Shown here one piece after another: positions 1 through 64,000 of a DNA stretch of 64,000 nucleotides. A program made the position numbers and the translations under genes. How positions within the stretch are numbered: position 1 is the first letter of the stretch; each line of letters starts with the position of its first letter. The stretch is taken from the NCBI GenBank assembly GCA_014381825.1, contig JACNKX010000143.1:1-64000 (forward strand), read 5' to 3'. Under the pieces are notes generated by a model. It did not search any database, had not been told where the DNA came from, and saw only the letters and a program-made list of their open reading frames with translations. This DNA comes from Planctomycetota bacterium. GTDB taxonomy: Bacteria; Planctomycetota; Planctomycetia; Pirellulales; Pirellulaceae.

Positions 1-244
1 TCAAGTTGCGGCGAGTCTCGGCCTCTAGATGCTTCTCGTCAATTTGCTGCCACAACTCGCCCAGCGATTGATCGGGCGGCACTCGCACAAACGCCGCCTC
101 CAGAACGACGCTGTCAAACGGCATTCGCGGGATCGGCAGCTCCGTCATCTTCGTCTCTGACCAAGTCGTACATCCCGAAATCGCTCCCAGTGCGGTCGCA
201 ACGCAGCAAATCAGCTGAGGCAGGATGCGTTGTCTGGTCGCCAT
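1..244 (-). CDS. Putative lipoprotein, 3' part missing
   Basis: The reading frame opens with ATG at 244 on the minus strand and is still open at the window edge, so only about 81 residues are visible. The N-terminus is basic (MATRQR), followed by a hydrophobic stretch ending in AISGC, which fits a lipobox with the acylated Cys near residue 25. The mature part is short and soluble-looking and belongs to no family I recognise. It probably sits on the periplasmic face of a membrane. The tRNA-Glu gene lies upstream on the same strand. Confidence 0.6.
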   Translation of the reverse strand, partial: MATRQRILPQLICCVATALGAISGCTTWSETKMTELPIPRMPFDSVVLEAAFVRVPPDQSLGELWQQIDEKHLEAETRRNL

Positions 245-412
245 CGATGTTGCTCCACGCAGCCGCGGAGGACGGAAGTGACATGAGAACGAGGGCCGCT
301 GAATCATCAGAATCCAACGCTGGTTGGGGATGAGCGAATTGATTCGTCACAAGAAAAAGGCGGCGAATCCTACAAGAATGCGCGACGTAGGGTCAACGCG
401 AGAAAAGAAGAG

Positions 413-485
413 TGACCCCAACGGGACTCGAACCCGTGTTGCCGGCGTGAAAGGCCGGAGTCCTAGACCGCTAGACGATGGGGCC
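413..485 (-). tRNA. tRNA-Glu (anticodon TTC)
   Basis: The minus strand folds as a complete 73-nt cloverleaf. The acceptor stem GGCCCCA pairs with TGGGGTC (one G-T pair), the discriminator is A, the anticodon stem-loop reads CCGGCCTTTCACGCCGG with anticodon TTC, and the T-arm carries GGTTCGAGTCC. The CCA end is not encoded; CTC follows the discriminator. The D-arm and anticodon arm closely resemble bacterial tRNA-Glu. Confidence 0.96.
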
Positions 486-516
486 AAAATCACCGCACGC
501 GGCGATCGTAAGTCGT

Positions 517-546
517 TATTTAAGGAGCGTTATGGATATGAGTCAA
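517..546 (-). promoter_or_regulatory. Candidate sigma70-type promoter of tRNA-Glu
   Basis: On the minus strand TTGACT (546-541) is followed after 18 nt by TAAATA (522-517). Transcription would start near 510, about 25 nt before the tRNA 5' end. The -35 matches 5 of 6 consensus bases. The match was found by eye. Confidence 0.55.
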
Positions 547-605
547 GCCGGGGTACGCTACGCCAATTCAGGACTCGGAAGAATCGCGTTTTCGGCGACG
601 GTAAC

Positions 606-653
606 GAGGAGCGCTGGGGTTGAGGAGCGCTGGGGTTGAGGAGCGCTGGGGTC
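606..653. repeat. Three tandem copies of a 16-bp unit
   Basis: The unit GAGGAGCGCTGGGGTT occurs three times head to tail (606-621, 622-637, 638-653); the last copy ends in C instead of T. Each unit contains the palindrome AGCGCT. It lies between tRNA-Glu and the 3' end of csrA, outside any supported gene. Confidence 0.9.
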
Positions 654-702
654 GAGAGAGCGACGTGGCTTGAAAGTGCGTGCGGGAGCGAAACGAAGGG
701 GG

Positions 703-912
703 CTAGCTGCTGGATTCGGTCGTCGAATCTCCTTCGACTGACGATTGTTCGTTCCGCTTGATGGCGTCATAAACTTCGCGGCGGTGAACCGGTATCTCTT
801 TCGGGGCTTCGACCCCTAACCGGACCTTGTCGCCTCGAATTTCGACTACAACGATAGTAATGTCATTGTTGATGACAATACTCTCGTTCTTCTTACGGGA
901 TAAAACTAACAT
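703..912 (-). CDS. csrA: CsrA/RsmA translational regulator
   Basis: This 69-residue protein begins MLVLSRKKNESIVI and contains IRGDKVRLGVEAPKEIPVHR, the hallmarks of CsrA. The family forms a swapped beta-barrel dimer that binds GGA-containing RNA loops, usually over ribosome-binding sites, to control translation. The conserved RNA-contacting residues (Arg6 region and the VHRREVY segment) are present. The C-terminal tail after about residue 57 is Ser/Glu/Thr-rich and variable in the family. The start ATG has AAGGA about 8 nt upstream, inside a likely CsrA site. It is transcribed toward tRNA-Glu. Confidence 0.97.
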   Translation of the reverse strand: MLVLSRKKNESIVINNDITIVVVEIRGDKVRLGVEAPKEIPVHRREVYDAIKRNEQSSVEGDSTTESSS

Positions 913-916
913 CGTC

Positions 917-949
917 CATTCCTTGTAACGCTGCCGCTACACAAGCGGC
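917..949 (-). promoter_or_regulatory. csrA leader: CsrA-like box plus hairpin
   Basis: Reading the minus strand, a perfect hairpin GCCGCT-TGTGT-AGCGGC (949-933) is followed by TACAAGGAATG (927-917). The latter covers the csrA Shine-Dalgarno and closely matches the known CsrA SELEX site RUACARGGAUGU, with one extra A. A second GGA lies 3 nt further on. This arrangement suggests that CsrA represses its own translation. The sequence match is seen directly; the regulation is inferred. Confidence 0.5.
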
Positions 950-1650
950 GGATGGCCTAAAGATCCTTATAGTCAGCGGTGCCGGAAAAAGTTTTGGGAC
1001 CGCGTTTCTTGGAAACGTACTGTTCTCAAACTATGGCCACATCAACGCTTGCGCGCATCATCAGTCTTCACTCCACTCTACGTGCTGCCTTAGCGTAGTC
1101 AAGCAAAGCCCGCGCTGGGGGAGCAATTTTGGGAGGAAATCTCGCGGGTAACGAGTTACGACTGTTATTGCCGCCGGAGGCTTCGTATTCGACCCAGTTT
1201 CACAACGCTTCGTTCAGATCGAACTGACAACACATAACCATTGTAGTAGAAATAAGTTACGGAATCATATTGAATGGCAGTCGAGCCTGCTAAAGTATCC
1301 CGTTGCCTCGGACGATTTCTGCTGCGAGGACGTGCCAAATCGAGATCGAGCACGCAGCAGAATCCGGTCTCCCCGATCAACCGACGGGTTGCAGGCAATT
1401 TTCCGCAGTAGGGCCGACACATCGGACTCCCCCCCGAAGGGTCGTCGAGAGATTCGTTTTCCAACTCACATGCGAAGCTGAGCGGAGCCGCACATTCTTT
1501 CACAGTGTCAGTGTACGAGTTCGGGTGGCTGGGGCTGAGGCTTCGATCGCTCTGGACTGTCTAAACTTTAGGGGCTCCAAGACTTGACTTCAAAGATTCG
1601 GCCTCAAATGTTATCTCTGGTGAGGCATTTGCTTGGAGTTAGATCGACGC
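950..1650. other. Intergenic region between csrA and the nuo cluster
   Basis: About 700 bases with no convincing gene. Reading frames here lack recognisable motifs and good start sites. A 15-bp palindrome, CGTTTC-TTG-GAAACG, lies at 1003-1017. The csrA promoter presumably lies in the left part; TATAAG appears on the minus strand near 968-973 but I see no good -35 for it. Confidence 0.5.
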
Positions 1651-1678
1651 TTGCGGAGTTGTGTGTGCTCCCTATAAT
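1651..1678 (+). promoter_or_regulatory. Candidate promoter of the nuo cluster
   Basis: TTGCGG (1651-1656) is separated by 16 nt from a perfect TATAAT (1673-1678). Transcription would start near 1685, leaving a leader of about 38 nt before nuoI. It is the best sigma70-like match in the upstream gap. Confidence 0.55.
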
Positions 1679-1722
1679 TCATCGCTGACCTGCAAGTTGC
1701 TTATCTTCCTTGGACACGTTCG

Positions 1723-2250
1723 ATGCTGGAATGGTTTAGAAATGTCGGTGTTGCGATCTATACGGTCGGCAATGGAATGTTTGTGACGCTGCGATATTGG
1801 CTGATCACTTACAAAGCAGATCGCGGTACATTCACTGACCTTTTCGAGTATCCCGAGAAGCCGGTCCCAGTTGCGGCACGGTACCGGGGTTTTCATCGGT
1901 ATGATTTGACGACTTGTATCGCTTGTGACCAGTGCGCCAAAGCATGCCCGGTGGACTGTATCTATATCGGTAAGGAACGCGTCGAAGGAGCGAAGGGCTT
2001 TAAGGTTACGGGATTTGCGATCGATTACTCGAAGTGTATGTTTTGTGCCCTCTGCGTTGAGCCTTGTCCCGTGGATTGTATCTTCATGGGAGCGACCCAC
2101 GACTTAAGTTGCTACAGTCGCGATGGTTGCATCGTGGACTTCTCGCGTCTTCCGACCGACGTTGCTTGGGGTCGATCAACTTTGAATCCAACGGCCGTCG
2201 CTGAATCAAAAGTGCTTGTCGAACCCGTTCATGGCGGGCCGAATCAGTAG
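1723..2250 (+). CDS. nuoI: NADH-quinone oxidoreductase subunit I (NuoI)
   Basis: This is the ferredoxin-like subunit that holds iron-sulfur clusters N6a and N6b and passes electrons toward NuoB in the peripheral arm of complex I. Two canonical 4Fe-4S motifs are visible: [16 protein letters not shown] near residue 66 and [16 protein letters not shown] near residue 105. The N-terminal 30 residues form the amphipathic membrane-associated part. The length of 175 residues is normal. The spacing from the promoter at 1651-1678 suits a first gene. The order is unusual, because nuoI comes before nuoA instead of after nuoH. Confidence 0.95.
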
Positions 2251-2304
2251 TTTTAAGGTAGTATTGTAGTTAGATGGGCCCACTTCTCGCGTGTGAGTTT
2301 CATA

Positions 2305-2772
2305 ATGTCGCCTGAAGAATACACTCCAGCAAAGATCTTTACGGTCGAAGAGGCGAACGCTCGCTTGCCTCTAGTGCGCGCGATTGTAGGTGACCTGATC
2401 AAACTTGCCACGGAATTGTCAGATCGTCGCGAGCGGCTTGATCAACTTTCTCGCAGTCGTACGGGCGAATCGTCCGAAGTCTATCAGGCCGAAGTCGAGC
2501 AGGTCGAGTTGGAGTTGGAAAAAGACAGCGAGCGTCTTAGTGAGTATTTGCGAGAACTGCTCGAACTGGGCGTCGAACCGAAGAGTGCGATGGCAGGCTT
2601 GGTCGATTTCCCGGCGATGATTGATGGCAAGTTGGCGTATCTGTGCTGGAAATACGACGAGCCGGAAGTACTCTACTGGCACGATCTCGAGGCTGGCTTT
2701 GCCGGTCGTCAATCGCTGACTGCCGATTCGGTCGCAAGTCCGGATCATTCCGATGGCCTGTTCGACGCGTAG
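2305..2772 (+). CDS. DUF2203 family protein
   Basis: The protein of about 155 residues shows the DUF2203 signature: an N-terminal FTVEEANARLPLVR, a long charged helical middle (residues 30-85, probable coiled coil), then GLVDFPAMIDGKLAYLCWK, EPEVLYWHD and a closing GFAGRQSL. The function of the family is unknown. It lies between nuoI and nuoA, probably in the same transcript. The start is uncertain: ATG at 2305 is preferred, while GTG at 2293 would add four residues; neither has a strong ribosome-binding site. Confidence 0.8.
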   Translation: MSPEEYTPAKIFTVEEANARLPLVRAIVGDLIKLATELSDRRERLDQLSRSRTGESSEVYQAEVEQVELELEKDSERLSEYLRELLELGVEPKSAMAGLVDFPAMIDGKLAYLCWKYDEPEVLYWHDLEAGFAGRQSLTADSVASPDHSDGLFDA

Positions 2773-2886
2773 GTGATGCGTCACTTCTACTGGTTTTTAC
2801 GTGGTGGCTTGCAAGATCGCGGTCCGCGCCTACAATTCGAGACTTGACTCTTAGCTTCCTCCTCGACGTAAATTGTTGGGCGGTCG

Positions 2887-3555
2887 ATGTCTGCTTTCGC
2901 CTCTTCGATAGGAATTGTTGCCTACCTGGCTTTATTCGCCAGCGTTGGGCTTATTTTCTTGTTTGTTAATCTGCTTGTGGGGCGATTTCTGCGTCCGAAT
3001 GATCCACACGAAGAAAAGCTAGAGATTTACGAATGTGGTGAACCGACGATCGGGTCAAGCTTCGTTCAGTTTGACTTGCGGTTTTACGTCGTCGCTTTGC
3101 TGTTCATCATCTTTGATGTTGAGGTAGCGTTCTTCTTTCCTTGGGCTACGGTTTTCGGTAAGTCGACGCACATGATGGAGAAAGACTTTCCTGTCGCCAT
3201 CGCGACAGAACGCGGCGTTGAGTTAGATGAGACAGCGAGACTCCTGTATCAGGAGATGGGTGTTCGCAACCCGATTGCTGCGGACACTATTCCAGCGAGT
3301 CTTGCACCAACGCTTGGATCGATAACTGACAAGGTCGCGATCGCCGAATCCGTCGCGCACGAGGGCGCTCGTCAACTTGCCTTTGTCACGATCGTCGACA
3401 TCGTGGTCTTCTTTGCCATCTTGTTGGTTGGCTTTGCCTACGTCTGGAAGCGTGGTGATCTTGATTGGGTGCGAGCGGTCAGCGAGGAGCGATCCCAGCA
3501 ACGACGCGGCCCGCCTGTCGATGAACACGCAGAGGAGCCGGCGCTGTCGGCATAA
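2887..3555 (+). CDS. nuoA: NADH-quinone oxidoreductase subunit A (NuoA), with long insertion
   Basis: NuoA is a three-helix membrane subunit at the junction of the two arms of complex I. The conserved loop YECGEPTIGSS and the second helix (FDLRFYVVALLFIIFDVE) are clear, and a third helix lies near residues 166-186. At 222 residues it is much longer than the usual 120-150: about 70 extra residues sit between helices 2 and 3, and the C-terminus has a charged tail. The reading frame is continuous across the insertion. The next gene is nuoC, not nuoB. Confidence 0.93.
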   Translation: MSAFASSIGIVAYLALFASVGLIFLFVNLLVGRFLRPNDPHEEKLEIYECGEPTIGSSFVQFDLRFYVVALLFIIFDVEVAFFFPWATVFGKSTHMMEKDFPVAIATERGVELDETARLLYQEMGVRNPIAADTIPASLAPTLGSITDKVAIAESVAHEGARQLAFVTIVDIVVFFAILLVGFAYVWKRGDLDWVRAVSEERSQQRRGPPVDEHAEEPALSA

Positions 3556-3603
3556 TAGAGCATTCTTTTTGCGGAGCCGTCGCTTCGCGGGTGACTTGTT
3601 GTA

Positions 3604-4134
3604 ATGAGCGGACAGAATCTAGTTGAGCGGCTATCGCAGCGCTTTGGCGAGAAGATCACCGGTTCGAATCTTGAGGCAATCGATCCTTGGATCGAGGTTT
3701 CGGCCGCTGGAATTGCTGAGGTCTGTGAGTACCTTCGAGACGATGCCGATCTGCAGTTGAACCTACTGAACTGCATCTCGGGCGTTGATTACTTCATTGC
3801 CGATCCCAAGAAGGCTGCCAAGGCTGGTTGGGAGCCGCACACGGAAGTCGTGTATCATCTTTCGAGTACGTTCAACAAGCATACGCTTGTACTAAAGGTG
3901 ATCCTTCCGCGTTGGAAAGGCGACGTCGAAGGAAAGTTGCCCGAGGTGCAGTCGGTCGCAGGCGTGTGGAGCACGGCGAATTGGCATGAGCGAGAAGTCT
4001 TCGATCTGTCCGGCGTGAGATTCACGGGTCATCCGAATCTTCGCCGTATTCTCTGTCCCGAAGATTGGGTTGGTTATCCGCTCCGCAAGGATTACGAGAT
4101 GCCGCTTGAATATCACGGTATCCGCGGAAGGTAG
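3604..4134 (+). CDS. nuoC: NADH-quinone oxidoreductase subunit C (NuoC)
   Basis: NuoC is the 30-kDa-type peripheral-arm subunit that packs against NuoD. The C-terminal signature is intact, with HEREVFDLSGVRFTGHPNL, then RRILCPEDWVGYPLRKDYE. The length of 176 residues is typical for a stand-alone NuoC. It follows nuoA after 48 nt and precedes nuoD by 18 nt, so the three are probably co-transcribed. No nuoB lies before it, where the common order would place it. Confidence 0.95.
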   Translation: MSGQNLVERLSQRFGEKITGSNLEAIDPWIEVSAAGIAEVCEYLRDDADLQLNLLNCISGVDYFIADPKKAAKAGWEPHTEVVYHLSSTFNKHTLVLKVILPRWKGDVEGKLPEVQSVAGVWSTANWHEREVFDLSGVRFTGHPNLRRILCPEDWVGYPLRKDYEMPLEYHGIRGR

Positions 4135-4152
4135 TCACGACAGGACCAAAAC

Positions 4153-5358
4153 ATGGCAACACAAGTCGATGACGCACGGATCATCGAATTCGATGTCCGT
4201 ACCGACGAGATGCTCGTCAACATGGGACCGCAACATCCGAGTACGCATGGCGTACTTCGCTTGGTGCTGAGGACCGACGGGGAGATCGTTTCCGAAGTCG
4301 AGCCGCACCTCGGTTATCTGCATCGCTGTGCCGAGAAGATCGGTGAGAACCTGACACCTCGTCAGTGGATTCCATATACCGATCGCATGGACTATCTCGC
4401 TGGGATGAATATGAATCTCGGTTGGTCGCTCTGTGTCGAGAAGCTGATCGACCACCAGCTATCCGAGAAAGCCAAGCATCTTCGTGTGATCATCGCCGAG
4501 ATGGGGCGGATCGCCAGCCATTTGGTTGGCATGGGAGCTTACGGGCTCGACCTTGGAACGTTCAGTCCCTTTCTGTATGCATTCCGTGAGCGAGAGAAGA
4601 TCCTTGATCTGTTCGAAGAGGCCTGCGGTGCTCGACTGACGTACAGCTACTTGACGCCCGGCGGAGCAACTGCGGACCTGCCGAACGGATGGCTGCAGAA
4701 GTGCGAAGCGTTTTTGGATCAGTTCGAACCAATCATTCCCGAGTATCACGCGCTGCTGACGACCAACGCCATTTTTGTAAAGCGCACGGCTGGCATCGGT
4801 GTCATGTCGGGCGAGATGGCCGTCGACTTTGGCTGCACGGGCCCAGTGCTACGCGGCAGTGGCGTTGATTACGACCTTCGACGTGACGGTGAAGAGCGGT
4901 ATACCGAGATGTACGACGGTTATGCATTTGAGGTAATCTCCCAGAAAGACGGACATTACCCAAAGGACCACGATTACCCAGCGGTTCCCGCGGAAGCGGT
5001 TCTGGGTGACTGTTGGCATCGATTTTATGTCCGCATGTTGGAAGTGGTGCAGGCTATCGACCTGGTCCGGCAAGCGATCGACCGCTACAGCACGGCCAGC
5101 GGCGATTGGGGAGTGCCGATTAAGCTGGCCCATAAATTGCCCAAGGGTGAGGTGTATCTCGAAACGGAATCGCCTCGCGGTCAAATGGGTTTTTATCTGG
5201 TTAGTGACGGTAATGCGATTCCGTGGCGAGTACGTGCGAGAAGCAGCTGCTTCTGTAATCTCTCAGTGACTTCGGATCTTTGTCGTGGTTGTTTGATCGC
5301 GGACGTGCCGGCGATTGTCGGCTCGCTAGACGTTGTGATGGGGGAGATTGACCGATAG
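4153..5358 (+). CDS. nuoD: NADH-quinone oxidoreductase subunit D (NuoD)
   Basis: NuoD is the 49-kDa subunit that forms much of the quinone-binding pocket together with NuoB. The N-terminal MGPQHPSTHGVLRL and the C-terminal ESPRGQMGFYLVSDG and IADVPAIVGSLDVVMGEIDR are diagnostic. The 401-residue length is normal. A gap of 256 nt follows before nuoH, the longest break in the cluster; I see no gene or clear terminator in it. Confidence 0.97.
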   Translation: MATQVDDARIIEFDVRTDEMLVNMGPQHPSTHGVLRLVLRTDGEIVSEVEPHLGYLHRCAEKIGENLTPRQWIPYTDRMDYLAGMNMNLGWSLCVEKLIDHQLSEKAKHLRVIIAEMGRIASHLVGMGAYGLDLGTFSPFLYAFREREKILDLFEEACGARLTYSYLTPGGATADLPNGWLQKCEAFLDQFEPIIPEYHALLTTNAIFVKRTAGIGVMSGEMAVDFGCTGPVLRGSGVDYDLRRDGEERYTEMYDGYAFEVISQKDGHYPKDHDYPAVPAEAVLGDCWHRFYVRMLEVVQAIDLVRQAIDRYSTASGDWGVPIKLAHKLPKGEVYLETESPRGQMGFYLVSDGNAIPWRVRARSSCFCNLSVTSDLCRGCLIADVPAIVGSLDVVMGEIDR

Positions 5359-5614
5359 TTCGCCGGAGGCTCGGTCTGGGCTGCCCCAGCCCTTTGAGCA
5401 GTAAAGTCGGAGAGCCGAGTTCGGCAACACGCCGCGTGGAATTTGTATTCGCGGGGGCTTGTCGATCCCCAGCACTTTGTGCCATATTTCACGATCTTCG
5501 TATTAAGAATTTACCCCGTTTGATTGGCTTCGCCGTCGGCGGGAGCAAGACATAAGAAGCCTGTCCCGGTCGTTGTTACCTTCCGGGCGCAGGAATTAGG
5601 ATCAGTTCAAGTCA

Positions 5615-7003
5615 GTGGCCGAATTCTTCCAACAGATCTGGGACTCATTCTTCCAAACGAGCTCGGAATCCCCGGGAGCGATCGCCTATTTGGTGGCCGC
5701 GGTCATCCACTGCGTGCTCATAATTCACGTCGTGGCCGTTGGCGCGTTGATCTTCATTTGGATGGAACGGAAGATCTCGGGTCGCATCCAAGATCGGCTA
5801 GGCCCAACTCGCGTGGGTGGAGCATTCGGTTGGCTGCAAACGCTGGCTGACGGTATCAAGCTGATCGCCAAAGAAGACATAACTCCCAAAGACGCGGATG
5901 CCATGCTGTTCAAGGCGGCTCCGTATGTTGGCTTTGCTGCCAGCTACTGTGCTTACATCGCCTTGCCGTTTTCAGACGGTTGGGTCGCTCAGCATATGAA
6001 CACCGCAGTGTTCTTTATCTTGGCGGTGCTTGGAATCGAAGTGTTCAGTCCGATTCTCGCTGGCTACGCCTCGGGATCGAAGTGGTCATTGTTCGGCGCT
6101 ATGCGTGAAGCGGCTCAAGTTGTGAGCTACGAAGTACCGCTCGGCATGTGCGTCGTTGTGCCATGCATGATTTGCGGAACGCTAAACCTGGTGACGATCG
6201 GCAATATGCAGGCCGGCTCGTTCACGAATTGGTTAGCCTTTAACGATCCATTCACCTTTATCGTCGCGTGCGTTTATTTCACATGTGCGACGGCCAGCGT
6301 GAATCGCGCGCCATTTGACTTGGCCGAGGCAGAGAGTGAATTGGTCGCCGGTTTTCATACAGAGTACTCCGGCCTTCGCTGGAGCTTTTTCTTTATGGCC
6401 GAGTATGGATCGATGTTCCTCGTGAGTGGCTTGGCTGCGATCCTGTTCTTCGGCGGTTGGCACGGTCCGATCCCGATCGCGGAACCAATCGCCGGCGTCT
6501 TGTCGCTTGTCGTTGAGCCGCTCTTGAACTTTGGTCGTTATGTTGTTGGTTTCGTTGTTGGCGACCTAGGGCAAGTCACCGAAGGCGTCGTTGCGACCCA
6601 AATAGCAAATCTTATGGGTTGCCTAAACTTCCTGGTCAAGGGAACCATCGGTGTCACGGTGATGATGTGGGTTCGTTGGACGTTGCCCCGTTTGCGAATC
6701 GATCAAGTGATGACGACCTGCCTGAAGTACTGCGTGCCGATCGCGGCGTTCGGATTTCTCGGTGCCCTGGTTTGGCAGGTAAACGATTTGCCGACGTCCA
6801 ATGATATGCCGGTAATCGGTAAAAATCGTTTTGAGGTTCGAGAGAGTTGGGTCTATCAAGCGGAAAAGGAGTTGCGGACTACGTCCGGCGATCAGAAGTC
6901 ATCTCCTGATGATCAGCAGCCTCCTTTCGATCCGCATCAGGCGACGGGCAGCACGGAATTGGTGCCTCAGGGCGCGTTTGTCATGAAAGGTGGTGCGAGA
7001 TGA
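5615..7003 (+). CDS. nuoH: NADH-quinone oxidoreductase subunit H (NuoH)
   Basis: NuoH anchors the peripheral arm in the membrane and helps form the quinone tunnel. Conserved features include MERKISGRIQDRLGPTRVG near residue 50, NRAPFDLAEAESELVAGFHT, and multiple membrane helices. The protein has 462 residues, about 100-130 more than usual. Extra sequence lies near residues 290-340 and in a charged C-terminal tail after residue 400. The start is GTG at 5615; nuoJ overlaps the end by 4 nt (ATGA). Confidence 0.95.
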   Translation: MAEFFQQIWDSFFQTSSESPGAIAYLVAAVIHCVLIIHVVAVGALIFIWMERKISGRIQDRLGPTRVGGAFGWLQTLADGIKLIAKEDITPKDADAMLFKAAPYVGFAASYCAYIALPFSDGWVAQHMNTAVFFILAVLGIEVFSPILAGYASGSKWSLFGAMREAAQVVSYEVPLGMCVVVPCMICGTLNLVTIGNMQAGSFTNWLAFNDPFTFIVACVYFTCATASVNRAPFDLAEAESELVAGFHTEYSGLRWSFFFMAEYGSMFLVSGLAAILFFGGWHGPIPIAEPIAGVLSLVVEPLLNFGRYVVGFVVGDLGQVTEGVVATQIANLMGCLNFLVKGTIGVTVMMWVRWTLPRLRIDQVMTTCLKYCVPIAAFGFLGALVWQVNDLPTSNDMPVIGKNRFEVRESWVYQAEKELRTTSGDQKSSPDDQQPPFDPHQATGSTELVPQGAFVMKGGAR

Positions 7004-7623
7004 TGTTGCTTGCAGCCTTTGATTTCGATTGGCACGCCTTCTTCTTTATGTTCTTCGCACTGTTAACTTGCGGTTTCGCCTTGGCGGTCCTGTTCACGAG
7101 TAATATCGTTCGCATGGCGTTTTATTTGATCCTTTCGCTCGGTGCGTCGGCCGGCCTGTTCTTTCTGGCAGGCGCTGAGTTTGTCGGCGCGATGCAGTTG
7201 ATGATTTATGTGGGCGGCACACTTGTGCTGTTGATCTTCGGCGTGATGCTCACCGCACAAAGTCGCTTCGTAACGATGAAGACTAGCAGTGGCGAGTGGG
7301 TGATGGCTCTTGTGCTCGGCGGAGCGCTATTGTTCTTGCTGTTGACGGCTGCGTTTCGTGTCGGTGATTGGCGGACGGGTCATCCGAATCCCGCAAATGT
7401 CGGTCTCGCTGAATCGAAGACAACGACACAAATCGGCATGGGATTCACGGGTGTTCGAGTCGACAAGCTTGACGCACCTGAAGGCTCGACGTTGGTTTCA
7501 GGAATGTCCGGCTATTTGCTGCCGTTCGTGATCGTTTCGGTTCATCTGTTAGTCGTTCTGGTTGGAGCGGCTTACATGGCACGAACGAAACGCCGTGCGT
7601 CTTCCGCAGGAGTCGGCGCATGA
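7000..7623 (+). CDS. nuoJ: NADH-quinone oxidoreductase subunit J (NuoJ)
   Basis: NuoJ is a five-helix membrane subunit of complex I. The third helix region, EFVGAMQLMIYVGGTLVLLI, is strongly conserved. The length of 207 residues is typical. A polar loop of about 50 residues lies before the last helix. It overlaps nuoH upstream and nuoK downstream by 4 nt each, implying translational coupling. Confidence 0.93.
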   Translation: MMLLAAFDFDWHAFFFMFFALLTCGFALAVLFTSNIVRMAFYLILSLGASAGLFFLAGAEFVGAMQLMIYVGGTLVLLIFGVMLTAQSRFVTMKTSSGEWVMALVLGGALLFLLLTAAFRVGDWRTGHPNPANVGLAESKTTTQIGMGFTGVRVDKLDAPEGSTLVSGMSGYLLPFVIVSVHLLVVLVGAAYMARTKRRASSAGVGA

Positions 7624-7952
7624 TCGGAATCTCGCCCGTATCTGTTTCGCACTATCTCGTGGTCGGTGCCGTCCTGTTTGTCACGGGCGCTGTGTGCATG
7701 GCGACCAAGCGAAATGCCTTAGGTGTTTTGATGGGCGTCGAGTTAGTGATCAATGGTGCCAATTTGAATTTCATTGCATTTGGCAGTAAGTATCTGCGAG
7801 TCGAGTCATTGGGTCTCGATGGCCAGCTTATTGCTTTGTTCGTGATCGTGCTGGCCGCTGCTGAGGCAGCTGTCGCGCTTGCAATTGCGCTTAACTTCTA
7901 CAACAACCACGCCACGATCGACGTTGATCAGGCAAGTGAACTCAAAGGCTGA
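7620..7952 (+). CDS. nuoK: NADH-quinone oxidoreductase subunit K (NuoK)
   Basis: NuoK is a small three-helix subunit with buried glutamates used in proton transfer. This 110-residue protein shows NALGVLMGVELVINGANLNF with the first buried Glu, and VIVLAAAEAAVALAIAL with the second. The length is normal. The start overlaps nuoJ by 4 nt and the stop shares one base with the nuoL start. Confidence 0.95.
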   Translation: MIGISPVSVSHYLVVGAVLFVTGAVCMATKRNALGVLMGVELVINGANLNFIAFGSKYLRVESLGLDGQLIALFVIVLAAAEAAVALAIALNFYNNHATIDVDQASELKG

Positions 7953-10819
7953 TGGATCCAGGTCAATACCTACCGATGCTTCTGGGCCTCGCGGTTTTTT
8001 TGCCGCTCGGTTCTTTCTTTGTCATTCTGGTCTTTGGACCACGAATGGGCAAAGCGGGTGAGCATGCGGCGAGCTTAGCAACAGCTGCGATTGGATCGGC
8101 AGCGATCCTTTCGTTTGCATCGTTGGCGATTTGGCTTTCAAGTCATCGTCCTGGTGCCGAATCGCACGGCGAGGATCACGCTTCGCTCGCGCTACCCCGC
8201 ACGAACATCGTTGTTCGCGGACAGGAGCCAGACGCTGGTGATCACGAAGCCGAGGAGCATGCTCATGTCGAGGCCTCGAGCGATCACGAGTCGAACGGCC
8301 ATGGCGATGCCAACGATCACGCCGGAGTACCGATTCACTACACGGGTGACTTCAATGCTCCCGGCATCGGTGGTCCATGGGTTTTAGGTGAATTTGGAAA
8401 ATTGCGGCTGAGCGTCAGCTACTACATCGATTCGCTGACGGTCTGCATGTTCTGTATGGTCACGTTCATTGCGACGTTGATCCATATCTACGCGATGGGA
8501 TATATGCAGGAAGAGTTGGATGACGTTACCGATCATGAAGTCACAACGAGCGACGGCGAGCATCTGCATCGTCCAGGTCGATATCACCGCTTCTTTCAGT
8601 ATCTATCGCTATTCTGTTTCAGCATGTTAGGTCTCGTCATCGCGGGTAATATCGCGATGGTGTTTGTCTTCTGGGAGTTGGTAGGCGTTTGTTCCTACTT
8701 CCTGATCGGATTTTATGTCGAGCGCAAGAGCGCTTCGAACGCGGCCAACAAAGCCTTCATCGTCAATCGCGTCGGTGACTTCGGTATGATCCTCGGCCTG
8801 CTTGCCCTGTGGACAGGTCTCGGAACGTTTTCGTTTGGGGATTACGAGTACGTTGACACCGATGGCGAAACACATGCTGAAGTTGGAATCTTCACGCAAG
8901 TTCGCGAAGCCCAAACGCTCGTGCATGGCGATGGTCATGGCGAGAACCGCCGGATGGCTGCGCCGGATGGAATGGTTCGTTGGACCGCGCAGGATGAGAT
9001 CGGTTCGCTGGTTCGCGATCACCAGGGCTTATTCGATAGCGGCGATGAGGCTATCGGTGCAACGGACGCGGAAGCAAGCTTTCGCACGGCGGATTGGCGA
9101 AAGAAGGATTACGGCTACGGCTTGTTGGTACTTGCCGGAGTTGGCATCTTCTGTGGATGTGTCGGCAAGAGTGCTCAGTTTCCGCTTCACGTTTGGTTGC
9201 CTGATGCGATGGAAGGCCCAACTCCGGTTTCCGCGCTCGTTCACTCAGCAACGATGGTCGCGGCTGGCGTTTATTTGGTAGGTCGTTTCTATCCGGCCTT
9301 CACTCCAGAGGTGTTGCTCATCATCGCAGTTGCTGGTGTGATCACGCTCTTCATGGCCGCCACGATCGCGATCACCGCAACCGACATCAAGCGAGTTCTG
9401 GCTTACTCCACGGTCAGCCAGCTAGGCTACATGATGATGGCACTCGGTGTTGGTGGCTGGTTGGCTGGCATGATGCACCTTATCACCCACGCGTTCTTTA
9501 AGAGCCTGCTGTTTATGGGATCTGGATCGGTGATCCACGCGGTCCATACGAACGAGATGTCGGAGATGGGCGGCTTGCGGAAGAAAATGCCGGTCACGGC
9601 CTACACGATGCTGGTCGGTTGTTTGGCGATCGCGGGTGCTGGTGTGCCGTTCATCATGTCGCTGCTTGCGACAGCTGAGAATCATGAATTTCTCAAAGGC
9701 GTTGGCTTCAGCGGCTTCTACTCGAAGGATGCGATCCTCGAGCAAGCCTATTCGTTTATGCAATCGAATGACTCGGCATTTGCTGGGGTCTTCTTCCTAG
9801 CCGCAGCTGGTGGTGCAGCGATCACGGCGTTCTACATGTTCCGCATGTGGTACTTGACGTTTGCTGGCGAACCGCGAAATCAAGAACGTTACGATCACGC
9901 TCACGAATCACCTCCAACCATGTACGCTCCGCTGATCATTTTGGCGGTGATGGCAATTGGTGTTGCATGGTCGCCGTTGCAAGGAGTTATCGCTGGCACA
10001 ATCGCAACGCTTGTGTTTTTTGTCCGGCGAATTATTCGAAGTAATAAGAAGCAAGACGAATCTTCGCATGCCGCCAACCATGGCCATGCAGGAGAAGAGC
10101 ACCACGAAGACGAACACCATCACCATGATTCGCTTCCCACTTGGCTTGGCGAACTGCCCTGGGCGCTGAGCTTCCTGGCACTTGCGGTCGCCGTGATTTG
10201 GACTGCTGGCGGACTTGGCGAAGTTACGCTCGCCGGACTATTAGGTCAGGCCAATCCGGTCGATGATCACGTCGGTGTGGTTGGTGTTTGGCTGGACGGC
10301 TGGACATGGCCCGCGGTACATGCTGCTCACGAGGCAAGTGTGGTCGTTCCGGTATCGCTGATTGCAATTGGAACAGCATTCACCGGTTTTTTGCTCGCAA
10401 CGATGATGTATGGTCTGGGCTATCTCGACCCGGCTGAAGTGCGTTCCCAATTTCAAGCGATCTACCGCTTTTTGCTCAACAAGTGGTGGTTCGACGAACT
10501 CTACGACCGGATCTTTATTCGACCGACGCACCTCGTGTCTGGATGGATTTCAGGGATCGACCGAAACTGTATCGATCGATTGATCGATGGATTGGCGTCG
10601 ATCACGCGCTGGTTCTCGACGTTTTGGGCGTGGCTGGCCGATCAAACGATCGTCGATGGCTTCATCGATTGGCTCGCTGCCAGGACTCACTCACTCGGAC
10701 TCTCATTGCGTGCCGTGCAAACGGGCCGCATTCGACAATACGTGATGTTTATCGTCATCGGAGCGGTGGCGATATTCATCTTGATCAGTTTCTTTTGGAA
10801 TCCCACGCTGGCTGGATGA
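7952..10819 (+). CDS. nuoL: NADH-quinone oxidoreductase subunit L (NuoL), enlarged with His-rich insertions
   Basis: NuoL is the distal antiporter-like proton-pumping subunit. The core is clear, including AQFPLHVWLPDAMEGPTPVS followed by ALVHSATMVAAGVYLVGRFY. At 955 residues it is about 340 longer than E. coli NuoL (613). Three added segments stand out. Residues 70-126 are rich in His, Asp and Glu. Residues about 290-385 form a soluble segment between membrane helices. Residues about 703-730 contain the run HHEDEHHHHD. The frame is uninterrupted, so these are real insertions. The C-terminus (about residues 830-955) contains the FDELYDRIF segment seen in other NuoL proteins. Confidence 0.95.
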   Translation: MDPGQYLPMLLGLAVFLPLGSFFVILVFGPRMGKAGEHAASLATAAIGSAAILSFASLAIWLSSHRPGAESHGEDHASLALPRTNIVVRGQEPDAGDHEAEEHAHVEASSDHESNGHGDANDHAGVPIHYTGDFNAPGIGGPWVLGEFGKLRLSVSYYIDSLTVCMFCMVTFIATLIHIYAMGYMQEELDDVTDHEVTTSDGEHLHRPGRYHRFFQYLSLFCFSMLGLVIAGNIAMVFVFWELVGVCSYFLIGFYVERKSASNAANKAFIVNRVGDFGMILGLLALWTGLGTFSFGDYEYVDTDGETHAEVGIFTQVREAQTLVHGDGHGENRRMAAPDGMVRWTAQDEIGSLVRDHQGLFDSGDEAIGATDAEASFRTADWRKKDYGYGLLVLAGVGIFCGCVGKSAQFPLHVWLPDAMEGPTPVSALVHSATMVAAGVYLVGRFYPAFTPEVLLIIAVAGVITLFMAATIAITATDIKRVLAYSTVSQLGYMMMALGVGGWLAGMMHLITHAFFKSLLFMGSGSVIHAVHTNEMSEMGGLRKKMPVTAYTMLVGCLAIAGAGVPFIMSLLATAENHEFLKGVGFSGFYSKDAILEQAYSFMQSNDSAFAGVFFLAAAGGAAITAFYMFRMWYLTFAGEPRNQERYDHAHESPPTMYAPLIILAVMAIGVAWSPLQGVIAGTIATLVFFVRRIIRSNKKQDESSHAANHGHAGEEHHEDEHHHHDSLPTWLGELPWALSFLALAVAVIWTAGGLGEVTLAGLLGQANPVDDHVGVVGVWLDGWTWPAVHAAHEASVVVPVSLIAIGTAFTGFLLATMMYGLGYLDPAEVRSQFQAIYRFLLNKWWFDELYDRIFIRPTHLVSGWISGIDRNCIDRLIDGLASITRWFSTFWAWLADQTIVDGFIDWLAARTHSLGLSLRAVQTGRIRQYVMFIVIGAVAIFILISFFWNPTLAG

Positions 10820-10822
10820 TCG

Positions 10823-12958
10823 ATGTTTGATCCGCTGCTACTACTAAGTCTAATTGTGTTTCTGCCGGTCCTCGGCGCCCTGGTCTTGGCATTCGTGCCG
10901 AGCGGTAAGGACGATGTAGCTCGCTACATCACTCTGGGATTCACCATCGCGGTCCTCGTTGTAAGCGTAGTTGGTTTCTTCGGTGATGGAGCAACGCATT
11001 TCGAGGACGATGTGGCATCGATGCAGAGCGTCTTCAATCTGCCGTGGATCGATTCGTTCGACATCGAATACTACATGGGCCTGGATGGAATCAGCTTTCC
11101 GCTAGTCATGCTGACCGCCCTCGTAAGTGTATTGGCGATGGGTGCCAGTTGGTCGATTAAGAAGCATGTCAAAGGCTACTGCATCCTGTTCCTGTTGCTT
11201 GAAACGGGAATGCTGGGTGTCTTTATGTCGCTCGACTTCTTCCTGTTCTACGTGTTCTGGGAAGTCATGCTCCTGCCGATGTACTTCCTGATCGGAATCT
11301 GGGGCGGTGAACGGCGTGAGTATGCCGCGATCAAGTTCTTCCTCTACACGCTGGTTGGCAGTGTGTTGATGTTGATTGCGATTCTGATGTTGTACTTCAA
11401 CAGCGATTTAAACAAAATCGCCGAAGTCTCAACGCTGACACAAGACCGTGAGGTTGCAGCTGTCGACTGGGACAGTCTGCATATCTCGCCTGAAGTTGAG
11501 CGACTTCTTGGACGTACGACCAACGGTGACCTCTCGTTGATGCGAACTGACGAACACAGCGAGGAAGAACTGGAAATCATTTTTGGAAGTTCGCCGGATG
11601 ATCAGTCGAACGTAGTCGTCAACGGTTGCACGATCAATGTTAACTTAGCCGACGGTCACAAAACTGCCGCGGACGCCACGCGGGCGATTAATGCAAGCGA
11701 AGCGGCGTCAGCTCTAGTTACCGCCAGTCTGTCTGGAGACCAAGGGAACGGAAGCTTTACCTTAACCGGCAGCACGCTGCCCGCCGGTGGCAAACCCGTT
11801 CACACGTTTAACTTGCTCGCGCTCGCTGCGATCGGCCAGCACACAGATTGCTTCGACGACGCCTTGCTATTTGGATGGACGATCCAGCGGTGGTGTTTTA
11901 TTCTGCTGTTCATCGGCTTCGCGATCAAAGTTCCTTGCGTGCCGGTACACACATGGTTGCCCGATGCACACGTCCAAGCGCCGACGCCAATCTCGATGAT
12001 TCTGGCCGGCGTTTTGCTGAAGATGGGCGGCTACGGAATCATTCGCATCTGCTACCCGATCTGTCCGGCAGGTGGATACGAACTGGCTTATCTCGTCTGT
12101 GCGCTTGGTGTCGTCAGCATGGTTTATGGTGCCTTCGCTGCGATGGCTCAGACGGATTTCAAGCGATTGGTCGCGTACAGCTCGGTCAGCCACATGGGTT
12201 ACGTTGTCTTGGGACTCGGCGTTTGGTCGGCTCGCAGCGGCAACCTTTACAACTCCGACTACTGGAACATGGGTATGCAAGGTGCCATGTTCCAGATGAT
12301 CGCTCACGGAATCAGCTCGACGGGCATGTTCTTTATGGTCGGAGTGATCTACGACCGCGTGCATCATCGCGATCTCAATAAGTTCGGCGGACTGTTTTCC
12401 AAGATGCCCGTCTACACTTCCTTGGCCATCATCATCTTCTTCGCGGGGCTCGGTTTGCCCGGTTTGTGTGGCTTCCCCGGCGAAGTGTTTGTGGTCTTGT
12501 CGTCGTTCGCGTTCAGCCCCTTGTTGGCGATCATTTCTGCAACCGTTGTTGTATTGACCGCGGGCTATATTCTGTGGGCCGTGCAACGCGTCTTTCTCGG
12601 CGCCGAGTACAAGGGACCCCACCCAGAAGCACTTGTGCCCGCCACGTTACGTGAGAACGCGATCGCCATTGTTCTATGTGTACTTGCAGTAGTCTTCGGG
12701 GTCTTTCCGTATCAAACGATTCTTATCCACATGGACAAAACAGTCGATGCGCAAGCGGCCAGTTTGACCGAATGGAGCAAACGCTACGATGTGGCACATC
12801 CACCAAAGGATGAATCAGGTGTTGCTCGTCAGGAAGTGCAAGATACGAACGAACAGTTTCCAGTTGTCGCACCGCAAGCCGCTGACAACGGAGCAGAAGC
12901 CACAGAGTTAACCGCCGTCACTGTCCAAGCATCACCTACCGTCATTGATCGACAATAG
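10823..12958 (+). CDS. nuoM: NADH-quinone oxidoreductase subunit M (NuoM), with flagellin-motif-like insertion
   Basis: NuoM is an antiporter-like proton-pumping subunit. Conserved motifs include FYVFWEVMLLPMYFLIGIWG with the key Glu, and VPVHTWLPDAHVQAPTPIS. The protein has 711 residues against about 500 normally. Residues about 193-326 are an insertion between membrane helices. Its second half (about 261-319) has the pattern VVVNGCTINV, then AADATRAIN, then ALVTASL and SFTLTGST, which resembles the Flagellin_IN-type motif found in flagellins and some large planctomycete surface proteins. The C-terminal 60 residues are a polar tail. It starts 3 nt after nuoL. Confidence 0.95.
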   Translation: MFDPLLLLSLIVFLPVLGALVLAFVPSGKDDVARYITLGFTIAVLVVSVVGFFGDGATHFEDDVASMQSVFNLPWIDSFDIEYYMGLDGISFPLVMLTALVSVLAMGASWSIKKHVKGYCILFLLLETGMLGVFMSLDFFLFYVFWEVMLLPMYFLIGIWGGERREYAAIKFFLYTLVGSVLMLIAILMLYFNSDLNKIAEVSTLTQDREVAAVDWDSLHISPEVERLLGRTTNGDLSLMRTDEHSEEELEIIFGSSPDDQSNVVVNGCTINVNLADGHKTAADATRAINASEAASALVTASLSGDQGNGSFTLTGSTLPAGGKPVHTFNLLALAAIGQHTDCFDDALLFGWTIQRWCFILLFIGFAIKVPCVPVHTWLPDAHVQAPTPISMILAGVLLKMGGYGIIRICYPICPAGGYELAYLVCALGVVSMVYGAFAAMAQTDFKRLVAYSSVSHMGYVVLGLGVWSARSGNLYNSDYWNMGMQGAMFQMIAHGISSTGMFFMVGVIYDRVHHRDLNKFGGLFSKMPVYTSLAIIIFFAGLGLPGLCGFPGEVFVVLSSFAFSPLLAIISATVVVLTAGYILWAVQRVFLGAEYKGPHPEALVPATLRENAIAIVLCVLAVVFGVFPYQTILIHMDKTVDAQAASLTEWSKRYDVAHPPKDESGVARQEVQDTNEQFPVVAPQAADNGAEATELTAVTVQASPTVIDRQ

Positions 12959-12960
12959 CC

Positions 12961-14811
12961 GTGAATCTGCACGAACTCGTTAGCGAACTGATCATCGATA
13001 CCAAGGGCTCTGTGTCCGAAGGGTTATTCTCCCTTCCGAGCGCGGATTCGAGTCTCGGCGTGTTCAAGCCGGAGCTGTGCTTGTGCGCGACGATCGTTTT
13101 GCTGCTGTTCATTCGGTTGTTCAATGGCGGTCGCAAGGTCGATCTCTTTTGGGTAATGCTGGCGGGAACTGGCGCAGCGTTGGTCTTCTCGTCTCCGTGG
13201 ACATATCTCGGTAGCAACGCGCCCAGCCTCAGTGTCATCGACGGTGTGAGCCGGATGGAGATCTTCACCGGAATGCTCGTCTACGACGGCTTTACGGTAT
13301 ACATGCGGAGTGTTTTGATCGGCTTCGCGTTCCTGTTCGCGATTTTTACGAAGCTCTCCGGCATTCCGGATCGAGAAGACGGAGCAGACATCTACACACT
13401 CGTGCTTGGCTCGACGTTAGGGATGTGCTTGATGGCTTCCGCGAACCATTTGCTGATGGTCTTCATGGCTGTCGAAATGGCCAGCGTTCCGTCGTATGCG
13501 TTGGCAGGAATGTTGAAAGGTCGCCGTACTGCTAGTGAAGCAGCGCTGAAGTACTCCGTTTACGGTGCTGGTGCGGCTGGAGTCATGTTGTATGGAATCA
13601 GCCTCGTTGCGGGCCTGATGAACACGGCTCATTTGCCCACGATGGCGGTTCAACTTGCAGAGAAATTGCCCGGGATGCCGGGTGAAGAAGTCATGGTCCT
13701 TGCCCTCGGCGGCATGATGATCATGGTCGGACTTGCGTTCAAGCTGTCCGCGGTTCCGTTCCACTTCTGGGCACCGGATGTATTTGAAGGTGCGTGTGCG
13801 GAAGTTAACGCGTTTTTGAGTATTGCCTCCAAAGCCGCGGCCTTGGCATTGCTGGTTAGAGTCGCCATCGGATTCGGAGCGATTCCGCCAACCGGCGTCC
13901 AACCCGGGCATTTCTCGCAACCTCCCGCGACGCAAACAGCGTCGTTAGATAATTCGGAGGGCGGTCTATACGCGCTCGCAGACGAAGCGGCCGACGAGCC
14001 AACGCCTGCTAATGACGGCGACGCTGATGAGGCTCACGCCGGCAATCATCATGCGGCCGTGGGGACGGTTGACGGATTGGCAGCGTCGCGGATGTTCATG
14101 GCCAAGTTAATCGCTTTACTGGCCGCGATCACATGCACGTTTGGCAATCTCGCCGCTTACGGGCAAACGAATATAAAACGCCTTCTGGCATACTCGACGA
14201 TTGCTCATGCTGGGTACATGATGATGAGCGTGGCGGCATTCTTGGTTATGGCAGGCGACGCTCCGCTGCAAGCGCAGAACGCGATTGCTGCTCTAGCGAT
14301 TTACATCGTGACCTACGTGTTCATGAATCTGGGTGCGTTTGCCATTATCGCGTTCCTTCGCAACGCCTTGCACAGTGAAGAGATCGCCGACTATGCGGGC
14401 CTACTGCGGCGCTGTCCCGTAACCGTGATCTGCTTTTCGTTGATTATGTTCAGTCTTGTCGGACTACCTCCGCTCGCCGGCTTTATCGGCAAGTTTGCGA
14501 TCTTCGCCTCGCTGGTCGAAGGTTACCAAGTTAGCCTCGGTGCCGGTCATCCTGCTGGATTCTTGATGGTTCTCTTGGTGATTGGCGGCATGAATACAGC
14601 GATCAGTTTGTTCTACTACTTGCGCGTTGTGAAAGTCATGACGATGGAAGAGGAACCAGCAGATCGACGACCGTTCGTCTATCCAGAAGTTTCGCTCCAA
14701 GGAGCATTCGTTTGGCTGGTCACCGCTCCGACAGTTTTGCTGATGTTGAATTGGAACGCGTTGAGCGAATGGGCGCGCGTGGCAACCGAGTATCTATTGG
14801 CTGCCGCTTAA
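12961..14811 (+). CDS. nuoN: NADH-quinone oxidoreductase subunit N (NuoN), with acidic insertion
   Basis: NuoN is the third antiporter-like subunit. Conserved parts include FMAVEMASVPSYALAG, KLSAVPFHFWAPDVFEGA and NIKRLLAYSTIAHAGYMMM. It has 616 residues against about 480-500 normally. Residues about 310-370 form an acidic, Ala- and His-containing insertion, again between membrane helices. Translation starts at GTG 12961, 2 nt after the nuoM stop. It closes the nuo run. Confidence 0.94.
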   Translation: MNLHELVSELIIDTKGSVSEGLFSLPSADSSLGVFKPELCLCATIVLLLFIRLFNGGRKVDLFWVMLAGTGAALVFSSPWTYLGSNAPSLSVIDGVSRMEIFTGMLVYDGFTVYMRSVLIGFAFLFAIFTKLSGIPDREDGADIYTLVLGSTLGMCLMASANHLLMVFMAVEMASVPSYALAGMLKGRRTASEAALKYSVYGAGAAGVMLYGISLVAGLMNTAHLPTMAVQLAEKLPGMPGEEVMVLALGGMMIMVGLAFKLSAVPFHFWAPDVFEGACAEVNAFLSIASKAAALALLVRVAIGFGAIPPTGVQPGHFSQPPATQTASLDNSEGGLYALADEAADEPTPANDGDADEAHAGNHHAAVGTVDGLAASRMFMAKLIALLAAITCTFGNLAAYGQTNIKRLLAYSTIAHAGYMMMSVAAFLVMAGDAPLQAQNAIAALAIYIVTYVFMNLGAFAIIAFLRNALHSEEIADYAGLLRRCPVTVICFSLIMFSLVGLPPLAGFIGKFAIFASLVEGYQVSLGAGHPAGFLMVLLVIGGMNTAISLFYYLRVVKVMTMEEEPADRRPFVYPEVSLQGAFVWLVTAPTVLLMLNWNALSEWARVATEYLLAAA

Positions 14812-14823
14812 GGGCGTTGATCT

Positions 14824-15258
14824 ATGAGTGAAGCAACAACGAACCGCCTGCTCAATCGACTGGTTGCGATGCACAATTGCTCGTTACCCGCTTATCTGAC
14901 TTATGCCGCCCCGGCTTGGCATCGTGGTGAGGAGACTGCCAAAGAAACACTCCGCTTGATGGCAGCCGATCAACGTGATACATCCGATCGACTTGCGGAG
15001 ATGGTCACCGAGGGCGGAGGTGTGGTCGACAACGGAGAGTTTCCGATCTACTACACCGGATACCACGACCTGTCCTTTGACTTTCTGTTGAATGAAATCA
15101 TTAAAGAGCAGAAGCTGGATATCGCCGAAATCGGGCAAGTCGTCGAGCAACTGAGTTTGGTGCCGATGGCCAAGGCCTTGGCCGAGGAAACGCTTGGTGC
15201 GGCGAAGGGGCATCTCGAGTCGCTCGAAGAGCTACAGCAAGCATCAGCGACTTCCTAA
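14824..15258 (+). CDS. Small helical protein of unknown function
   Basis: A 144-residue soluble protein, predicted nearly all helical, with His, Glu and Asp spaced along the first three helices (for example AWHRGEE near residue 36). This could fit a ferritin-like or hemerythrin-like four-helix bundle, but no complete metal-binding motif is evident. It starts 12 nt after nuoN, so it may be co-transcribed with the complex I genes. I do not recognise a named family. Confidence 0.7.
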   Translation: MSEATTNRLLNRLVAMHNCSLPAYLTYAAPAWHRGEETAKETLRLMAADQRDTSDRLAEMVTEGGGVVDNGEFPIYYTGYHDLSFDFLLNEIIKEQKLDIAEIGQVVEQLSLVPMAKALAEETLGAAKGHLESLEELQQASATS

Positions 15259-15290
15259 CTTGATCGCCGGACCGCGTCCCGAGTTTGAAC

Positions 15291-16070
15291 ATGCGGCTCT
15301 TTGACACGCATTGCCATCTGGACGACGAGCAGTTTGATTCCAATCGTGACGATATCGTCCAGCGCGCGGTGCAAGCAGGCGTCGGCACGATTCTCGCCGT
15401 TGGCACGACCGCTGACTCAAGTCTTGCTTCCGTTGGATTAGCCCAGCAGTACGAAACTGTATTGGCCGCGGTCGGGGTCCAACCGAACTATTGTGCGGAA
15501 GCCGCCGCTGGCGATTGGGACAAGGTCGTCGAATTAGCGAACTCGCCCAGGGTTGTCGCGCTAGGCGAGACGGGCCTTGATCGGTATTGGGATCACACGC
15601 CGTTCGATGTTCAAGAGGATTACTTCGATCGCCACATTCAGCTCTCCCAAAGGCGAGACCTGCCCTTCATCGTTCATCTGCGCGATTGCGAAGAGGACAT
15701 CCTGCGCATGCTGCGCGAGGCGCGGTTGCGCGGTGCGTTACAAGGCGTGATGCATTCTTACACAGGTTCCGCCGCTGGTGCCGCCGCATGCATCGAGCTC
15801 GGTCTGTACGTCAGCTTCGCTGGGATGGTGACATACAAAAAGTCAGACGAACTGCGTGAAATCGCAGCAACAATTCCGGACGATCGCATTCTGCTTGAGA
15901 CCGACGCACCCTATCTCTCGCCGCACCCCAAGAGAGGTCAACGCCCCAACGAGCCAGCCTTGGTCGTTCACACGGCCACCTGCCTTGCCGAAGCACGCGG
16001 AACTTCGCTCGAATCGTTTGCAGAGCTAACAACGGCGAACGCAAATAGGTTGTTCAAGCCAAGTCGCTAG
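15291..16070 (+). CDS. tatD: TatD family metal-dependent hydrolase
   Basis: A TIM-barrel metallohydrolase of about 259 residues. Ligand motifs are complete: DTHCHLD at the N-terminus, GETGLD near residue 90, HLRDCEEDI near 125, MHSYTG near 153, and ETDAPYLSP near 202. Family members act as 3'-5' exonucleases or deoxyribonucleases in the cytoplasm. ATG at 15291 is chosen over TTG at 15285 because the protein then begins MRLFDTHCHLD, as is typical. Which paralogue (TatD, YcfH or YjjV type) cannot be told by eye. Confidence 0.92.
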   Translation: MRLFDTHCHLDDEQFDSNRDDIVQRAVQAGVGTILAVGTTADSSLASVGLAQQYETVLAAVGVQPNYCAEAAAGDWDKVVELANSPRVVALGETGLDRYWDHTPFDVQEDYFDRHIQLSQRRDLPFIVHLRDCEEDILRMLREARLRGALQGVMHSYTGSAAGAAACIELGLYVSFAGMVTYKKSDELREIAATIPDDRILLETDAPYLSPHPKRGQRPNEPALVVHTATCLAEARGTSLESFAELTTANANRLFKPSR

Positions 16071-16137
16071 ACGATCCCCCGTGCATGCGCTAAACTCGCC
16101 TCAAGATTACGGCTGTCAAAGTAACGGAGATCCGATC

Positions 16138-16731
16138 ATGGTCAAAACAGCGAGTACGATGTTACCACTTGGTACGAAGGCCCCCGAATTCTCTTTGATC
16201 AATGTCGACGGTCAAACTGTCTCGTTGTCGGACCTTGAAAGTGCTCCAGCATTGCTTGTGATGTTCATGTGTAACCACTGTCCCTTCGTCAAACACATCG
16301 CGTCGGAATTGGCTCGGCTTGGACACGAGTACCAATCGCGAGGCGTCGCCGTTGTGGGAATCAGTTCGAATGACGTAAGCGGTCATCCAGCCGACTCGCC
16401 TGAACAAATGATTCATGAAGCCGAGCTTCAAGGCTATTCATTCGCGTATCTGTACGACGAGACGCAAGAAGTCGCCAAGGCCTACAAAGCCGCATGCACC
16501 CCCGACTTCTTCCTGTTTGATGGCGAGCAGAAACTCGTTTATCGCGGCCAACTCGACGCAAGTCGTCCCGGCAACGAAATTCCCGTCACTGGTGAAGACC
16601 TCCGTCGAGCTATCGATACGGTCTTGACGGGCGAGGCCGTGCCTGAAGACCAAACGCCTAGCGTCGGTTGCAACATCAAATGGAAAGAAGGTTGCGAGCC
16701 GAATTACTTCAATCCAGCTGGAACCGGGTAG
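16138..16731 (+). CDS. Thioredoxin-fold protein (AhpC/TSA or TlpA-like)
   Basis: A 197-residue protein with APEFSLINVDGQTVSL and an active-site-like FMCNHCPFVKH (CxxC) near residue 40, typical of the redoxin/thioredoxin superfamily. It has no signal peptide and is probably cytoplasmic. ATG at 16138 is chosen because GGAG lies about 8 nt upstream; a GTG at 16081 would add 19 unconvincing residues. The C-terminal part ends with VGCNIKWK, a segment common in this thioredoxin-like subfamily. The substrate is unknown. Confidence 0.88.
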   Translation: MVKTASTMLPLGTKAPEFSLINVDGQTVSLSDLESAPALLVMFMCNHCPFVKHIASELARLGHEYQSRGVAVVGISSNDVSGHPADSPEQMIHEAELQGYSFAYLYDETQEVAKAYKAACTPDFFLFDGEQKLVYRGQLDASRPGNEIPVTGEDLRRAIDTVLTGEAVPEDQTPSVGCNIKWKEGCEPNYFNPAGTG

Positions 16732-16923
16732 GCCGCGAAGTTTCTGCGCGTTACTGAAACTGTCGGGCGGAACAGCTCTCCCGTGGTGACGGCGATATGT
16801 TCACCGCCAGATAGGGCTTATCGCTTCCGTCACGGATTCGGTTCGCGTTGACGCTTCAACTGGGGTAGGATTTCAAGCGTCTCAACTCCCGCAAGCCGCC
16901 CGAAGTCGTGAGTACCGTACCAC

Positions 16924-18291
16924 GTGACATCGAGCAAGTTCGAACAAGCCCTGCATTTCTCACGCCGTGCATTCCTGCAGGCTGGCGGCGTCTCTGCATT
17001 CGGCCTCAGTTTGCCACAACTCACGCGTTCGCAGACGGCGCGCGCTGCCGGTTCCGGCGCTCCGACAGCCAAGTCGTGCATCATGCTCTACATGATCGGC
17101 GGTCCGCCGCAGCATGAGACGTTTGATATGAAACCGGAAGCAGATGTCGGCGTGCGCGGTGAATTCTCGCCGATATCGACGACGGTTCCCGGTCTGCAAA
17201 TCTGTGAGCATTTGCCTCGTCTAGCCAACTTGGCAAAACACTATTCGTTGATTCGTTCTGTACATCATGACGGGACGTTTCATGCGACCGGAGTGCATTA
17301 CAATCTCACCGGATGGAAACACGCGCCTCGCAACGGCCAGCCGTTGCTCAGTCGGCGCGATTCGCCATCGATTGGTGGCGTGCTGCAACAGCACGAAGGC
17401 GGTCGCGGCGAGTTGCCGACGGCCGTGCAACTGCCGATGTGGATTACTCAAGATGGGCCTGGCCAGGAATGGGCCGGTCAGCATGCGGGATTCTTGGGGC
17501 CGCGGTACGACCCTTTGATCATGGATTACAAAGGTGGCCAACCTGGCACCTTGCCTCCTGATTTTGTGCCGGGTGCCGAAAACATAGGTCCCCGTTTCGA
17601 GCGACGCGTGGACCTATTGCGGTCGTTGGACCGGAATGTGTTTTCCAGCGCGATGCCAGCCGAACTTCGATTGAAGTTGGCGCGGCAAGAAGCGATGGGC
17701 GTCTTGCGTTCCTCGCCGAAGTGGCAAGCGTTTTGCATCGACGACGAGGCACAGACGACACGCGATCGCTTTGGTGACCATCACTTCGGTCGCAGTTGCC
17801 TCGTCGCTCGGCGATTGGTCGAGGCAGGGGTTCGTCTGGTCACTGTGGCTTGGCCCATCACGAAAGAATTCCCTCACTTCGACACGCACGCGGACAATTT
17901 CCCGACCATGAAGAAGAATCTCCCACCGATGGACCAGGGAATATCCGCGTTGTTGGAAGATCTGATGGAACGTGGATTATTGGACGAGACATTGGTCGTG
18001 TGTACCGGCGAATTTGGTCGCACGCCCTCGATCAATCCGAATGGAGGACGTGATCACTGGGGGTCTGTTTACAGCACACTGTTTGCCGGCGGCGGAATCC
18101 GTGGTGGTCAAGTGTACGGCAGCAGCGACAAAAACGGTGCAGTTCCGAAAGATAATCCCGTCCATGTCAGCGACTTCGTTGCGACGATCTATCACGCACT
18201 CGGCTACGATCGCAATACCAAGGTGATCGACTATTCGGGGCGACCGCACTACATCGTGCAAGGACGTCCTGTCATGCCGTTGTTTGGCTAA
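16924..18291 (+). CDS. DUF1501 secreted protein (sulfatase-like fold)
   Basis: A 455-residue protein with a twin-arginine-like leader (SRRAFLQAGG near residue 13), so it is probably exported folded. DUF1501 proteins share the alkaline-phosphatase/sulfatase fold. Visible features are MLYMIGGPPQHETFDMKP near residue 56, a GEFGRTPSINPNGGRDHW segment near residue 361, and a C-terminal YHALGYD. The usual catalytic Cys/Ser-x-Pro-x-Arg sulfatase motif is absent. Translation starts at GTG 16924. Unlike the other two copies in the window, it has no DUF1549/1553 partner next to it. Confidence 0.85.
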   Translation: MTSSKFEQALHFSRRAFLQAGGVSAFGLSLPQLTRSQTARAAGSGAPTAKSCIMLYMIGGPPQHETFDMKPEADVGVRGEFSPISTTVPGLQICEHLPRLANLAKHYSLIRSVHHDGTFHATGVHYNLTGWKHAPRNGQPLLSRRDSPSIGGVLQQHEGGRGELPTAVQLPMWITQDGPGQEWAGQHAGFLGPRYDPLIMDYKGGQPGTLPPDFVPGAENIGPRFERRVDLLRSLDRNVFSSAMPAELRLKLARQEAMGVLRSSPKWQAFCIDDEAQTTRDRFGDHHFGRSCLVARRLVEAGVRLVTVAWPITKEFPHFDTHADNFPTMKKNLPPMDQGISALLEDLMERGLLDETLVVCTGEFGRTPSINPNGGRDHWGSVYSTLFAGGGIRGGQVYGSSDKNGAVPKDNPVHVSDFVATIYHALGYDRNTKVIDYSGRPHYIVQGRPVMPLFG

Positions 18292-18374
18292 AGGATATGG
18301 TGCGCGGGTCGGTGGTCACTTGAAAGGCATCCGCAAACTTCGCATGCGTCGAAGAACAAACCGGAGACGAAAGA

Positions 18375-19364
18375 ATGAGACGATTGATCCTGGCCCTTGC
18401 TTCGTTCGCCATCACGACCAGCCCACTGCATGCCGAGGAGGTTTCCAACTGGGTTAAAGTGACGGATCACGCCGGATGGCAGCCACGCGATTCGCAAGGC
18501 GAAGTTGTTTACAAAAACAATTTGTGGATTTTCGGTGGATGGCTCAGTTCGTACGCAGCTCCGCCTCGCGATGTATGGAGTTCAGCGGATGGGAAGATGT
18601 GGAAGCTTGTGCGAGAGGCCGCGCCATGGAAGCACAGCGACCTGTCGATGTCCATTGTTTTCGACGACAAGATGTGGTTCATGGGCGGTTGGTACAACGG
18701 TCGACTGGAAGGTCATTCGGCCAGCAACGAGGTGTGGTGGTCCACCGATGGCGAACAATGGGATCAAGCAACGGCCGCAGCTGGCTGGACGCCGCGGATC
18801 GCTGCCGCGACTGTCGTGTTTAAAGGCAAGATGTGGCTGCTCGGCGGAACGGAGAACTACTATTTCGGTGACGAGACGAGTTTGAAGAACGATGTCTGGT
18901 GTTCGACCGATGGCAAAGAGTGGAAACAGGCTACGGCTAACGCAGGCTGGTCACCGCGAGCTTATCATCAAGCGGCAGTGCTGAACGACAAGATCTACGT
19001 CTTCGGCGGCGGCAACTACGTGCCAAAGTATCACGCTGTAAACGACGTGTGGAGTTCCGAAGACGGTGTGCATTGGCAACAAGAAACCGATGCCGCGCCC
19101 TGGCATCCGCGATTGTGGTTCTCGTCGGTTGTCTATCGAGATCGCATGTGGGTCCTCGGCGGTTGGTCGAACGACCCGTCGACGAATTGGGGTGACGTTT
19201 GGTATTCCCAAGACGGCAAGACTTGGAAGGAGCTGAAGTCTGACGTGATCTGGAAGGCACGCCACGAACACTCGGCTTTCGTCTTCCAGGACAAGATCTG
19301 GATCGCCGGTGGTCACGCCCGGCCCCTGAGCAGCGAAGTCTGGTCGCTGGAACTTCCCAAGTAG
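18375..19364 (+). CDS. Secreted kelch-repeat protein
   Basis: A 329-residue protein with a signal peptide (cleavage likely after PLHA, residue 22). It has about six repeats built around W.PR....V.....W..GG and DVW.S.DG..W, which fits a kelch-type beta-propeller. The function is unknown; such propellers bind ligands or glycans. A good ribosome-binding site (GGAGACGAA) precedes ATG 18375. The sialidase-like and GH51-like genes follow on the same strand, suggesting a role in glycan handling outside the cytoplasm. Confidence 0.85.
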   Translation: MRRLILALASFAITTSPLHAEEVSNWVKVTDHAGWQPRDSQGEVVYKNNLWIFGGWLSSYAAPPRDVWSSADGKMWKLVREAAPWKHSDLSMSIVFDDKMWFMGGWYNGRLEGHSASNEVWWSTDGEQWDQATAAAGWTPRIAAATVVFKGKMWLLGGTENYYFGDETSLKNDVWCSTDGKEWKQATANAGWSPRAYHQAAVLNDKIYVFGGGNYVPKYHAVNDVWSSEDGVHWQQETDAAPWHPRLWFSSVVYRDRMWVLGGWSNDPSTNWGDVWYSQDGKTWKELKSDVIWKARHEHSAFVFQDKIWIAGGHARPLSSEVWSLELPK

Positions 19365-19451
19365 TGGTGCAGACAACGCGGGACAGGTCCAATGGTAGAC
19401 AAGATCAGACCCGTTGGTGCATGCTGTGGACTTACAGGAATGAGGGACCGT

Positions 19452-20735
19452 ATGAAGAATTTGAGAGACTTGGCTTGGGTGGTCATTCTGAGCGTGGCAT
19501 CAACTCCGTCGGTAGGAATGGCGCAATGGCGATCGCACGAAGTCCGCCATCTCAACGGCGTGTCCGAGCGATTCCTGCTGCGCGCACGAATGCAGATCGT
19601 CACGGAGAGTTGGAACCGAGTGGTCGCGGTTCCTTACATCGTCAACATGCGGGACAAGGACCGGTTGCTGATGTTGGTTGGCTGTGACTATCCGCATCGC
19701 GCCTTCGTGCTGACCAGCGACGACCGCGGAGCGACGTGGACGGATCCTCGTCCCGCGCGTGTCGGCGACGATGGCAAGGCATCAATTGGTCTGGGAACGA
19801 GTCTGGCTTATCTCGGCAAGGGGAAGTTAGTCTTCTATGAGTCAGGCAGCGTGGGGGCCGGAAAACCCTCACGCTGGTTCAGCATGGACCATGGCCAAAC
19901 TTGGGGCGAACCCGTGACGATCGCACCGACTCCTGACGGAAAGCCGTGGGCCGTCTGGGATCCACCACTGGTCGAACGAGATGCGAAGACCGGCGAACTC
20001 GTACGGCTGATCGAAACAGGCTACCGGCAGAGTGGACATAAAGATTCGCAGGCCTTTCTTCGATCGAGTACCAATGGCGGTGCCACTTGGAGTCCGACCG
20101 CCAGGATTGCTCCATGGAATGGATCGAATGAGGTGGCGTTGCTGCGCGCGGCAAACGGGAATCTTGTTGCGGCCTGTCGAACCGTCATCCCCGTGCGGCT
20201 GCAGAGCGAGACGATCGATCATCTCGAAGGCCTCGGTATCTCCATCTCGACCGACGATGGACGCAACTGGTCAGCGGTCAGGAAGCTGTATGACTACGGT
20301 CGCCATCACCCGTCCTTCGTCCTAATGCCCAATCAGGACATCGTTATGACTTACGTCGTGCGACTGGGATATGTCGACGGCCCGAACGGCTTCCCACAAT
20401 TTGGCATCGAGGCGGTGGTCAGTCAGGATCATGGCCAAACTTGGGATCTGGATCACCGCTATCTTCTGCATGTGTGGTCCGGTAAACGAAAGGGCAAAAC
20501 ATACTGGTGGCCCAGCAGCCAGGCAACGTCGTCCACGCTGCTGCCCGGCGGCGCGATCCTGACAGCTTTCGGAACGGGTTACCGAATCAAGGCTGGCCAG
20601 GACAGTCCACAGGCGCCGCGTGACGTTGGACTGATCGAGTGGCGGCCTAACACGAAGCAGGTCAACGCCGACAGGACAATCCGCGACGCGGCGTTTGACT
20701 CCGATCTGCGCAACGTTTTCGATCCAAAGGAGTAG
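19452..20735 (+). CDS. Secreted sialidase-like (BNR/Asp-box) protein
   Basis: A protein of about 427 residues with a signal peptide ending near VGMAQ. It carries repeated Asp-boxes: SDDRGATW, SMDHGQTW, STNGGATW, STDDGRNW and SQDHGQTW, so a six-bladed sialidase-type propeller is likely. True sialidase activity is not assured, since planctomycetes have many such proteins of unknown substrate. ATG 19452 is preferred because GAGGGA lies 4 nt upstream. Its stop codon abuts the ribosome-binding site of the next gene. Confidence 0.85.
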   Translation: MKNLRDLAWVVILSVASTPSVGMAQWRSHEVRHLNGVSERFLLRARMQIVTESWNRVVAVPYIVNMRDKDRLLMLVGCDYPHRAFVLTSDDRGATWTDPRPARVGDDGKASIGLGTSLAYLGKGKLVFYESGSVGAGKPSRWFSMDHGQTWGEPVTIAPTPDGKPWAVWDPPLVERDAKTGELVRLIETGYRQSGHKDSQAFLRSSTNGGATWSPTARIAPWNGSNEVALLRAANGNLVAACRTVIPVRLQSETIDHLEGLGISISTDDGRNWSAVRKLYDYGRHHPSFVLMPNQDIVMTYVVRLGYVDGPNGFPQFGIEAVVSQDHGQTWDLDHRYLLHVWSGKRKGKTYWWPSSQATSSTLLPGGAILTAFGTGYRIKAGQDSPQAPRDVGLIEWRPNTKQVNADRTIRDAAFDSDLRNVFDPKE

Positions 20736-20739
20736 CAAC

Positions 20740-22485
20740 GTGTCATGGAATGGTGGGCGGGTCGCCGCCGTGCTGCTCGTTGCATTGTTGTTCGACGTTC
20801 AGGGATTGATACCCACCGCACGGACACGCGCAGAGGAATTGTTCGTCGAGTTGCACGTCAAACCGCGTCAGCAGAAAGGCCGGATCAGTCCGTACATTTT
20901 CGGCGCCGGGATCGACCACAAGACCAATCCGCTGCGCGCTCCTCGGTATCCGGAGAAGGTTCTTAAGGACATCGCGGACTCCGGATTGCGGATCGCGCGG
21001 TATCCGGGCGGATTCGTCTTCAATCGCAACGATCACCGCGGATCCTGGGCCAACTTTTACTGGCAAGATCACATCGGCAAGAACCCGGATCGCAAGCCTA
21101 CCGAAGTCTATGACCTCGATACATTTCTCCAACTCTGTGAGCGTTTTGAAATCGAACCGTTGATGCAGATCAACTTCGTCGGCGAGACGCAGGAGTCTGT
21201 TCAGGGCTACATCGAATATCTCGTCGGAGATGGAGATGTCGACAACGACGACGTCAACTGGGCGGCGAAGCGCAAGGCCAACGGCCGCGCTAAACCGTAC
21301 AAGATCACGTACTGGCAGCTCGGCAACGTTATCCACAGCTTTCCGCAAGGGTTCCAAGAGAACGCTGCCGGCGCGAAGGAATACGCGAGCGCCCTGGACC
21401 GGTTGGTTCCGGCGATCCGCAAGATGTCACCGGGTGCAAAGGTAGTCGTACCGTTCATCAATATTCAACGTCCTCGCTCCGAGGAGAAGCTGAAACCCGG
21501 TGCGCCGGACATCAATTTCACGACCAGTCATGAATTTTCCGTCGCGTTCCTGGAGCACCTGAATGTAGAAGTCGACTACTTCGACTGGCACTTTTATGCG
21601 GCCAACGGTTGGAACGGAGAATACGACTTTCTCGACACCGACGATGAGTGGAAGCACCTGTATTGCTGGGGCACAAAGTTCCGCGAGTGTCACCAGGTGA
21701 TAAACAAACTGATCCGAGAGAAGTGCAAACAACAACCGCCTCCCAAATTGATCGTCGGCGAATGGTCCGGTGACTGGACGGGCGGGATTTTCCGGCAACA
21801 TGAAAACAGCTTTCGCGGATCTCTTATGCGGACCATGTCGTCGGGTGTCTTCATGGCGGACCATCTCATTTACATGATGGAGAAGAGCGTTCCCTCCGAG
21901 AACATCCACGCGGCGTTCTGGCACAGTTTCTCGAACGACGCCCAGGCGATGTTTTCCGTACAGAAAACTCGCGAACAAGGACTCGCCTACAAAGGGAAGA
22001 GCACCGACGAAGGGTACGGCTACCGGATGCCCATCTACTGGGTGTTCAAGCTCCTCAGCGAACAACGCGGAGAGTTTTTGGTCGAGAGTCAGCTGCAGGG
22101 CGACAACACGATCGAAGCTCCGAAGACCGGTTTGTATTTCGATCCAGATTACACGTTCTCGCGTGTATCCCATTGCGCTTCTCTGTCGCCTCGAAATTCA
22201 AGGAACGGCTACCAACTCTATCTCGCCTTGCTGAACAAGGACGCGCGCCAACCAGTCACAGTCCGGATCAACGTCCAAGACTGGCGACTCAAGACGGCGG
22301 TAGAAGTCCATGAAGCGCGAGCCGACAGTTACCTCACGGAAAACACGATCGAGCAGCCTGACGCTGTGACGCTGGCCGGGCCGAAGGTCGAACGTGTGGA
22401 GAACTCTGGCAGAATGGCGTATGCGTTGAAACCGAACACGCTGGCGGTACTCCGCTTTCAGAACGACGAGAGCCCGATGGACTAA
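20740..22485 (+). CDS. GH51-like alpha-L-arabinofuranosidase homologue lacking the acid/base Glu
   Basis: A 581-residue protein with a signal peptide and a TIM-barrel resembling GH51 (RISPYIFGAGIDH; ARYPGGFVFN). A strong AAAGGAG 7 nt upstream supports GTG 20740 as the start. In clan GH-A the acid/base Glu follows Asn in a GNE motif; here residues 191-197 read YWQLGNV, so Val197 (codon GTT) replaces Glu. The probable nucleophile Glu341 in LIVGEWSGDW is kept. The C-terminal part (after about residue 460) is a beta domain. The protein may be a carbohydrate-binding or altered-mechanism relative. It is probably translated together with the sialidase-like gene. Confidence 0.8.
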   Translation: MSWNGGRVAAVLLVALLFDVQGLIPTARTRAEELFVELHVKPRQQKGRISPYIFGAGIDHKTNPLRAPRYPEKVLKDIADSGLRIARYPGGFVFNRNDHRGSWANFYWQDHIGKNPDRKPTEVYDLDTFLQLCERFEIEPLMQINFVGETQESVQGYIEYLVGDGDVDNDDVNWAAKRKANGRAKPYKITYWQLGNVIHSFPQGFQENAAGAKEYASALDRLVPAIRKMSPGAKVVVPFINIQRPRSEEKLKPGAPDINFTTSHEFSVAFLEHLNVEVDYFDWHFYAANGWNGEYDFLDTDDEWKHLYCWGTKFRECHQVINKLIREKCKQQPPPKLIVGEWSGDWTGGIFRQHENSFRGSLMRTMSSGVFMADHLIYMMEKSVPSENIHAAFWHSFSNDAQAMFSVQKTREQGLAYKGKSTDEGYGYRMPIYWVFKLLSEQRGEFLVESQLQGDNTIEAPKTGLYFDPDYTFSRVSHCASLSPRNSRNGYQLYLALLNKDARQPVTVRINVQDWRLKTAVEVHEARADSYLTENTIEQPDAVTLAGPKVERVENSGRMAYALKPNTLAVLRFQNDESPMD

Positions 22486-22538
22486 CACATCTAACCAGCG
22501 GCTGGGCGAAGGGGATGGATCTGTTGCAACGATGCGAA

Positions 22539-22568
22539 TTGTAATGAGTACTAGGGAGACGCTAGAAT
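22539..22568 (+). promoter_or_regulatory. Candidate promoter for the 22.6-28.9 kb operon
   Basis: TTGTAA (22539-22544) and TAGAAT (22563-22568) are 18 nt apart, about 60 nt before the next start codon. This is a reasonable sigma70-like match in the gap after the GH51-like gene. Confidence 0.35.
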
Positions 22569-22628
22569 AGTGAGGGGTTCAATCCAGACGACCGCCTGAT
22601 TCCTATCCTGCCGATTGCAATCTCACTT

Positions 22629-25082
22629 ATGCGCATTTTCAGCGTCCCATCACAGCTGAAGGACCTCGTCGTTTTACTCTGTGCGATATCATGCTTTGGT
22701 GAATATGCAGCAGCTCAGAATCCGGATGATGTATACCGCATCTCCATTGAGCCGTCAGCAGTGCGACTCACTGGTAGGGATCGGCAACAACAACTTATTG
22801 TGACCGGCTTTCTGGCTGACGAGACGCCGGTTGATCTCACGCATACGGCATTAATCACCCTGGCCGATCCATCCGTTGCGAACGTCGAGACAGCTCTGCT
22901 GCGCGGCTTGCACGAAGGCTCAACCGAGATAATCGTCACGGCGGGTCGCATGGAAGCAACACTCCCGCTGTCGGTTGCGAACTTCAACACATATCCACCA
23001 ATTCATTTTGAAGCCGACGTCTTGCCGCTGCTGTCGAAGCTCGGATGTAACAGTGGTGGATGTCATGGAAAGCAATCTGGTCAGAACGGTTTCAAACTCA
23101 GTGTTTTCGGATTTGACCCGCGGGCGGACTACGACGCATTGGTGAAAGAAGGGCGCGGTCGGAGAATCTTCCCAGGTGCCGTCGAACGCAGTCAGGTTTA
23201 TAAGAAGGCTGTTGGCCTCTCTGCCCATGGCGGTGGGCAGAGAATGATGGCGGAATCGCAGGATGCGGAATTGCTCCGCGAGTGGCTTCGGCAAGGCACG
23301 CCGTGGGGAATCGGTGAAGTTCCCAAAGTGACGAGCATTGCCGTACAGCCACAGTTACGAGTCATGTCTCCGCGATCCGGTCAGCAACTTCGCGTTGTTG
23401 CAAGCTACAGTGACGGCCAAACTCGCGATGTGACTCGAGCCGCGGCGTACGCTACGAACGAGGCTGTCATCGCGGATTGCGACGAGCACGGTCTTATCGA
23501 AACTGGCAAGGTTGCCGGCGAAGCCGCGATCACGATTGGCTACATGGGATTCGTGGATGTCAGCCGCGTTGTGATTCCGCAGTCCGGGGCGGTCGTCCCA
23601 GAGCGTCCCGAGTGGTTCGGAACAACCAACCCGATCGATTCGCTCGTATGGGAGAAGTGGCAACAGCTACGCATCACGCCCTCTGAATTGTGCGACGACG
23701 CGACGTTTCTGCGGCGTGTCATGGTCAAGACCACCGGCACATTGCCGACCGCTGAGCAGGTCCGTGCTTTTCTTGCGGACACCTCTCCGAACAAACGAGA
23801 TGAGGCCATCAATCGAGCCCTCGCATCCGAAGAATTTGTCAACTTCTGGACCCAGCGCTGGTCGGACATCTTGATGGTGAACTCAGATTCCATCGGTGGC
23901 CGCGGCGCTTACGTCTTCCATCGATGGATTCGCAGGCAGATCGAGACCAATCGTCCTTACGACGAATGGGTCAAAGATATCATTGTGGCCAGTGGTAACT
24001 CGGGCCAGGTTGGCCCCGCGAATTTCTATCGAGGCCAACGTACGCCCGCAGACGTCACCAAGGCGATCTCACAAGCATTCCTCGGCGTCCGGATGGATTG
24101 CGCACAGTGTCATCATCACCCATTCGAGAAATGGGGGCAGGACGATTTCTATGGGCTGGCCGGTTACTTCAATGGTATGACACGCCAGAAGCTCGATGAG
24201 AATCGCGAACTCATCTATCACCCAGGTCACAAGTCGATTGCCGTCCCCGTCGTTGATCGTGCAGTCGAGACCCGACCGCTGGGAGGCGATCCAACGACCG
24301 CCGACAAACTAACGGATCCACGACCCGAGTTGGCGAACTGGATGACATCGTCGAACAATCCTTTCTTTGCACGTCTTGCTGCCAACCGAGTATGGAAGCA
24401 TTTGATGGGCCGAGGATTGGTCGAACCAGAAGACGACTTCCGTGAAACGAACCCGCCGACGAATCCCGCGTTGCTCGATCACCTATCGGCAACTCTGAAA
24501 GAGAACAGCTTCGACCTGAAAGCACTGATGCGACACATCCTCGAAAGCAACACGTTTCAGCTTTCTAGCCGCGCGACAGAATTGAACTACGCCGACGACC
24601 AAGCGTACAGTCATTACCTGGTGCGTAGGTTACCTGCGGAAGTCGTACTGGATGCGATCTGTCAGATCACAGGAACTCCCGAAAAGTATCCGGGGCATCC
24701 GCCTGGCACTCGCGCGATAGAGCTGTGGGATAACCAACTGCCTTCGTATTTCCTCGATACGTTTGGGCGCAGTTTACGCGAGTCTCCTTGCGAGTGTGGA
24801 AGCAGCGGCGAACCAACCATGGCGCAGGCTCTGCATCTGCTTAACGCACCTGAGATCGAAGCGAAGATTCAAGCGAACAACGGGCGCGTCTCGGAATTAG
24901 TTGGATCGAGTTACGACGTCGATCGATTGATCGAGGAGATCGCACTGGCCACGGTCAATCGTCCATCAACGGCGAAAGAACGAACGACAGGACTGCGGCT
25001 GCTGCGGTCTTCGCGTCGGCAGGGCATTGAAGATTTCATGTGGGTAATGATGAATTCGTACGACTTCCTCTTTGTAAAGTGA
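22629..25082 (+). CDS. DUF1549/DUF1553 secreted protein with Ig-like domains
   Basis: An 817-residue protein with a signal peptide. Residues about 35-120 and 225-310 look like bacterial Ig-like (Big2) beta domains. Between them is a cytochrome-like segment with C140-x4-C145-H146, and a CAQCHH (C491, C494, H495) lies later. DUF1549 covers about 330-520 and DUF1553 about 560-800, with a typical NRVWKHLMGRGLVEPEDDFR. The function of these planctomycete proteins is unknown; heme binding is suggested by the CxxCH. It begins an operon with a DUF1501 gene, the usual partner. Confidence 0.88.
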   Translation: MRIFSVPSQLKDLVVLLCAISCFGEYAAAQNPDDVYRISIEPSAVRLTGRDRQQQLIVTGFLADETPVDLTHTALITLADPSVANVETALLRGLHEGSTEIIVTAGRMEATLPLSVANFNTYPPIHFEADVLPLLSKLGCNSGGCHGKQSGQNGFKLSVFGFDPRADYDALVKEGRGRRIFPGAVERSQVYKKAVGLSAHGGGQRMMAESQDAELLREWLRQGTPWGIGEVPKVTSIAVQPQLRVMSPRSGQQLRVVASYSDGQTRDVTRAAAYATNEAVIADCDEHGLIETGKVAGEAAITIGYMGFVDVSRVVIPQSGAVVPERPEWFGTTNPIDSLVWEKWQQLRITPSELCDDATFLRRVMVKTTGTLPTAEQVRAFLADTSPNKRDEAINRALASEEFVNFWTQRWSDILMVNSDSIGGRGAYVFHRWIRRQIETNRPYDEWVKDIIVASGNSGQVGPANFYRGQRTPADVTKAISQAFLGVRMDCAQCHHHPFEKWGQDDFYGLAGYFNGMTRQKLDENRELIYHPGHKSIAVPVVDRAVETRPLGGDPTTADKLTDPRPELANWMTSSNNPFFARLAANRVWKHLMGRGLVEPEDDFRETNPPTNPALLDHLSATLKENSFDLKALMRHILESNTFQLSSRATELNYADDQAYSHYLVRRLPAEVVLDAICQITGTPEKYPGHPPGTRAIELWDNQLPSYFLDTFGRSLRESPCECGSSGEPTMAQALHLLNAPEIEAKIQANNGRVSELVGSSYDVDRLIEEIALATVNRPSTAKERTTGLRLLRSSRRQGIEDFMWVMMNSYDFLFVK

Positions 25083-25119
25083 CGTTCGGATTGTTTCTGA
25101 CGTCGTGGAGAATCGGAAT

Positions 25120-26430
25120 ATGAAGACGCTTCCAAGATCGAGCCGCCGCGACTTCATCCGCATGGGTTCTATTGCCGGTCTGGGGCTGGCTGACATCATG
25201 CGCATGCAGCAACTTCACGCTGCCACCGACGGCGATCGCAGCGATGTGAACTGCATTTTTATATTCATCGTTGGCGGCATGCCTCATCAGGACATGTGGG
25301 ATCTGAAGCCCGACGCGCCGTCTGAGATTCGAGGCGACTTTCAGAACATCAACACCAGCGTTCCTGGCATTCAGATCTCGGACGTTCTACCTGGCTGTGC
25401 GACCGTGGTCGACAAGATGGCGATCCTCCGCAGCATGACGCACGGCGACTCGGACCATGGGCGTGGCTTTCACATCATGATGTCGGGCAGGCGACCCGGT
25501 GCCGGCGATTTCAACGGAAATCAAAACAACAACCAACATCCCTGCATTGGTTCGATGGTCTCGCATCTTGGACGCCCAGGAGTGCTGCCACCTTACATCT
25601 CGGTCCCCAATTTTCTTAATAGCGGAGGTCCTTCGTTCCTCGGGCCCGCTCATGGCCCGTTCGTCATTGACGCTGACCCCGCATCGCCAGAGTTTTCGGT
25701 GCGAGACATCGCTCTGCCAACCAACGTCGTAACGAATCGCGGACGACTACGGCAACAGGCACTGCAACAAATTAACCAGTTCGAACAGCAAGTAGAGCGT
25801 GTAGGCAGCCAGGTCAGGTCTTTGGACACGTTCTATAAAAAGGCCTACAATCTGATGGCCTCCAAAGAGGCGCGCGAGGCGTTTGATATCCAGAAGGAAC
25901 CAGAAAAACTTCGCGAAGCATATGGCATGTCCAGCATCGGGCAGTGCAGTCTGCTTGCTCGCCGCATGGTGGAAGCCGGCTGTCGATTCGTTGCTGTGGA
26001 GAACGGACACTGGGACACTCACAGGAAAAACACGTACAGTTTGCGTGACTTGTTGTGTCCGGCATTCGACAAGGCGATTCCAGCATTGCTCAACGATCTC
26101 CAGGACCGAGGCATGCTGGAGAAGACACTCGTCGTCGTCACCACTGAATTCGGTCGCACACCGCGGATCAATCAGCTTGCGGGTCGAGACCATTGGCCAA
26201 ACGCATTTTCGATTGTCATGGCGGGTGGTGGCGTGAAGGGCGGCCAAGTCATCGGCGCAACCGATAAGCAAGCTGCAGAAGTCTCAGATCGACCAATTTC
26301 GCCGGAAGATATGGTGGCGACCGTCCTTTACGGTCTCGGCATCGACCACAAGAAAGTGCTTCACACGCCTCTCGGACGCCCCGTTCCTGTGGCGGATGGC
26401 GGCGATGTTGTTCGGGAACTGTTCTCCTGA
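25120..26430 (+). CDS. DUF1501 secreted protein
   Basis: A 436-residue protein with the leader SSRRDFIRMGSIAGLG, a twin-arginine signal. It has FIFIVGGMPHQDMWDLKP near residue 48 and TTEFGRTPRINQLAGRDHWP near residue 345, as in other DUF1501 proteins. ATG 25120 is preferred, with GGAG 9 nt upstream; GTG at 25105 is possible. It follows the DUF1549/1553 gene by 37 nt, and its stop overlaps the next start by one base, so all three genes form one operon. Confidence 0.88.
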   Translation: MKTLPRSSRRDFIRMGSIAGLGLADIMRMQQLHAATDGDRSDVNCIFIFIVGGMPHQDMWDLKPDAPSEIRGDFQNINTSVPGIQISDVLPGCATVVDKMAILRSMTHGDSDHGRGFHIMMSGRRPGAGDFNGNQNNNQHPCIGSMVSHLGRPGVLPPYISVPNFLNSGGPSFLGPAHGPFVIDADPASPEFSVRDIALPTNVVTNRGRLRQQALQQINQFEQQVERVGSQVRSLDTFYKKAYNLMASKEAREAFDIQKEPEKLREAYGMSSIGQCSLLARRMVEAGCRFVAVENGHWDTHRKNTYSLRDLLCPAFDKAIPALLNDLQDRGMLEKTLVVVTTEFGRTPRINQLAGRDHWPNAFSIVMAGGGVKGGQVIGATDKQAAEVSDRPISPEDMVATVLYGLGIDHKKVLHTPLGRPVPVADGGDVVRELFS

Positions 26431-28880
26431 TGACGGAAGATAACTTTGCGATGGTTAACTCTCATCCAAGACATCGGTTTATTCGCCTGCTGGCCAGTTG
26501 GCTTTCCGCAGTCATGTTGACTACTGTCGCAACGGCTCAGCCAGTTCCCACCAAGTTGCCAGACAGTGTCCAGATTTTTCCAGCCGGAGCACGACGAGGA
26601 ACGGCGGTCGATGTACGCATCGGCGTGGAGCAGACTCCGCCAAATGCAAAGTTCTTCATCCGCGGAGCCGGTGTTTCGGGCGATAGTGAACTTGCCAGCG
26701 AAGTCTTCGATCAGGGTGAGCTGTCACCACGTCGGGCACCGACGGAAATTCCGATTCACTACCCGCGGCAATGGGCCGGAAAAGTCGTAATCGCTTCTGA
26801 CGCTCCCGTCGGAACAGCGTACTGGGACGTGTTCTGTGCGTCAGGTGGCAGCTCTGGCAGCTTGCCGTTCATTGTTGGCGACCTGCCGGAGTTCATTGAA
26901 ACGGAATCGAACTCGACGCCAGATTCAGCGGAGTTGATCGAACTTCCTGTTACGGTCAACGGTCAGATTCATGGCGAGCGAGATCTTGACTACTACAGGT
27001 TCTCACTTCATGCCGGCGAGGTCGTGTATTGCGAAGTACTCGCGAGGCGACTCGGATCTCGATTGGAGCCGACGGTCTCGATTCTTAACAGCGATGGCCG
27101 CGCCGTGTCGTTCGACGAAGACAACCTCGGTGACGATCCGCTGATCGCATTCAAAGCGCCTGAAGACGGAACCTACTTGTTGCAGATCGGCAACGTCTCG
27201 TTTCACGGCAGTCCAGCTCACGTCTACCGAGTCAACTTCACCCACGCGCCAGTTACTCCTTACGCCTATCCGATTGGTGCGCCGGCGGGTGAGTCCACGA
27301 AGTTCTCGTTCATCGCTATGTCTGGAGACGGGGATGTAAAAGTAATTGATCGCGAACTGACTCTACCTACTGACTCGAGCGAGGTGTTCTACTACTCCGA
27401 CCGTGAACTGGCGAATTCAATTCCATTGCGTGTCCTTCCTGCGGAGACAAAACTGGTGACGACACAAGCGCACGGAGATCACGCAGAATTCCCGATCGCT
27501 GTCGGTGAAGTGTCAAATGGACGACTGTCACCGTTTGTTGTTGATGTTTACTCGCTCGAGATCAAGGAACGCGAGCCCGTTGAGATCCGATTGATCGCAC
27601 CGGACTCGGTGAGTGCAGCGTCACTGGTTCTCATGGAGATTACAGATTCGTCCGGCAAGACAGTTGGGCGTACGAAGTTGGCACCGACGCCGGAAGCACT
27701 TAAAGCCTATTATCTACTTGCCAATCCAGCCATCGGCAAATACACGATCTCGCTGAAGTGCGTTGGCGATACGGCTTCCGGTCACCGATCTCGCGGTTAC
27801 CAACTTGAAGTGTTCCCAGCCACGCCAGATTTCAAATTGAATGCAGGGAGTGACTGTCTGAGTGTTACTCAAGGTAGCTCCGTCGAAATCCCCATCAAGT
27901 TAAATCGCATTGGTGGGTTTGACGGAGAAGTGAATATCAAAGTTGACGGCCTTCCAGAAGCGGTCACTGTTGAAAACACTTTGATCGCCGCAGGCAAAAG
28001 CGATGTGAAGCTAAAAGTCACGATACCCGATTCGCAGCTCAGCACGCGTCATGAAATCAGGCTCACAGGAACGGCAACCGTTGCCGACGAGCAAGTCGTT
28101 CGCCCAGTTCTGGTTCAACATCGCGGGCATGATAGTTTCGGTCGTGGTATTAGCGGATCGTTGCGGGATGTCATCGCGTTCACGGTGCGGCATAAGCCGT
28201 TGTTTCGTTTGCACTGCGAAGAGGCCTACCAGTACGCGCGTCGAGGCACCGTCTATCCGTACCGCATGACGCTTGAACGGTTTGATGGCTTCGCCGAACC
28301 GGTTGTCATCCAGCGCGGCGATCGTCAAAACCGCGACCTGGATGGAATCGATTTCGTTCAAACGACGGTTACCGCGGAGCAGTCCGAATTCATGATGCCC
28401 ATTTACTTGCCTGAGACGATGCACATCAACATTCAGAGTCAATCTCAGCTCTACACTCAGGCATTCGCGTCGTTCACCGATTCGCACGGTCAAAAGCAAA
28501 GCGCACTCGTGGTCTCCGAGAAGCGAAACATGCTCCGCACGATGCCGACCGTCGTCAAGCTGTCCGTCGGCAACTCGCCACTTAAGGGTCAACCGGGCGA
28601 CGTTGTGTTTGCTGAATTTGAACTCGATCGAACGAGCAATATGCGAAACGCCATGCGACTGCAACTGGTCGAGTCAGGCTCACTACAACTCGAATCGCCG
28701 ACAACACAAATCGAGCGAGAGGAAAGAACGATTCGCGTCCCGATCGCGATTCCTGATAACGTGGAGCCAAACAATTATCAGTTGACGTTTCGGGCGTCAG
28801 GCTCCCTGGACGCAAAGCCGGATCAAACCGTCATTACCTCGGCAACAGTCGCGCTGCAAGTATTCGCTCAATCCGATTAG
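26430..28880 (+). CDS. Secreted pre-peptidase C-terminal (PPC) domain protein
   Basis: An 816-residue protein with a signal peptide ending near TVATAQ. Residues about 160-270 form a PPC-type beta domain (DYYRFSLHAGEVVYCEV; EDGTYLLQIGN). The rest consists of several more beta-sandwich segments (for example around residue 475 and at the C-terminus). No catalytic domain is recognised. It may be a binding or scaffold protein on the cell surface. The start overlaps the DUF1501 stop (TGATG), giving a third gene in the operon. Confidence 0.78.
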   Translation: MTEDNFAMVNSHPRHRFIRLLASWLSAVMLTTVATAQPVPTKLPDSVQIFPAGARRGTAVDVRIGVEQTPPNAKFFIRGAGVSGDSELASEVFDQGELSPRRAPTEIPIHYPRQWAGKVVIASDAPVGTAYWDVFCASGGSSGSLPFIVGDLPEFIETESNSTPDSAELIELPVTVNGQIHGERDLDYYRFSLHAGEVVYCEVLARRLGSRLEPTVSILNSDGRAVSFDEDNLGDDPLIAFKAPEDGTYLLQIGNVSFHGSPAHVYRVNFTHAPVTPYAYPIGAPAGESTKFSFIAMSGDGDVKVIDRELTLPTDSSEVFYYSDRELANSIPLRVLPAETKLVTTQAHGDHAEFPIAVGEVSNGRLSPFVVDVYSLEIKEREPVEIRLIAPDSVSAASLVLMEITDSSGKTVGRTKLAPTPEALKAYYLLANPAIGKYTISLKCVGDTASGHRSRGYQLEVFPATPDFKLNAGSDCLSVTQGSSVEIPIKLNRIGGFDGEVNIKVDGLPEAVTVENTLIAAGKSDVKLKVTIPDSQLSTRHEIRLTGTATVADEQVVRPVLVQHRGHDSFGRGISGSLRDVIAFTVRHKPLFRLHCEEAYQYARRGTVYPYRMTLERFDGFAEPVVIQRGDRQNRDLDGIDFVQTTVTAEQSEFMMPIYLPETMHINIQSQSQLYTQAFASFTDSHGQKQSALVVSEKRNMLRTMPTVVKLSVGNSPLKGQPGDVVFAEFELDRTSNMRNAMRLQLVESGSLQLESPTTQIEREERTIRVPIAIPDNVEPNNYQLTFRASGSLDAKPDQTVITSATVALQVFAQSD

Positions 28881-28961
28881 CACCACTCCGTGAACAAGCA
28901 CTTTCGGCAACTGCAGTGTCGGGATACCGATTGACGTCGAACGAGCCTTCTTGGCGATCAG

Positions 28962-31100
28962 TTATTTCGGCAGGGGAAGGATAATGAGGGCATTCTCCGC
29001 AAAGGACGCCTCGCCGGCTTTTCCGTTGATGCGGTACTGAATCTTCAATCGCTTCACAACTCCCGGCAACGGGTCACCGCCGAAATTGGCGTTGTAACTT
29101 GGCGATGCCAAAGTGATCAGCGGCAAACTGCCCGCATGCTTCCGAACCGCTGCGGTCACGTCCTTTTGAGTCGACCCGTTGCCGTATTCCGCTTTGATGA
29201 TTTCCAGCTTCACTTTGGCCAGTCCAACCTTGGAGAGCAGCTGACTCACATCGACTCCCTTGCCACCGATCTTTTGGGCGATGACTAGCGTGGCTTGAGT
29301 CGCCTCGTCCTTCAGCGCGGGAACTTTTATGGCGTTGATGGCCAGCTTGAGTGCCTCGGCACTCGGATGGAGTTTTAGCACGTCAAGCACGAGTTTCTGC
29401 TCGGCGGGTTGGCGCGAAGCGTCAAACGCTTTCTGGCACATCTCGGCACGTTGTTGTTCCGGCATAGCGAATTTCCTCGCCAGACCAATGTAACCGCGCA
29501 GCGCCCGAATCTGGTACTTACGCTCCGGCGCGGTCTTTGCCAGATCCAACAGAACTGGCGCTGCATCCACGCTATTCCATTTGCCAAGCAGACGGCTGGC
29601 CGTGTCCTGAAGTTCAGGATCAGCACTCTTCGCCGCTGCGCCAAGAGTCTTCAACGCATTCGTCCCACCCACATCGCTCAGAATTTCCAACAGTGTAGTT
29701 TTCGTCCCGGTCGGTGAACGTTTCAGAGCCAACGCGAGTTCCGTGGCACACGCCTCGCGGTCCGGCATGCGGATGCTCGCCGCTTTCAGAGCCTGTTGAG
29801 CGGCCGGTGCATCTTCTGGATGTTTGGGAGCAACGACCAGCGAAACCAGCACGGAGAGCCGCGTGAGTGCAACCGTTTCTCCCAACGCCGTCAATGCGGC
29901 GCCGCGAACCGACTTATCGGAATGATCCAACGCCTTCAAAAGCGCGGGCACGGCGTCGATACGTCTCTGCCCGACCAATTCGATCAGCAGCGGATAACTC
30001 TTTCCTTCGGCATTGGGCAGGAGTGCGACGATTTGCGAGTTTACCTTTTCTCCGGACAGATCAGCCAATGTCGCCTTCGCTGCTTGCGCCAAATCCGCGT
30101 CAGCTTCGACCGCACTTTCCAGGAGGACGGAAAGACAAGAAGCATCTCCGACGCGTCCGAGTGCCTCGATAGCGGCCATTCGAACTGGCTTAGGGCCTTG
30201 CCCGGCAGCTTTCAATATGGCGCTCAACACAACGGTCTCGTTGCGATCAGCCATGGCCTGGATCATCAGGGCCGCTCGCGGTGGTGCCGCGCGAACCATT
30301 TCGGCGGCCAGAGCCTGGTCGATTTCACCACCGGGAAACTCCCGAGCAGTGGTCAGCGCGAGCTGGAAGAATCGCTTGTCGGGCGACTGGAACTGTTCAA
30401 GCAATAGCGGGATCCCGTCTTGGTTCCGAGCGAGAATCGCTCCGCGAGTCGCTTCGATGATTCTTTGCTTGGGGACATCGGCTTTTCGAACGGCGTCATA
30501 GAACTCTACTGCTTCGGCCACCTTGCCTTTGGAGACAAGCCGCTCGGCGCACAGCACACACCCTTCGGCAACCGCCGAACGAACTGTTGCCGAATTGGCG
30601 GCTAGCGATTGTCGCAGGGAATTGGCGGCGGCGGCATTTCCGATTCGCCCCAGAGCGACAGCTGCGGCCGCTGCAACATCAGCGTCCGTGTCTCGTAAAC
30701 GCGCGGTCAACAGATCGACCGCGTTAGTATCCCTCCGGACACCAATCGAATTGATCGTCCCGATGAGCAGTCTTCCCTCCATCGAGTCGGTTGCTTGCCG
30801 TAACGCTTCGTCCGCAGCCGCTCCCGGAATCGCTTCCAGCGCGATCCGCGCCCACGAGGCCAGTTGTGCGTCCTGCAACAGCGAAGCCAGATCGGGAACG
30901 GCCGCGCTCGAACCGTGGATGGCCAAAAGCTTGCAGGTGATCGCTTTCTCCGCCGCGGGCGCGTCCGAGCGAAGAACCGCCACTAGTTCCTTCTCACGAG
31001 ATGTGTTTGCATCGTCTGCAGCCTGGGTCCAAGGGGCACTCGCGACGATCAGTGATACGAGGAAAACGGACAAGCTTACGAATTGTCGAGTCATGTGCAT
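28962..31100 (-). CDS. Secreted HEAT-repeat protein
   Basis: A protein of about 712 residues with a signal peptide (SLIVASAPWTQAAD). Most of it is helical HEAT-like repeats (for example AAAVALGRIGNAAA; AAIEALGRVGDASC; GAALTALGETVALT). The last 75 residues form a beta domain (from about IIKAEYG to the end) that recurs at the end of planctomycete proteins. ATG 31100 is preferred because AGGA lies 9 nt upstream. It is likely a protein-interaction scaffold outside the cytoplasm and is co-directional with the Gfo/Idh/MocA gene, 56 nt upstream. Confidence 0.8.
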   Translation of the reverse strand: MHMTRQFVSLSVFLVSLIVASAPWTQAADDANTSREKELVAVLRSDAPAAEKAITCKLLAIHGSSAAVPDLASLLQDAQLASWARIALEAIPGAAADEALRQATDSMEGRLLIGTINSIGVRRDTNAVDLLTARLRDTDADVAAAAAVALGRIGNAAAANSLRQSLAANSATVRSAVAEGCVLCAERLVSKGKVAEAVEFYDAVRKADVPKQRIIEATRGAILARNQDGIPLLLEQFQSPDKRFFQLALTTAREFPGGEIDQALAAEMVRAAPPRAALMIQAMADRNETVVLSAILKAAGQGPKPVRMAAIEALGRVGDASCLSVLLESAVEADADLAQAAKATLADLSGEKVNSQIVALLPNAEGKSYPLLIELVGQRRIDAVPALLKALDHSDKSVRGAALTALGETVALTRLSVLVSLVVAPKHPEDAPAAQQALKAASIRMPDREACATELALALKRSPTGTKTTLLEILSDVGGTNALKTLGAAAKSADPELQDTASRLLGKWNSVDAAPVLLDLAKTAPERKYQIRALRGYIGLARKFAMPEQQRAEMCQKAFDASRQPAEQKLVLDVLKLHPSAEALKLAINAIKVPALKDEATQATLVIAQKIGGKGVDVSQLLSKVGLAKVKLEIIKAEYGNGSTQKDVTAAVRKHAGSLPLITLASPSYNANFGGDPLPGVVKRLKIQYRINGKAGEASFAENALIILPLPK

Positions 31101-31156
31101 GGTTTCAGTCCTGAGCGTTGAGTTCGGCAACAACTAAATCACTTCCCGCGGCAGCA

Positions 31157-32455
31157 TTACAGCCGCCACGGTTCACGCAGAGCCTCGGATCGCAAACGAT
31201 TGGCCTGTGCGTCGTTAATGAACTCGTGTTCTTTGTTGTCGTAGATAACTTGACGTCCCAAGTGGAGCGCGATATTCGCGGCGTGGCAGGCGATGTGGGC
31301 ATTACAAGCCGCGTCGGCATTGCCTTTCGTCTGACTGCGAGATTTCACACAGTCGAGGAAATCGCGTACGTGGTAAGTTGCCGGATAGCCGCCGATTTCG
31401 GCGACCTTTCTCCCGGCGAGCAATTCGGGCGAACTCAAAACCATTTTGCCGCTGTCGCCCGCTTCCACCCAACCTGTCTCGCCTTCGAATCGTACCGGGC
31501 AAGAGCCGAGAGGGATCCAGCCAGTCTCGCGGAAAATCAGTTCCACGCCATTCTCGTAGCGAGCGACCAAGTGCCCGTCTTTCGGAGCGTTGTACTCGAC
31601 GGGAGGCAAGCAATCGTCGACGGCCCATTGGCAAAGGTCGACGCAATGCGAACCCCATTCGAGTACGCCACCGCCGTTGAAAGCACCAACGAAGCCGCCA
31701 CCCTTTTCAAAATTGAATCCGTCGAGCAGCTTCGCATTGAACGGCCTCCATGCAGCTGGCCCGAGGTACATGTCCCAATCGACGGCCTCTTTATCTGGCT
31801 CGGGCTGCGGCGGTAACCAACCACTCATCAGAGCTTGCATTCCGGCGGGGTGGGCGAAGACTTTTTTGAGTTTGCCGAGCTTCCCAGTTCGAGCCAGCTC
31901 GCAGGCAAACGCGAAGTGCGGCAGGTTGCGCCGTTGAGTGCCAGCCTGGAAGACGCGTGCGGTCCGGCGCATCGTTTCTGCCAGGATCAGACTCTGGCTG
32001 ATGTTCTTCGTGACCGGTTTCTCGCAATACATATCCTTGCCAGCCTTCGCGGCGGTCATCGCGGCCGTAGCATGCCAGTTCGGTCCCGTGGCGATCAACA
32101 CCGCATCGATATCACTGCGGTCCAACAGTTCACGAAAGTCGCGATACATATCGCAGTTGTCTGTGCCGTAGTTGCCGTCGATTATTTTCTTGACCTCGAG
32201 GCGGCGCTTTTCCTTCACGTCGCAAACTGCAACGAACTGCACATCCTTTTGCTCCAAGAAACAGCCGAGGTCGTAACCTCCCCGGCGTCCGATGCCGATC
32301 CCACCGACCACAATCCGCTCGCTGGGCGCGACGGCACCATCCAAACCCAAGGCCGAACTGGGGATGATCGTCGGTGCCATCACCGCGGCACCACCTGCCG
32401 AAAGTGTGGTCTTCAAAAACCGACGCCGATGAAGTTGCGTTTGCTTCTTCGACAT
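31157..32455 (-). CDS. Gfo/Idh/MocA family oxidoreductase, Tat-exported
   Basis: A 432-residue protein with the leader HRRRFLKTTLSAGGAAV, a twin-arginine signal. The Rossmann motif GGIGIGRRGGYDLG lies near residue 51, followed by the catalytic-loop EKP in MYCEKPVTKN near residue 143. The C-terminal domain is typical of NAD(P)-dependent sugar or cyclitol dehydrogenases. AGGAGA precedes the start. The substrate is unknown. It heads a two-gene minus-strand operon with the HEAT protein. Confidence 0.9.
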   Translation of the reverse strand: MSKKQTQLHRRRFLKTTLSAGGAAVMAPTIIPSSALGLDGAVAPSERIVVGGIGIGRRGGYDLGCFLEQKDVQFVAVCDVKEKRRLEVKKIIDGNYGTDNCDMYRDFRELLDRSDIDAVLIATGPNWHATAAMTAAKAGKDMYCEKPVTKNISQSLILAETMRRTARVFQAGTQRRNLPHFAFACELARTGKLGKLKKVFAHPAGMQALMSGWLPPQPEPDKEAVDWDMYLGPAAWRPFNAKLLDGFNFEKGGGFVGAFNGGGVLEWGSHCVDLCQWAVDDCLPPVEYNAPKDGHLVARYENGVELIFRETGWIPLGSCPVRFEGETGWVEAGDSGKMVLSSPELLAGRKVAEIGGYPATYHVRDFLDCVKSRSQTKGNADAACNAHIACHAANIALHLGRQVIYDNKEHEFINDAQANRLRSEALREPWRL

Positions 32456-32725
32456 AGCTGATCTCCTGATCGTGTTGATCGCAGGGCCGCCGGCACATCC
32501 AATCGGTGCCTGGGCGCGGTTGCGGCACGCTGATCAGCATAACGCCACGGCGTGGCCCTATCTACACACAGTCCGCAGGATTTAAGTGATCGCAATCATT
32601 TTCGGGGGTGTCTTCGCAAACGGAGTTGAAAAATGTACTCGTGACCGTCCGCTCGGTTGCTTCCCTTGCTAGATCGTATCGTCTAACCTGACGACGGTAG
32701 ACGTAACTCGCAGTGAGGGTGGACG

Positions 32726-34039
32726 ATGCTAAGATTGACGACCCGCGATGGAGTGATGCTTGTCAGCCTTTTAGCCGCCGTTGGCTTGGTGGGCGTGCCG
32801 GCGGAGGCGATTGAGCTGGGGAAAGTCACCGGAATTCCGCTGCCGGAAGCGCGGATATGTGTCACCGGTTTTGACCACAACCGTCCGGATCCGTTTCCTG
32901 GCCTCGGTGACTTTATCGGCTGGGTGGGTGGCGTGAATCGCTTGGCCAATGGCGAGTTACTGTTCGTTCATTCGGCGGGATACTGGCATGTTTCATTCGC
33001 CACGCCGATTGTGCTGAGCGATGATCTTGTCGAGCCGTATAAGAAGGCGGGGCTCGACTTCGATCGCAAGGCACCAACAGGCGGACGGATCATGGCCTGT
33101 CGATCAAAGGACAACGGCGAGACCTGGTCAAAGCCGGTCACTGTCTACGACGGCCCACGGGACTGTCGACCGAGTGCCAGCTTTGTGACGAACACAGGCA
33201 CCGTGATCGTGATGGTAAACATGCAAGCCTCCTGGTACGGATTTCCTGAAGCACCACCGGGTGGTCAGACGCTCAACACGCGTCAGCTCGTTGTGCGATC
33301 GACGGACCACGGAAATACCTGGAGCGAGCCGCAGCCACTCAACAGCTCGGGTACATATTACACACGTGGGCGCTCGCGTGGTCTGCAACTTCCGGATGGG
33401 GGCATCCTCTGGTTGTCCTACGACATGAACAAGGGTAGCAAGGTACTCGACGGGACCGTTCACCGGTCCGACGACGACGGCAAGACTTGGCGAGTGATTT
33501 CGGTGATACGCCGCCGCAAGCCTGCCGGCGACAACGTCGATGCAGCAGACCTTGTTGTGTCCGGCGACGCCGATGCCTTTCTAGATCTTGGCACACCCGA
33601 GGACGACAAATGGATCGACACGGACGAAGGTGAATTGGGGCGACTCGGCAATGGCCGTCTGGTGTTGGTCGCGCGGCCCGACGGCGGCACGCTGGTTTCT
33701 GATGATGAAGGAGTGAAGTGGCGGCAGATCAGTCGAGTTGGGCCGAAGTATGTGTACGCGCCTTCTCTTGTCGTGCTGGGCGACGACACGATTGTGCTGA
33801 CCGCAGGCGGCAGTGGCGGACAGTGCGTCTTCCTCAGCATCGACGGCGGCAAGACTTGGTCGGATCCGATACAAATCGACCCCAAGGCTTACGGTTACGG
33901 CAGGCTGACCCTGCTGAAGGATAAGTCAATTCTGCTTGCCTATGTCGAGCACCATGGCGCACCACAACGTTGCCTGATGGTCCGCTTCAAAGTGAACGCG
34001 GCTCGTGATCGTGTCGAGTTGCTGCTGATTGGTCAGTAG
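32726..34039 (+). CDS. Secreted sialidase-like (BNR/Asp-box) protein
   Basis: A 437-residue protein with a signal peptide ending near PAEA. Asp-boxes are visible: SKDNGETW, STDHGNTW, SDDDGKTW, SDDEGVKW and SIDGGKTW, implying a sialidase-type beta-propeller. GAGGGTGG about 4-5 nt before ATG 32726 supports the start. The region before it (32456-32725) is divergent and must hold promoters for both strands. The substrate is unknown. Confidence 0.85.
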   Translation: MLRLTTRDGVMLVSLLAAVGLVGVPAEAIELGKVTGIPLPEARICVTGFDHNRPDPFPGLGDFIGWVGGVNRLANGELLFVHSAGYWHVSFATPIVLSDDLVEPYKKAGLDFDRKAPTGGRIMACRSKDNGETWSKPVTVYDGPRDCRPSASFVTNTGTVIVMVNMQASWYGFPEAPPGGQTLNTRQLVVRSTDHGNTWSEPQPLNSSGTYYTRGRSRGLQLPDGGILWLSYDMNKGSKVLDGTVHRSDDDGKTWRVISVIRRRKPAGDNVDAADLVVSGDADAFLDLGTPEDDKWIDTDEGELGRLGNGRLVLVARPDGGTLVSDDEGVKWRQISRVGPKYVYAPSLVVLGDDTIVLTAGGSGGQCVFLSIDGGKTWSDPIQIDPKAYGYGRLTLLKDKSILLAYVEHHGAPQRCLMVRFKVNAARDRVELLLIGQ

Positions 34040-34061
34040 AGGGCGTTTACTCTTCACGCTT

Positions 34062-35612
34062 ATGTCCGACGATTCGCTGCCGCCGCTGACGCTTGCCCTT
34101 CGAGTTCGGGTGTGTCTACGTCTGCTGTTTTCGTTACGACGCCACGACTTTCGGGCGGCGCGCACGTTTATGGCGATGACTTATCCAAAAGATCTGCCCA
34201 TCGTGCGGGCGTTGAAGTTCATCGGTTGGGCGCTGCGCCAGATGTGGTCCACGATCCCCGACGCAATGCGGCATACGCGGTTTGCCGCCCCGGTGTCGGA
34301 CGTGCCAGTGTGGTTGAAAGACGGCAATCCGCTGGCGAATCATCCTTGGGCAGAGCGACCCAATGCAAAGTTGCCTGAGGTGGTAGACACGGTCGTCATC
34401 GGTTGCGGCTTGGCGGGGTGCGCCGTGGCGTATCACTGGGGTCGGAAGGCGCCGCCGGAGCGGAAGCTTGTCGCTCTGGACATGGCTGACGCAGCCACCG
34501 GCTCGGCGGGCCGCAACGAAGGCTTGGTGGTGATGGGCCGCTACTATCATATGGTCATGCAGACCGTGCTGCCTTATCTGCACGATGTGCGGAGTGACTT
34601 GACGCCGGAACAACAAACGCAACTCGCGAAGCAGTTCGCCGCCTTTTACGCTCGCGCTTGCTATCGCAACGGTGACCTAGTTGAGCAGACGGTGCATGAC
34701 GAGTGCTTCGATTGTGACTATGCCCGCGAAGGTTGGGTGCAGGCGCGCGATGAAGACCAGCAGACATCGCTGGCCGAATCAGTCCAGTTGGCGCTCGAGA
34801 GCGGCTATACGGACTGGATGAGCATTACGCCTGAAGAAGTCAAGCGGCGGACCGGAATGAACGTGCGCCATAACGCCGGCTTCTCGATCGCCGCCGCATC
34901 CTTTCATCCGGCGAAGTGGTGTTGGTCGCTATTGGGTCGCGGCATGGAATCGGACCAGGTCGACCACTTCTCGCGGACAAAAACGCTCGACATCGAGGAC
35001 GCGGGTGAAGAGTATATCGTCCGCACCCAGCGCGGCGAGATTCGTACGCGTCACGTCGTGCTCTGTACGGAATCCTACACGCCGCTGCTGATGCCGCAGT
35101 TTCACGATCTGATCCGCCCGACGCAAACTCAGGCGGCCAGCGGTCCTGGCGGGCCTCCGGAAATGATGCCGCATGTCGGCATCTCTGGAAGCCGCGCCTT
35201 CTTCGGACGGCACGGTAACGAGACGATGATCGGCTCTGACGCTACTCGTGTTCCCGATCGTGAAGCGGGAAGGATACAGCCTTCGCGTTTTCTGACTCAC
35301 TACCTTTGCACCGAGTTAGAAGCCGCCTTCGGTCGGGCACCTTATACCATCACCAACGAGTGGTCAGGTACGGTCAGCTACACGCCCGATGAATACCCAG
35401 TCGTTGGCGTGATTGATGGAAAACGCCAGTACATCCTAGGCGGGATGGCCGGCTCGGGCACGGCCGTCTCGTTCAATGGTGCGCGTTGTATTGTCAACCG
35501 CATCCTGGGCGACAATTCGGAGACAGATGACTATCCCGACGAGTACTTTAGTCCTCTGCGTCTGCTCGACCCAGACGGACACAAGTGGCCCGAGCTGGAG
35601 CAACCGACGTGA
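34062..35612 (+). CDS. FAD-dependent oxidoreductase (DAO family)
   Basis: A protein of about 516 residues. The dinucleotide-binding motif VIGCGLAGCAVAYHWG lies near residue 115, preceded by about 100 atypical residues. The remainder matches the DAO fold of glycine/sarcosine-type oxidases, with a C-terminal GGMAGSGTAVSFNGARCIV contacting FAD. No export signal is clear. ATG 34062 is chosen over the upstream TTG at 34029, which overlaps the preceding gene. The substrate, an amine or amino acid derivative in this family, is unknown. Confidence 0.85.
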   Translation: MSDDSLPPLTLALRVRVCLRLLFSLRRHDFRAARTFMAMTYPKDLPIVRALKFIGWALRQMWSTIPDAMRHTRFAAPVSDVPVWLKDGNPLANHPWAERPNAKLPEVVDTVVIGCGLAGCAVAYHWGRKAPPERKLVALDMADAATGSAGRNEGLVVMGRYYHMVMQTVLPYLHDVRSDLTPEQQTQLAKQFAAFYARACYRNGDLVEQTVHDECFDCDYAREGWVQARDEDQQTSLAESVQLALESGYTDWMSITPEEVKRRTGMNVRHNAGFSIAAASFHPAKWCWSLLGRGMESDQVDHFSRTKTLDIEDAGEEYIVRTQRGEIRTRHVVLCTESYTPLLMPQFHDLIRPTQTQAASGPGGPPEMMPHVGISGSRAFFGRHGNETMIGSDATRVPDREAGRIQPSRFLTHYLCTELEAAFGRAPYTITNEWSGTVSYTPDEYPVVGVIDGKRQYILGGMAGSGTAVSFNGARCIVNRILGDNSETDDYPDEYFSPLRLLDPDGHKWPELEQPT

Positions 35613-35728
35613 TGTCAGCGGCACCGTCGTTGAAAACTTGGTCGCACAATTAACGAAGGAATGCCAACGATCGGCCTGGGACGCTCTGTAAGCCTGCTGT
35701 ACGATTCTCGCGTTTGAAGGCAAAGCTG

Positions 35729-36739
35729 CTAATACATACCTTGTGGTACGACTTCGCCTTGGCCTTTCGTACTCAACGCGCGATAGACGTCGTGATCAAT
35801 TCCGTCAGCGACGAACCGCACTGAACCATCCACCAAACAGAAACTGGCACCGCCCGGATGACGGCTGCGAAACGACATCACGTCCCACCAGTCGTCAGGC
35901 CGTGGCGGGTCCGGAAAAAAGTTTAACGGCGCGTGGCAACTCGCAAAGTCACCGTTAGCATAGAAGGCTGCGGAGTGGTTGTTGTGTAAAGGGATATCTT
36001 CGCCGATCAGGAACGTTGAGCTTGTACCGTCGATTACATTCCTCATTCGAACTGGGTGTTGGTACGAGACACGATGGAAAGCACCCTGGCACGGTCCCAC
36101 TTGGTGGCAATCTGGTAAACTTCCGCCAGCGTGCATACTGAAGAGGCCGCCCAATCTGGTGTCACCAAGTACACCTTTGTAGTTCGTTGTGGCGACGTTC
36201 TCTCCGGTCCATTCCCATTGAAGCAAGGACAAACCTGCCCCGTCAGATGGACATTGAAGAACTGGTAACTCGGTCTTCATCGGATCGGCAAGTGACGGGG
36301 TCTTGAGTCCACCGCCGGAGAAAAAATCTCCCGCGAAACCAATTTTGAATTCATCGTAGAGGGCTTGTTGTTCCAATTGAGGAAGCATGCTCACGATCCA
36401 CCCCTTGCCGCTACGCTGGGGAGTCGGGTGCGGACCTTCGTCATACGGACTCACACTGATTGGGAATGTACCGTACGCGTCGTGATAGAGCTGTACCGCC
36501 AAGCCGAGTTGTTTGAGATTGTTTTTGCACGACATCTTGCGGGCCGCCTCACGAGCGGCCTGCACAGCCGGCAGCAATAACGCGACAAGTACGCCGATGA
36601 TGGCGATGGCTACCAAGAGTTCGACGATGGTGAAACCGACTGCAGTTTGTCGACGAGAGGAAGCCTGTAACACGGTCGGTCCCTTTTCCGTTCGTTCGAG
36701 TCTACGGAGATGTGAGCGTTTTCGGGTATTTCCAATCAC
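35729..36739 (-). CDS. DUF1559 pseudopilin-like protein
   Basis: A 336-residue protein with a type IV pilin/pseudopilin N-terminus, GFTIVELLVAIAIIGVLVALLLPAV (shown here in two parts: GFTIVELLVA, then IAIIGVLVALLLPAV), with cleavage expected after the Gly near residue 35. The rest is the DUF1559 domain, ending with CLVDGSVRFV and a degenerate GxY-like tail. This family is very abundant in Planctomycetota. It starts at GTG 36739, overlapping the stop of the upstream gene (GTGA), which implies translational coupling. Confidence 0.9.
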   Translation of the reverse strand: MIGNTRKRSHLRRLERTEKGPTVLQASSRRQTAVGFTIVELLVAIAIIGVLVALLLPAVQAAREAARKMSCKNNLKQLGLAVQLYHDAYGTFPISVSPYDEGPHPTPQRSGKGWIVSMLPQLEQQALYDEFKIGFAGDFFSGGGLKTPSLADPMKTELPVLQCPSDGAGLSLLQWEWTGENVATTNYKGVLGDTRLGGLFSMHAGGSLPDCHQVGPCQGAFHRVSYQHPVRMRNVIDGTSSTFLIGEDIPLHNNHSAAFYANGDFASCHAPLNFFPDPPRPDDWWDVMSFRSRHPGGASFCLVDGSVRFVADGIDHDVYRALSTKGQGEVVPQGMY

Positions 36740-37686
36740 ATCGAGAGTAGCCTGTCCTTCGCCTGCGCATACAGGACTTGTTCGACATTCTGGAACATGT
36801 ACTCATGCTGCCCGTCGAATTCCGCGAGGAACTTCTCGTAGAGTTCCTTTGCCTCAGTTTGACGATCGACGGACAATTGGACGACCGAAGCCAACGCCAG
36901 GGACGCCGTACAACGAACCCCACGATCTTGATTCACTTCGAGAATTGCTCGCAGATGTGCCTCGAACTCGGACGCCCAGCTTGGACTGGGATTCATACCG
37001 CCAAGGGACATGCAAAAGTTATGGATACCTGGACTGGCAGCGTAGTTCGCCGCGATCAGGTCGGCGAGTTCGGTGAAATGCGGTGGCGGCGTTTTCATCT
37101 CCGAGCCAGAGCCAAGAGCCAAGCAAACGCAGGTCAACAATGCTGCCGCACTCGGATCCCCGGGTCTCTCCTTAACTCGGCTGATAATACTAGGTGCGAT
37201 CGCCTGATTTACTCTCGCTGCATCGGGGCCACTGAGCCGAGATTGACTGATACCCTGCTGCAACTGCATCAAATCCGCAGTTTCCATCCGAACGAGCAGC
37301 ATTTCCTGAGCTCTCTTGCCAAGGTCAATTTCGGGCCCGCGGCAAGCGGCCAGATAGAGGGCACCAAGTTCACCGGCAGTATTCGGGTGTTTTTCAGCCA
37401 CCTCTAAGCAACGCTCGACGAGACGCTGATCCGCAGCAAGTTTTTCATTCCCCTGGAGAGGTGCAGTGGCTTTGGGTGGAGACATGCCTGGCAGTACTCG
37501 GCCGGACATCGCCCGTCCCGCTACAGCACGTTCCCAGTCGTCGCGTATCGCGGAAAACTCCCGAACATCCGCCGGTCGGCCGTCCCGGACGAAGATCGTC
37601 CACCCAGCGGCGAACAGGAGGAGAACGACCAGCACGAGGCCGGCGAGTGCTGACTGAAGACGGTGAGTTGTTATGACCCGAATCAT
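36736..37686 (-). CDS. Membrane-anchored protein of unknown function
   Basis: A 316-residue protein with one N-terminal membrane helix (ALAGLVLVVLLLFAAGW, residues 13-29). The long soluble domain is helical and may contain TPR-like helical pairs, especially near residues 250-310. I do not recognise a family. It precedes and overlaps the DUF1559 pseudopilin gene, so the two probably work together. Confidence 0.75.
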   Translation of the reverse strand: MIRVITTHRLQSALAGLVLVVLLLFAAGWTIFVRDGRPADVREFSAIRDDWERAVAGRAMSGRVLPGMSPPKATAPLQGNEKLAADQRLVERCLEVAEKHPNTAGELGALYLAACRGPEIDLGKRAQEMLLVRMETADLMQLQQGISQSRLSGPDAARVNQAIAPSIISRVKERPGDPSAAALLTCVCLALGSGSEMKTPPPHFTELADLIAANYAASPGIHNFCMSLGGMNPSPSWASEFEAHLRAILEVNQDRGVRCTASLALASVVQLSVDRQTEAKELYEKFLAEFDGQHEYMFQNVEQVLYAQAKDRLLSM

Positions 37687-37908
37687 GTGTTCTCTCGTTT
37701 ACTTGGCGCGTCGATCACTTTGCTTACGACCCTATCTACCAGTTGCCGCAGCCAGCGCAACATGGTTTTTACGAAATCTCTTGGCGAATCCGATGACTTC
37801 TTCGTTACACTCGCCGCCGAGCGAACGTTCTCTCCTCGATCAATGGAGAGCCACGAGTTTTGTTCGTTGCGCCCACGGCATTTCACTGTATCCAAGTAAG
37901 ATACTGAT

Positions 37909-38643
37909 ATGAAGCATCCGGCGGACCACACACCTCTGCAGTCACCTCGCGGATTTCGAACGACTCACTGGAGCCTTGTCGTCTCCGCGTCGGCGGACTC
38001 GCGCGAAGCGCTCGAGGAACTGTGCGCCGTCTACTGGCCACCGCTGTTCTCGTACGTGCGTCGGTTGGGATACAACGACGCCGAGGCGGAAGATTTGACT
38101 CAAGCGTTCTTCACTCGATTACTCGACAAGCGTTTGCTCGCACTCGCGGATCGCGACCGTGGCCGGTTTCGGACGTTTCTGCTGACCGCCTTGCGGCGCT
38201 TCGTCGTCAACGAATGGAAACATCAAACCGCAGAGAAGAGGGGTGGTGCGACGCGACACTTCACACTGAGTACTCCTGGCGCGGAACAACTCGTTGCCGC
38301 CGATGTCACGACCAACCTCACACCAGATCGGCTCTTTGAACGGAACTGGGCTTTGGTCGTGCTTCAGCGTGCGCTCGATGAACTTGAGTCCGAGCAGCGG
38401 ACGGCAGGCAAGGGGGAATCGTACAGAGCGCTCGTACCCTATCTGATCGGAGACGCGGATGTGCCTGGTTACGACGCGGTGGCTAAGCAGTTGGGATCAA
38501 CGTCGGCGGCACTGCGAATGTTGGTCGTTCGAAATCGAAAACGTTTAGGGGAACTAATCCGTTGTGAAATTCGCAAGACAGTCGGTAGCGACGCGGACGT
38601 CGACGAAGAGGTGGGCCAACTGTTTCGCTCGCTGCAATCCTAG
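37909..38643 (+). CDS. ECF-type RNA polymerase sigma factor
   Basis: A 244-residue protein with a region 2-like RTTHWSLVVSA and LTQAFFTRLLDKRLLALAD, and a region 4-like helix-turn-helix (YDAVAKQLGSTSAALRMLVVRNRKRL). It matches the planctomycete ECF sigma family often found beside Ser/Thr kinases. No anti-sigma factor is next to it. The kinase gene follows 23 nt later and probably modulates it. Confidence 0.88.
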   Translation: MKHPADHTPLQSPRGFRTTHWSLVVSASADSREALEELCAVYWPPLFSYVRRLGYNDAEAEDLTQAFFTRLLDKRLLALADRDRGRFRTFLLTALRRFVVNEWKHQTAEKRGGATRHFTLSTPGAEQLVAADVTTNLTPDRLFERNWALVVLQRALDELESEQRTAGKGESYRALVPYLIGDADVPGYDAVAKQLGSTSAALRMLVVRNRKRLGELIRCEIRKTVGSDADVDEEVGQLFRSLQS

Positions 38644-38666
38644 CGAGTAACGACCAAGGGAACGCA

Positions 38667-40364
38667 ATGAATAGCATCGCCGCCTGCGATCAATGCGGAC
38701 ACGATTACGAGCCGACCGACTTGCTGCGAGGGCTATGTCCAGCTTGTCTGTTCGCCCATGCCCTTCCCGATGGCGACTCGGTGTCGGACGCCGCGTGGGC
38801 CGACGGCTTGTCAGGAGTCCGTTTCGCTCCGCCGAAGATTAACGATCTGACTCCGCACTTCCCGCAATTGGACATTCGAGAACTAGCCGGGCAGGGCGGG
38901 ATGAGTGCCGTCTATCGAGCTCATCATCCGCACCTGAATCGAACGGTTGCGCTAAAGGTGCTGCCGAAAGAGATTGCCGAGATACAAGGTGGCGCGGAGC
39001 GATTCAAGCGCGAAGCACAAACGCTGGCGCAGCTCAGTCACGCCAACATCGTGAATGTTTACGACTCTGGCCAAGCCGGTCCGTGGTGCTACATTGTGAT
39101 GGAGTTTGTTCAAGGGCCGAACCTACGTCAGTTGTTGGGAGAATCGAAACTCGCGACGTCCGATGTTCTCAGAATCGTGTCGGGTGTCTGTGACGGATTG
39201 CAGTACGCTCACGACCAGGGCGTCGTGCATCGCGACGTCAAGCCGGAGAATGTTCTGCTTGATTGTGCAGGCCACGTCAAACTCGTTGACTTCGGTCTAG
39301 CAAAGCTGCTGAATCCTCCGCCATCGTCGGACTCGGTTACGCGAACGCATCAGGTGATGGGAACGCCATATTATTTAGCTCCTGAACAAGCGGAAACTCC
39401 GGCCAACGTCGATCACCGCGCGGACCTTTATTCGCTTGGCGTGATGATGTACGAAATGCTGACCGGTGAACTTCCCCTTGGCCACTTTGACCTTCCCTCG
39501 CAACGAATCGGCAGCGACCCAGCACTCGATGCCGTTGTCCTTCAAGCGATGTCCAAGGATCCGCATCGACGATATCAACAGGCACGAGACCTGCAAAGAA
39601 GCATGACGTCACCGCCCACAGTAAAGCCGATGTCGGGGAAGGCGAAAACTCGCCCGCGATGGCATGGGGTCGTCAATGAGTTGATTCTTTCGGCGTGTTC
39701 GCTTGTCACGGCACTCGCCGCATGTTTCGTATTGATGGGGCTACCTGCAGAGTCTCGTTACGACAGCCCCGAACGACCGTCGACTCGCAACTCCGAGGAA
39801 ATCCGCGCACCGGCTACGGCCCGGGCCAACCTTCACGCAAGATTCCGTGCAGTGGGAAAGCGTGTTGGCATGAGTCTTCCGCTGTTTGTCATCAGTTTTC
39901 TTCTGTCGCGGGTCAATGTTTCGTCAGCGACACAATGGCGCGATCTCTCTCCCGTTCAGAACCTGTGTGTGCCAGTTCTCGTGACCGCCTATGTCGTGAT
40001 TGGCTTCGTTGTATTGATTGGCCCAGGACTGCTTATCCTGCTCTTCGAAAGTCTCCCATTGATAGCGGACCTAGGGCATTGGAGCGCCTTCGGACGGACG
40101 ATTGCCGAGTCGGATCGCAACTCGATCGTGACACCGTATTGGTTCAGAGTGTACGGAGTCGCGGCACTCACGTCCGCGTCGTGGTGCATGCTTCTTGCAT
40201 CCGTTTTGCGTACGCGTCCGAATCTTGTACGGAGGCTTTTGCATCCATCCGACGACCACACGACTGCTGTGACAGCACGGACCGCGTCGTATTCCGTGGG
40301 TGCGACCTTGCTGCTAGCCGGGCTCTTGCTGCTGTATGCGGTTAGGCTTGCCGAAGCGCCGTAG
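38667..40364 (+). CDS. Membrane Ser/Thr protein kinase with N-terminal zinc ribbon
   Basis: A 565-residue protein. The N-terminus has a CDQCGHDY / CPACLFA zinc-ribbon-like pair (Cys 7, 10 and 28, 31). The kinase domain (about residues 68-310) has GQGGMSAVYRA, VALKVL, HRDVKPENVLL (His188) and DFGLA motifs, all catalytic residues present. The C-terminal third carries four or five membrane helices. It lies 23 nt after the ECF sigma gene, the typical regulatory pairing in Planctomycetota. The trigger is unknown. Confidence 0.93.
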   Translation: MNSIAACDQCGHDYEPTDLLRGLCPACLFAHALPDGDSVSDAAWADGLSGVRFAPPKINDLTPHFPQLDIRELAGQGGMSAVYRAHHPHLNRTVALKVLPKEIAEIQGGAERFKREAQTLAQLSHANIVNVYDSGQAGPWCYIVMEFVQGPNLRQLLGESKLATSDVLRIVSGVCDGLQYAHDQGVVHRDVKPENVLLDCAGHVKLVDFGLAKLLNPPPSSDSVTRTHQVMGTPYYLAPEQAETPANVDHRADLYSLGVMMYEMLTGELPLGHFDLPSQRIGSDPALDAVVLQAMSKDPHRRYQQARDLQRSMTSPPTVKPMSGKAKTRPRWHGVVNELILSACSLVTALAACFVLMGLPAESRYDSPERPSTRNSEEIRAPATARANLHARFRAVGKRVGMSLPLFVISFLLSRVNVSSATQWRDLSPVQNLCVPVLVTAYVVIGFVVLIGPGLLILLFESLPLIADLGHWSAFGRTIAESDRNSIVTPYWFRVYGVAALTSASWCMLLASVLRTRPNLVRRLLHPSDDHTTAVTARTASYSVGATLLLAGLLLLYAVRLAEAP

Positions 40365-40418
40365 ACCGAGTGTCAGAGCGTTCGCGTCCGGTCAAGACAG
40401 CCCTTTGCGATGCTACCG

Positions 40419-41273
40419 TTACCTAGTTACACCAACCGCAAACGTCCCTCCGACTAGACCCATATCCTCCGTATCTCCATCCCCGATCACGCCGCCGCTC
40501 CAGTACTGCGACTCGAATGCACCGCGAATCAACCAATTGCCGCCTTTGTCTCGGCAGGTTGTCCACTGAACGCCAAGTTGAACTTCGGCGATGTTGAACG
40601 TCATGTCCTCCATTGGCGTTCCGTTATCGAGTCCGCGCGGCGCGAATTGAAATGAGTCGCGTGCGAGGGCGAACATTGCCAAACGTTCGGTCACTTGCCG
40701 ATTGAGCTGAACTCCGATCACCGGCCCCAGGCTGTCGTCCATTTGATCGCCGTCAAAGAATCCCAACTCTTCGTAGTCGGCAAAGCGAACACCGCCGCTC
40801 AACAGCCCTTCCCAATGACCGAGCTGGAATTTGTCGGTTACTTCAAAGTCAACTACAGACAAATCGAAGTCCTCGATCAATGGAGGTACTCCAACGTTGT
40901 TGAGATTACGATTGTGGTAGTCGAACCAGCGCACTCGCACGCCAAGCCCATTGCCGCCTGTCCACCCAAGCGAGACGCGATGAGCGGGCTGGTAATCGAA
41001 ACCGGGCGCCTCGCCCTCGGATTGAAACGGCTTGAGAAAAAGCAGTTCAGCTTCGAACGCGAAACCGGGATCTGTCGCGCATCCAAAGCAGCTAACGACT
41101 GGTGCAGCCGCGTTCATTTCATTGGCAGCAAGCCGCGCTTCGTAATCTGCCATCCGCGCGCTCATCGCATTAAAGTCGGCGACCGAAGCGAATGTCATCT
41201 CTTGTCCAATGGAGGACCCCAAACCGAGAGTCGTGAAGATCAATACAGCGTAGGTAAACTCGGCAATCCGCAT
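40419..41273 (-). CDS. Outer-membrane beta-barrel-like protein
   Basis: A protein of about 284 residues with an N-terminal signal (GSSIGQ). A charged helix (residues 30-55, FNAMSARMADYEARLAANE) precedes a region of alternating beta strands rich in Gly, Phe and aromatic residues, ending FAVGVTR, as in outer-membrane barrels. GGAGGGGTGAG directly before ATG 41273 fixes the start. It resembles the Lpg1974-type porin-like proteins of planctomycetes. The gap of 223 nt to mtnA holds no gene. Confidence 0.75.
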   Translation of the reverse strand: MRIAEFTYAVLIFTTLGLGSSIGQEMTFASVADFNAMSARMADYEARLAANEMNAAAPVVSCFGCATDPGFAFEAELLFLKPFQSEGEAPGFDYQPAHRVSLGWTGGNGLGVRVRWFDYHNRNLNNVGVPPLIEDFDLSVVDFEVTDKFQLGHWEGLLSGGVRFADYEELGFFDGDQMDDSLGPVIGVQLNRQVTERLAMFALARDSFQFAPRGLDNGTPMEDMTFNIAEVQLGVQWTTCRDKGGNWLIRGAFESQYWSGGVIGDGDTEDMGLVGGTFAVGVTR

Positions 41274-41496
41274 CTCACCCCTCCGTGGGTTGGCTGAACC
41301 TCTGAGCGATTGAAGGACTGTGTCAATCGTTGCAATCGGTTGTTTGCCGAAAGTAGCGGTAACACAACTCGCGAGAGTCGTGACACGCGATCGTCCCTTG
41401 ACGGTACAGCCATCAGAATCGGTGCTGCTTCCCATTTTGGACGGGGCAAGACGATTCGGGCTAGCGCCTTCTAGCGGGTTATCAATCTGAACTCAT

Positions 41497-42555
41497 TTAC
41501 ACGCGGCCAAGCACTTGCCGGATGTTGGCTTCCGAAACAGGATCGATCAATCCGCGCTCGGTAATGATGGCCTTAATGAACTCGGCGGGTGTGACGTCGA
41601 AGGCGGGGTTGTAGACTTTGACGCCGGTCGGTGCTGTTTGTCGACCGAAGCCGTGGGTGATCTCTTCCGACGATCGTTCTTCGATCGGAATCTCGTTGCC
41701 GTTGGCGATGGCGAGGTCGAACGTGGAGGAAGGCGCCGCGATATAGAACGGAATCTCGTGCGCTCGAGCTAACACGGCGATGGAGTAAGTTCCGATCTTG
41801 TTGGCCGAGTCGCCGTTTGCCGCGATGCGGTCCGCTCCGGTGATGACCGCTTGGACCTTGCCTTCGCGCATCACTTGTGCGGCCATTGAATCACAAATCA
41901 GAGTCGCGTCGATGTCCCGCCTCGATAATTCCCAAGCAGTCAGTCGTGCTCCCTGAAGCAAAGGCCGGGTCTCGTCAACGAACACGCGTAAGCTTTTTCC
42001 TTCGTCTTGAGCCGTGAAGAAAACAGACAGTGCCGTCCCATACTCGGCCGTTGCAAGTCCACCCGCGTTGCAATGCGTGAGTACGCCGTTGCCGTCTTCG
42101 AGCAAGGCAGCACCGTAGCGACCGATGGCGTGACACATCTCGCGATCTTCGTCGTGAATGGCTCGAGCTTCCTTAAGCAGCGCCTCTTGAATCGAAGCTA
42201 CCGACTCGCCTTGCAGCAATCCAGCTTTCGCCTTCATCCGATCGAGCGCCCAAAACAGATTCACGGCCGTCGGGCGGCTGGTCGCAAGGTAATCGATCGA
42301 CTTGTTCAGCCGTGACTGTAAGCCCGCTTTGTCGCTCGCGCTTTGAAGACCGATGCAGACTCCATACGCCGCCGCAATCCCAATCGCTGGCGCGCCGCGA
42401 ACTCGCAATTGCTTGATCGCTTCCCAAACCTGTTCGACTGATTTGCATTCTATTTCCTGGAAGTCGACTGGTAGGAGCGTTTGGTCGATCAGCACCAGAT
42501 GGCCATCGACGTCGCCGACCCAACGAAGCGTCTCGACCTTGTCGCTGTTTGACAT
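41497..42555 (-). CDS. mtnA: S-methyl-5-thioribose-1-phosphate isomerase
   Basis: MtnA converts 5-methylthioribose 1-phosphate to 5-methylthioribulose 1-phosphate in methionine salvage. The 352-residue protein shows LRVRGAPAIGIAAAYG, the catalytic Cys in THCNAGGLATAEYGTA, DETRPLLQGARLTAWEL, and the catalytic Asp in TGADRIAANGD. ATG 42555 is preferred over longer upstream extensions because AGAGAG precedes it. The longer frame reaching into purE is not credible. It follows purE by 43 nt on the same strand. Confidence 0.95.
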   Translation of the reverse strand: MSNSDKVETLRWVGDVDGHLVLIDQTLLPVDFQEIECKSVEQVWEAIKQLRVRGAPAIGIAAAYGVCIGLQSASDKAGLQSRLNKSIDYLATSRPTAVNLFWALDRMKAKAGLLQGESVASIQEALLKEARAIHDEDREMCHAIGRYGAALLEDGNGVLTHCNAGGLATAEYGTALSVFFTAQDEGKSLRVFVDETRPLLQGARLTAWELSRRDIDATLICDSMAAQVMREGKVQAVITGADRIAANGDSANKIGTYSIAVLARAHEIPFYIAAPSSTFDLAIANGNEIPIEERSSEEITHGFGRQTAPTGVKVYNPAFDVTPAEFIKAIITERGLIDPVSEANIRQVLGRV

Positions 42556-42598
42556 CACTCTCTTTCGAGAAGCACGCGGGCAATCCATTACGGACGCG

Positions 42599-43105
42599 CT
42601 ACAAGCTCTCTTGTAGCTTCGCGTCTTTCGCTGCGATCTGATCGACGAGCCGAAGCTTGAACTCGGCAAGCTTGTTGCGGAGTTCTGGGTCCGCCGTGGC
42701 CATGATTTGGACGGCGAACAGTCCCGCATTGCGAGGTCCACCCATGCCAACTGCCATGCTTGCGACAGGTACGTCACCAGGCATCTGAACGGTCGAGAGT
42801 AACGAATCGAGTCCGCCGAGATCTGGTGTCGGAACTGGCAAGCCGACGACTGGCAGCGTTGTATGAGCTGCGACGACGCCTGCCAAGTGCGCGGCTCCAC
42901 CCGCGGCAGCAATGATGACCTGCAAACCGCGGTCAATCGCCGTCGTCGCGTAGTCGGCAACGGCATGCGGTGTGCGGTGTGCGCTCATCACGCGAACTTC
43001 AAAAGCCACATCAAATTCATTCAAAGCGTCAGCGACCTTTTTAATCTTTGGCCAATCGCTATCGCTTCCCATTACGATTCCGACGCGAGGAGTTTTGTCC
43101 GTCAT
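42599..43105 (-). CDS. purE: N5-carboxyaminoimidazole ribonucleotide mutase
   Basis: PurE class I mutase of purine synthesis, converting N5-CAIR to CAIR in the cytoplasm. The 168-residue protein has GIVMGSDSDWP near residue 9, MSAHRTP near residue 39, and AAAGGAAHLAGVVAAHT, all active-site segments. No purK is adjacent; it must be elsewhere. A sequence resembling the ald promoter lies 50-83 nt upstream. Confidence 0.95.
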   Translation of the reverse strand: MTDKTPRVGIVMGSDSDWPKIKKVADALNEFDVAFEVRVMSAHRTPHAVADYATTAIDRGLQVIIAAAGGAAHLAGVVAAHTTLPVVGLPVPTPDLGGLDSLLSTVQMPGDVPVASMAVGMGGPRNAGLFAVQIMATADPELRNKLAEFKLRLVDQIAAKDAKLQESL

Positions 43106-43154
43106 GATTCCGTTACTTTCGTCTTAGGTTTGTGGTGCGGCTGACGCTGACACC

Positions 43155-43188
43155 GTACGTGAGAATTGCTGCCAAGCCAACGATAAAC
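43155..43188 (-). promoter_or_regulatory. Upstream element of purE, near-copy of the ald promoter region
   Basis: The minus strand reads GTTTATCGTTGGCT, then TGGCAGC, then AATTCTCACGTAC. It matches the ald upstream element at 44361-44331 with 14 identical bases at one end and a shared AATTCyCACGT at the other. The -10 TATAAT of the ald copy is not preserved here. Confidence 0.4.
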
Positions 43189-43193
43189 TGTAC

Positions 43194-44297
43194 TCAGAAC
43201 AGAGGTTTGTACGGCATGGCGAACGTCTCCGCAACCGCCTGATTCGTCACGTCTCCGCTGCGGATATTGATTGCGGATGCGATCGGCAGCAGCTCGCGAG
43301 CCGCGTCTTCGATTCCTCGTTTCGCTATTTGAAGGACCCAAGGCAGCGTGACGTTACACAAGGCGAAAGTACTCGTGCGGCCGACGGCTCCCGGCATGTT
43401 CGTCACGCAATAATGGACGACATCGCTTTCGATATAGGTTGGGTCGCTGTGAGTCGTTGGGCGGCTTGATTCGAGACAACCGCCTTGGTCAATACAGACA
43501 TCGATCACCACGCTGCCCGGCTTCATGATCTTCAAGTCTTCACGCGTCACAAGTCGCGGGGCCTTTGCACCGGGTATCAGCACTGAACCGACAACCAAAT
43601 CCGCCAATCGAAGCTGCTCTCGGATCACGTGCCGATCGCTGTACAAGACGTTAACGTTCGCTGGCATGATATCGTCCAAGTATCGCAAGCGATCCATGTT
43701 GATATCGAGAATGGCGACGTCGGCCTGAAAGCCGGCCGCGATCTTCGCCGCGTTGGCACCAACCACACCGCCGCCGAGGATTGTGATGTGAGCAGGCGCG
43801 ACACCGGGCACTCCGCCCAAGAGAATGCCTCGACCCATCTGAGGCCGTTCAAGATACTTGGCTCCTTCTTGGATGCTCATTCGGCCAGCGACTTCGCTCA
43901 TCGGCGTTAACAAGGGCAATTGGCCGTTGCGATCTTGTAGCGTCTCGTAGGCGATGCAAGTCGCCTGCGAGTCGATCATCGCTTCGGTTAGTGCCCGTTC
44001 GGCAGCGAAGTGGAAGTAAGTGAACAGCGATTGGGCGGGACGAATCAGCGGCCACTCGCTCGACTGGGGTTCTTTTACTTTGACGATAAGATCGGCGCGG
44101 CCAAAAATCTCGTCCGCTGTCGCGACCAGATCGGCTCCTGCTTGCAAGTAGTCGTGGTCTGGCAGCCCTGAACCCAATCCTGCGCCAGCTTCGAGCAGGA
44201 CGGAATGCCCGGCTCGCACAAGCTCTTCGACTCCTACGGGCAGCATGCCAACACGGTATTCGTCTTGTTTGACTTCTTTGGGGACACCAATGATCAC
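43194..44297 (-). CDS. ald: Alanine dehydrogenase
   Basis: NAD-dependent deamination of L-alanine to pyruvate and ammonia. The 367-residue protein has the N-terminal MIIGVPKEVKQDEYRVGMLP, the substrate-binding Lys in LIVKVKEP, His in TYFHFAAERAL, and the Rossmann glycine motif ILGGGVVGANAAKIA near residue 171. The C-terminus ends in the expected NIRSGDVTNQAVAETF. Length and motifs are normal. It lies upstream of purE on the same strand, 88 nt away. Confidence 0.97.
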   Translation of the reverse strand: MIIGVPKEVKQDEYRVGMLPVGVEELVRAGHSVLLEAGAGLGSGLPDHDYLQAGADLVATADEIFGRADLIVKVKEPQSSEWPLIRPAQSLFTYFHFAAERALTEAMIDSQATCIAYETLQDRNGQLPLLTPMSEVAGRMSIQEGAKYLERPQMGRGILLGGVPGVAPAHITILGGGVVGANAAKIAAGFQADVAILDINMDRLRYLDDIMPANVNVLYSDRHVIREQLRLADLVVGSVLIPGAKAPRLVTREDLKIMKPGSVVIDVCIDQGGCLESSRPTTHSDPTYIESDVVHYCVTNMPGAVGRTSTFALCNVTLPWVLQIAKRGIEDAARELLPIASAINIRSGDVTNQAVAETFAMPYKPLF

Positions 44298-44330
44298 GCC
44301 AGAACTCCCTTCGTAGATACCAACGAGCGA

Positions 44331-44361
44331 ACGTGGGAATTATACCGAGCCAACGATAAAC
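44331..44361 (-). promoter_or_regulatory. Candidate ald promoter (-10 TATAAT)
   Basis: On the minus strand a perfect TATAAT (44344-44339) lies about 42 nt before the ald start codon. It is embedded in GTTTATCGTTGGCTCGG... and AATTCCCACGT, which is repeated upstream of purE at 43188-43155. No convincing -35 is seen. Confidence 0.45.
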
Positions 44362-44368
44362 GAAATAC

Positions 44369-44397
44369 TTGACGCTGCCCATTCGTCGGTCTACCCT
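44369..44397 (+). promoter_or_regulatory. Candidate promoter of the sugar-isomerase-like gene
   Basis: TTGACG (44369-44374), a 17-nt spacer, then TACCCT (44392-44397), about 51 nt before the start codon at 44448. The -35 is good and the -10 is poor. Confidence 0.35.
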
Positions 44398-44447
44398 GCC
44401 GTTGCAAGCAACCGTTTGACACACCCGCACCTACAAGGAATCCAGAG

Positions 44448-45380
44448 ATGCCAAATCTCGCAGATCTTTCTCGCCGCCGATTCATACAAGGAACCGCCGC
44501 CATGCTGGCCGCTCAGCCGTTGTTGTCGCACTCGGTCCGAGCAGCCGAAAAAGATAGTTATCTTCAGGGTCGGCTCTACAAAACATTGAAGATCGGAATG
44601 GTCCGTGTTGAAGGATCGTGGGCCGACAAGTTCCGGGCTGCGAAAGAAGCCGGCTTTCACGGTATCGAACTTGGTGCGCCGGGCTACGACATCGCCGAAG
44701 TCAACAAGGCGATCGCTGATACTGAATTCCCCGTCGATGGAACCGTTTGCGCCGCACATTGGCAAATCCGACATACGAGTCCCGATGCTGGCGAGCGGGC
44801 GAAGGCTTTGGAGACTTTGAAACAAGCGATGCGAGATACGAAGGCGGTCGGCGGTAATACGGTTTTGCTCGTTGTCGGTCACGGTAAAGATGGCACGGAA
44901 GAAGAGTGCTGGAAACGCTCGATCAACAATATCTCGCAGGCTCTGCCGTTGGCATCCGAGCTTGGCATGTATATCGCCATTGAGAATGTTTGGAATCACT
45001 TCTGTTATGACCACGAGGGAGGTCCAGATCAAACGGCCGACAAGTTCGTGAACTACGTCGACGAATTGGACTCGCCGTGGGTCGGGTTGCAGTTCGATAT
45101 CGGAAACCACTGGAAGTACGGGAGCATGGGCGATTGGATTCGAACTCTCGGTCGGCGCATCGTGAAGTTAGACCTTAAGGGCTTCTCGCGCGCGGCGAAC
45201 GATGGAAAGGGCGCGTTCACTAAGATCGGCGAAGGTGATCTCGATTGGGCTGACGTGCGTAAAGCATTGGCTGAGATCAAGTACACCGGTTGGGCAGCTG
45301 CCGAAGTCGGTGGCGGAGGACCAGAACGACTTCGTGAGGTCTCGCAGAATATGGATCGTGTGTTTGGGCTGACGAGTTAG
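44448..45380 (+). CDS. Sugar phosphate isomerase/epimerase-like protein, Tat-exported
   Basis: A 310-residue protein with the leader [13 protein letters not shown], a twin-arginine signal. The remainder is a xylose-isomerase-like TIM barrel, with [22 protein letters not shown] and KLDLKGFS carrying metal-ligand-type Glu, Asp and His residues. The substrate is unknown. It is divergent from ald, and its stop overlaps by 4 nt the stop of the convergent Gfo/Idh/MocA gene. Confidence 0.87.
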
Positions 45381-46750
45381 GCCAGTTTCCAACCCTTTCG
45401 ATATTCACGACGAATCAACGGATCGACTTCCGGCGCGTTCGTGGCCTTGAGATTCTTGGCATCCCAAACGAGCTTCTTTCCGGCGCGGAACGCGACGTTG
45501 CCAAGGTGGTTGGCCTCGGTCAGCCAACCCGCATACTCGAAGTTGCACGTTGTTGGTTCACCCGTCTTACAGGCGTGAATCCACTCGGCATGATGGCCCA
45601 GTGATTTAGGGATGAATGGCTCGGGGCGCTTGAAGTCTGCGAACTGATCTTCGGGAAGCAGTTTGTGTTTGCCGTAATCGGCCAGCAGCATTCCCTTCTC
45701 GCCGACGAACAGCACGCCGTTGTTCCAACCAGGGATTCCGCCGTCTTTCAATATCTGTGGCTTGTGGGTTCCCTGATACCAGGTCAGCTGCACGGGCGGC
45801 AGATCGCCGCGTTGGCCGTACTGATACGTCACTTCCATCGATGCCGGCGCGATCTCTGGATGAGGCGAAGGACCAGCCGCTTCGATCGTCAGCGGGTGAT
45901 CGAGCTTTAACGCCCAGAACGGTAGGTCGACCCAATGGCTTCCGAGATCCGACATCGTGCCATTACCAAAGTCCCACCAACGATACCATTTTGGACCTGG
46001 AAAGTAGACGTTGTTGAAGGGACGTTCGGGAGCTGGCCCGAGCCACAAATCCCAATTCAGCGTTGCCGGAATCGGGTCCGCTTTCTTCGGTCGATCTTGA
46101 ACGAAGACGATGTCGCCGGCGGCTTTTGATTCTGCTTCGCTCGGCTGCCAACCCCACGCGCGACCAACCCAGACGTGCGCCTCGGTGACGGCTCCGATCG
46201 CTCCGCTTTGAATCAGTTCGACGACTCGACGATAGTTGTCACCCGCGTGAATCTGAGTCCCTTGTTGAGTCGCCACGCCAGCCTTGGCCGCCGCTTCACG
46301 AATCACTCGCGCTTCCCAGATGCTGTGTGTCAGCGGCTTCTCGCAATAGACGTGCTTGCCAAGTTGCAATGCCGGCAGCGTCGCGAAGGCGTGGGTATGT
46401 TCGCAGGTGCTAACCACAACTGCGTCGAAATCGTTGGCGTGATCGTATACCTTGCGAAAGTCGACAACTTTGCGCGCGTTCGGATGCCGCTGCGCCGCGA
46501 AATTCAGACTTGACTCGTTCACGTCGCACAACGTGACAATGTTCTCGGATTCGACGTTTCGCAGATTGGAGCCGCCTCGTCCGCCCGATCCAATGATCGC
46601 GATATTCAGTTTCTCATTTAGATTTCGCCCGCGAAGGAACGCTGGGGCGGAGAACGCTGCAGCGCCTGTTACTGCTGCCGTACTTTGAAGGAATTTCCGG
46701 CGTGAAGGTTGCTGCTTCGCAACACTTGAGTGGCGGGACGTCTTTGTCAT
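45377..46750 (-). CDS. Gfo/Idh/MocA family oxidoreductase, Tat-exported
   Basis: A 457-residue protein with the leader [18 protein letters not shown], a twin-arginine signal. [16 protein letters not shown] near residue 51 binds the dinucleotide, and YCEKPLTHS near residue 135 carries the EKP Lys. GGAGAA precedes ATG 46750. It ends in a tail-to-tail overlap with the sugar-isomerase-like gene. The pair may act on the same sugar, but that is inference from position. Confidence 0.9.
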
Positions 46751-46846
46751 CGCGTTTTCTCCATCGTTGAGTCGATTGAAAACCGTTGAGATCTGGGAAC
46801 TGATCGTACGATGACCGATGGCCTGTGTCCAGCAAAAGGCCGCGTT

Positions 46847-47965
46847 CTACGTAACTCGCGAAGCCGTCGTCAGTCGCCGTACAATTTCGGCGCGATCACC
46901 CGTCTCGTCTAGGATCGCTTGCTGCCGATCCGACCAGCTGGGACCGTTTGCGATCTGCTTTGCGCGGTCCAAGAACGAGACACAATCGAGCGATTCGGCG
47001 GTGGGATGCAACCAATCCGTAAGCGTTCGCAGAACTTCGCTAAGCGGTTGCACCTCGTACGTGTAAGAATTGACTAGCTGGGCTTGCGTGCCAAATCGGG
47101 CGGCTCGCCACTTATTCTGGCGAACCATCATGGGATGACAATCATGCTGATACGCACCCTCATCGATCTCGTCGGACAAGGCTTGAACCAAGCATTGGAT
47201 TAGCCCGGCGATCGCCAAGGTGTCATCGAGATTACCGGGCATGTCGCAGACGCGAACCTCGACCGTGCCGAAGTTATGGTGCGGTCGGACGTCCCACCAA
47301 ATCTCGCGAATCGTGTTGATAAAGCCTGTGTCGACCATGTGATTGACCAGCCAGACGTATTCGCTCCAATTGCGCATCAATGTTGGCAAACCAGCCGTCG
47401 GCAAGCCTTCCATGACTTTGGAACGATGAGACTGGAGACCGGTCGAGCGATTCTCCCAGAACGGGCTGCTGCAAGTAAGGGCGAGCAACGTCGGCAGATG
47501 TTGCATAATGCGATCACAGATCATGACCGCTTTGTCACCCGAATCAACACCGACATGCACGTGCAGACCAAAGGTGACAAGACGCCGCGCCATCTCTTGC
47601 AGAAGATCGACGAGACTTTGATACCGAGGATCGGGCGTCACCTTTTGGTCACGCCAATACGAGAACGGGTGCGTGGCTCCCCACCAAAGTCGCAACCCAA
47701 GTCGATCGGCGACGCCTTCGACGATCGCAAGCTTACTCCGCAGATCCTGCTCGGCTTCGGCGATTGTCACGCAGACGCCCGTATTAATCTCCATAACGCT
47801 CTGCATCAACTCGGGCTTGAAGCAAGGCCCTGCGTCGGGTGGCAGCCCGGCGAGAACCGCCTCGATCGAGCTGCTCAACGCCATCGTCTGGTCATCGACC
47901 AGCCCGAGTTCTAGCTCGATTCCTACCGTCGGCCGATCGTTCGATTTGAACGTGAGTTTTCCCAT
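46847..47965 (-). CDS. ybdK: YbdK-type carboxylate-amine ligase (glutamate-cysteine ligase family 2)
   Basis: A 372-residue protein, the same length as E. coli YbdK. Diagnostic segments are VGIELELGLVD near the N-terminus, SVMEINTGVC, GLHVHVGVDSGDKA near residue 133, and NFGTVEVRVCDMPG. These enzymes ligate an amino acid to glutamate with ATP; YbdK has weak glutamate-cysteine ligase activity. The true substrate is unknown. It lies 24 nt after the RidA gene on the same strand, so the two may be co-transcribed. Confidence 0.92.
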   Translation of the reverse strand: MGKLTFKSNDRPTVGIELELGLVDDQTMALSSSIEAVLAGLPPDAGPCFKPELMQSVMEINTGVCVTIAEAEQDLRSKLAIVEGVADRLGLRLWWGATHPFSYWRDQKVTPDPRYQSLVDLLQEMARRLVTFGLHVHVGVDSGDKAVMICDRIMQHLPTLLALTCSSPFWENRSTGLQSHRSKVMEGLPTAGLPTLMRNWSEYVWLVNHMVDTGFINTIREIWWDVRPHHNFGTVEVRVCDMPGNLDDTLAIAGLIQCLVQALSDEIDEGAYQHDCHPMMVRQNKWRAARFGTQAQLVNSYTYEVQPLSEVLRTLTDWLHPTAESLDCVSFLDRAKQIANGPSWSDRQQAILDETGDRAEIVRRLTTASRVT

Positions 47966-47989
47966 GTGCCATCATTTCCCGAGCGCCAG

Positions 47990-48451
47990 TTACTGGATTT
48001 CAAAGATGGCTTCGATCTCAACCGTAATGTTGCCGGGCAGCGATCCCATGCCGACAGCGCTTCGGGCGGCGATTCCATTCTCTTCGCCGAACACTTCCGC
48101 CATTAACTCGCTATAACCGTTGATCACAGCTGGGTGGTTTTCGAAGTCCGCTGTCGCATTGACCATTCCCAAAGACTTAATGACTCGCTTCACCCGATCG
48201 AGACTGCCCAGGTTCGCCTTGAGTGTTGCCAGGATCGCAAGGCCCGTTTGCCTCGCGGCATCGTAACCTGCCTGTTGATCAACGTCTTGGCCGACTCGAC
48301 CGCTGAGCAACGTGCCGTCTGCGGTGAGCGGTCCGTGCCCAGAGACGTATGCCATGTTGCCGGCAATGACGAGTGGTTTGTAAACGCCCTGTGGCTTCGG
48401 CGCGGGTGGGAGTTCGAGGCCTAATTCTTCGATTCGTTTTTCTGCGCTCAT
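47990..48451 (-). CDS. RidA family (YjgF/YER057c/UK114) protein
   Basis: A 153-residue protein. RidA proteins hydrolyse reactive enamine/imine intermediates from amino acid metabolism and form trimers. The closing GIAARSAVGMGSLPGNITVEIEAI includes the conserved Arg and the LP-x(4)-VEIEAI signature. It belongs to the longer subfamily with an N-terminal RIEELGLELP and AYVSGHGPL. Activity is not proven by sequence alone. Confidence 0.93.
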   Translation of the reverse strand: MSAEKRIEELGLELPPAPKPQGVYKPLVIAGNMAYVSGHGPLTADGTLLSGRVGQDVDQQAGYDAARQTGLAILATLKANLGSLDRVKRVIKSLGMVNATADFENHPAVINGYSELMAEVFGEENGIAARSAVGMGSLPGNITVEIEAIFEIQ

Positions 48452-48548
48452 GATCCGTTCTGCATTTTGGTGGATGGATTCTTCAGAGAGGCGTGACCCG
48501 ACGAGTTACCGAGTATACGCAAATCAGACCGTACACGAAACAATGCCG

Positions 48549-49199
48549 CTACAGCCGAAGCATTTCGCGCAACGAGTGTGCCACAGTGTCGGCATCTTGG
48601 ACGAGCCAGAAAGTAACCAACCCGATCATCAGAAGTGCGAAGAAGACTAGACTGAATCCAGAAGGATTACGCACGGAATGCACCTGGCGCAACGACGAAG
48701 ACAGCGTCTTCTGCAATTGATGCCAGCCCTCGTAGCTTTGATTGGTGCCAGCGGCGATAAGCTGCACGTTGCGCATCCCAGCCGAGGCTTCGACGTGAAG
48801 CTGGACACCGAGGCTCGGAATGATCAAGCACTCACCCGCCCAGCGCGATTCGCGATCCAGCTCGTTAACCAAATCAGCCAGCATCGGTCGGACCTGGTCA
48901 GGGCGAATATTATAGATAACAAGTCGTGGTCGCATGAGTAAGACAAACAGAGTCAGACACATCGCATAAAACGCGAGCAATAACGCCCACACGAACACAC
49001 CCAGTCGCAGCATCGTCGCTTCAGGAACAAACAACTCCATCGGTCCGACGACGACAAACCCCGAGATGCCGACTCCCAGAGCCGCCGCGTCCCTTGCTCC
49101 GGTGGTCACGAGCGGCCGACGCGACAGGTTGATCACGCCCAACAACAGCAGATAGACCGACAGCGGCGACAGGGCGATACAGATGTGGAGCGGGTCCAT
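48549..49199 (-). CDS. Membrane protein of unknown function
   Basis: A 216-residue protein with about four predicted membrane helices: three in the first 90 residues and one near residues 185-203, with a soluble alpha/beta domain of about 90 residues between. No recognised domain. It sits 97 nt from the RidA gene and is divergent from the DUF1080 fusion gene. Confidence 0.7.
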   Translation of the reverse strand: MDPLHICIALSPLSVYLLLLGVINLSRRPLVTTGARDAAALGVGISGFVVVGPMELFVPEATMLRLGVFVWALLLAFYAMCLTLFVLLMRPRLVIYNIRPDQVRPMLADLVNELDRESRWAGECLIIPSLGVQLHVEASAGMRNVQLIAAGTNQSYEGWHQLQKTLSSSLRQVHSVRNPSGFSLVFFALLMIGLVTFWLVQDADTVAHSLREMLRL

Positions 49200-49436
49200 A
49201 ATCGACGCAATGCCCTCGACGGGCAGTTCCTCGCTGGGACTGTCAGACGCCAGCGTAGCGGCTGATGGAGTCGCCTTATCTTAGGTTTGGAGCCCATCAC
49301 CGTCAACGGAATCGACGGAGGCCGGAGGGGACTTGAAGGTCGCGGCGATCTGCCGAGTTGACCCGCGATTCGCGGCCAATTACGTTGTTCACTACCCCGC
49401 AATACTCCCCCGTCCAACGTGATAGGAATGACGACC

Positions 49437-51374
49437 ATGCGTTACCTGATGCGACTTACCTGCCTGCCAGTGTTTCTGCTGGCAATTGATATGTGCCATG
49501 CGGAACTGCCGGTGAATGGGCTAACCGACGCAGAACAGCGAAGTGGTTGGGAACTGGCCTTCGATGGCAAAACGACCAAAGGGTGGCGTAACTACAAGAA
49601 GGATGGCATCAGTGACGGATGGGTCGTAAAAGACGGAGCCATCACACGCGCCGGCAAGGGCGCTGGCGACATCGTCACTGCGAAGAAGTACAAGTACTTT
49701 GAAATCTCGCTTGAGTACAACATCTCGAAGGGCGGCAACAGCGGCTTGATGTTCCATGTCGCCGAGGGCGCGGGAGCACCCTGGCACACCGGCCCCGAAG
49801 TACAGATCCAAGATAACGTCGATGGCCACGATCCGCAGAAGGCAGGTTGGCTCTACCAGATGTACCAGCCGACAAAACCGGCTTGGGCGAAGAACTTTGA
49901 AAAACTGGCGGGTATCTCAACGCCAGACGAGACTGACGCGACGCGACCTGCGGGCGAGTGGAATAATCTCTACCTGCGTATCGCGCCGAATCAATGCGAA
50001 GTGGCGATGAACGGCGTCAGTTACTTCAAGTTCAACATGGGCGACGACCAGTGGAATAAACTTGTCGCGGCCAGCAAGTTCTCCAAGTACGAGAATTTTG
50101 GGAGCGTTGGCGAAGGGCACATCTGTTTGCAAGATCATGGCAACCTCGTCGCCTTCCGTAACATCAAGATTCGCGAGTTGTCCGACGCTGGTCTGCCCCC
50201 CGAGCCGAAAGACGCGAAGCTCGCTCTTAAGGGAAGCCCTGCCTACCCAAAGCTCAAGTGGGAAGGCTTCGACGGCGTGGATGAGAAAGGCAAGATCCGC
50301 GAGCTGCGTCCGATGGAATTGACACATGCCAACGACGCGAGCGGGCGCGTGTTTGTTGCGACACAACGTGGTGTGATCCACACATTCAAGAATGATCCCA
50401 GCGTGGAACAGACGAAGATCTTCTTGGACTTGACCGAGAAGGTGCATGACTGGAAGAGTCCCGGTTCGAACGAGGAAGGCTTGCTCGGGTTGGCCTTCCA
50501 CCCGAACTATAAAAAGAACGGCGAATTCTTCGTGTATTACACTTCCTCAAACATCGAACCTCGCACTTCGATCATCTCGCGATTCCGCGTCTCGAAAGAC
50601 GACGTCAATCGAGCGGACGCTGGCAGTGAAGAAGTGATCATGAAGATCACGCAACCGTTTGCCAACCACAACGGCGGTTCAATCGTGTTCGGCAAGGATG
50701 GATACCTCTACATCGCTTTGGGCGATGGCGGTGGACGCAATGATCCTTTTGCAAACGGGCAAAACCTTGGCGAGCAGATGGGCTCCATCTTGCGGGTGGA
50801 TATTGATAAGAAGGAAGGCGATAAGAACTACGCCATTCCCGCCGACAACCCGTTCAAGAATCGCAAAGGTGCCCTGCCGGAGATCTTTGCCTACGGCTTC
50901 CGCAATCCTTGGCGGATGTCCGCCGATCAGAAGACGGGAGCTATTTGGATCAGCGACGTTGGCCAAGATTTGTGGGAAGAGATCAACATCCTGAAATCCG
51001 GCGGAAACTATGGCTGGAGTTCGCGCGAGTCGACCCATGCGTTTGGCAATATCGATGCGTCGAAGGCGGACGAGTTGGTCGAGCCAGTTTGGGAGTACGA
51101 CCATCAGATCGGCAAGTCGATCACGGGCGGCTATGTCTATCGCAGCTCACGATTGCCTGAGTTGCAAGGAGCTTACCTGTACGCCGATTACGTGACGGGT
51201 CGAGTCTGGGCGTTGCACTACGATTCCGAGGCCGGAAAGGTCGTTAAGAACTCCAGCATCGCGTCGTCCGGCATTCCGGTAGTTGCCTTTGGCCAAGACG
51301 ATCAAGGCGAAGTCTACTATATGATCGGAAGCGTCCAGGGACAAAGCATCTATCGCTTTGAACGATCCGAATAA
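49437..51374 (+). CDS. DUF1080 domain fused to PQQ-type sugar dehydrogenase
   Basis: A protein of about 645 residues with a signal peptide (VFLLAIDMCHAE). Residues about 30-245 are DUF1080 (3-keto-disaccharide hydrolase-type laminin-G fold), with LAFDGKTTKGWRNYK and GGNSGLMFHV. Residues about 255-640 are a glucose/sorbosone dehydrogenase propeller, with GLLGLAFHPNY, NHNGGSIVFGKDGYLYIALG, FAYGFRNPWRMS and GGNYGWSSRE. The fusion suggests sequential hydrolysis and oxidation of a sugar outside the cytoplasm, an inference. ATG 49437 is preferred with AGGA 9 nt upstream. Confidence 0.9.
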   Translation: MRYLMRLTCLPVFLLAIDMCHAELPVNGLTDAEQRSGWELAFDGKTTKGWRNYKKDGISDGWVVKDGAITRAGKGAGDIVTAKKYKYFEISLEYNISKGGNSGLMFHVAEGAGAPWHTGPEVQIQDNVDGHDPQKAGWLYQMYQPTKPAWAKNFEKLAGISTPDETDATRPAGEWNNLYLRIAPNQCEVAMNGVSYFKFNMGDDQWNKLVAASKFSKYENFGSVGEGHICLQDHGNLVAFRNIKIRELSDAGLPPEPKDAKLALKGSPAYPKLKWEGFDGVDEKGKIRELRPMELTHANDASGRVFVATQRGVIHTFKNDPSVEQTKIFLDLTEKVHDWKSPGSNEEGLLGLAFHPNYKKNGEFFVYYTSSNIEPRTSIISRFRVSKDDVNRADAGSEEVIMKITQPFANHNGGSIVFGKDGYLYIALGDGGGRNDPFANGQNLGEQMGSILRVDIDKKEGDKNYAIPADNPFKNRKGALPEIFAYGFRNPWRMSADQKTGAIWISDVGQDLWEEINILKSGGNYGWSSRESTHAFGNIDASKADELVEPVWEYDHQIGKSITGGYVYRSSRLPELQGAYLYADYVTGRVWALHYDSEAGKVVKNSSIASSGIPVVAFGQDDQGEVYYMIGSVQGQSIYRFERSE

Positions 51375-51408
51375 AAGCGCGAACTGCGCACTTGGATGAC
51401 AAACTCAG

Positions 51409-51447
51409 AAGCGTTCGGATCTTAAACCGGGATCAGAACGCTTTTTT
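51409..51447 (+). terminator. Rho-independent terminator
   Basis: AAGCGTTC pairs with GAACGCTT, extended inside by GATC/GATC after one mismatch, around a 9-nt loop, followed by TTTTTT (51442-51447). It lies 35 nt after the DUF1080 fusion gene and is the clearest terminator in the window. Confidence 0.85.
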
Positions 51448-51523
51448 CGTCATCGGAAATCCTTTTCAGCAATCGATTGCTCGGAGCGGAGAGCGTTGCT
51501 AAGGATCATTGCGTGGGCCGAGA

Positions 51524-52684
51524 CTAAGCCGCTCGAGAGTTCGATGAGTCTTGATCGTCCGTTGGAAGTGAACGCGAATGATCGTCTGGTGTTGCCTCAT
51601 CGAACCTAACTTCTTTTCGATTGCCATCGGTATCAATGATCGCGAGCAATCGCTCCACAGGTTTGGCTTGGACGCGAGGTATGTGGCCACGAACCGGCAC
51701 GATATCCTGCACGAGTCCCACCAAGGACAGAGCGCGAATGACTGAAAACGCCGGATCAATCTCCCACCACCGATGGCCGGCCGCAGCCGAATTGGGTTCG
51801 GCGTGGTGATTGTTGTGCCACCCTTCACCCATCGAAATCAAGGAAACAAACCAATTGTTGCGACTCTGGTCTGCAGTTTCATACGAGCGATAGCCGGAGA
51901 CGTGCGAGAGCGAATTCACCGACCAAGTGATGTGCCAGACTGCGACGGTACGAACGATCGCGCCCCAGACCAACAGGCTGGATCCGAACTGTAAACCACC
52001 TACCAACGAACCGCCTAGTGCGAGTGTACCGACGCCAAATCCAGCCACGAAGAACATTACCGTGTGTGCTGCCCAGACAAAAAACCATGTGCCCTTGCGG
52101 TCTAGTGCCAAGTAAAAATAGTCTCGGATTAGATCGGGCGCGTATTTGTCATAAGTGACTAACCAGCTGCGGTTCTTCTGTTCCGTTAGCATCCACTCCA
52201 GGTGTGCCCAGAGAAAACTGACGAGTGGAGAATGCGGATCCTCTTCTTTGTCCGAAAACTGATGGTGCATTCGATGCATCGCAACCCAGCGAATCGTTGC
52301 TCCTTGCAAGCAACAGACGCCGAGCAAAGCGAACGTGTATTCCAGCCACTTCGCACACTTGAAGCTCCGATGCGTGAGCAGCCGGTGATAGCCGATATTG
52401 ATGCCGAGTGTGCCAAAACAAAAGATCCCGGCGAAACCGACTGCAACACCGGTCCAACTGAACAGCCAGGGTACCAGAGCTAACATCGCCAGCACATGCA
52501 CGCCCAACACAACCGCGACGTGCTCTCGCTTCCATGCAGCTCGGCCCTGCTCGAGCGGTGACGCAAGCCTAACCAGGGACGACGATTCGGTGGATGAAGG
52601 TCCGGAGATGGTTTGGTCGTCTCGCGTAGTCTTCATGCGATTACCAAGGTTGAAAGGCGAAAGACGAGCGATTGGAGCGCGCAT
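51524..52684 (-). CDS. Acyl-CoA desaturase (delta-9 type)
   Basis: A membrane desaturase of about 386 residues. The three histidine boxes are complete: HRLLTH near residue 100, HRMHH near residue 137, and HNNHH near residue 288. Four membrane helices flank them. It introduces a double bond into fatty acyl chains with a di-iron centre. ATG 52684 is chosen (AAGG upstream); other starts at 52708 (GTG) and 52636 are possible. It lies convergent to the DUF1080 gene across the terminator. Confidence 0.92.
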   Translation of the reverse strand: MRAPIARLSPFNLGNRMKTTRDDQTISGPSSTESSSLVRLASPLEQGRAAWKREHVAVVLGVHVLAMLALVPWLFSWTGVAVGFAGIFCFGTLGINIGYHRLLTHRSFKCAKWLEYTFALLGVCCLQGATIRWVAMHRMHHQFSDKEEDPHSPLVSFLWAHLEWMLTEQKNRSWLVTYDKYAPDLIRDYFYLALDRKGTWFFVWAAHTVMFFVAGFGVGTLALGGSLVGGLQFGSSLLVWGAIVRTVAVWHITWSVNSLSHVSGYRSYETADQSRNNWFVSLISMGEGWHNNHHAEPNSAAAGHRWWEIDPAFSVIRALSLVGLVQDIVPVRGHIPRVQAKPVERLLAIIDTDGNRKEVRFDEATPDDHSRSLPTDDQDSSNSRAA

Positions 52685-52822
52685 GCCAGTGCCTTCTGAC
52701 GATTCCACGCGGCGGGAAGATTACTGAACTCGACTCTTCGAGGCAAGCTCATTCAACCGGTGGTGACAGCGGGGAGTAAGAGCACTGCCAGGAAACACTT
52801 ATCGACTGATCTAAGCAAACGC

Positions 52823-52946
52823 CGTCCGAAAAAGGGGACCGGCTCTGCCAATTCAATCAAGTCGTCGAAGTTGAACAATCGTTGACCTTAACATAGCGGT
52901 CAATTCGCAAAAGCAAGTGGCAGTGCCTGTCCCCTTTAGTCGGACG
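52823..52946. mobile_element. Nested inverted-repeat element (REP/MITE-like)
   Basis: The left arm (52823-52850) and right arm (52918-52946) are nearly perfect inverted copies, sharing CGTCCGA and AAAGGGGAC with only a few mismatches and one indel. Between them TTGACC and GGTCAA form a second hairpin around TTAACATAGC (52881-52902). No coding frame lies inside. The layout resembles the REP/BIME elements that RAYT-type transposases act on, or a small MITE; no transposase is nearby. Confidence 0.7.
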
Positions 52947-53231
52947 AACCACGGCAAGCCACCTTCGATTCACCAGCAACCAATCAAAACATGACTTTAA
53001 CAGCAGCCCGACGCCATGAAATTAGAATGTCCCCTAATCGACGTGCGTACTGTTGGTGCGGTTCCCCCTTTGGCGTCGAGAATCTCCCATCGGGCCGAAC
53101 CCGGCGTGCCGTGCTGGAGATTGCCACGGTCGCGCGGGCACCTGTCGACGGGGATCAGGCGCCTACCCGATCGAGATAGAGGGTATCATAGCCGTTTCAT
53201 GGGATAAACTGGCTATACGGAATCGCTGTCA
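52947..53231. other. Intergenic, with degenerate G/C-run motifs
   Basis: No convincing gene is found here. Truncated GTCCCC motifs at 53031 and 53059-53071 resemble parts of the inverted-repeat arms and may be decayed copies. Short frames here have no recognisable motifs. Confidence 0.4.
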
Positions 53232-53828
53232 ATGCTGCTTTGCTCGTACGTTGTAACGAAAGATTACGGCTTCGCTCCGAATCCATTCTGGGGGTACTGC
53301 ACCGTCGCGACCTGTACCCCAAATCATCAAGACGTTCGCTTAGACGCTGGCGATTGGATAATGGGACATAGCCCAAAGGACGATGGTCGACGACTGATCT
53401 ACGCAATGAAAGTCGCTGAGACATTAGATTACAACGAATACTTCCATGACGAACGCTTTCAAGCGAAGAAGCCACGTCGTAGTGATACATGGATGGAGCA
53501 ATGTGGAGACAACATATACTCCCGTTGTCGCGAAGGAAGTTGGCGTCAGCACTTCACGATATTTCACGATGATGATGTTCTCCGTAGTAAAGACGCCCGA
53601 TACCACAAGGTATTCATTTCGGAGCAGTTTTATTACTTTGGCGAGAATCTTAGGCCAATTCCGTCGCGATTCTCGTCGCTCCTTGTGGGTCGTTGCGGGT
53701 GCAAAAAGCGCCACGATCAAGACACAGTCGATAAGTTTGTGAAATGGATGCTCAGTCACTTAGAACAGGGAGTGCATGGCGGTCCTCGCCACCTCGACGA
53801 GTGGAAGAAAGACCCCAGCACGCGCTAA
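53232..53828 (+). CDS. Nmad2-like protein (nucleotide modification associated domain 2)
   Basis: A 198-residue soluble protein. I recognise the Nmad2 family pattern: a YVVTKDYGFAPNPFWGYCTV opening, ATCTPNHQDVRLDAGDWIMG, RRLIYAMKVAETLDYNEY, a CGDNIYSR segment and a late SEQFYYFGE. The family was predicted from genome context to work with enzymes that make or recognise modified DNA bases, in phage and anti-phage loci; its activity is not established. No modification enzyme or restriction gene is adjacent. The ribosome-binding site is weak. Its family is unlike anything else in the window, and it lies beside an inverted-repeat element, which suggests acquisition. Confidence 0.7.
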   Translation: MLLCSYVVTKDYGFAPNPFWGYCTVATCTPNHQDVRLDAGDWIMGHSPKDDGRRLIYAMKVAETLDYNEYFHDERFQAKKPRRSDTWMEQCGDNIYSRCREGSWRQHFTIFHDDDVLRSKDARYHKVFISEQFYYFGENLRPIPSRFSSLLVGRCGCKKRHDQDTVDKFVKWMLSHLEQGVHGGPRHLDEWKKDPSTR

Positions 53829-54019
53829 TAGGATACTACCGTCCGTGCTCGGGTTCGTGTACCGACGCGGGCGGGCTGCGGAACTCGTGATCTTATGCCA
53901 GCTGCGTCTGTCTCGCGACTCTTGGAGAATCATCTGTCCACCGCACTTTGGACAGCTTACGCAAGGACTCTCCGGTGGATCCGCCAGATCGTCAAGAGGG
54001 CTTCCTGCGCCGCTTCTTG

Positions 54020-54048
54020 TGACATCGCACCTGAGCCTGAGTTATATT
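54020..54048 (+). promoter_or_regulatory. Candidate promoter of the 54-64 kb operon
   Basis: TGACAT (54020-54025), a 17-nt spacer and TATATT (54043-54048), about 50 nt before the start codon. The -10 is good and the -35 is a weak match. Confidence 0.35.
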
Positions 54049-54098
54049 GTAACGTTCGATGCCGACGCGAAGCCCCGCTTTACTTGCTCAACGAAAAG

Positions 54099-56453
54099 AT
54101 GTTCGTGCAAATACCAAAGAGTTTCTACCCAGCAATCGTCGTGTGGTTGTCGACTGGTGTGGCTTGGTCACAAGCTGACGAGGCCGTTGATTTCTCGCGC
54201 GAGATTCGCCCGATTCTGTCTGCGAACTGCTTCGCCTGCCACGGACGCGATGACGCAGCTCGTGAGGCCGAGTTGCGATTGGATCGTCGAGAAGACGCTA
54301 TCGCGACACTAGATGGCAAAGCGGCAATCGTGCCGAAGGACTCGCAAGGCAGCGAATTGTATCGCCGGATCACGACCGACGATCCAGAGCAGCGCATGCC
54401 GCCGCCCGATTCGGGCCACGAACTCACCAAGGAACAGATCACGCTGCTACAGCGATGGATCGATCAAGGTGCCCAATACACTCGGCATTGGTCGTTCGTC
54501 AAACCGATCCAACCGGAACTGCCGAACGTCAAACACGCGGAACTGATCAAGCATCCGATCGATGCATTCGTCCTCGCCAAGCTTGAAGAACATCAATTCT
54601 CACTTTCGCAAACGGCAGATCGCTATGCCTTGATTCGACGACTCTCACTCGACTTGACGGGGCTTCCGCCGACTCCAGAGGAAGCCAATGCGTTCGTACA
54701 GGACAATGCACCGAAAGCGTACGAGCGGCTTGTCGATCGCTTGCTCGAATCGCAGCGCTATGGCGAACACTGGGCGCGGATGTGGTTGGACTTAGCTCGC
54801 TATGCCGACACGAAGGGTTACGAGAAAGATCAGCCTCGCGAGATTTGGCGCTATCGGGACTGGGTCATCGAGGCATTGAATACTGACATGCCGTACGATC
54901 AGTTCACGCTCGAACAACTGGCTGGCGATCTGCTGCCAGACGCAACGCCCGAGCAACAGCTTGCGACGGCATTTCACCGCAACACGATGACCAACGACGA
55001 AGGGGGAACAGACAACGAAGAGTTCCGAGTTCTCGCAGTCAAAGATCGTGTCGATACGACGATTCAGGTTTGGATGGGGTTGACGATGGGATGTGCGAAA
55101 TGCCATTCACACAAGTACGATCCGATCACCATGCGAGAGTACTACCAGCTCTTCGCATTCTTCAATCAGACCGAAGACGCTGATCGATCCGACGACGCGC
55201 CCCGGGCGAGTACGCCGACGTCGGAGCAAGTGACAGCTCGAGCTGAATTGGTTGAGCAGCTCGATGAACTGCGAAAGAAACAACAAACGAACGACAAGTC
55301 GCAACAAGAGACGCAAATCAAGGAATTCGAAGCAAAGCTCGCGGAGTTTGACAAGACAATTCAAAAGACGCCGGTGATGCGCGAGCTGGCCGCGGGCAAG
55401 CAACGACGAACGTTCGTCCACGTGCGAGGCAACTTCTTGGAGCCGGGAGAGGAAGTTGAATCGGGCGTTCCGCAGTCGTTCGGCCCGCTGCCCGAAGGCG
55501 TTCCGCGCAACCGACTGGGTGTTGCTCAATGGCTCACTCATCCGGATAACCCACTTACGGCTCGCGTGGCCGTGAATCGTGTTTGGGCGCGACTGTTTGG
55601 ACTCGGTTTCGTTGAAACGGAGGAGGACTTCGGTTCGCAAGGCATTCCTCCGAGCCACCCGCAGCTGCTTGACTGGCTTGCGGTCGAATTCCAAGAGTCA
55701 CTCGGTTGGTCGATGAAGCAATTGTGCAAGACGATTGTGATGTCGGCGACCTATCGCCAATCGTCGAAGGTCGATCCGGCAAAGCAGGCGGCCGATCCGC
55801 GAAACCAACTGCTCAGTCGCGCGCCGCGTTTTAGGCTGTCGGCGGAAGCCGTTCGCGATCAGGCGTTGGCCGCGTCCGGTTTGCTTTCGCCGAAGATGTT
55901 TGGACCGTCCGTCATGCCGCCACAACCATCGGGGATCTGGCAAACGACGTACAGCAAGTTGAAGTGGGCAACTAGCGAAGGCGAGGATCGCTACCGCCGT
56001 GGCCTCTACACATTCCTGCGTCGTACCAGTCCGTATCCGTCGATGCTGATGTTTGACGCCGGAAGTGGTGAAGTCTGTCAGATTCGGCGCATCCGAACCA
56101 ACACGCCGCTGCAAGCATTAGTGACATTGAACGACCCGGTCTACATCGAAGCCGCTGGCGGATTGGCCAGTCGCGTGTTGCACGAGCAGAGCGAAGCTGA
56201 CACCGCGGCACGAGTCAGCCGCGCTTTTCGCATCGTTCTCGTGCGTCCACCTACAGAGCAGGAGACCGCTCGGCTCGGCAGTATGTATGAGTCCACTCTG
56301 GCAGAATTTCAAGCCGACGAGGCGGCGGTCGAATCGTTGATTAAATCGTCGAATGTTGCAGTACCTGCGAAGGCACAGAAGGCCGAGCTGGCCGCATGGA
56401 TCGTGGTTGCGAACGTCTTGCTAAATCTCGACGAAACATTGATGCGGAATTGA
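54099..56453 (+). CDS. DUF1549/DUF1553 secreted protein with cytochrome-like domain
   Basis: A protein of 784 residues from ATG 54099, where a signal peptide ([18 protein letters not shown]) follows; the frame extends upstream but without a credible leader. The N-terminal part is a planctomycete cytochrome-like domain (PSCyt1) with CFACH (Cys44, Cys47, His48). DUF1549 (PSCyt2) covers about 145-360 and carries CAKCHSH (Cys332, Cys335, His336). A charged helical linker follows near 375-430, then DUF1553 (PSD1) to the end, with [20 protein letters not shown]. It starts an operon with a DUF1501 gene 31 nt downstream. Confidence 0.9.
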
Positions 56454-56484
56454 CGGAAACACAGCGAACACCAAGAGCGAACTG

Positions 56485-58005
56485 ATGAACGAACATCTTG
56501 CCTATGCGAAAGCCGTCACGCGCCGCCACTTCTTCGGTCGCGCTGGGCTCGGCGTCGGTGCGATGGCACTGGGATCGATGGCACAGTCGCACGGAGCGGT
56601 GGCTGCGCAAACGCCGGCCAGCTCGATGAGCCCCCGGCCGCCTATGATTCCGGCCACGGCCAAGTCGGTGATCTATCTGCACATGGCCGGCTCTCCTTCT
56701 CAGTTGGAGTTATTCGAGAACAAGCCGGCATTGACCAAGTTCCATGGCCAAGAGTGTCCCCAAGAGTATCTCGACGGAAAACGATTCGCCTTTATCAAGG
56801 GCGTTCCAAAGATGCTCCGTCCGCAGTTCAAGTACGCGCAGCATGGCCAATCGGGACAATGGATCAGCGAGCTACTGCCAAACTTCTCGTCCGTGATCGA
56901 CGATGTTTGTGTGATCCGATCAATGCATACCGAACAGTTCAACCACGCTCCCGCGCAACTGTTCGTTCACACTGGCCAATCGCGACTCGGTTTCCCCTCG
57001 ATGGGATCATGGGTCACGTACGGACTCGGCAGCGAGAATCAGGACATGCCGGGCTTTGTCGTCTTCGTGTCGGGCGGCAAGACGCCGAGCGCTGGCAAGT
57101 CGCTCTGGGGATCGGGCTTCCTGCCTTCGGTCTATCAAGGCGTCCAATGTCGGACGACGGGCGAACCGGTTTTGTACTTGTCAAATCCCGCAGGCATTAA
57201 TCGACAACTGCGCCGCAAGACGCTCGATGCCATTCGTGACTTGAACCAATACCAGCTGGAGCAAGTTGGCGACGCCGAAACGCTGACTCGAATCGAACAA
57301 TACGAACTGACTTATCGAATGCAGGTTGCCGTTCCCGACGTGATGGACATCTCACGCGAGCCACAACACATCCTTGATCTTTACGGAGCAAAACCTGCTC
57401 ACGTGTCGCAATCTGACGGTGCGGATGATCCGCGACCGTTGTACAAAGGCGACGACCCGACGTTCGCTAACAACTGTCTCTTGGCGCGTCGTTTGGTCGA
57501 GCAGGGAGTGCGGTTTGTGCAGCTCTATGATTGGGGCTGGGATCATCACGGCAGCTCGCCGGGTGAGTCGCTCGACGAGACGCTACCGATCAAGTGTCAG
57601 CAGATCGATCGCGCCATGTCGGGTCTGATCACGGACCTCAAGCAGCGAGGCCTATTCGATTCAACACTGATCGTTTGGGGCGGCGAGTTTGGCCGCACCC
57701 CGATGATGCAGAACAATGTCAACGAAGAGCTGAAGCCCGGATTCGTCGGTCGCGATCACCATCCGTATGCTTATACGATGTGGTTGGCAGGTGGAGGCAT
57801 TAAGCCAGGTTTGGCGTACGGTGCAACGGATGACATCGGCTACTACATCGCCGAGAACCAAGTCGGTATCCGCGACCTGCAAGCGACTATCTTGCATCAG
57901 CTCGGATTGGATCCATATCGGTTCAGCGTGCCGTATCAAGGGCTGAACAATCGGTTGATCGGACCCACTGACGAGGGTAAGGTTTTGGACGCGATCCGCG
58001 CGTAG
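56485..58005 (+). CDS. DUF1501 secreted protein
   Basis: A 506-residue protein with the leader TRRHFFGRAGLGVGAMALG, a twin-arginine signal. VIYLHMAGSPSQLELFENKP near residue 64 and VWGGEFGRTPMMQNN near residue 395 are DUF1501 hallmarks, and GRDHHPYAYTMWLAGGGIKP follows. It pairs with the DUF1549/1553 gene upstream, the standard planctomycete arrangement. Function unknown, although the fold is that of alkaline phosphatases and sulfatases. Confidence 0.9.
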   Translation: MNEHLAYAKAVTRRHFFGRAGLGVGAMALGSMAQSHGAVAAQTPASSMSPRPPMIPATAKSVIYLHMAGSPSQLELFENKPALTKFHGQECPQEYLDGKRFAFIKGVPKMLRPQFKYAQHGQSGQWISELLPNFSSVIDDVCVIRSMHTEQFNHAPAQLFVHTGQSRLGFPSMGSWVTYGLGSENQDMPGFVVFVSGGKTPSAGKSLWGSGFLPSVYQGVQCRTTGEPVLYLSNPAGINRQLRRKTLDAIRDLNQYQLEQVGDAETLTRIEQYELTYRMQVAVPDVMDISREPQHILDLYGAKPAHVSQSDGADDPRPLYKGDDPTFANNCLLARRLVEQGVRFVQLYDWGWDHHGSSPGESLDETLPIKCQQIDRAMSGLITDLKQRGLFDSTLIVWGGEFGRTPMMQNNVNEELKPGFVGRDHHPYAYTMWLAGGGIKPGLAYGATDDIGYYIAENQVGIRDLQATILHQLGLDPYRFSVPYQGLNNRLIGPTDEGKVLDAIRA

Positions 58006-58054
58006 CGTCTTCGCCCTGTAACATGCATCGCGACAAGCATCTGAAAGGAGTTCA

Positions 58055-60208
58055 ATGCGACATTTAATCGAATCCGGCAGGTCAGCTGTCTTGCTCTTCA
58101 CGTTGGTCATCGCGAACTCTTGCCTCGCGAATGCTCTGCTCGCGGATGCAGTTAACGACACGTATCAAGTCACGCCTGTATCTGAAACGCTGGCCGGCGA
58201 ATACGACTTAGACACGGCGTTCTACAAAAAGTGTACTGCGGTGCAGGGCATTTTGATTGCGACTTCGGATCGTGTGAGCGATGTCACGCATCTCGAAGCG
58301 GCGTACCAATTCGACATGATCATGGAGAGCATCAACGCCGACGTCGCTCAGCGAGTTCGCGACAGCAAAGTGTTGTGCATCTTGATCGCTCATGAGGAAT
58401 TGACCTCTGAATTACCACAGTTCGCGAGTGACAAAACCGGCAAGGAACTCGATTTCTATAACTGGCGCCAACGTGGCTTCCTGACCAGGATCGACAAACG
58501 ACCGACGGTTGTCTTCGCTGAAGAGGATGTGCTTGAATACGAAGGCGGGATGCAGCTGGAGAGCATCCTTGTTCACGAATTCGGTCACGTCATCCACGGC
58601 GCAGGCTTCGACGACGTGCTGCAAAAGCGACTAACGGACGTGTTTCAACGTGCCCGGGCTAAAGGCATCTGGATGGATGGTCGCGCTGCTCAACGCTTTC
58701 GTCGAGTCAAAAGCGAGACGCCGGTTAGCTTGTTGGATGCTTTGATTAAATCGTTCCCTGAACAGACGCCGAAGCTGATCGAAAGGTGTCTCGACAGCGG
58801 CGACATCCTGGTGAACGGCAAGCCTACGAACTCGCGTGCGCAGGTCACGAAAGATGACAAGGTGCTGATCGTGTTCGGCGGCGAGAAGGAGTGCTACGCC
58901 CACAAGAATCGAGCCGAATACTGGGCCGAGGGTGTGCAGTGCTGGTATGACACCAATCGCACGATGGACCACGATCACAACCACATTCACACACGCGAGC
59001 AACTTGTCGCGTATGATCCGGCGCTCGCTGAGCTTTGTAAAGACGTGCTGGGCGAATCGGAGTGGCGTTTCGTTTCACCGCGAGATCGTGCGGGTAAAGA
59101 TCATCTCGCTGGGTTCGATCCCACGCATTCGCCGAAGGTTGTGGATCCGCCGCATATTGAAGAAGCGGCTTACGACTACTACGACAAGTACTGGAAGGAT
59201 TACTGGCAGCGACTCAGCGACAAGCATCCGGAAACAGTGGCATCGCATCCCGTCCCGCAGAGTCCGCTTTGGTTGACGTATCAAGGTGCGAACGGTCCCG
59301 GCCGCGGCAAGCATATCGTTTTTGTCGCCGCGGATCAGGAGTATCGCAGCGAGCAATCGATGCCGATGTTGGCGAGGATCCTTGCTCAGCGGCATGGCTT
59401 TGACTGCACGGTGCTATTCTCGCTGAACGAGAAGAATGAAGTCGACCCAACTCAAAAGATTCGCTGGCAAGACAAGACGGTAACGCACAACATTCCCGGT
59501 CTGGAGTACTTGCCGAAAGCGGATCTACTTGTTTTGTTCAGCCGACTCATCACGCTCCCCGACGAACAGATCAAACATATCATCGCGTACCTGGATTCAG
59601 GTAAGCCGATCATGGGCATTCGTACAGCGAATCACGGTTTCCTGGAGAACTTTCCTTATACGAAAGATGGGAAGAGAGTTCGCTTTGGTGACGACGTACT
59701 CGGCGGATCGTTCCGCGGCCATCACGGCAATTGGCATGCTGATTCGACGCGCGGCATCTTCGTCGAAAAAATGAAGGACCATCCGATTCTCGTCGGTGTC
59801 AAAGACATCTGGGGACCGTCGGACGTTTACCGGACCTATCCGGAAGGCAAGAGCCTGCCGACAGATTGCGAGGCACTTGTGTTCGGTCAACCGTTGCTCG
59901 GTCGCAAACCGAATGACGGTGTTAACTCGAAGAAAGAACCATTGCCGATCGCGTGGACAAAGAACTGGACGGGCGGCACCGGCAAGACTGCTCGTGTGTT
60001 TCATGTGACGATGGGAAGCGCGAAGGACTACGAGAGCGCCGGCTTGCGTCGGCTGACGATCAATGCGGCATACTGGTGTCTTGGCCTGGAGAAACGCATT
60101 GAAGCAACGAGCAGCGTCGAATACGTCGGCGAATACAAGCCGCTGGCCAGTGGGTTCAACTACGAGAAGCTCAATGTTGCGCCCATGAAGCCGGAGGCTT
60201 ATCGGTGA
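58055..60208 (+). CDS. Secreted metallopeptidase-like protein with S4-like insertion, fused to ThuA domain
   Basis: A 717-residue protein with a signal peptide (cleavage near residue 30). Residues about 45-320 look like a zinc metallopeptidase: HEFGH at 174-178 and a likely third ligand Glu292 in NRAEYWAEGVQ. Between them, residues about 238-275 (LIERCLDSGDILVNGKPT, then KDDKVLI) closely resemble an S4 RNA-binding-type fold, which is unexpected in an exported enzyme. Residues about 425-690 are a ThuA-like domain (glutamine-amidotransferase-like fold), starting KHIVFVAADQEYRSEQSMP. RBS GAAAGGAG precedes ATG 58055. The substrate and role are unknown. Confidence 0.8.
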   Translation: MRHLIESGRSAVLLFTLVIANSCLANALLADAVNDTYQVTPVSETLAGEYDLDTAFYKKCTAVQGILIATSDRVSDVTHLEAAYQFDMIMESINADVAQRVRDSKVLCILIAHEELTSELPQFASDKTGKELDFYNWRQRGFLTRIDKRPTVVFAEEDVLEYEGGMQLESILVHEFGHVIHGAGFDDVLQKRLTDVFQRARAKGIWMDGRAAQRFRRVKSETPVSLLDALIKSFPEQTPKLIERCLDSGDILVNGKPTNSRAQVTKDDKVLIVFGGEKECYAHKNRAEYWAEGVQCWYDTNRTMDHDHNHIHTREQLVAYDPALAELCKDVLGESEWRFVSPRDRAGKDHLAGFDPTHSPKVVDPPHIEEAAYDYYDKYWKDYWQRLSDKHPETVASHPVPQSPLWLTYQGANGPGRGKHIVFVAADQEYRSEQSMPMLARILAQRHGFDCTVLFSLNEKNEVDPTQKIRWQDKTVTHNIPGLEYLPKADLLVLFSRLITLPDEQIKHIIAYLDSGKPIMGIRTANHGFLENFPYTKDGKRVRFGDDVLGGSFRGHHGNWHADSTRGIFVEKMKDHPILVGVKDIWGPSDVYRTYPEGKSLPTDCEALVFGQPLLGRKPNDGVNSKKEPLPIAWTKNWTGGTGKTARVFHVTMGSAKDYESAGLRRLTINAAYWCLGLEKRIEATSSVEYVGEYKPLASGFNYEKLNVAPMKPEAYR

Positions 60209-61764
60209 CACGACGTACCGACATGGCACACCCAATCATCGCGACCGCTGTGCTGAGCCTGCTCGGCAGCAACGTCGAGGCACAGTCGTTGTCGGCCGAA
60301 CTAAAAGCCGAAGCCGTGACGTCGTTGGCAACAGCGGCACGCCAGCGAGGTAGCGCCGTACGCGGAGCAATTCTCTTCCCGCAGCAAAAGCTAGGTTGCA
60401 CGAACTGTCATGCGCCGGGCGGGAAAGATCTGTTGGGGCCCGATTTGACTCGGATGGGCGACGAAGCAACCGACGCGTATCTCGTCGAAGCGATGTTGTA
60501 TCCGTCGAAAGTGATCAAGAACGGATTCGAGTCCGTCACGATAACAACGTCAGCGGGAAAGATTCATACAGGTCGAGTTGTCGCACAGAGCGCGGACACG
60601 TTAGAGCTTCGCGATTCATCGCCTGACCGCCGACTGATCGAACTGGCTCGCAGCGACATCGACGAGATGGTACCCAGCAAGAAGTCGACCATGCCTGACG
60701 GCTTCGTTGATCAATTGGCGAGCCGTCAAGAGTTTCTTGATCTCCTCCGCTACATGATGGAGATCAAGGCGGCGGGACCGCGTCCCACGCCGACGACTCC
60801 AGTACGTTCTGCCGGAACACGTATTCTCAGCGAGGAACTTCTTGGGCTTGTTCTGCTCGACGAATTTCAATGCGCCGCGTGTCATCGCGATGTTCTGCCG
60901 AAGAGCAAGATTCCGCCGAAGCAAGCTCCCGATCTCACTTGGGGAAGCGGACGCATCAATCCAAACTACATCGAGCGTTTCGTTGCCGACCCACACGGAA
61001 TCAAACCGGGGACGGCGATGCCCGATGTCATGGGTACATTGAGCGTCGCTGCTCGCCGGGCTGCCGCAAGAGAGATCACGCACTATCTTGTTTCGCGCGG
61101 AGAATCAGTGTTCAAGGAGCAAACGCTCGATTCGGTCGCGGGCCAGCGCGGTCGCGAACTGTTTCACTCAGTCGGTTGCGTCGCCTGCCACTCGCCTCGC
61201 AACGCTGACCGCACTGAACGGATGCCAGATGATTCCGTTCCGCTAGGACAGCTGCACCAAAAATACAACCTCAACGGACTTGTGGCCTTCCTAGAGAATC
61301 CTCATACGGCGCGGCCATCAGGTCGCATGCCCAATTTGCAGCTGTCGCATTGGGAAGCCATCGACATCACCAACTACTTGCTGGTCGGATCAAGCGAATT
61401 CAATAATTCAGCGCCGCCGTTTCAACTTGATCGAACACTCGCGGACCAAGGCAAGTTGCGATTCAACGAACTCGGATGTGGTCAATGTCACGCGATGGAC
61501 GAATCGCGTTCCGAACGTGATTATCCTTCTCTCGTCGCCCTGCGCAACGACAAAGGGTGTCTTTCCAACGAAGCCGGACCGTGGCCTCGTTACAACTTTA
61601 GCGGCAGCCAAGTCAGCGCGATTCGCGCTGCGATCGAACGACAGCCGAATGCCTTGACGGACGAGCAGCAGCTCGCAGTCACATTAACCACGTTCAAGTG
61701 CACTGCTTGTCATCCGCGCGGCGAGCTGGGGGGTATCTCGTCGGAGCGAAACGAGTACTTCTAG
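60205..61764 (+). CDS. Multiheme cytochrome c protein, N-terminal part (frame ends at TAG)
   Basis: A secreted protein of 519 residues with five CxxCH heme-binding motifs at residues 65, 223, 325, 425 and 499, and a Big planctomycete-cytochrome domain (GPDLTRMGDEATDAYLVEAM) in the first 200 residues. It starts at GTG 60205, overlapping the ThuA gene stop by 4 nt, and ends at TAG 61762-61764. The frame stays open after this TAG to 62991 with matching family sequence, so it is the front half of a longer protein. It is either a nonsense mutation, a sequencing error, or a stop that is read through. Confidence 0.85.
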   Translation: MTRRTDMAHPIIATAVLSLLGSNVEAQSLSAELKAEAVTSLATAARQRGSAVRGAILFPQQKLGCTNCHAPGGKDLLGPDLTRMGDEATDAYLVEAMLYPSKVIKNGFESVTITTSAGKIHTGRVVAQSADTLELRDSSPDRRLIELARSDIDEMVPSKKSTMPDGFVDQLASRQEFLDLLRYMMEIKAAGPRPTPTTPVRSAGTRILSEELLGLVLLDEFQCAACHRDVLPKSKIPPKQAPDLTWGSGRINPNYIERFVADPHGIKPGTAMPDVMGTLSVAARRAAAREITHYLVSRGESVFKEQTLDSVAGQRGRELFHSVGCVACHSPRNADRTERMPDDSVPLGQLHQKYNLNGLVAFLENPHTARPSGRMPNLQLSHWEAIDITNYLLVGSSEFNNSAPPFQLDRTLADQGKLRFNELGCGQCHAMDESRSERDYPSLVALRNDKGCLSNEAGPWPRYNFSGSQVSAIRAAIERQPNALTDEQQLAVTLTTFKCTACHPRGELGGISSERNEYF

Positions 61765-61797
61765 ACGACGAACCCGAACCTTGGACCACAAGGCCGC

Positions 61798-62991
61798 ATG
61801 CCGCCTCATCTGACTGGTGTCGGTGCGAAGCTGAAACCGAAGTGGCTGCGACAAGTGCTGGTCGGTGGCCGCTCGATCCGTCCGTACATGAAGACCCACA
61901 TGCCACAGTTCGGCGCTGACAACGTCGCGCATCTGGTTGATTTGTTCCAACGTGTCGACCTGAGTCCGGAAATCAAATTCGCTGAGTTCTCGGATCTGAA
62001 GGAGACGCGAAACACGGGACACGAGTTGGCGGGTACCGCCGGATTGAACTGCATTGCTTGCCACACGTTTCAGCAAAAACCTGCCGCCACGATGTCGGCA
62101 GTCGATCTAACCGAGATGGCTGAACGGCTTCACAAGGATTGGTTTTACCGCTATCTGCGCGATCCACAACGATTGAGCACCAACACGGTGATGCCGTCGT
62201 TTTGGCCAAACGGTCGAGCCATTCGCCGAGACGTACTGGGCGGCGACGCGAACCAGCAGATCGAAGCGCTATGGCAGTATTTGATCGATGGTCGGCAAGC
62301 CAGGCCGCCACGAGGGCTCGTGCGGGAACCAATCGAGCTGCTCGCCACCGACGAAGCGGTCATGCTGCGGCGAAGCTATCAAGGGGTTGGCAAACGTGGG
62401 ATCGGCGTCGGGTATCCGGGCCAAGTGAACTTGGCTTTCGATGCCGAGCAAATGCGTTTGGCGATGATCTGGAAAGGCAAGTTCGCTGATCCTGCTGGTG
62501 TTTGGAGGAGCCAAGGCCATGGCACGGTCCGACCGCTCGGCCACGAATTGGTTCGATTCGCTGCGGGTCCAGAACTTGATGATGCGACCAATCCGTGGCC
62601 TGTCGATGACGGACGCCCACCTCGACATCGCTTCAAAGGATATACGCTCGACTCGCTGCAAAGACCGACGTTCAAGTATCGGTTCGACCATGTCGACGTG
62701 ACCGACTACTCGATCGACTTGAAAGACGAAACGTCAGGCGAAGTTGTGATCCGCCGCACCTTGACGTTCACGGCTAAGCAAGGGCGCAGCAACGTGGACT
62801 TCCGAGCGGCGGTCGACGAGAAAATCGTGCTGGAAGGCAGCGGCGCGTTTCTGATCGGCAAGAAAATGCGAATCCGCATCGACGACGAACACGAAGGACA
62901 AATCGTCGATGCACCGAAGGGCAAGCAACTTCGCATCCCGCTGGACCTCGCCCAAGGAAAATCAACTCTGGTATTACAATATGTGTGGTAG
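61798..62991 (+). CDS. Multiheme cytochrome c protein, C-terminal part (same frame after TAG)
   Basis: This continues the frame of the preceding gene with no shift; the only break is TAG 61762-61764, and the coding sequence resumes directly after it at 61765. I list it from its first ATG (61798), which begins MPPHLTGVGAKLKPKWLRQV, a known cytochrome c segment. A sixth heme motif CIACH lies at 62050-62064. The last part (from about 62500) is a beta domain. A separate product of 397 residues starting at 61798 is possible but would lack a signal peptide, so it is unlikely to be exported by itself. Confidence 0.75.
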   Translation: MPPHLTGVGAKLKPKWLRQVLVGGRSIRPYMKTHMPQFGADNVAHLVDLFQRVDLSPEIKFAEFSDLKETRNTGHELAGTAGLNCIACHTFQQKPAATMSAVDLTEMAERLHKDWFYRYLRDPQRLSTNTVMPSFWPNGRAIRRDVLGGDANQQIEALWQYLIDGRQARPPRGLVREPIELLATDEAVMLRRSYQGVGKRGIGVGYPGQVNLAFDAEQMRLAMIWKGKFADPAGVWRSQGHGTVRPLGHELVRFAAGPELDDATNPWPVDDGRPPRHRFKGYTLDSLQRPTFKYRFDHVDVTDYSIDLKDETSGEVVIRRTLTFTAKQGRSNVDFRAAVDEKIVLEGSGAFLIGKKMRIRIDDEHEGQIVDAPKGKQLRIPLDLAQGKSTLVLQYVW

Positions 62992-63001
62992 AAAATCGTC
63001 G

Positions 63002-64000
63002 ATGCCGCTGCGAATTGTCCTGTTAATCGTTCTTGCTACGGTCGGACGCTTGTCTGCCGAACCTCTCGGCGAGTATTGGGATACAGCCGAAGAAGAGGCC
63101 AAGTACTACAAGATCGTCGAAGTTCCTATTCCCGACGGGATGGCGATGGAAGCGGGCAGCTTCGAGATTATGCCCGATAATCGCCTCGCGATTGGAACGC
63201 GACGCGGTGACATCTATCTGGTCAGCGGCGCGTTCGACGAAAATCCGAACACACGTTACGAACGCTTCGCGAGTGGGCTCGATGAGATCCTTGGCATGTC
63301 GTACCGGGACAATGCCTTTTACATCACACAACAGACCGAAGTCACTCGCATCACCGATGCGAATGGCGACGGTCGCGCTGATCGCTTCGAGACGCTGAGC
63401 GATGTCTGGGGCTTTCGGAACTACCACGAATTTGCGTTCGGATCGAAACTAGACAAGGATGGCAACATTTGGGTGGCGCTTTGCCTGTCCGAATCGTATC
63501 GCTCGAAGGTGCCGTTCCGTGGCTGGTGCCTGAAGGTGACGCCGGATGGCAAGACAGTTCCAGTCTGCAGCGGGATTCGCAGTCCTTGCGGAATCGGACC
63601 CAACGAACACGGTGTCATGTTCTATGCCGAGAGCCAAGGTCCGTGGAACGGATCTTGTTCGTTGAAAGTTCTCGAACCCGGAGGGTTCATGGGGCATCCG
63701 ATCAGTTTCAATTGGTATGAGCTGGCGGGAAACGTAGGGCCAAAGCCGATCGAACCAAACACGAGATCGCGGCTCCTGACAGAGCGCCAACGCGTGAAAG
63801 AGCTGGTGCCTTATGCTGTTGTCTTCCCGTACATCAAGATGGGCCGTTCGATTTCTGGATTCATGGTTGATCGAACCAGCGGCAAGTTTGGACCATTCGA
63901 GAACCAGATATTTATTGGAGATTTCAGTCTGAGCGTCGTCATGCGTGCGACAACTGAAAAGGTCAACGGAGTATGGCAAGGCGCGTGTTACCCATTCCGG
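63002..64000 (+). CDS. Secreted sorbosone-dehydrogenase-like propeller protein, 3' part missing
   Basis: The frame starts at ATG 63002 (an in-frame ATG at 62981 overlaps the previous gene) and runs open to the window edge, 333 residues so far. It has a signal peptide ending near VGRLSAE. Residues 40-330 are a beta-propeller with blades such as FEIMPDNRLAIGTRRGDIYL, KLDKDGNIWVAL and ITDANGDGRADRFETL, like glucose/sorbosone dehydrogenase-type or related PQQ proteins common in planctomycete multi-domain secreted proteins. Full domain content cannot be known. Confidence 0.85.
   Translation, partial: MPLRIVLLIVLATVGRLSAEPLGEYWDTAEEEAKYYKIVEVPIPDGMAMEAGSFEIMPDNRLAIGTRRGDIYLVSGAFDENPNTRYERFASGLDEILGMSYRDNAFYITQQTEVTRITDANGDGRADRFETLSDVWGFRNYHEFAFGSKLDKDGNIWVALCLSESYRSKVPFRGWCLKVTPDGKTVPVCSGIRSPCGIGPNEHGVMFYAESQGPWNGSCSLKVLEPGGFMGHPISFNWYELAGNVGPKPIEPNTRSRLLTERQRVKELVPYAVVFPYIKMGRSISGFMVDRTSGKFGPFENQIFIGDFSLSVVMRATTEKVNGVWQGACYPFR

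Follow-up and report, generated by a model that had tools for sequence, protein, structure and literature searches.

The window, the whole 64,000-nucleotide stretch of planctomycete DNA analysed here, contains a complete reading frame, from ATG to TAA, for a 198-residue protein (Table 1). The protein matches a single Pfam family, the nucleotide modification associated domain Nmad2 (PF18753; hmmscan, E=1.5e-49), with a score of 168.6 bits (curated cut-off, 26.1), and the match spans residues 4 to 188 of the protein and positions 5 to 196 of the 200-position profile. By Pfam it is a single-domain protein, and it shares its length, its start and its conserved blocks with other members of the family, the start codon being aligned with the start of its relatives. 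The profile search bears out the assignment to Nmad2 made in the earlier note, and no other family gave a better match. Searches of PADLOC, PHROGs and NCBIfam with the window protein returned zero matches, a PDB sequence search with the protein or a 27-row profile gave nothing credible, and Pfam gave no EVE (PF01878) match in it.

Conserved residues were defined as those common to at least 90% of 26 relatives, which gave 38 residues. The window protein has 36 of these 38, and the two departures (L25V and S109T) are both conservative. The polar residues D11, N17, C23, C28, K79, D93, and N94 are kept across the family, C28 being present in every Nmad2 protein in which the loop is covered. Position W20 had looked like a cage residue. 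Its apparent invariance in the first alignment (A1) is partly search bias, since that alignment was gathered with the search seed PNPFWGYC; later loci were found with the Pfam profile, and many Nmad2 proteins collected independently of the seed have H, Y, F, N, or M at this position.

Table 1 Features of the window around the Nmad2 gene
Feature	Position	Strand	Basis or remarks
Nmad2 (PF18753) coding sequence, intact	53232..53828	+	198 aa; profile match, aligned start, conserved residues
CTPNH codons (residues 28-32), signature of orphan sub-clade	53313..53327	+	Alignment, clade support
Left neighbour, fatty acid desaturase family (PF00487), divergent from Nmad2	51524..52708	-	Pfam
Right neighbour, PSCyt1/PSCyt2/PSD1 planctomycete protein; orthologue in same-genus genome G002	54102..56453	+	Pfam, G002 comparison
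DUF1501 gene, beside the PSD1 gene also in G002	56485..58005	+	Pfam; 79% nucleotide identity over 3.9 kb
Imperfect palindrome, REP-like	52831..52937	.	Arms 52831-52853 and 52915-52937, 23 nt, 87% complementary
GC-rich dispersed repeat, about 95 nt	53074..53176	.	55 nt separate its end from the Nmad2 start codon

Ten genes around Nmad2 were tested (46.8 to 63 kb), and all are ordinary for a planctomycete. To the left lie genes for GCS2, a YjgF-like protein, an unknown, GSDH, and the desaturase, and to the right PSCyt1/PSCyt2/PSD1, DUF1501, ThuA-like, cytochrome, and DUF6797 genes. No gene on the same strand lies close to Nmad2: the desaturase gene on the left is transcribed divergently, and about 270 nt separate Nmad2 from the start of the PSD1 gene. 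None of the ten neighbours is an effector or defence gene. A nuclease gene adjoining Nmad2, as would be expected for modification-dependent (type IV) restriction, is absent from the window locus, and no nuclease is fused to the protein; a nuclease does lie beside Nmad2 in some relatives. The window gene is also the one Nmad2 copy in the 9.69-Mb genome, in keeping with the solitary position in a planctomycete genome that had been described for it.

The palindrome reported beside the gene was confirmed. Its 14-mer AAGGGGACAGGCAC was counted 5 times in the genome and the reversed control 0 times. Of the 95-nt repeat, the window genome contains two more copies, and others are present in each of the two same-genus genomes. 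Six aligned copies have a mean column identity of 81% and all carry CGCCTACCCG at the end, and in these three genomes the copies adjoin unrelated genes. An identity as a known RNA was rejected for this repeat, since an Rfam search up to E = 1 gave nothing. Four Y1-transposase genes are present in the window genome. The palindrome and the 95-nt repeat fit insertion-prone DNA and do not indicate the route by which the gene arrived. Of the mobile-like repeat in the earlier note, the repeats themselves are real, but they are low-copy and nothing shows that they moved the window gene.

The base composition and distribution of the gene set it apart from its surroundings. Its G+C content is 49.9%, compared with 56.3±1.5% in 31 other genes of the window, and its GC3 is 54.3, compared with 63.3±3.1. 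Among 60 near relatives, 4 have Nmad2; within the family the figure is 11 of 241 genomes and within the phylum 14 of 392, a patchy presence that runs counter to conservation at one site in all relatives. In the same-genus genome G002, both downstream genes are present at 79% nucleotide identity and Nmad2 is absent from the 675 nt upstream, where the contig ends short of showing an empty site directly. The only Nmad2 of the second same-genus genome is a divergent one at another place; this lineage (locus L064, G001:C150) lies near an AAA ATPase gene with NsnB/AriA-like PADLOC matches. The nearest relatives of the window protein come from Chloroflexota, Desulfobacteraceae, Acidobacteriota, and another planctomycete. 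Because the gene is low in G+C and GC3, patchy in relatives, missing from the stretch available in G002, and closest mainly to proteins of other phyla, it was probably acquired horizontally.

The related loci comprised 28 from GTDB contigs, 18 from plasmids, and five from viral contigs; partner families were named by Pfam on representatives and extended to the other loci by blastp clusters. In about 10 loci, Nmad2 directly follows a ThsB-like TIR gene. These TIR-Nmad2 loci hold, in various subsets, genes for thymidylate synthase, the helical domain of a 5-hmdU kinase (HMUDK_hel), SLOG, a second TIR protein, MazG_C, and dCTP-deaminase-like and uracil-DNA-glycosylase-like (UDG) proteins. At L066 (5033-9142), two different Nmad2 genes occur close to each other on the same strand, separated by a ThsB-like TIR and a MazG_C gene. 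Pectobacterium DNA with a TIR-Nmad2-thymidylate synthase-kinase arrangement was sought in E. coli genomes and gave no match. About 14 rows of the tree have Nmad2 within conflict systems built from TIR, SLOG, thymidylate synthase, 5-hmdU kinase, and MazG_C genes, whereas no such partner is found among the ten neighbours of the window gene.

Two further arrangements recur. In 15 loci, Nmad3 (PF18754) abuts or, often, overlaps Nmad2, and such pairs are found across Nitrospirota, Planctomycetota, Spirochaetota, Myxococcota, and an archaeon. The window differs in that no Nmad3 was detected in its genome, a negative weakened by the same outcome in the control genomes. At L113 (3067-12038), a type I restriction operon has the order HsdM, HsdS, small gene, Nmad2, DUF4268, HsdR on one strand, with Nmad2 and DUF4268 (the PADLOC candidate PDC-S11) between HsdS and HsdR; L114 and L115 have related arrangements. 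Some Nmad2 loci have no TIR, Nmad3, or type I restriction partners. Phage records searched for Nmad2 gave no match, and among viral contigs a single-sequence search found zero and a profile search five distant relatives, mostly in TIR, MazG_C, or UDG contexts. In the IMG/VR contigs L120 (5519-8411), L119, L122, and L123, Nmad2 accompanies a MazG_C and a UDG-superfamily gene, which suggests that this module is carried by viruses or proviruses. The conflict-type operons of the relatives uphold the link of the family to conflict and modified bases that had been proposed. DefensePredictor names a nucleotide-modification associated domain among its predicted systems, and its legend of experimentally validated systems lists NMAD, TS, and 5hmdUk, with the Nmad family unspecified in the text (PMC13092281).

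In a phylogenetic tree of 53 Nmad2 proteins, genomic contexts are strongly clustered (11 changes compared with 27.6 when shuffled). The window protein falls into a supported clade (99/94) of seven proteins from four phyla, the others being L002 (Desulfobacteraceae), L003 and L004 (Chloroflexota), L005 and L009 (Acidobacteriota), and L074 (another planctomycete). All seven have CTPNH at residues 28 to 32, where almost all other Nmad2 proteins have CK(P/S)xxR, for example CKPKIR (the CKPxIR loop). Since the K and R of that loop are missing, the ligand of the CTPNH clade may differ from that of other Nmad2 proteins. The clade also has no constant partner gene. In five of the six relatives of the window protein, a defence-type gene lies within three genes of Nmad2: a PD-(D/E)XK nuclease in L002, a GajB-like helicase in L003, a DpdE-like helicase with DUF4268 in L005, a NACHT protein in L009, and an AbiEi_4 protein in L074. 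This is only suggestive of a defence association.

A solitary gene whose relatives often stand in operons could be the decaying remnant of a larger defence operon that has lost its other genes, as the earlier note had proposed. This is very unlikely, because the frame is intact and the conserved residues described above are kept, with start and end both aligned. In addition, the nearest relatives in other phyla mostly lack known partners too; the solitary state is therefore clade-wide and no local accident. A second account places the orphan CTPNH clade outside a conflict setting, with a cellular role such as binding of modified RNA. The lack of a fixed partner, the ordinary genes around the window gene, and the alteration in every clade member of the loop beside the putative pocket are consistent with it. 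However, low G+C and patchy distribution suit mobile accessory genes better than housekeeping genes, and defence-type genes stand near most clade relatives, so we consider a cellular role unlikely, if worth keeping in view.

The predicted structures of Nmad2 resemble almost exclusively proteins of the PUA superfamily. An AlphaFold model of the window protein, made with 26 relatives, has a pLDDT of 78.1 and a pTM of 0.78 and is weakest at the conserved N-terminal loop; an independent model of the relative L014, made with 31 sequences, reaches a pLDDT of 95.0 and a pTM of 0.90. Across both models the leading structural matches are ASCH, EVE (PH1033, MJECL36, and THYN1), and YTH (Mmi1, YTHDC1, and YTHDF2) domains and VcaM4I. 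For the window model, the first Foldseek matches are ASCH, EVE, and YTH proteins, led by an ASCH protein of Zymomonas, and VIA gives a best Z of 7.0 with the top 50 all YTH. For the L014 model, the best VIA match is YTHDC1 with m6A (Z 7.8, 131 residues, 3.8 A) and the top 50 rows are exclusively YTH, ASCH, or EVE; its Foldseek list includes THYN1, PH1033, MJECL36, VcaM4I, and ATP sulfurylase, whose N-terminal domain is PUA_2, a "PUA-like domain" in Pfam. ASCH-domain proteins also appear among viral matches. Foldseek E values were never below 0.001 (about 0.05) and Z was always below 8, a level that according to the tool may reflect just a common arrangement. We regard a PUA-like fold for Nmad2 as a likely assignment, moderate but consistent across the predicted models.

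Nmad2 differs from YTH, EVE, and ASCH domains in being about 50 residues longer, in its other conserved motifs, and in the lack of sequence-profile similarity to EVE. The Nmad2 profile scored 15.2 against EVE in hhalign (shuffled mean 14.1) and a second alignment scored 11.7 (shuffled mean 13.8). Membership of EVE by sequence was thus rejected, as these scores lie within the range of the shuffled controls and Pfam finds no EVE match. A Trp followed 19 to 21 residues on by G(D/S) is common to EVE and the seeded Nmad2 set. The Nmad3 profile at L014 (8588-9478) aligns weakly with EVE (GDLFLFFGL with GDxVLFYHS; 3 of 60 shuffles as high), and Nmad3 may also be PUA-like; its comparison with the Nmad2 profile fell short of significance, with 8 of 60 shuffles scoring as high.

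The same structural matches raise the possibility that Nmad2 is an ASCH-like PUA-fold enzyme acting on modified nucleosides, nucleotides, or RNA (for example, as an amidohydrolase or ribonuclease) and not a passive reader. An ASCH protein heads the Foldseek matches of the window model and ASCH proteins occur in the viral matches; the conserved polar residues could be catalytic; and the partners of relatives include nucleotide-metabolism enzymes (thymidylate synthase, MazG_C, and dCTP-deaminase-like proteins). The closest fold matches by Z, however, are YTH readers, and nuclease, TIR, or glycosylase partners already provide effectors, which makes an enzymatic role a possible but improbable explanation.

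In YTH, EVE, and SRA-type PUA-like domains, the modified base is held in a pocket. Given the predicted PUA-like fold, the partners that synthesise, remove, or process modified pyrimidine nucleotides, and the TIR and restriction effectors, the simplest account is that Nmad2 would be the recognition part of these systems. Our preferred reading, to which we give a probability of roughly one half, is that the window gene was acquired horizontally and encodes a stand-alone, PUA-like modified-base reader that probably acts against phages, with a putative ligand and effector. The fold of the protein would be that of the PUA superfamily, to which YTH, EVE, and ASCH belong. We infer that its target would be a modified base in nucleic acid, in DNA rather than RNA and most plausibly a modified pyrimidine of invading DNA; that the pocket would be formed around the conserved N-terminal loop PNPFWGYCxxAxC; and that the reader would serve in defence. 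After binding, it would either block the invading DNA or pass a signal to effectors whose genes lie elsewhere in the genome. As the window gene has no nearby effector, the defence role rests on its relatives. A bolder version is that the CTPNH Nmad2 proteins are single-gene defences, PUA-like readers of hypermodified pyrimidines that alone block modified phage genomes and differ in ligand from the operon-bound CKPxIR proteins; we hold this to be distinctly improbable.

The Nmad2 family is already known and named. No description of its function or fold was found in the literature searched, outside whose scope lie Iyer 2013 and a 2015 paper on nucleotide-centric systems, reportedly the founding papers. 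Neither the orphan CTPNH clade nor the PUA-like assignment seems to be described in that literature, and an earlier description of the fold is possible. If Nmad2 is a PUA-like reader, its partners can be interpreted as TIR, restriction, and glycosylase effectors coupled to the recognition of modified bases, which would probably be thymidine-derived. The sensor of hypermodified phage DNA in these systems would then become directly testable, and the orphan CTPNH clade would offer the simplest single-gene material for testing that question.
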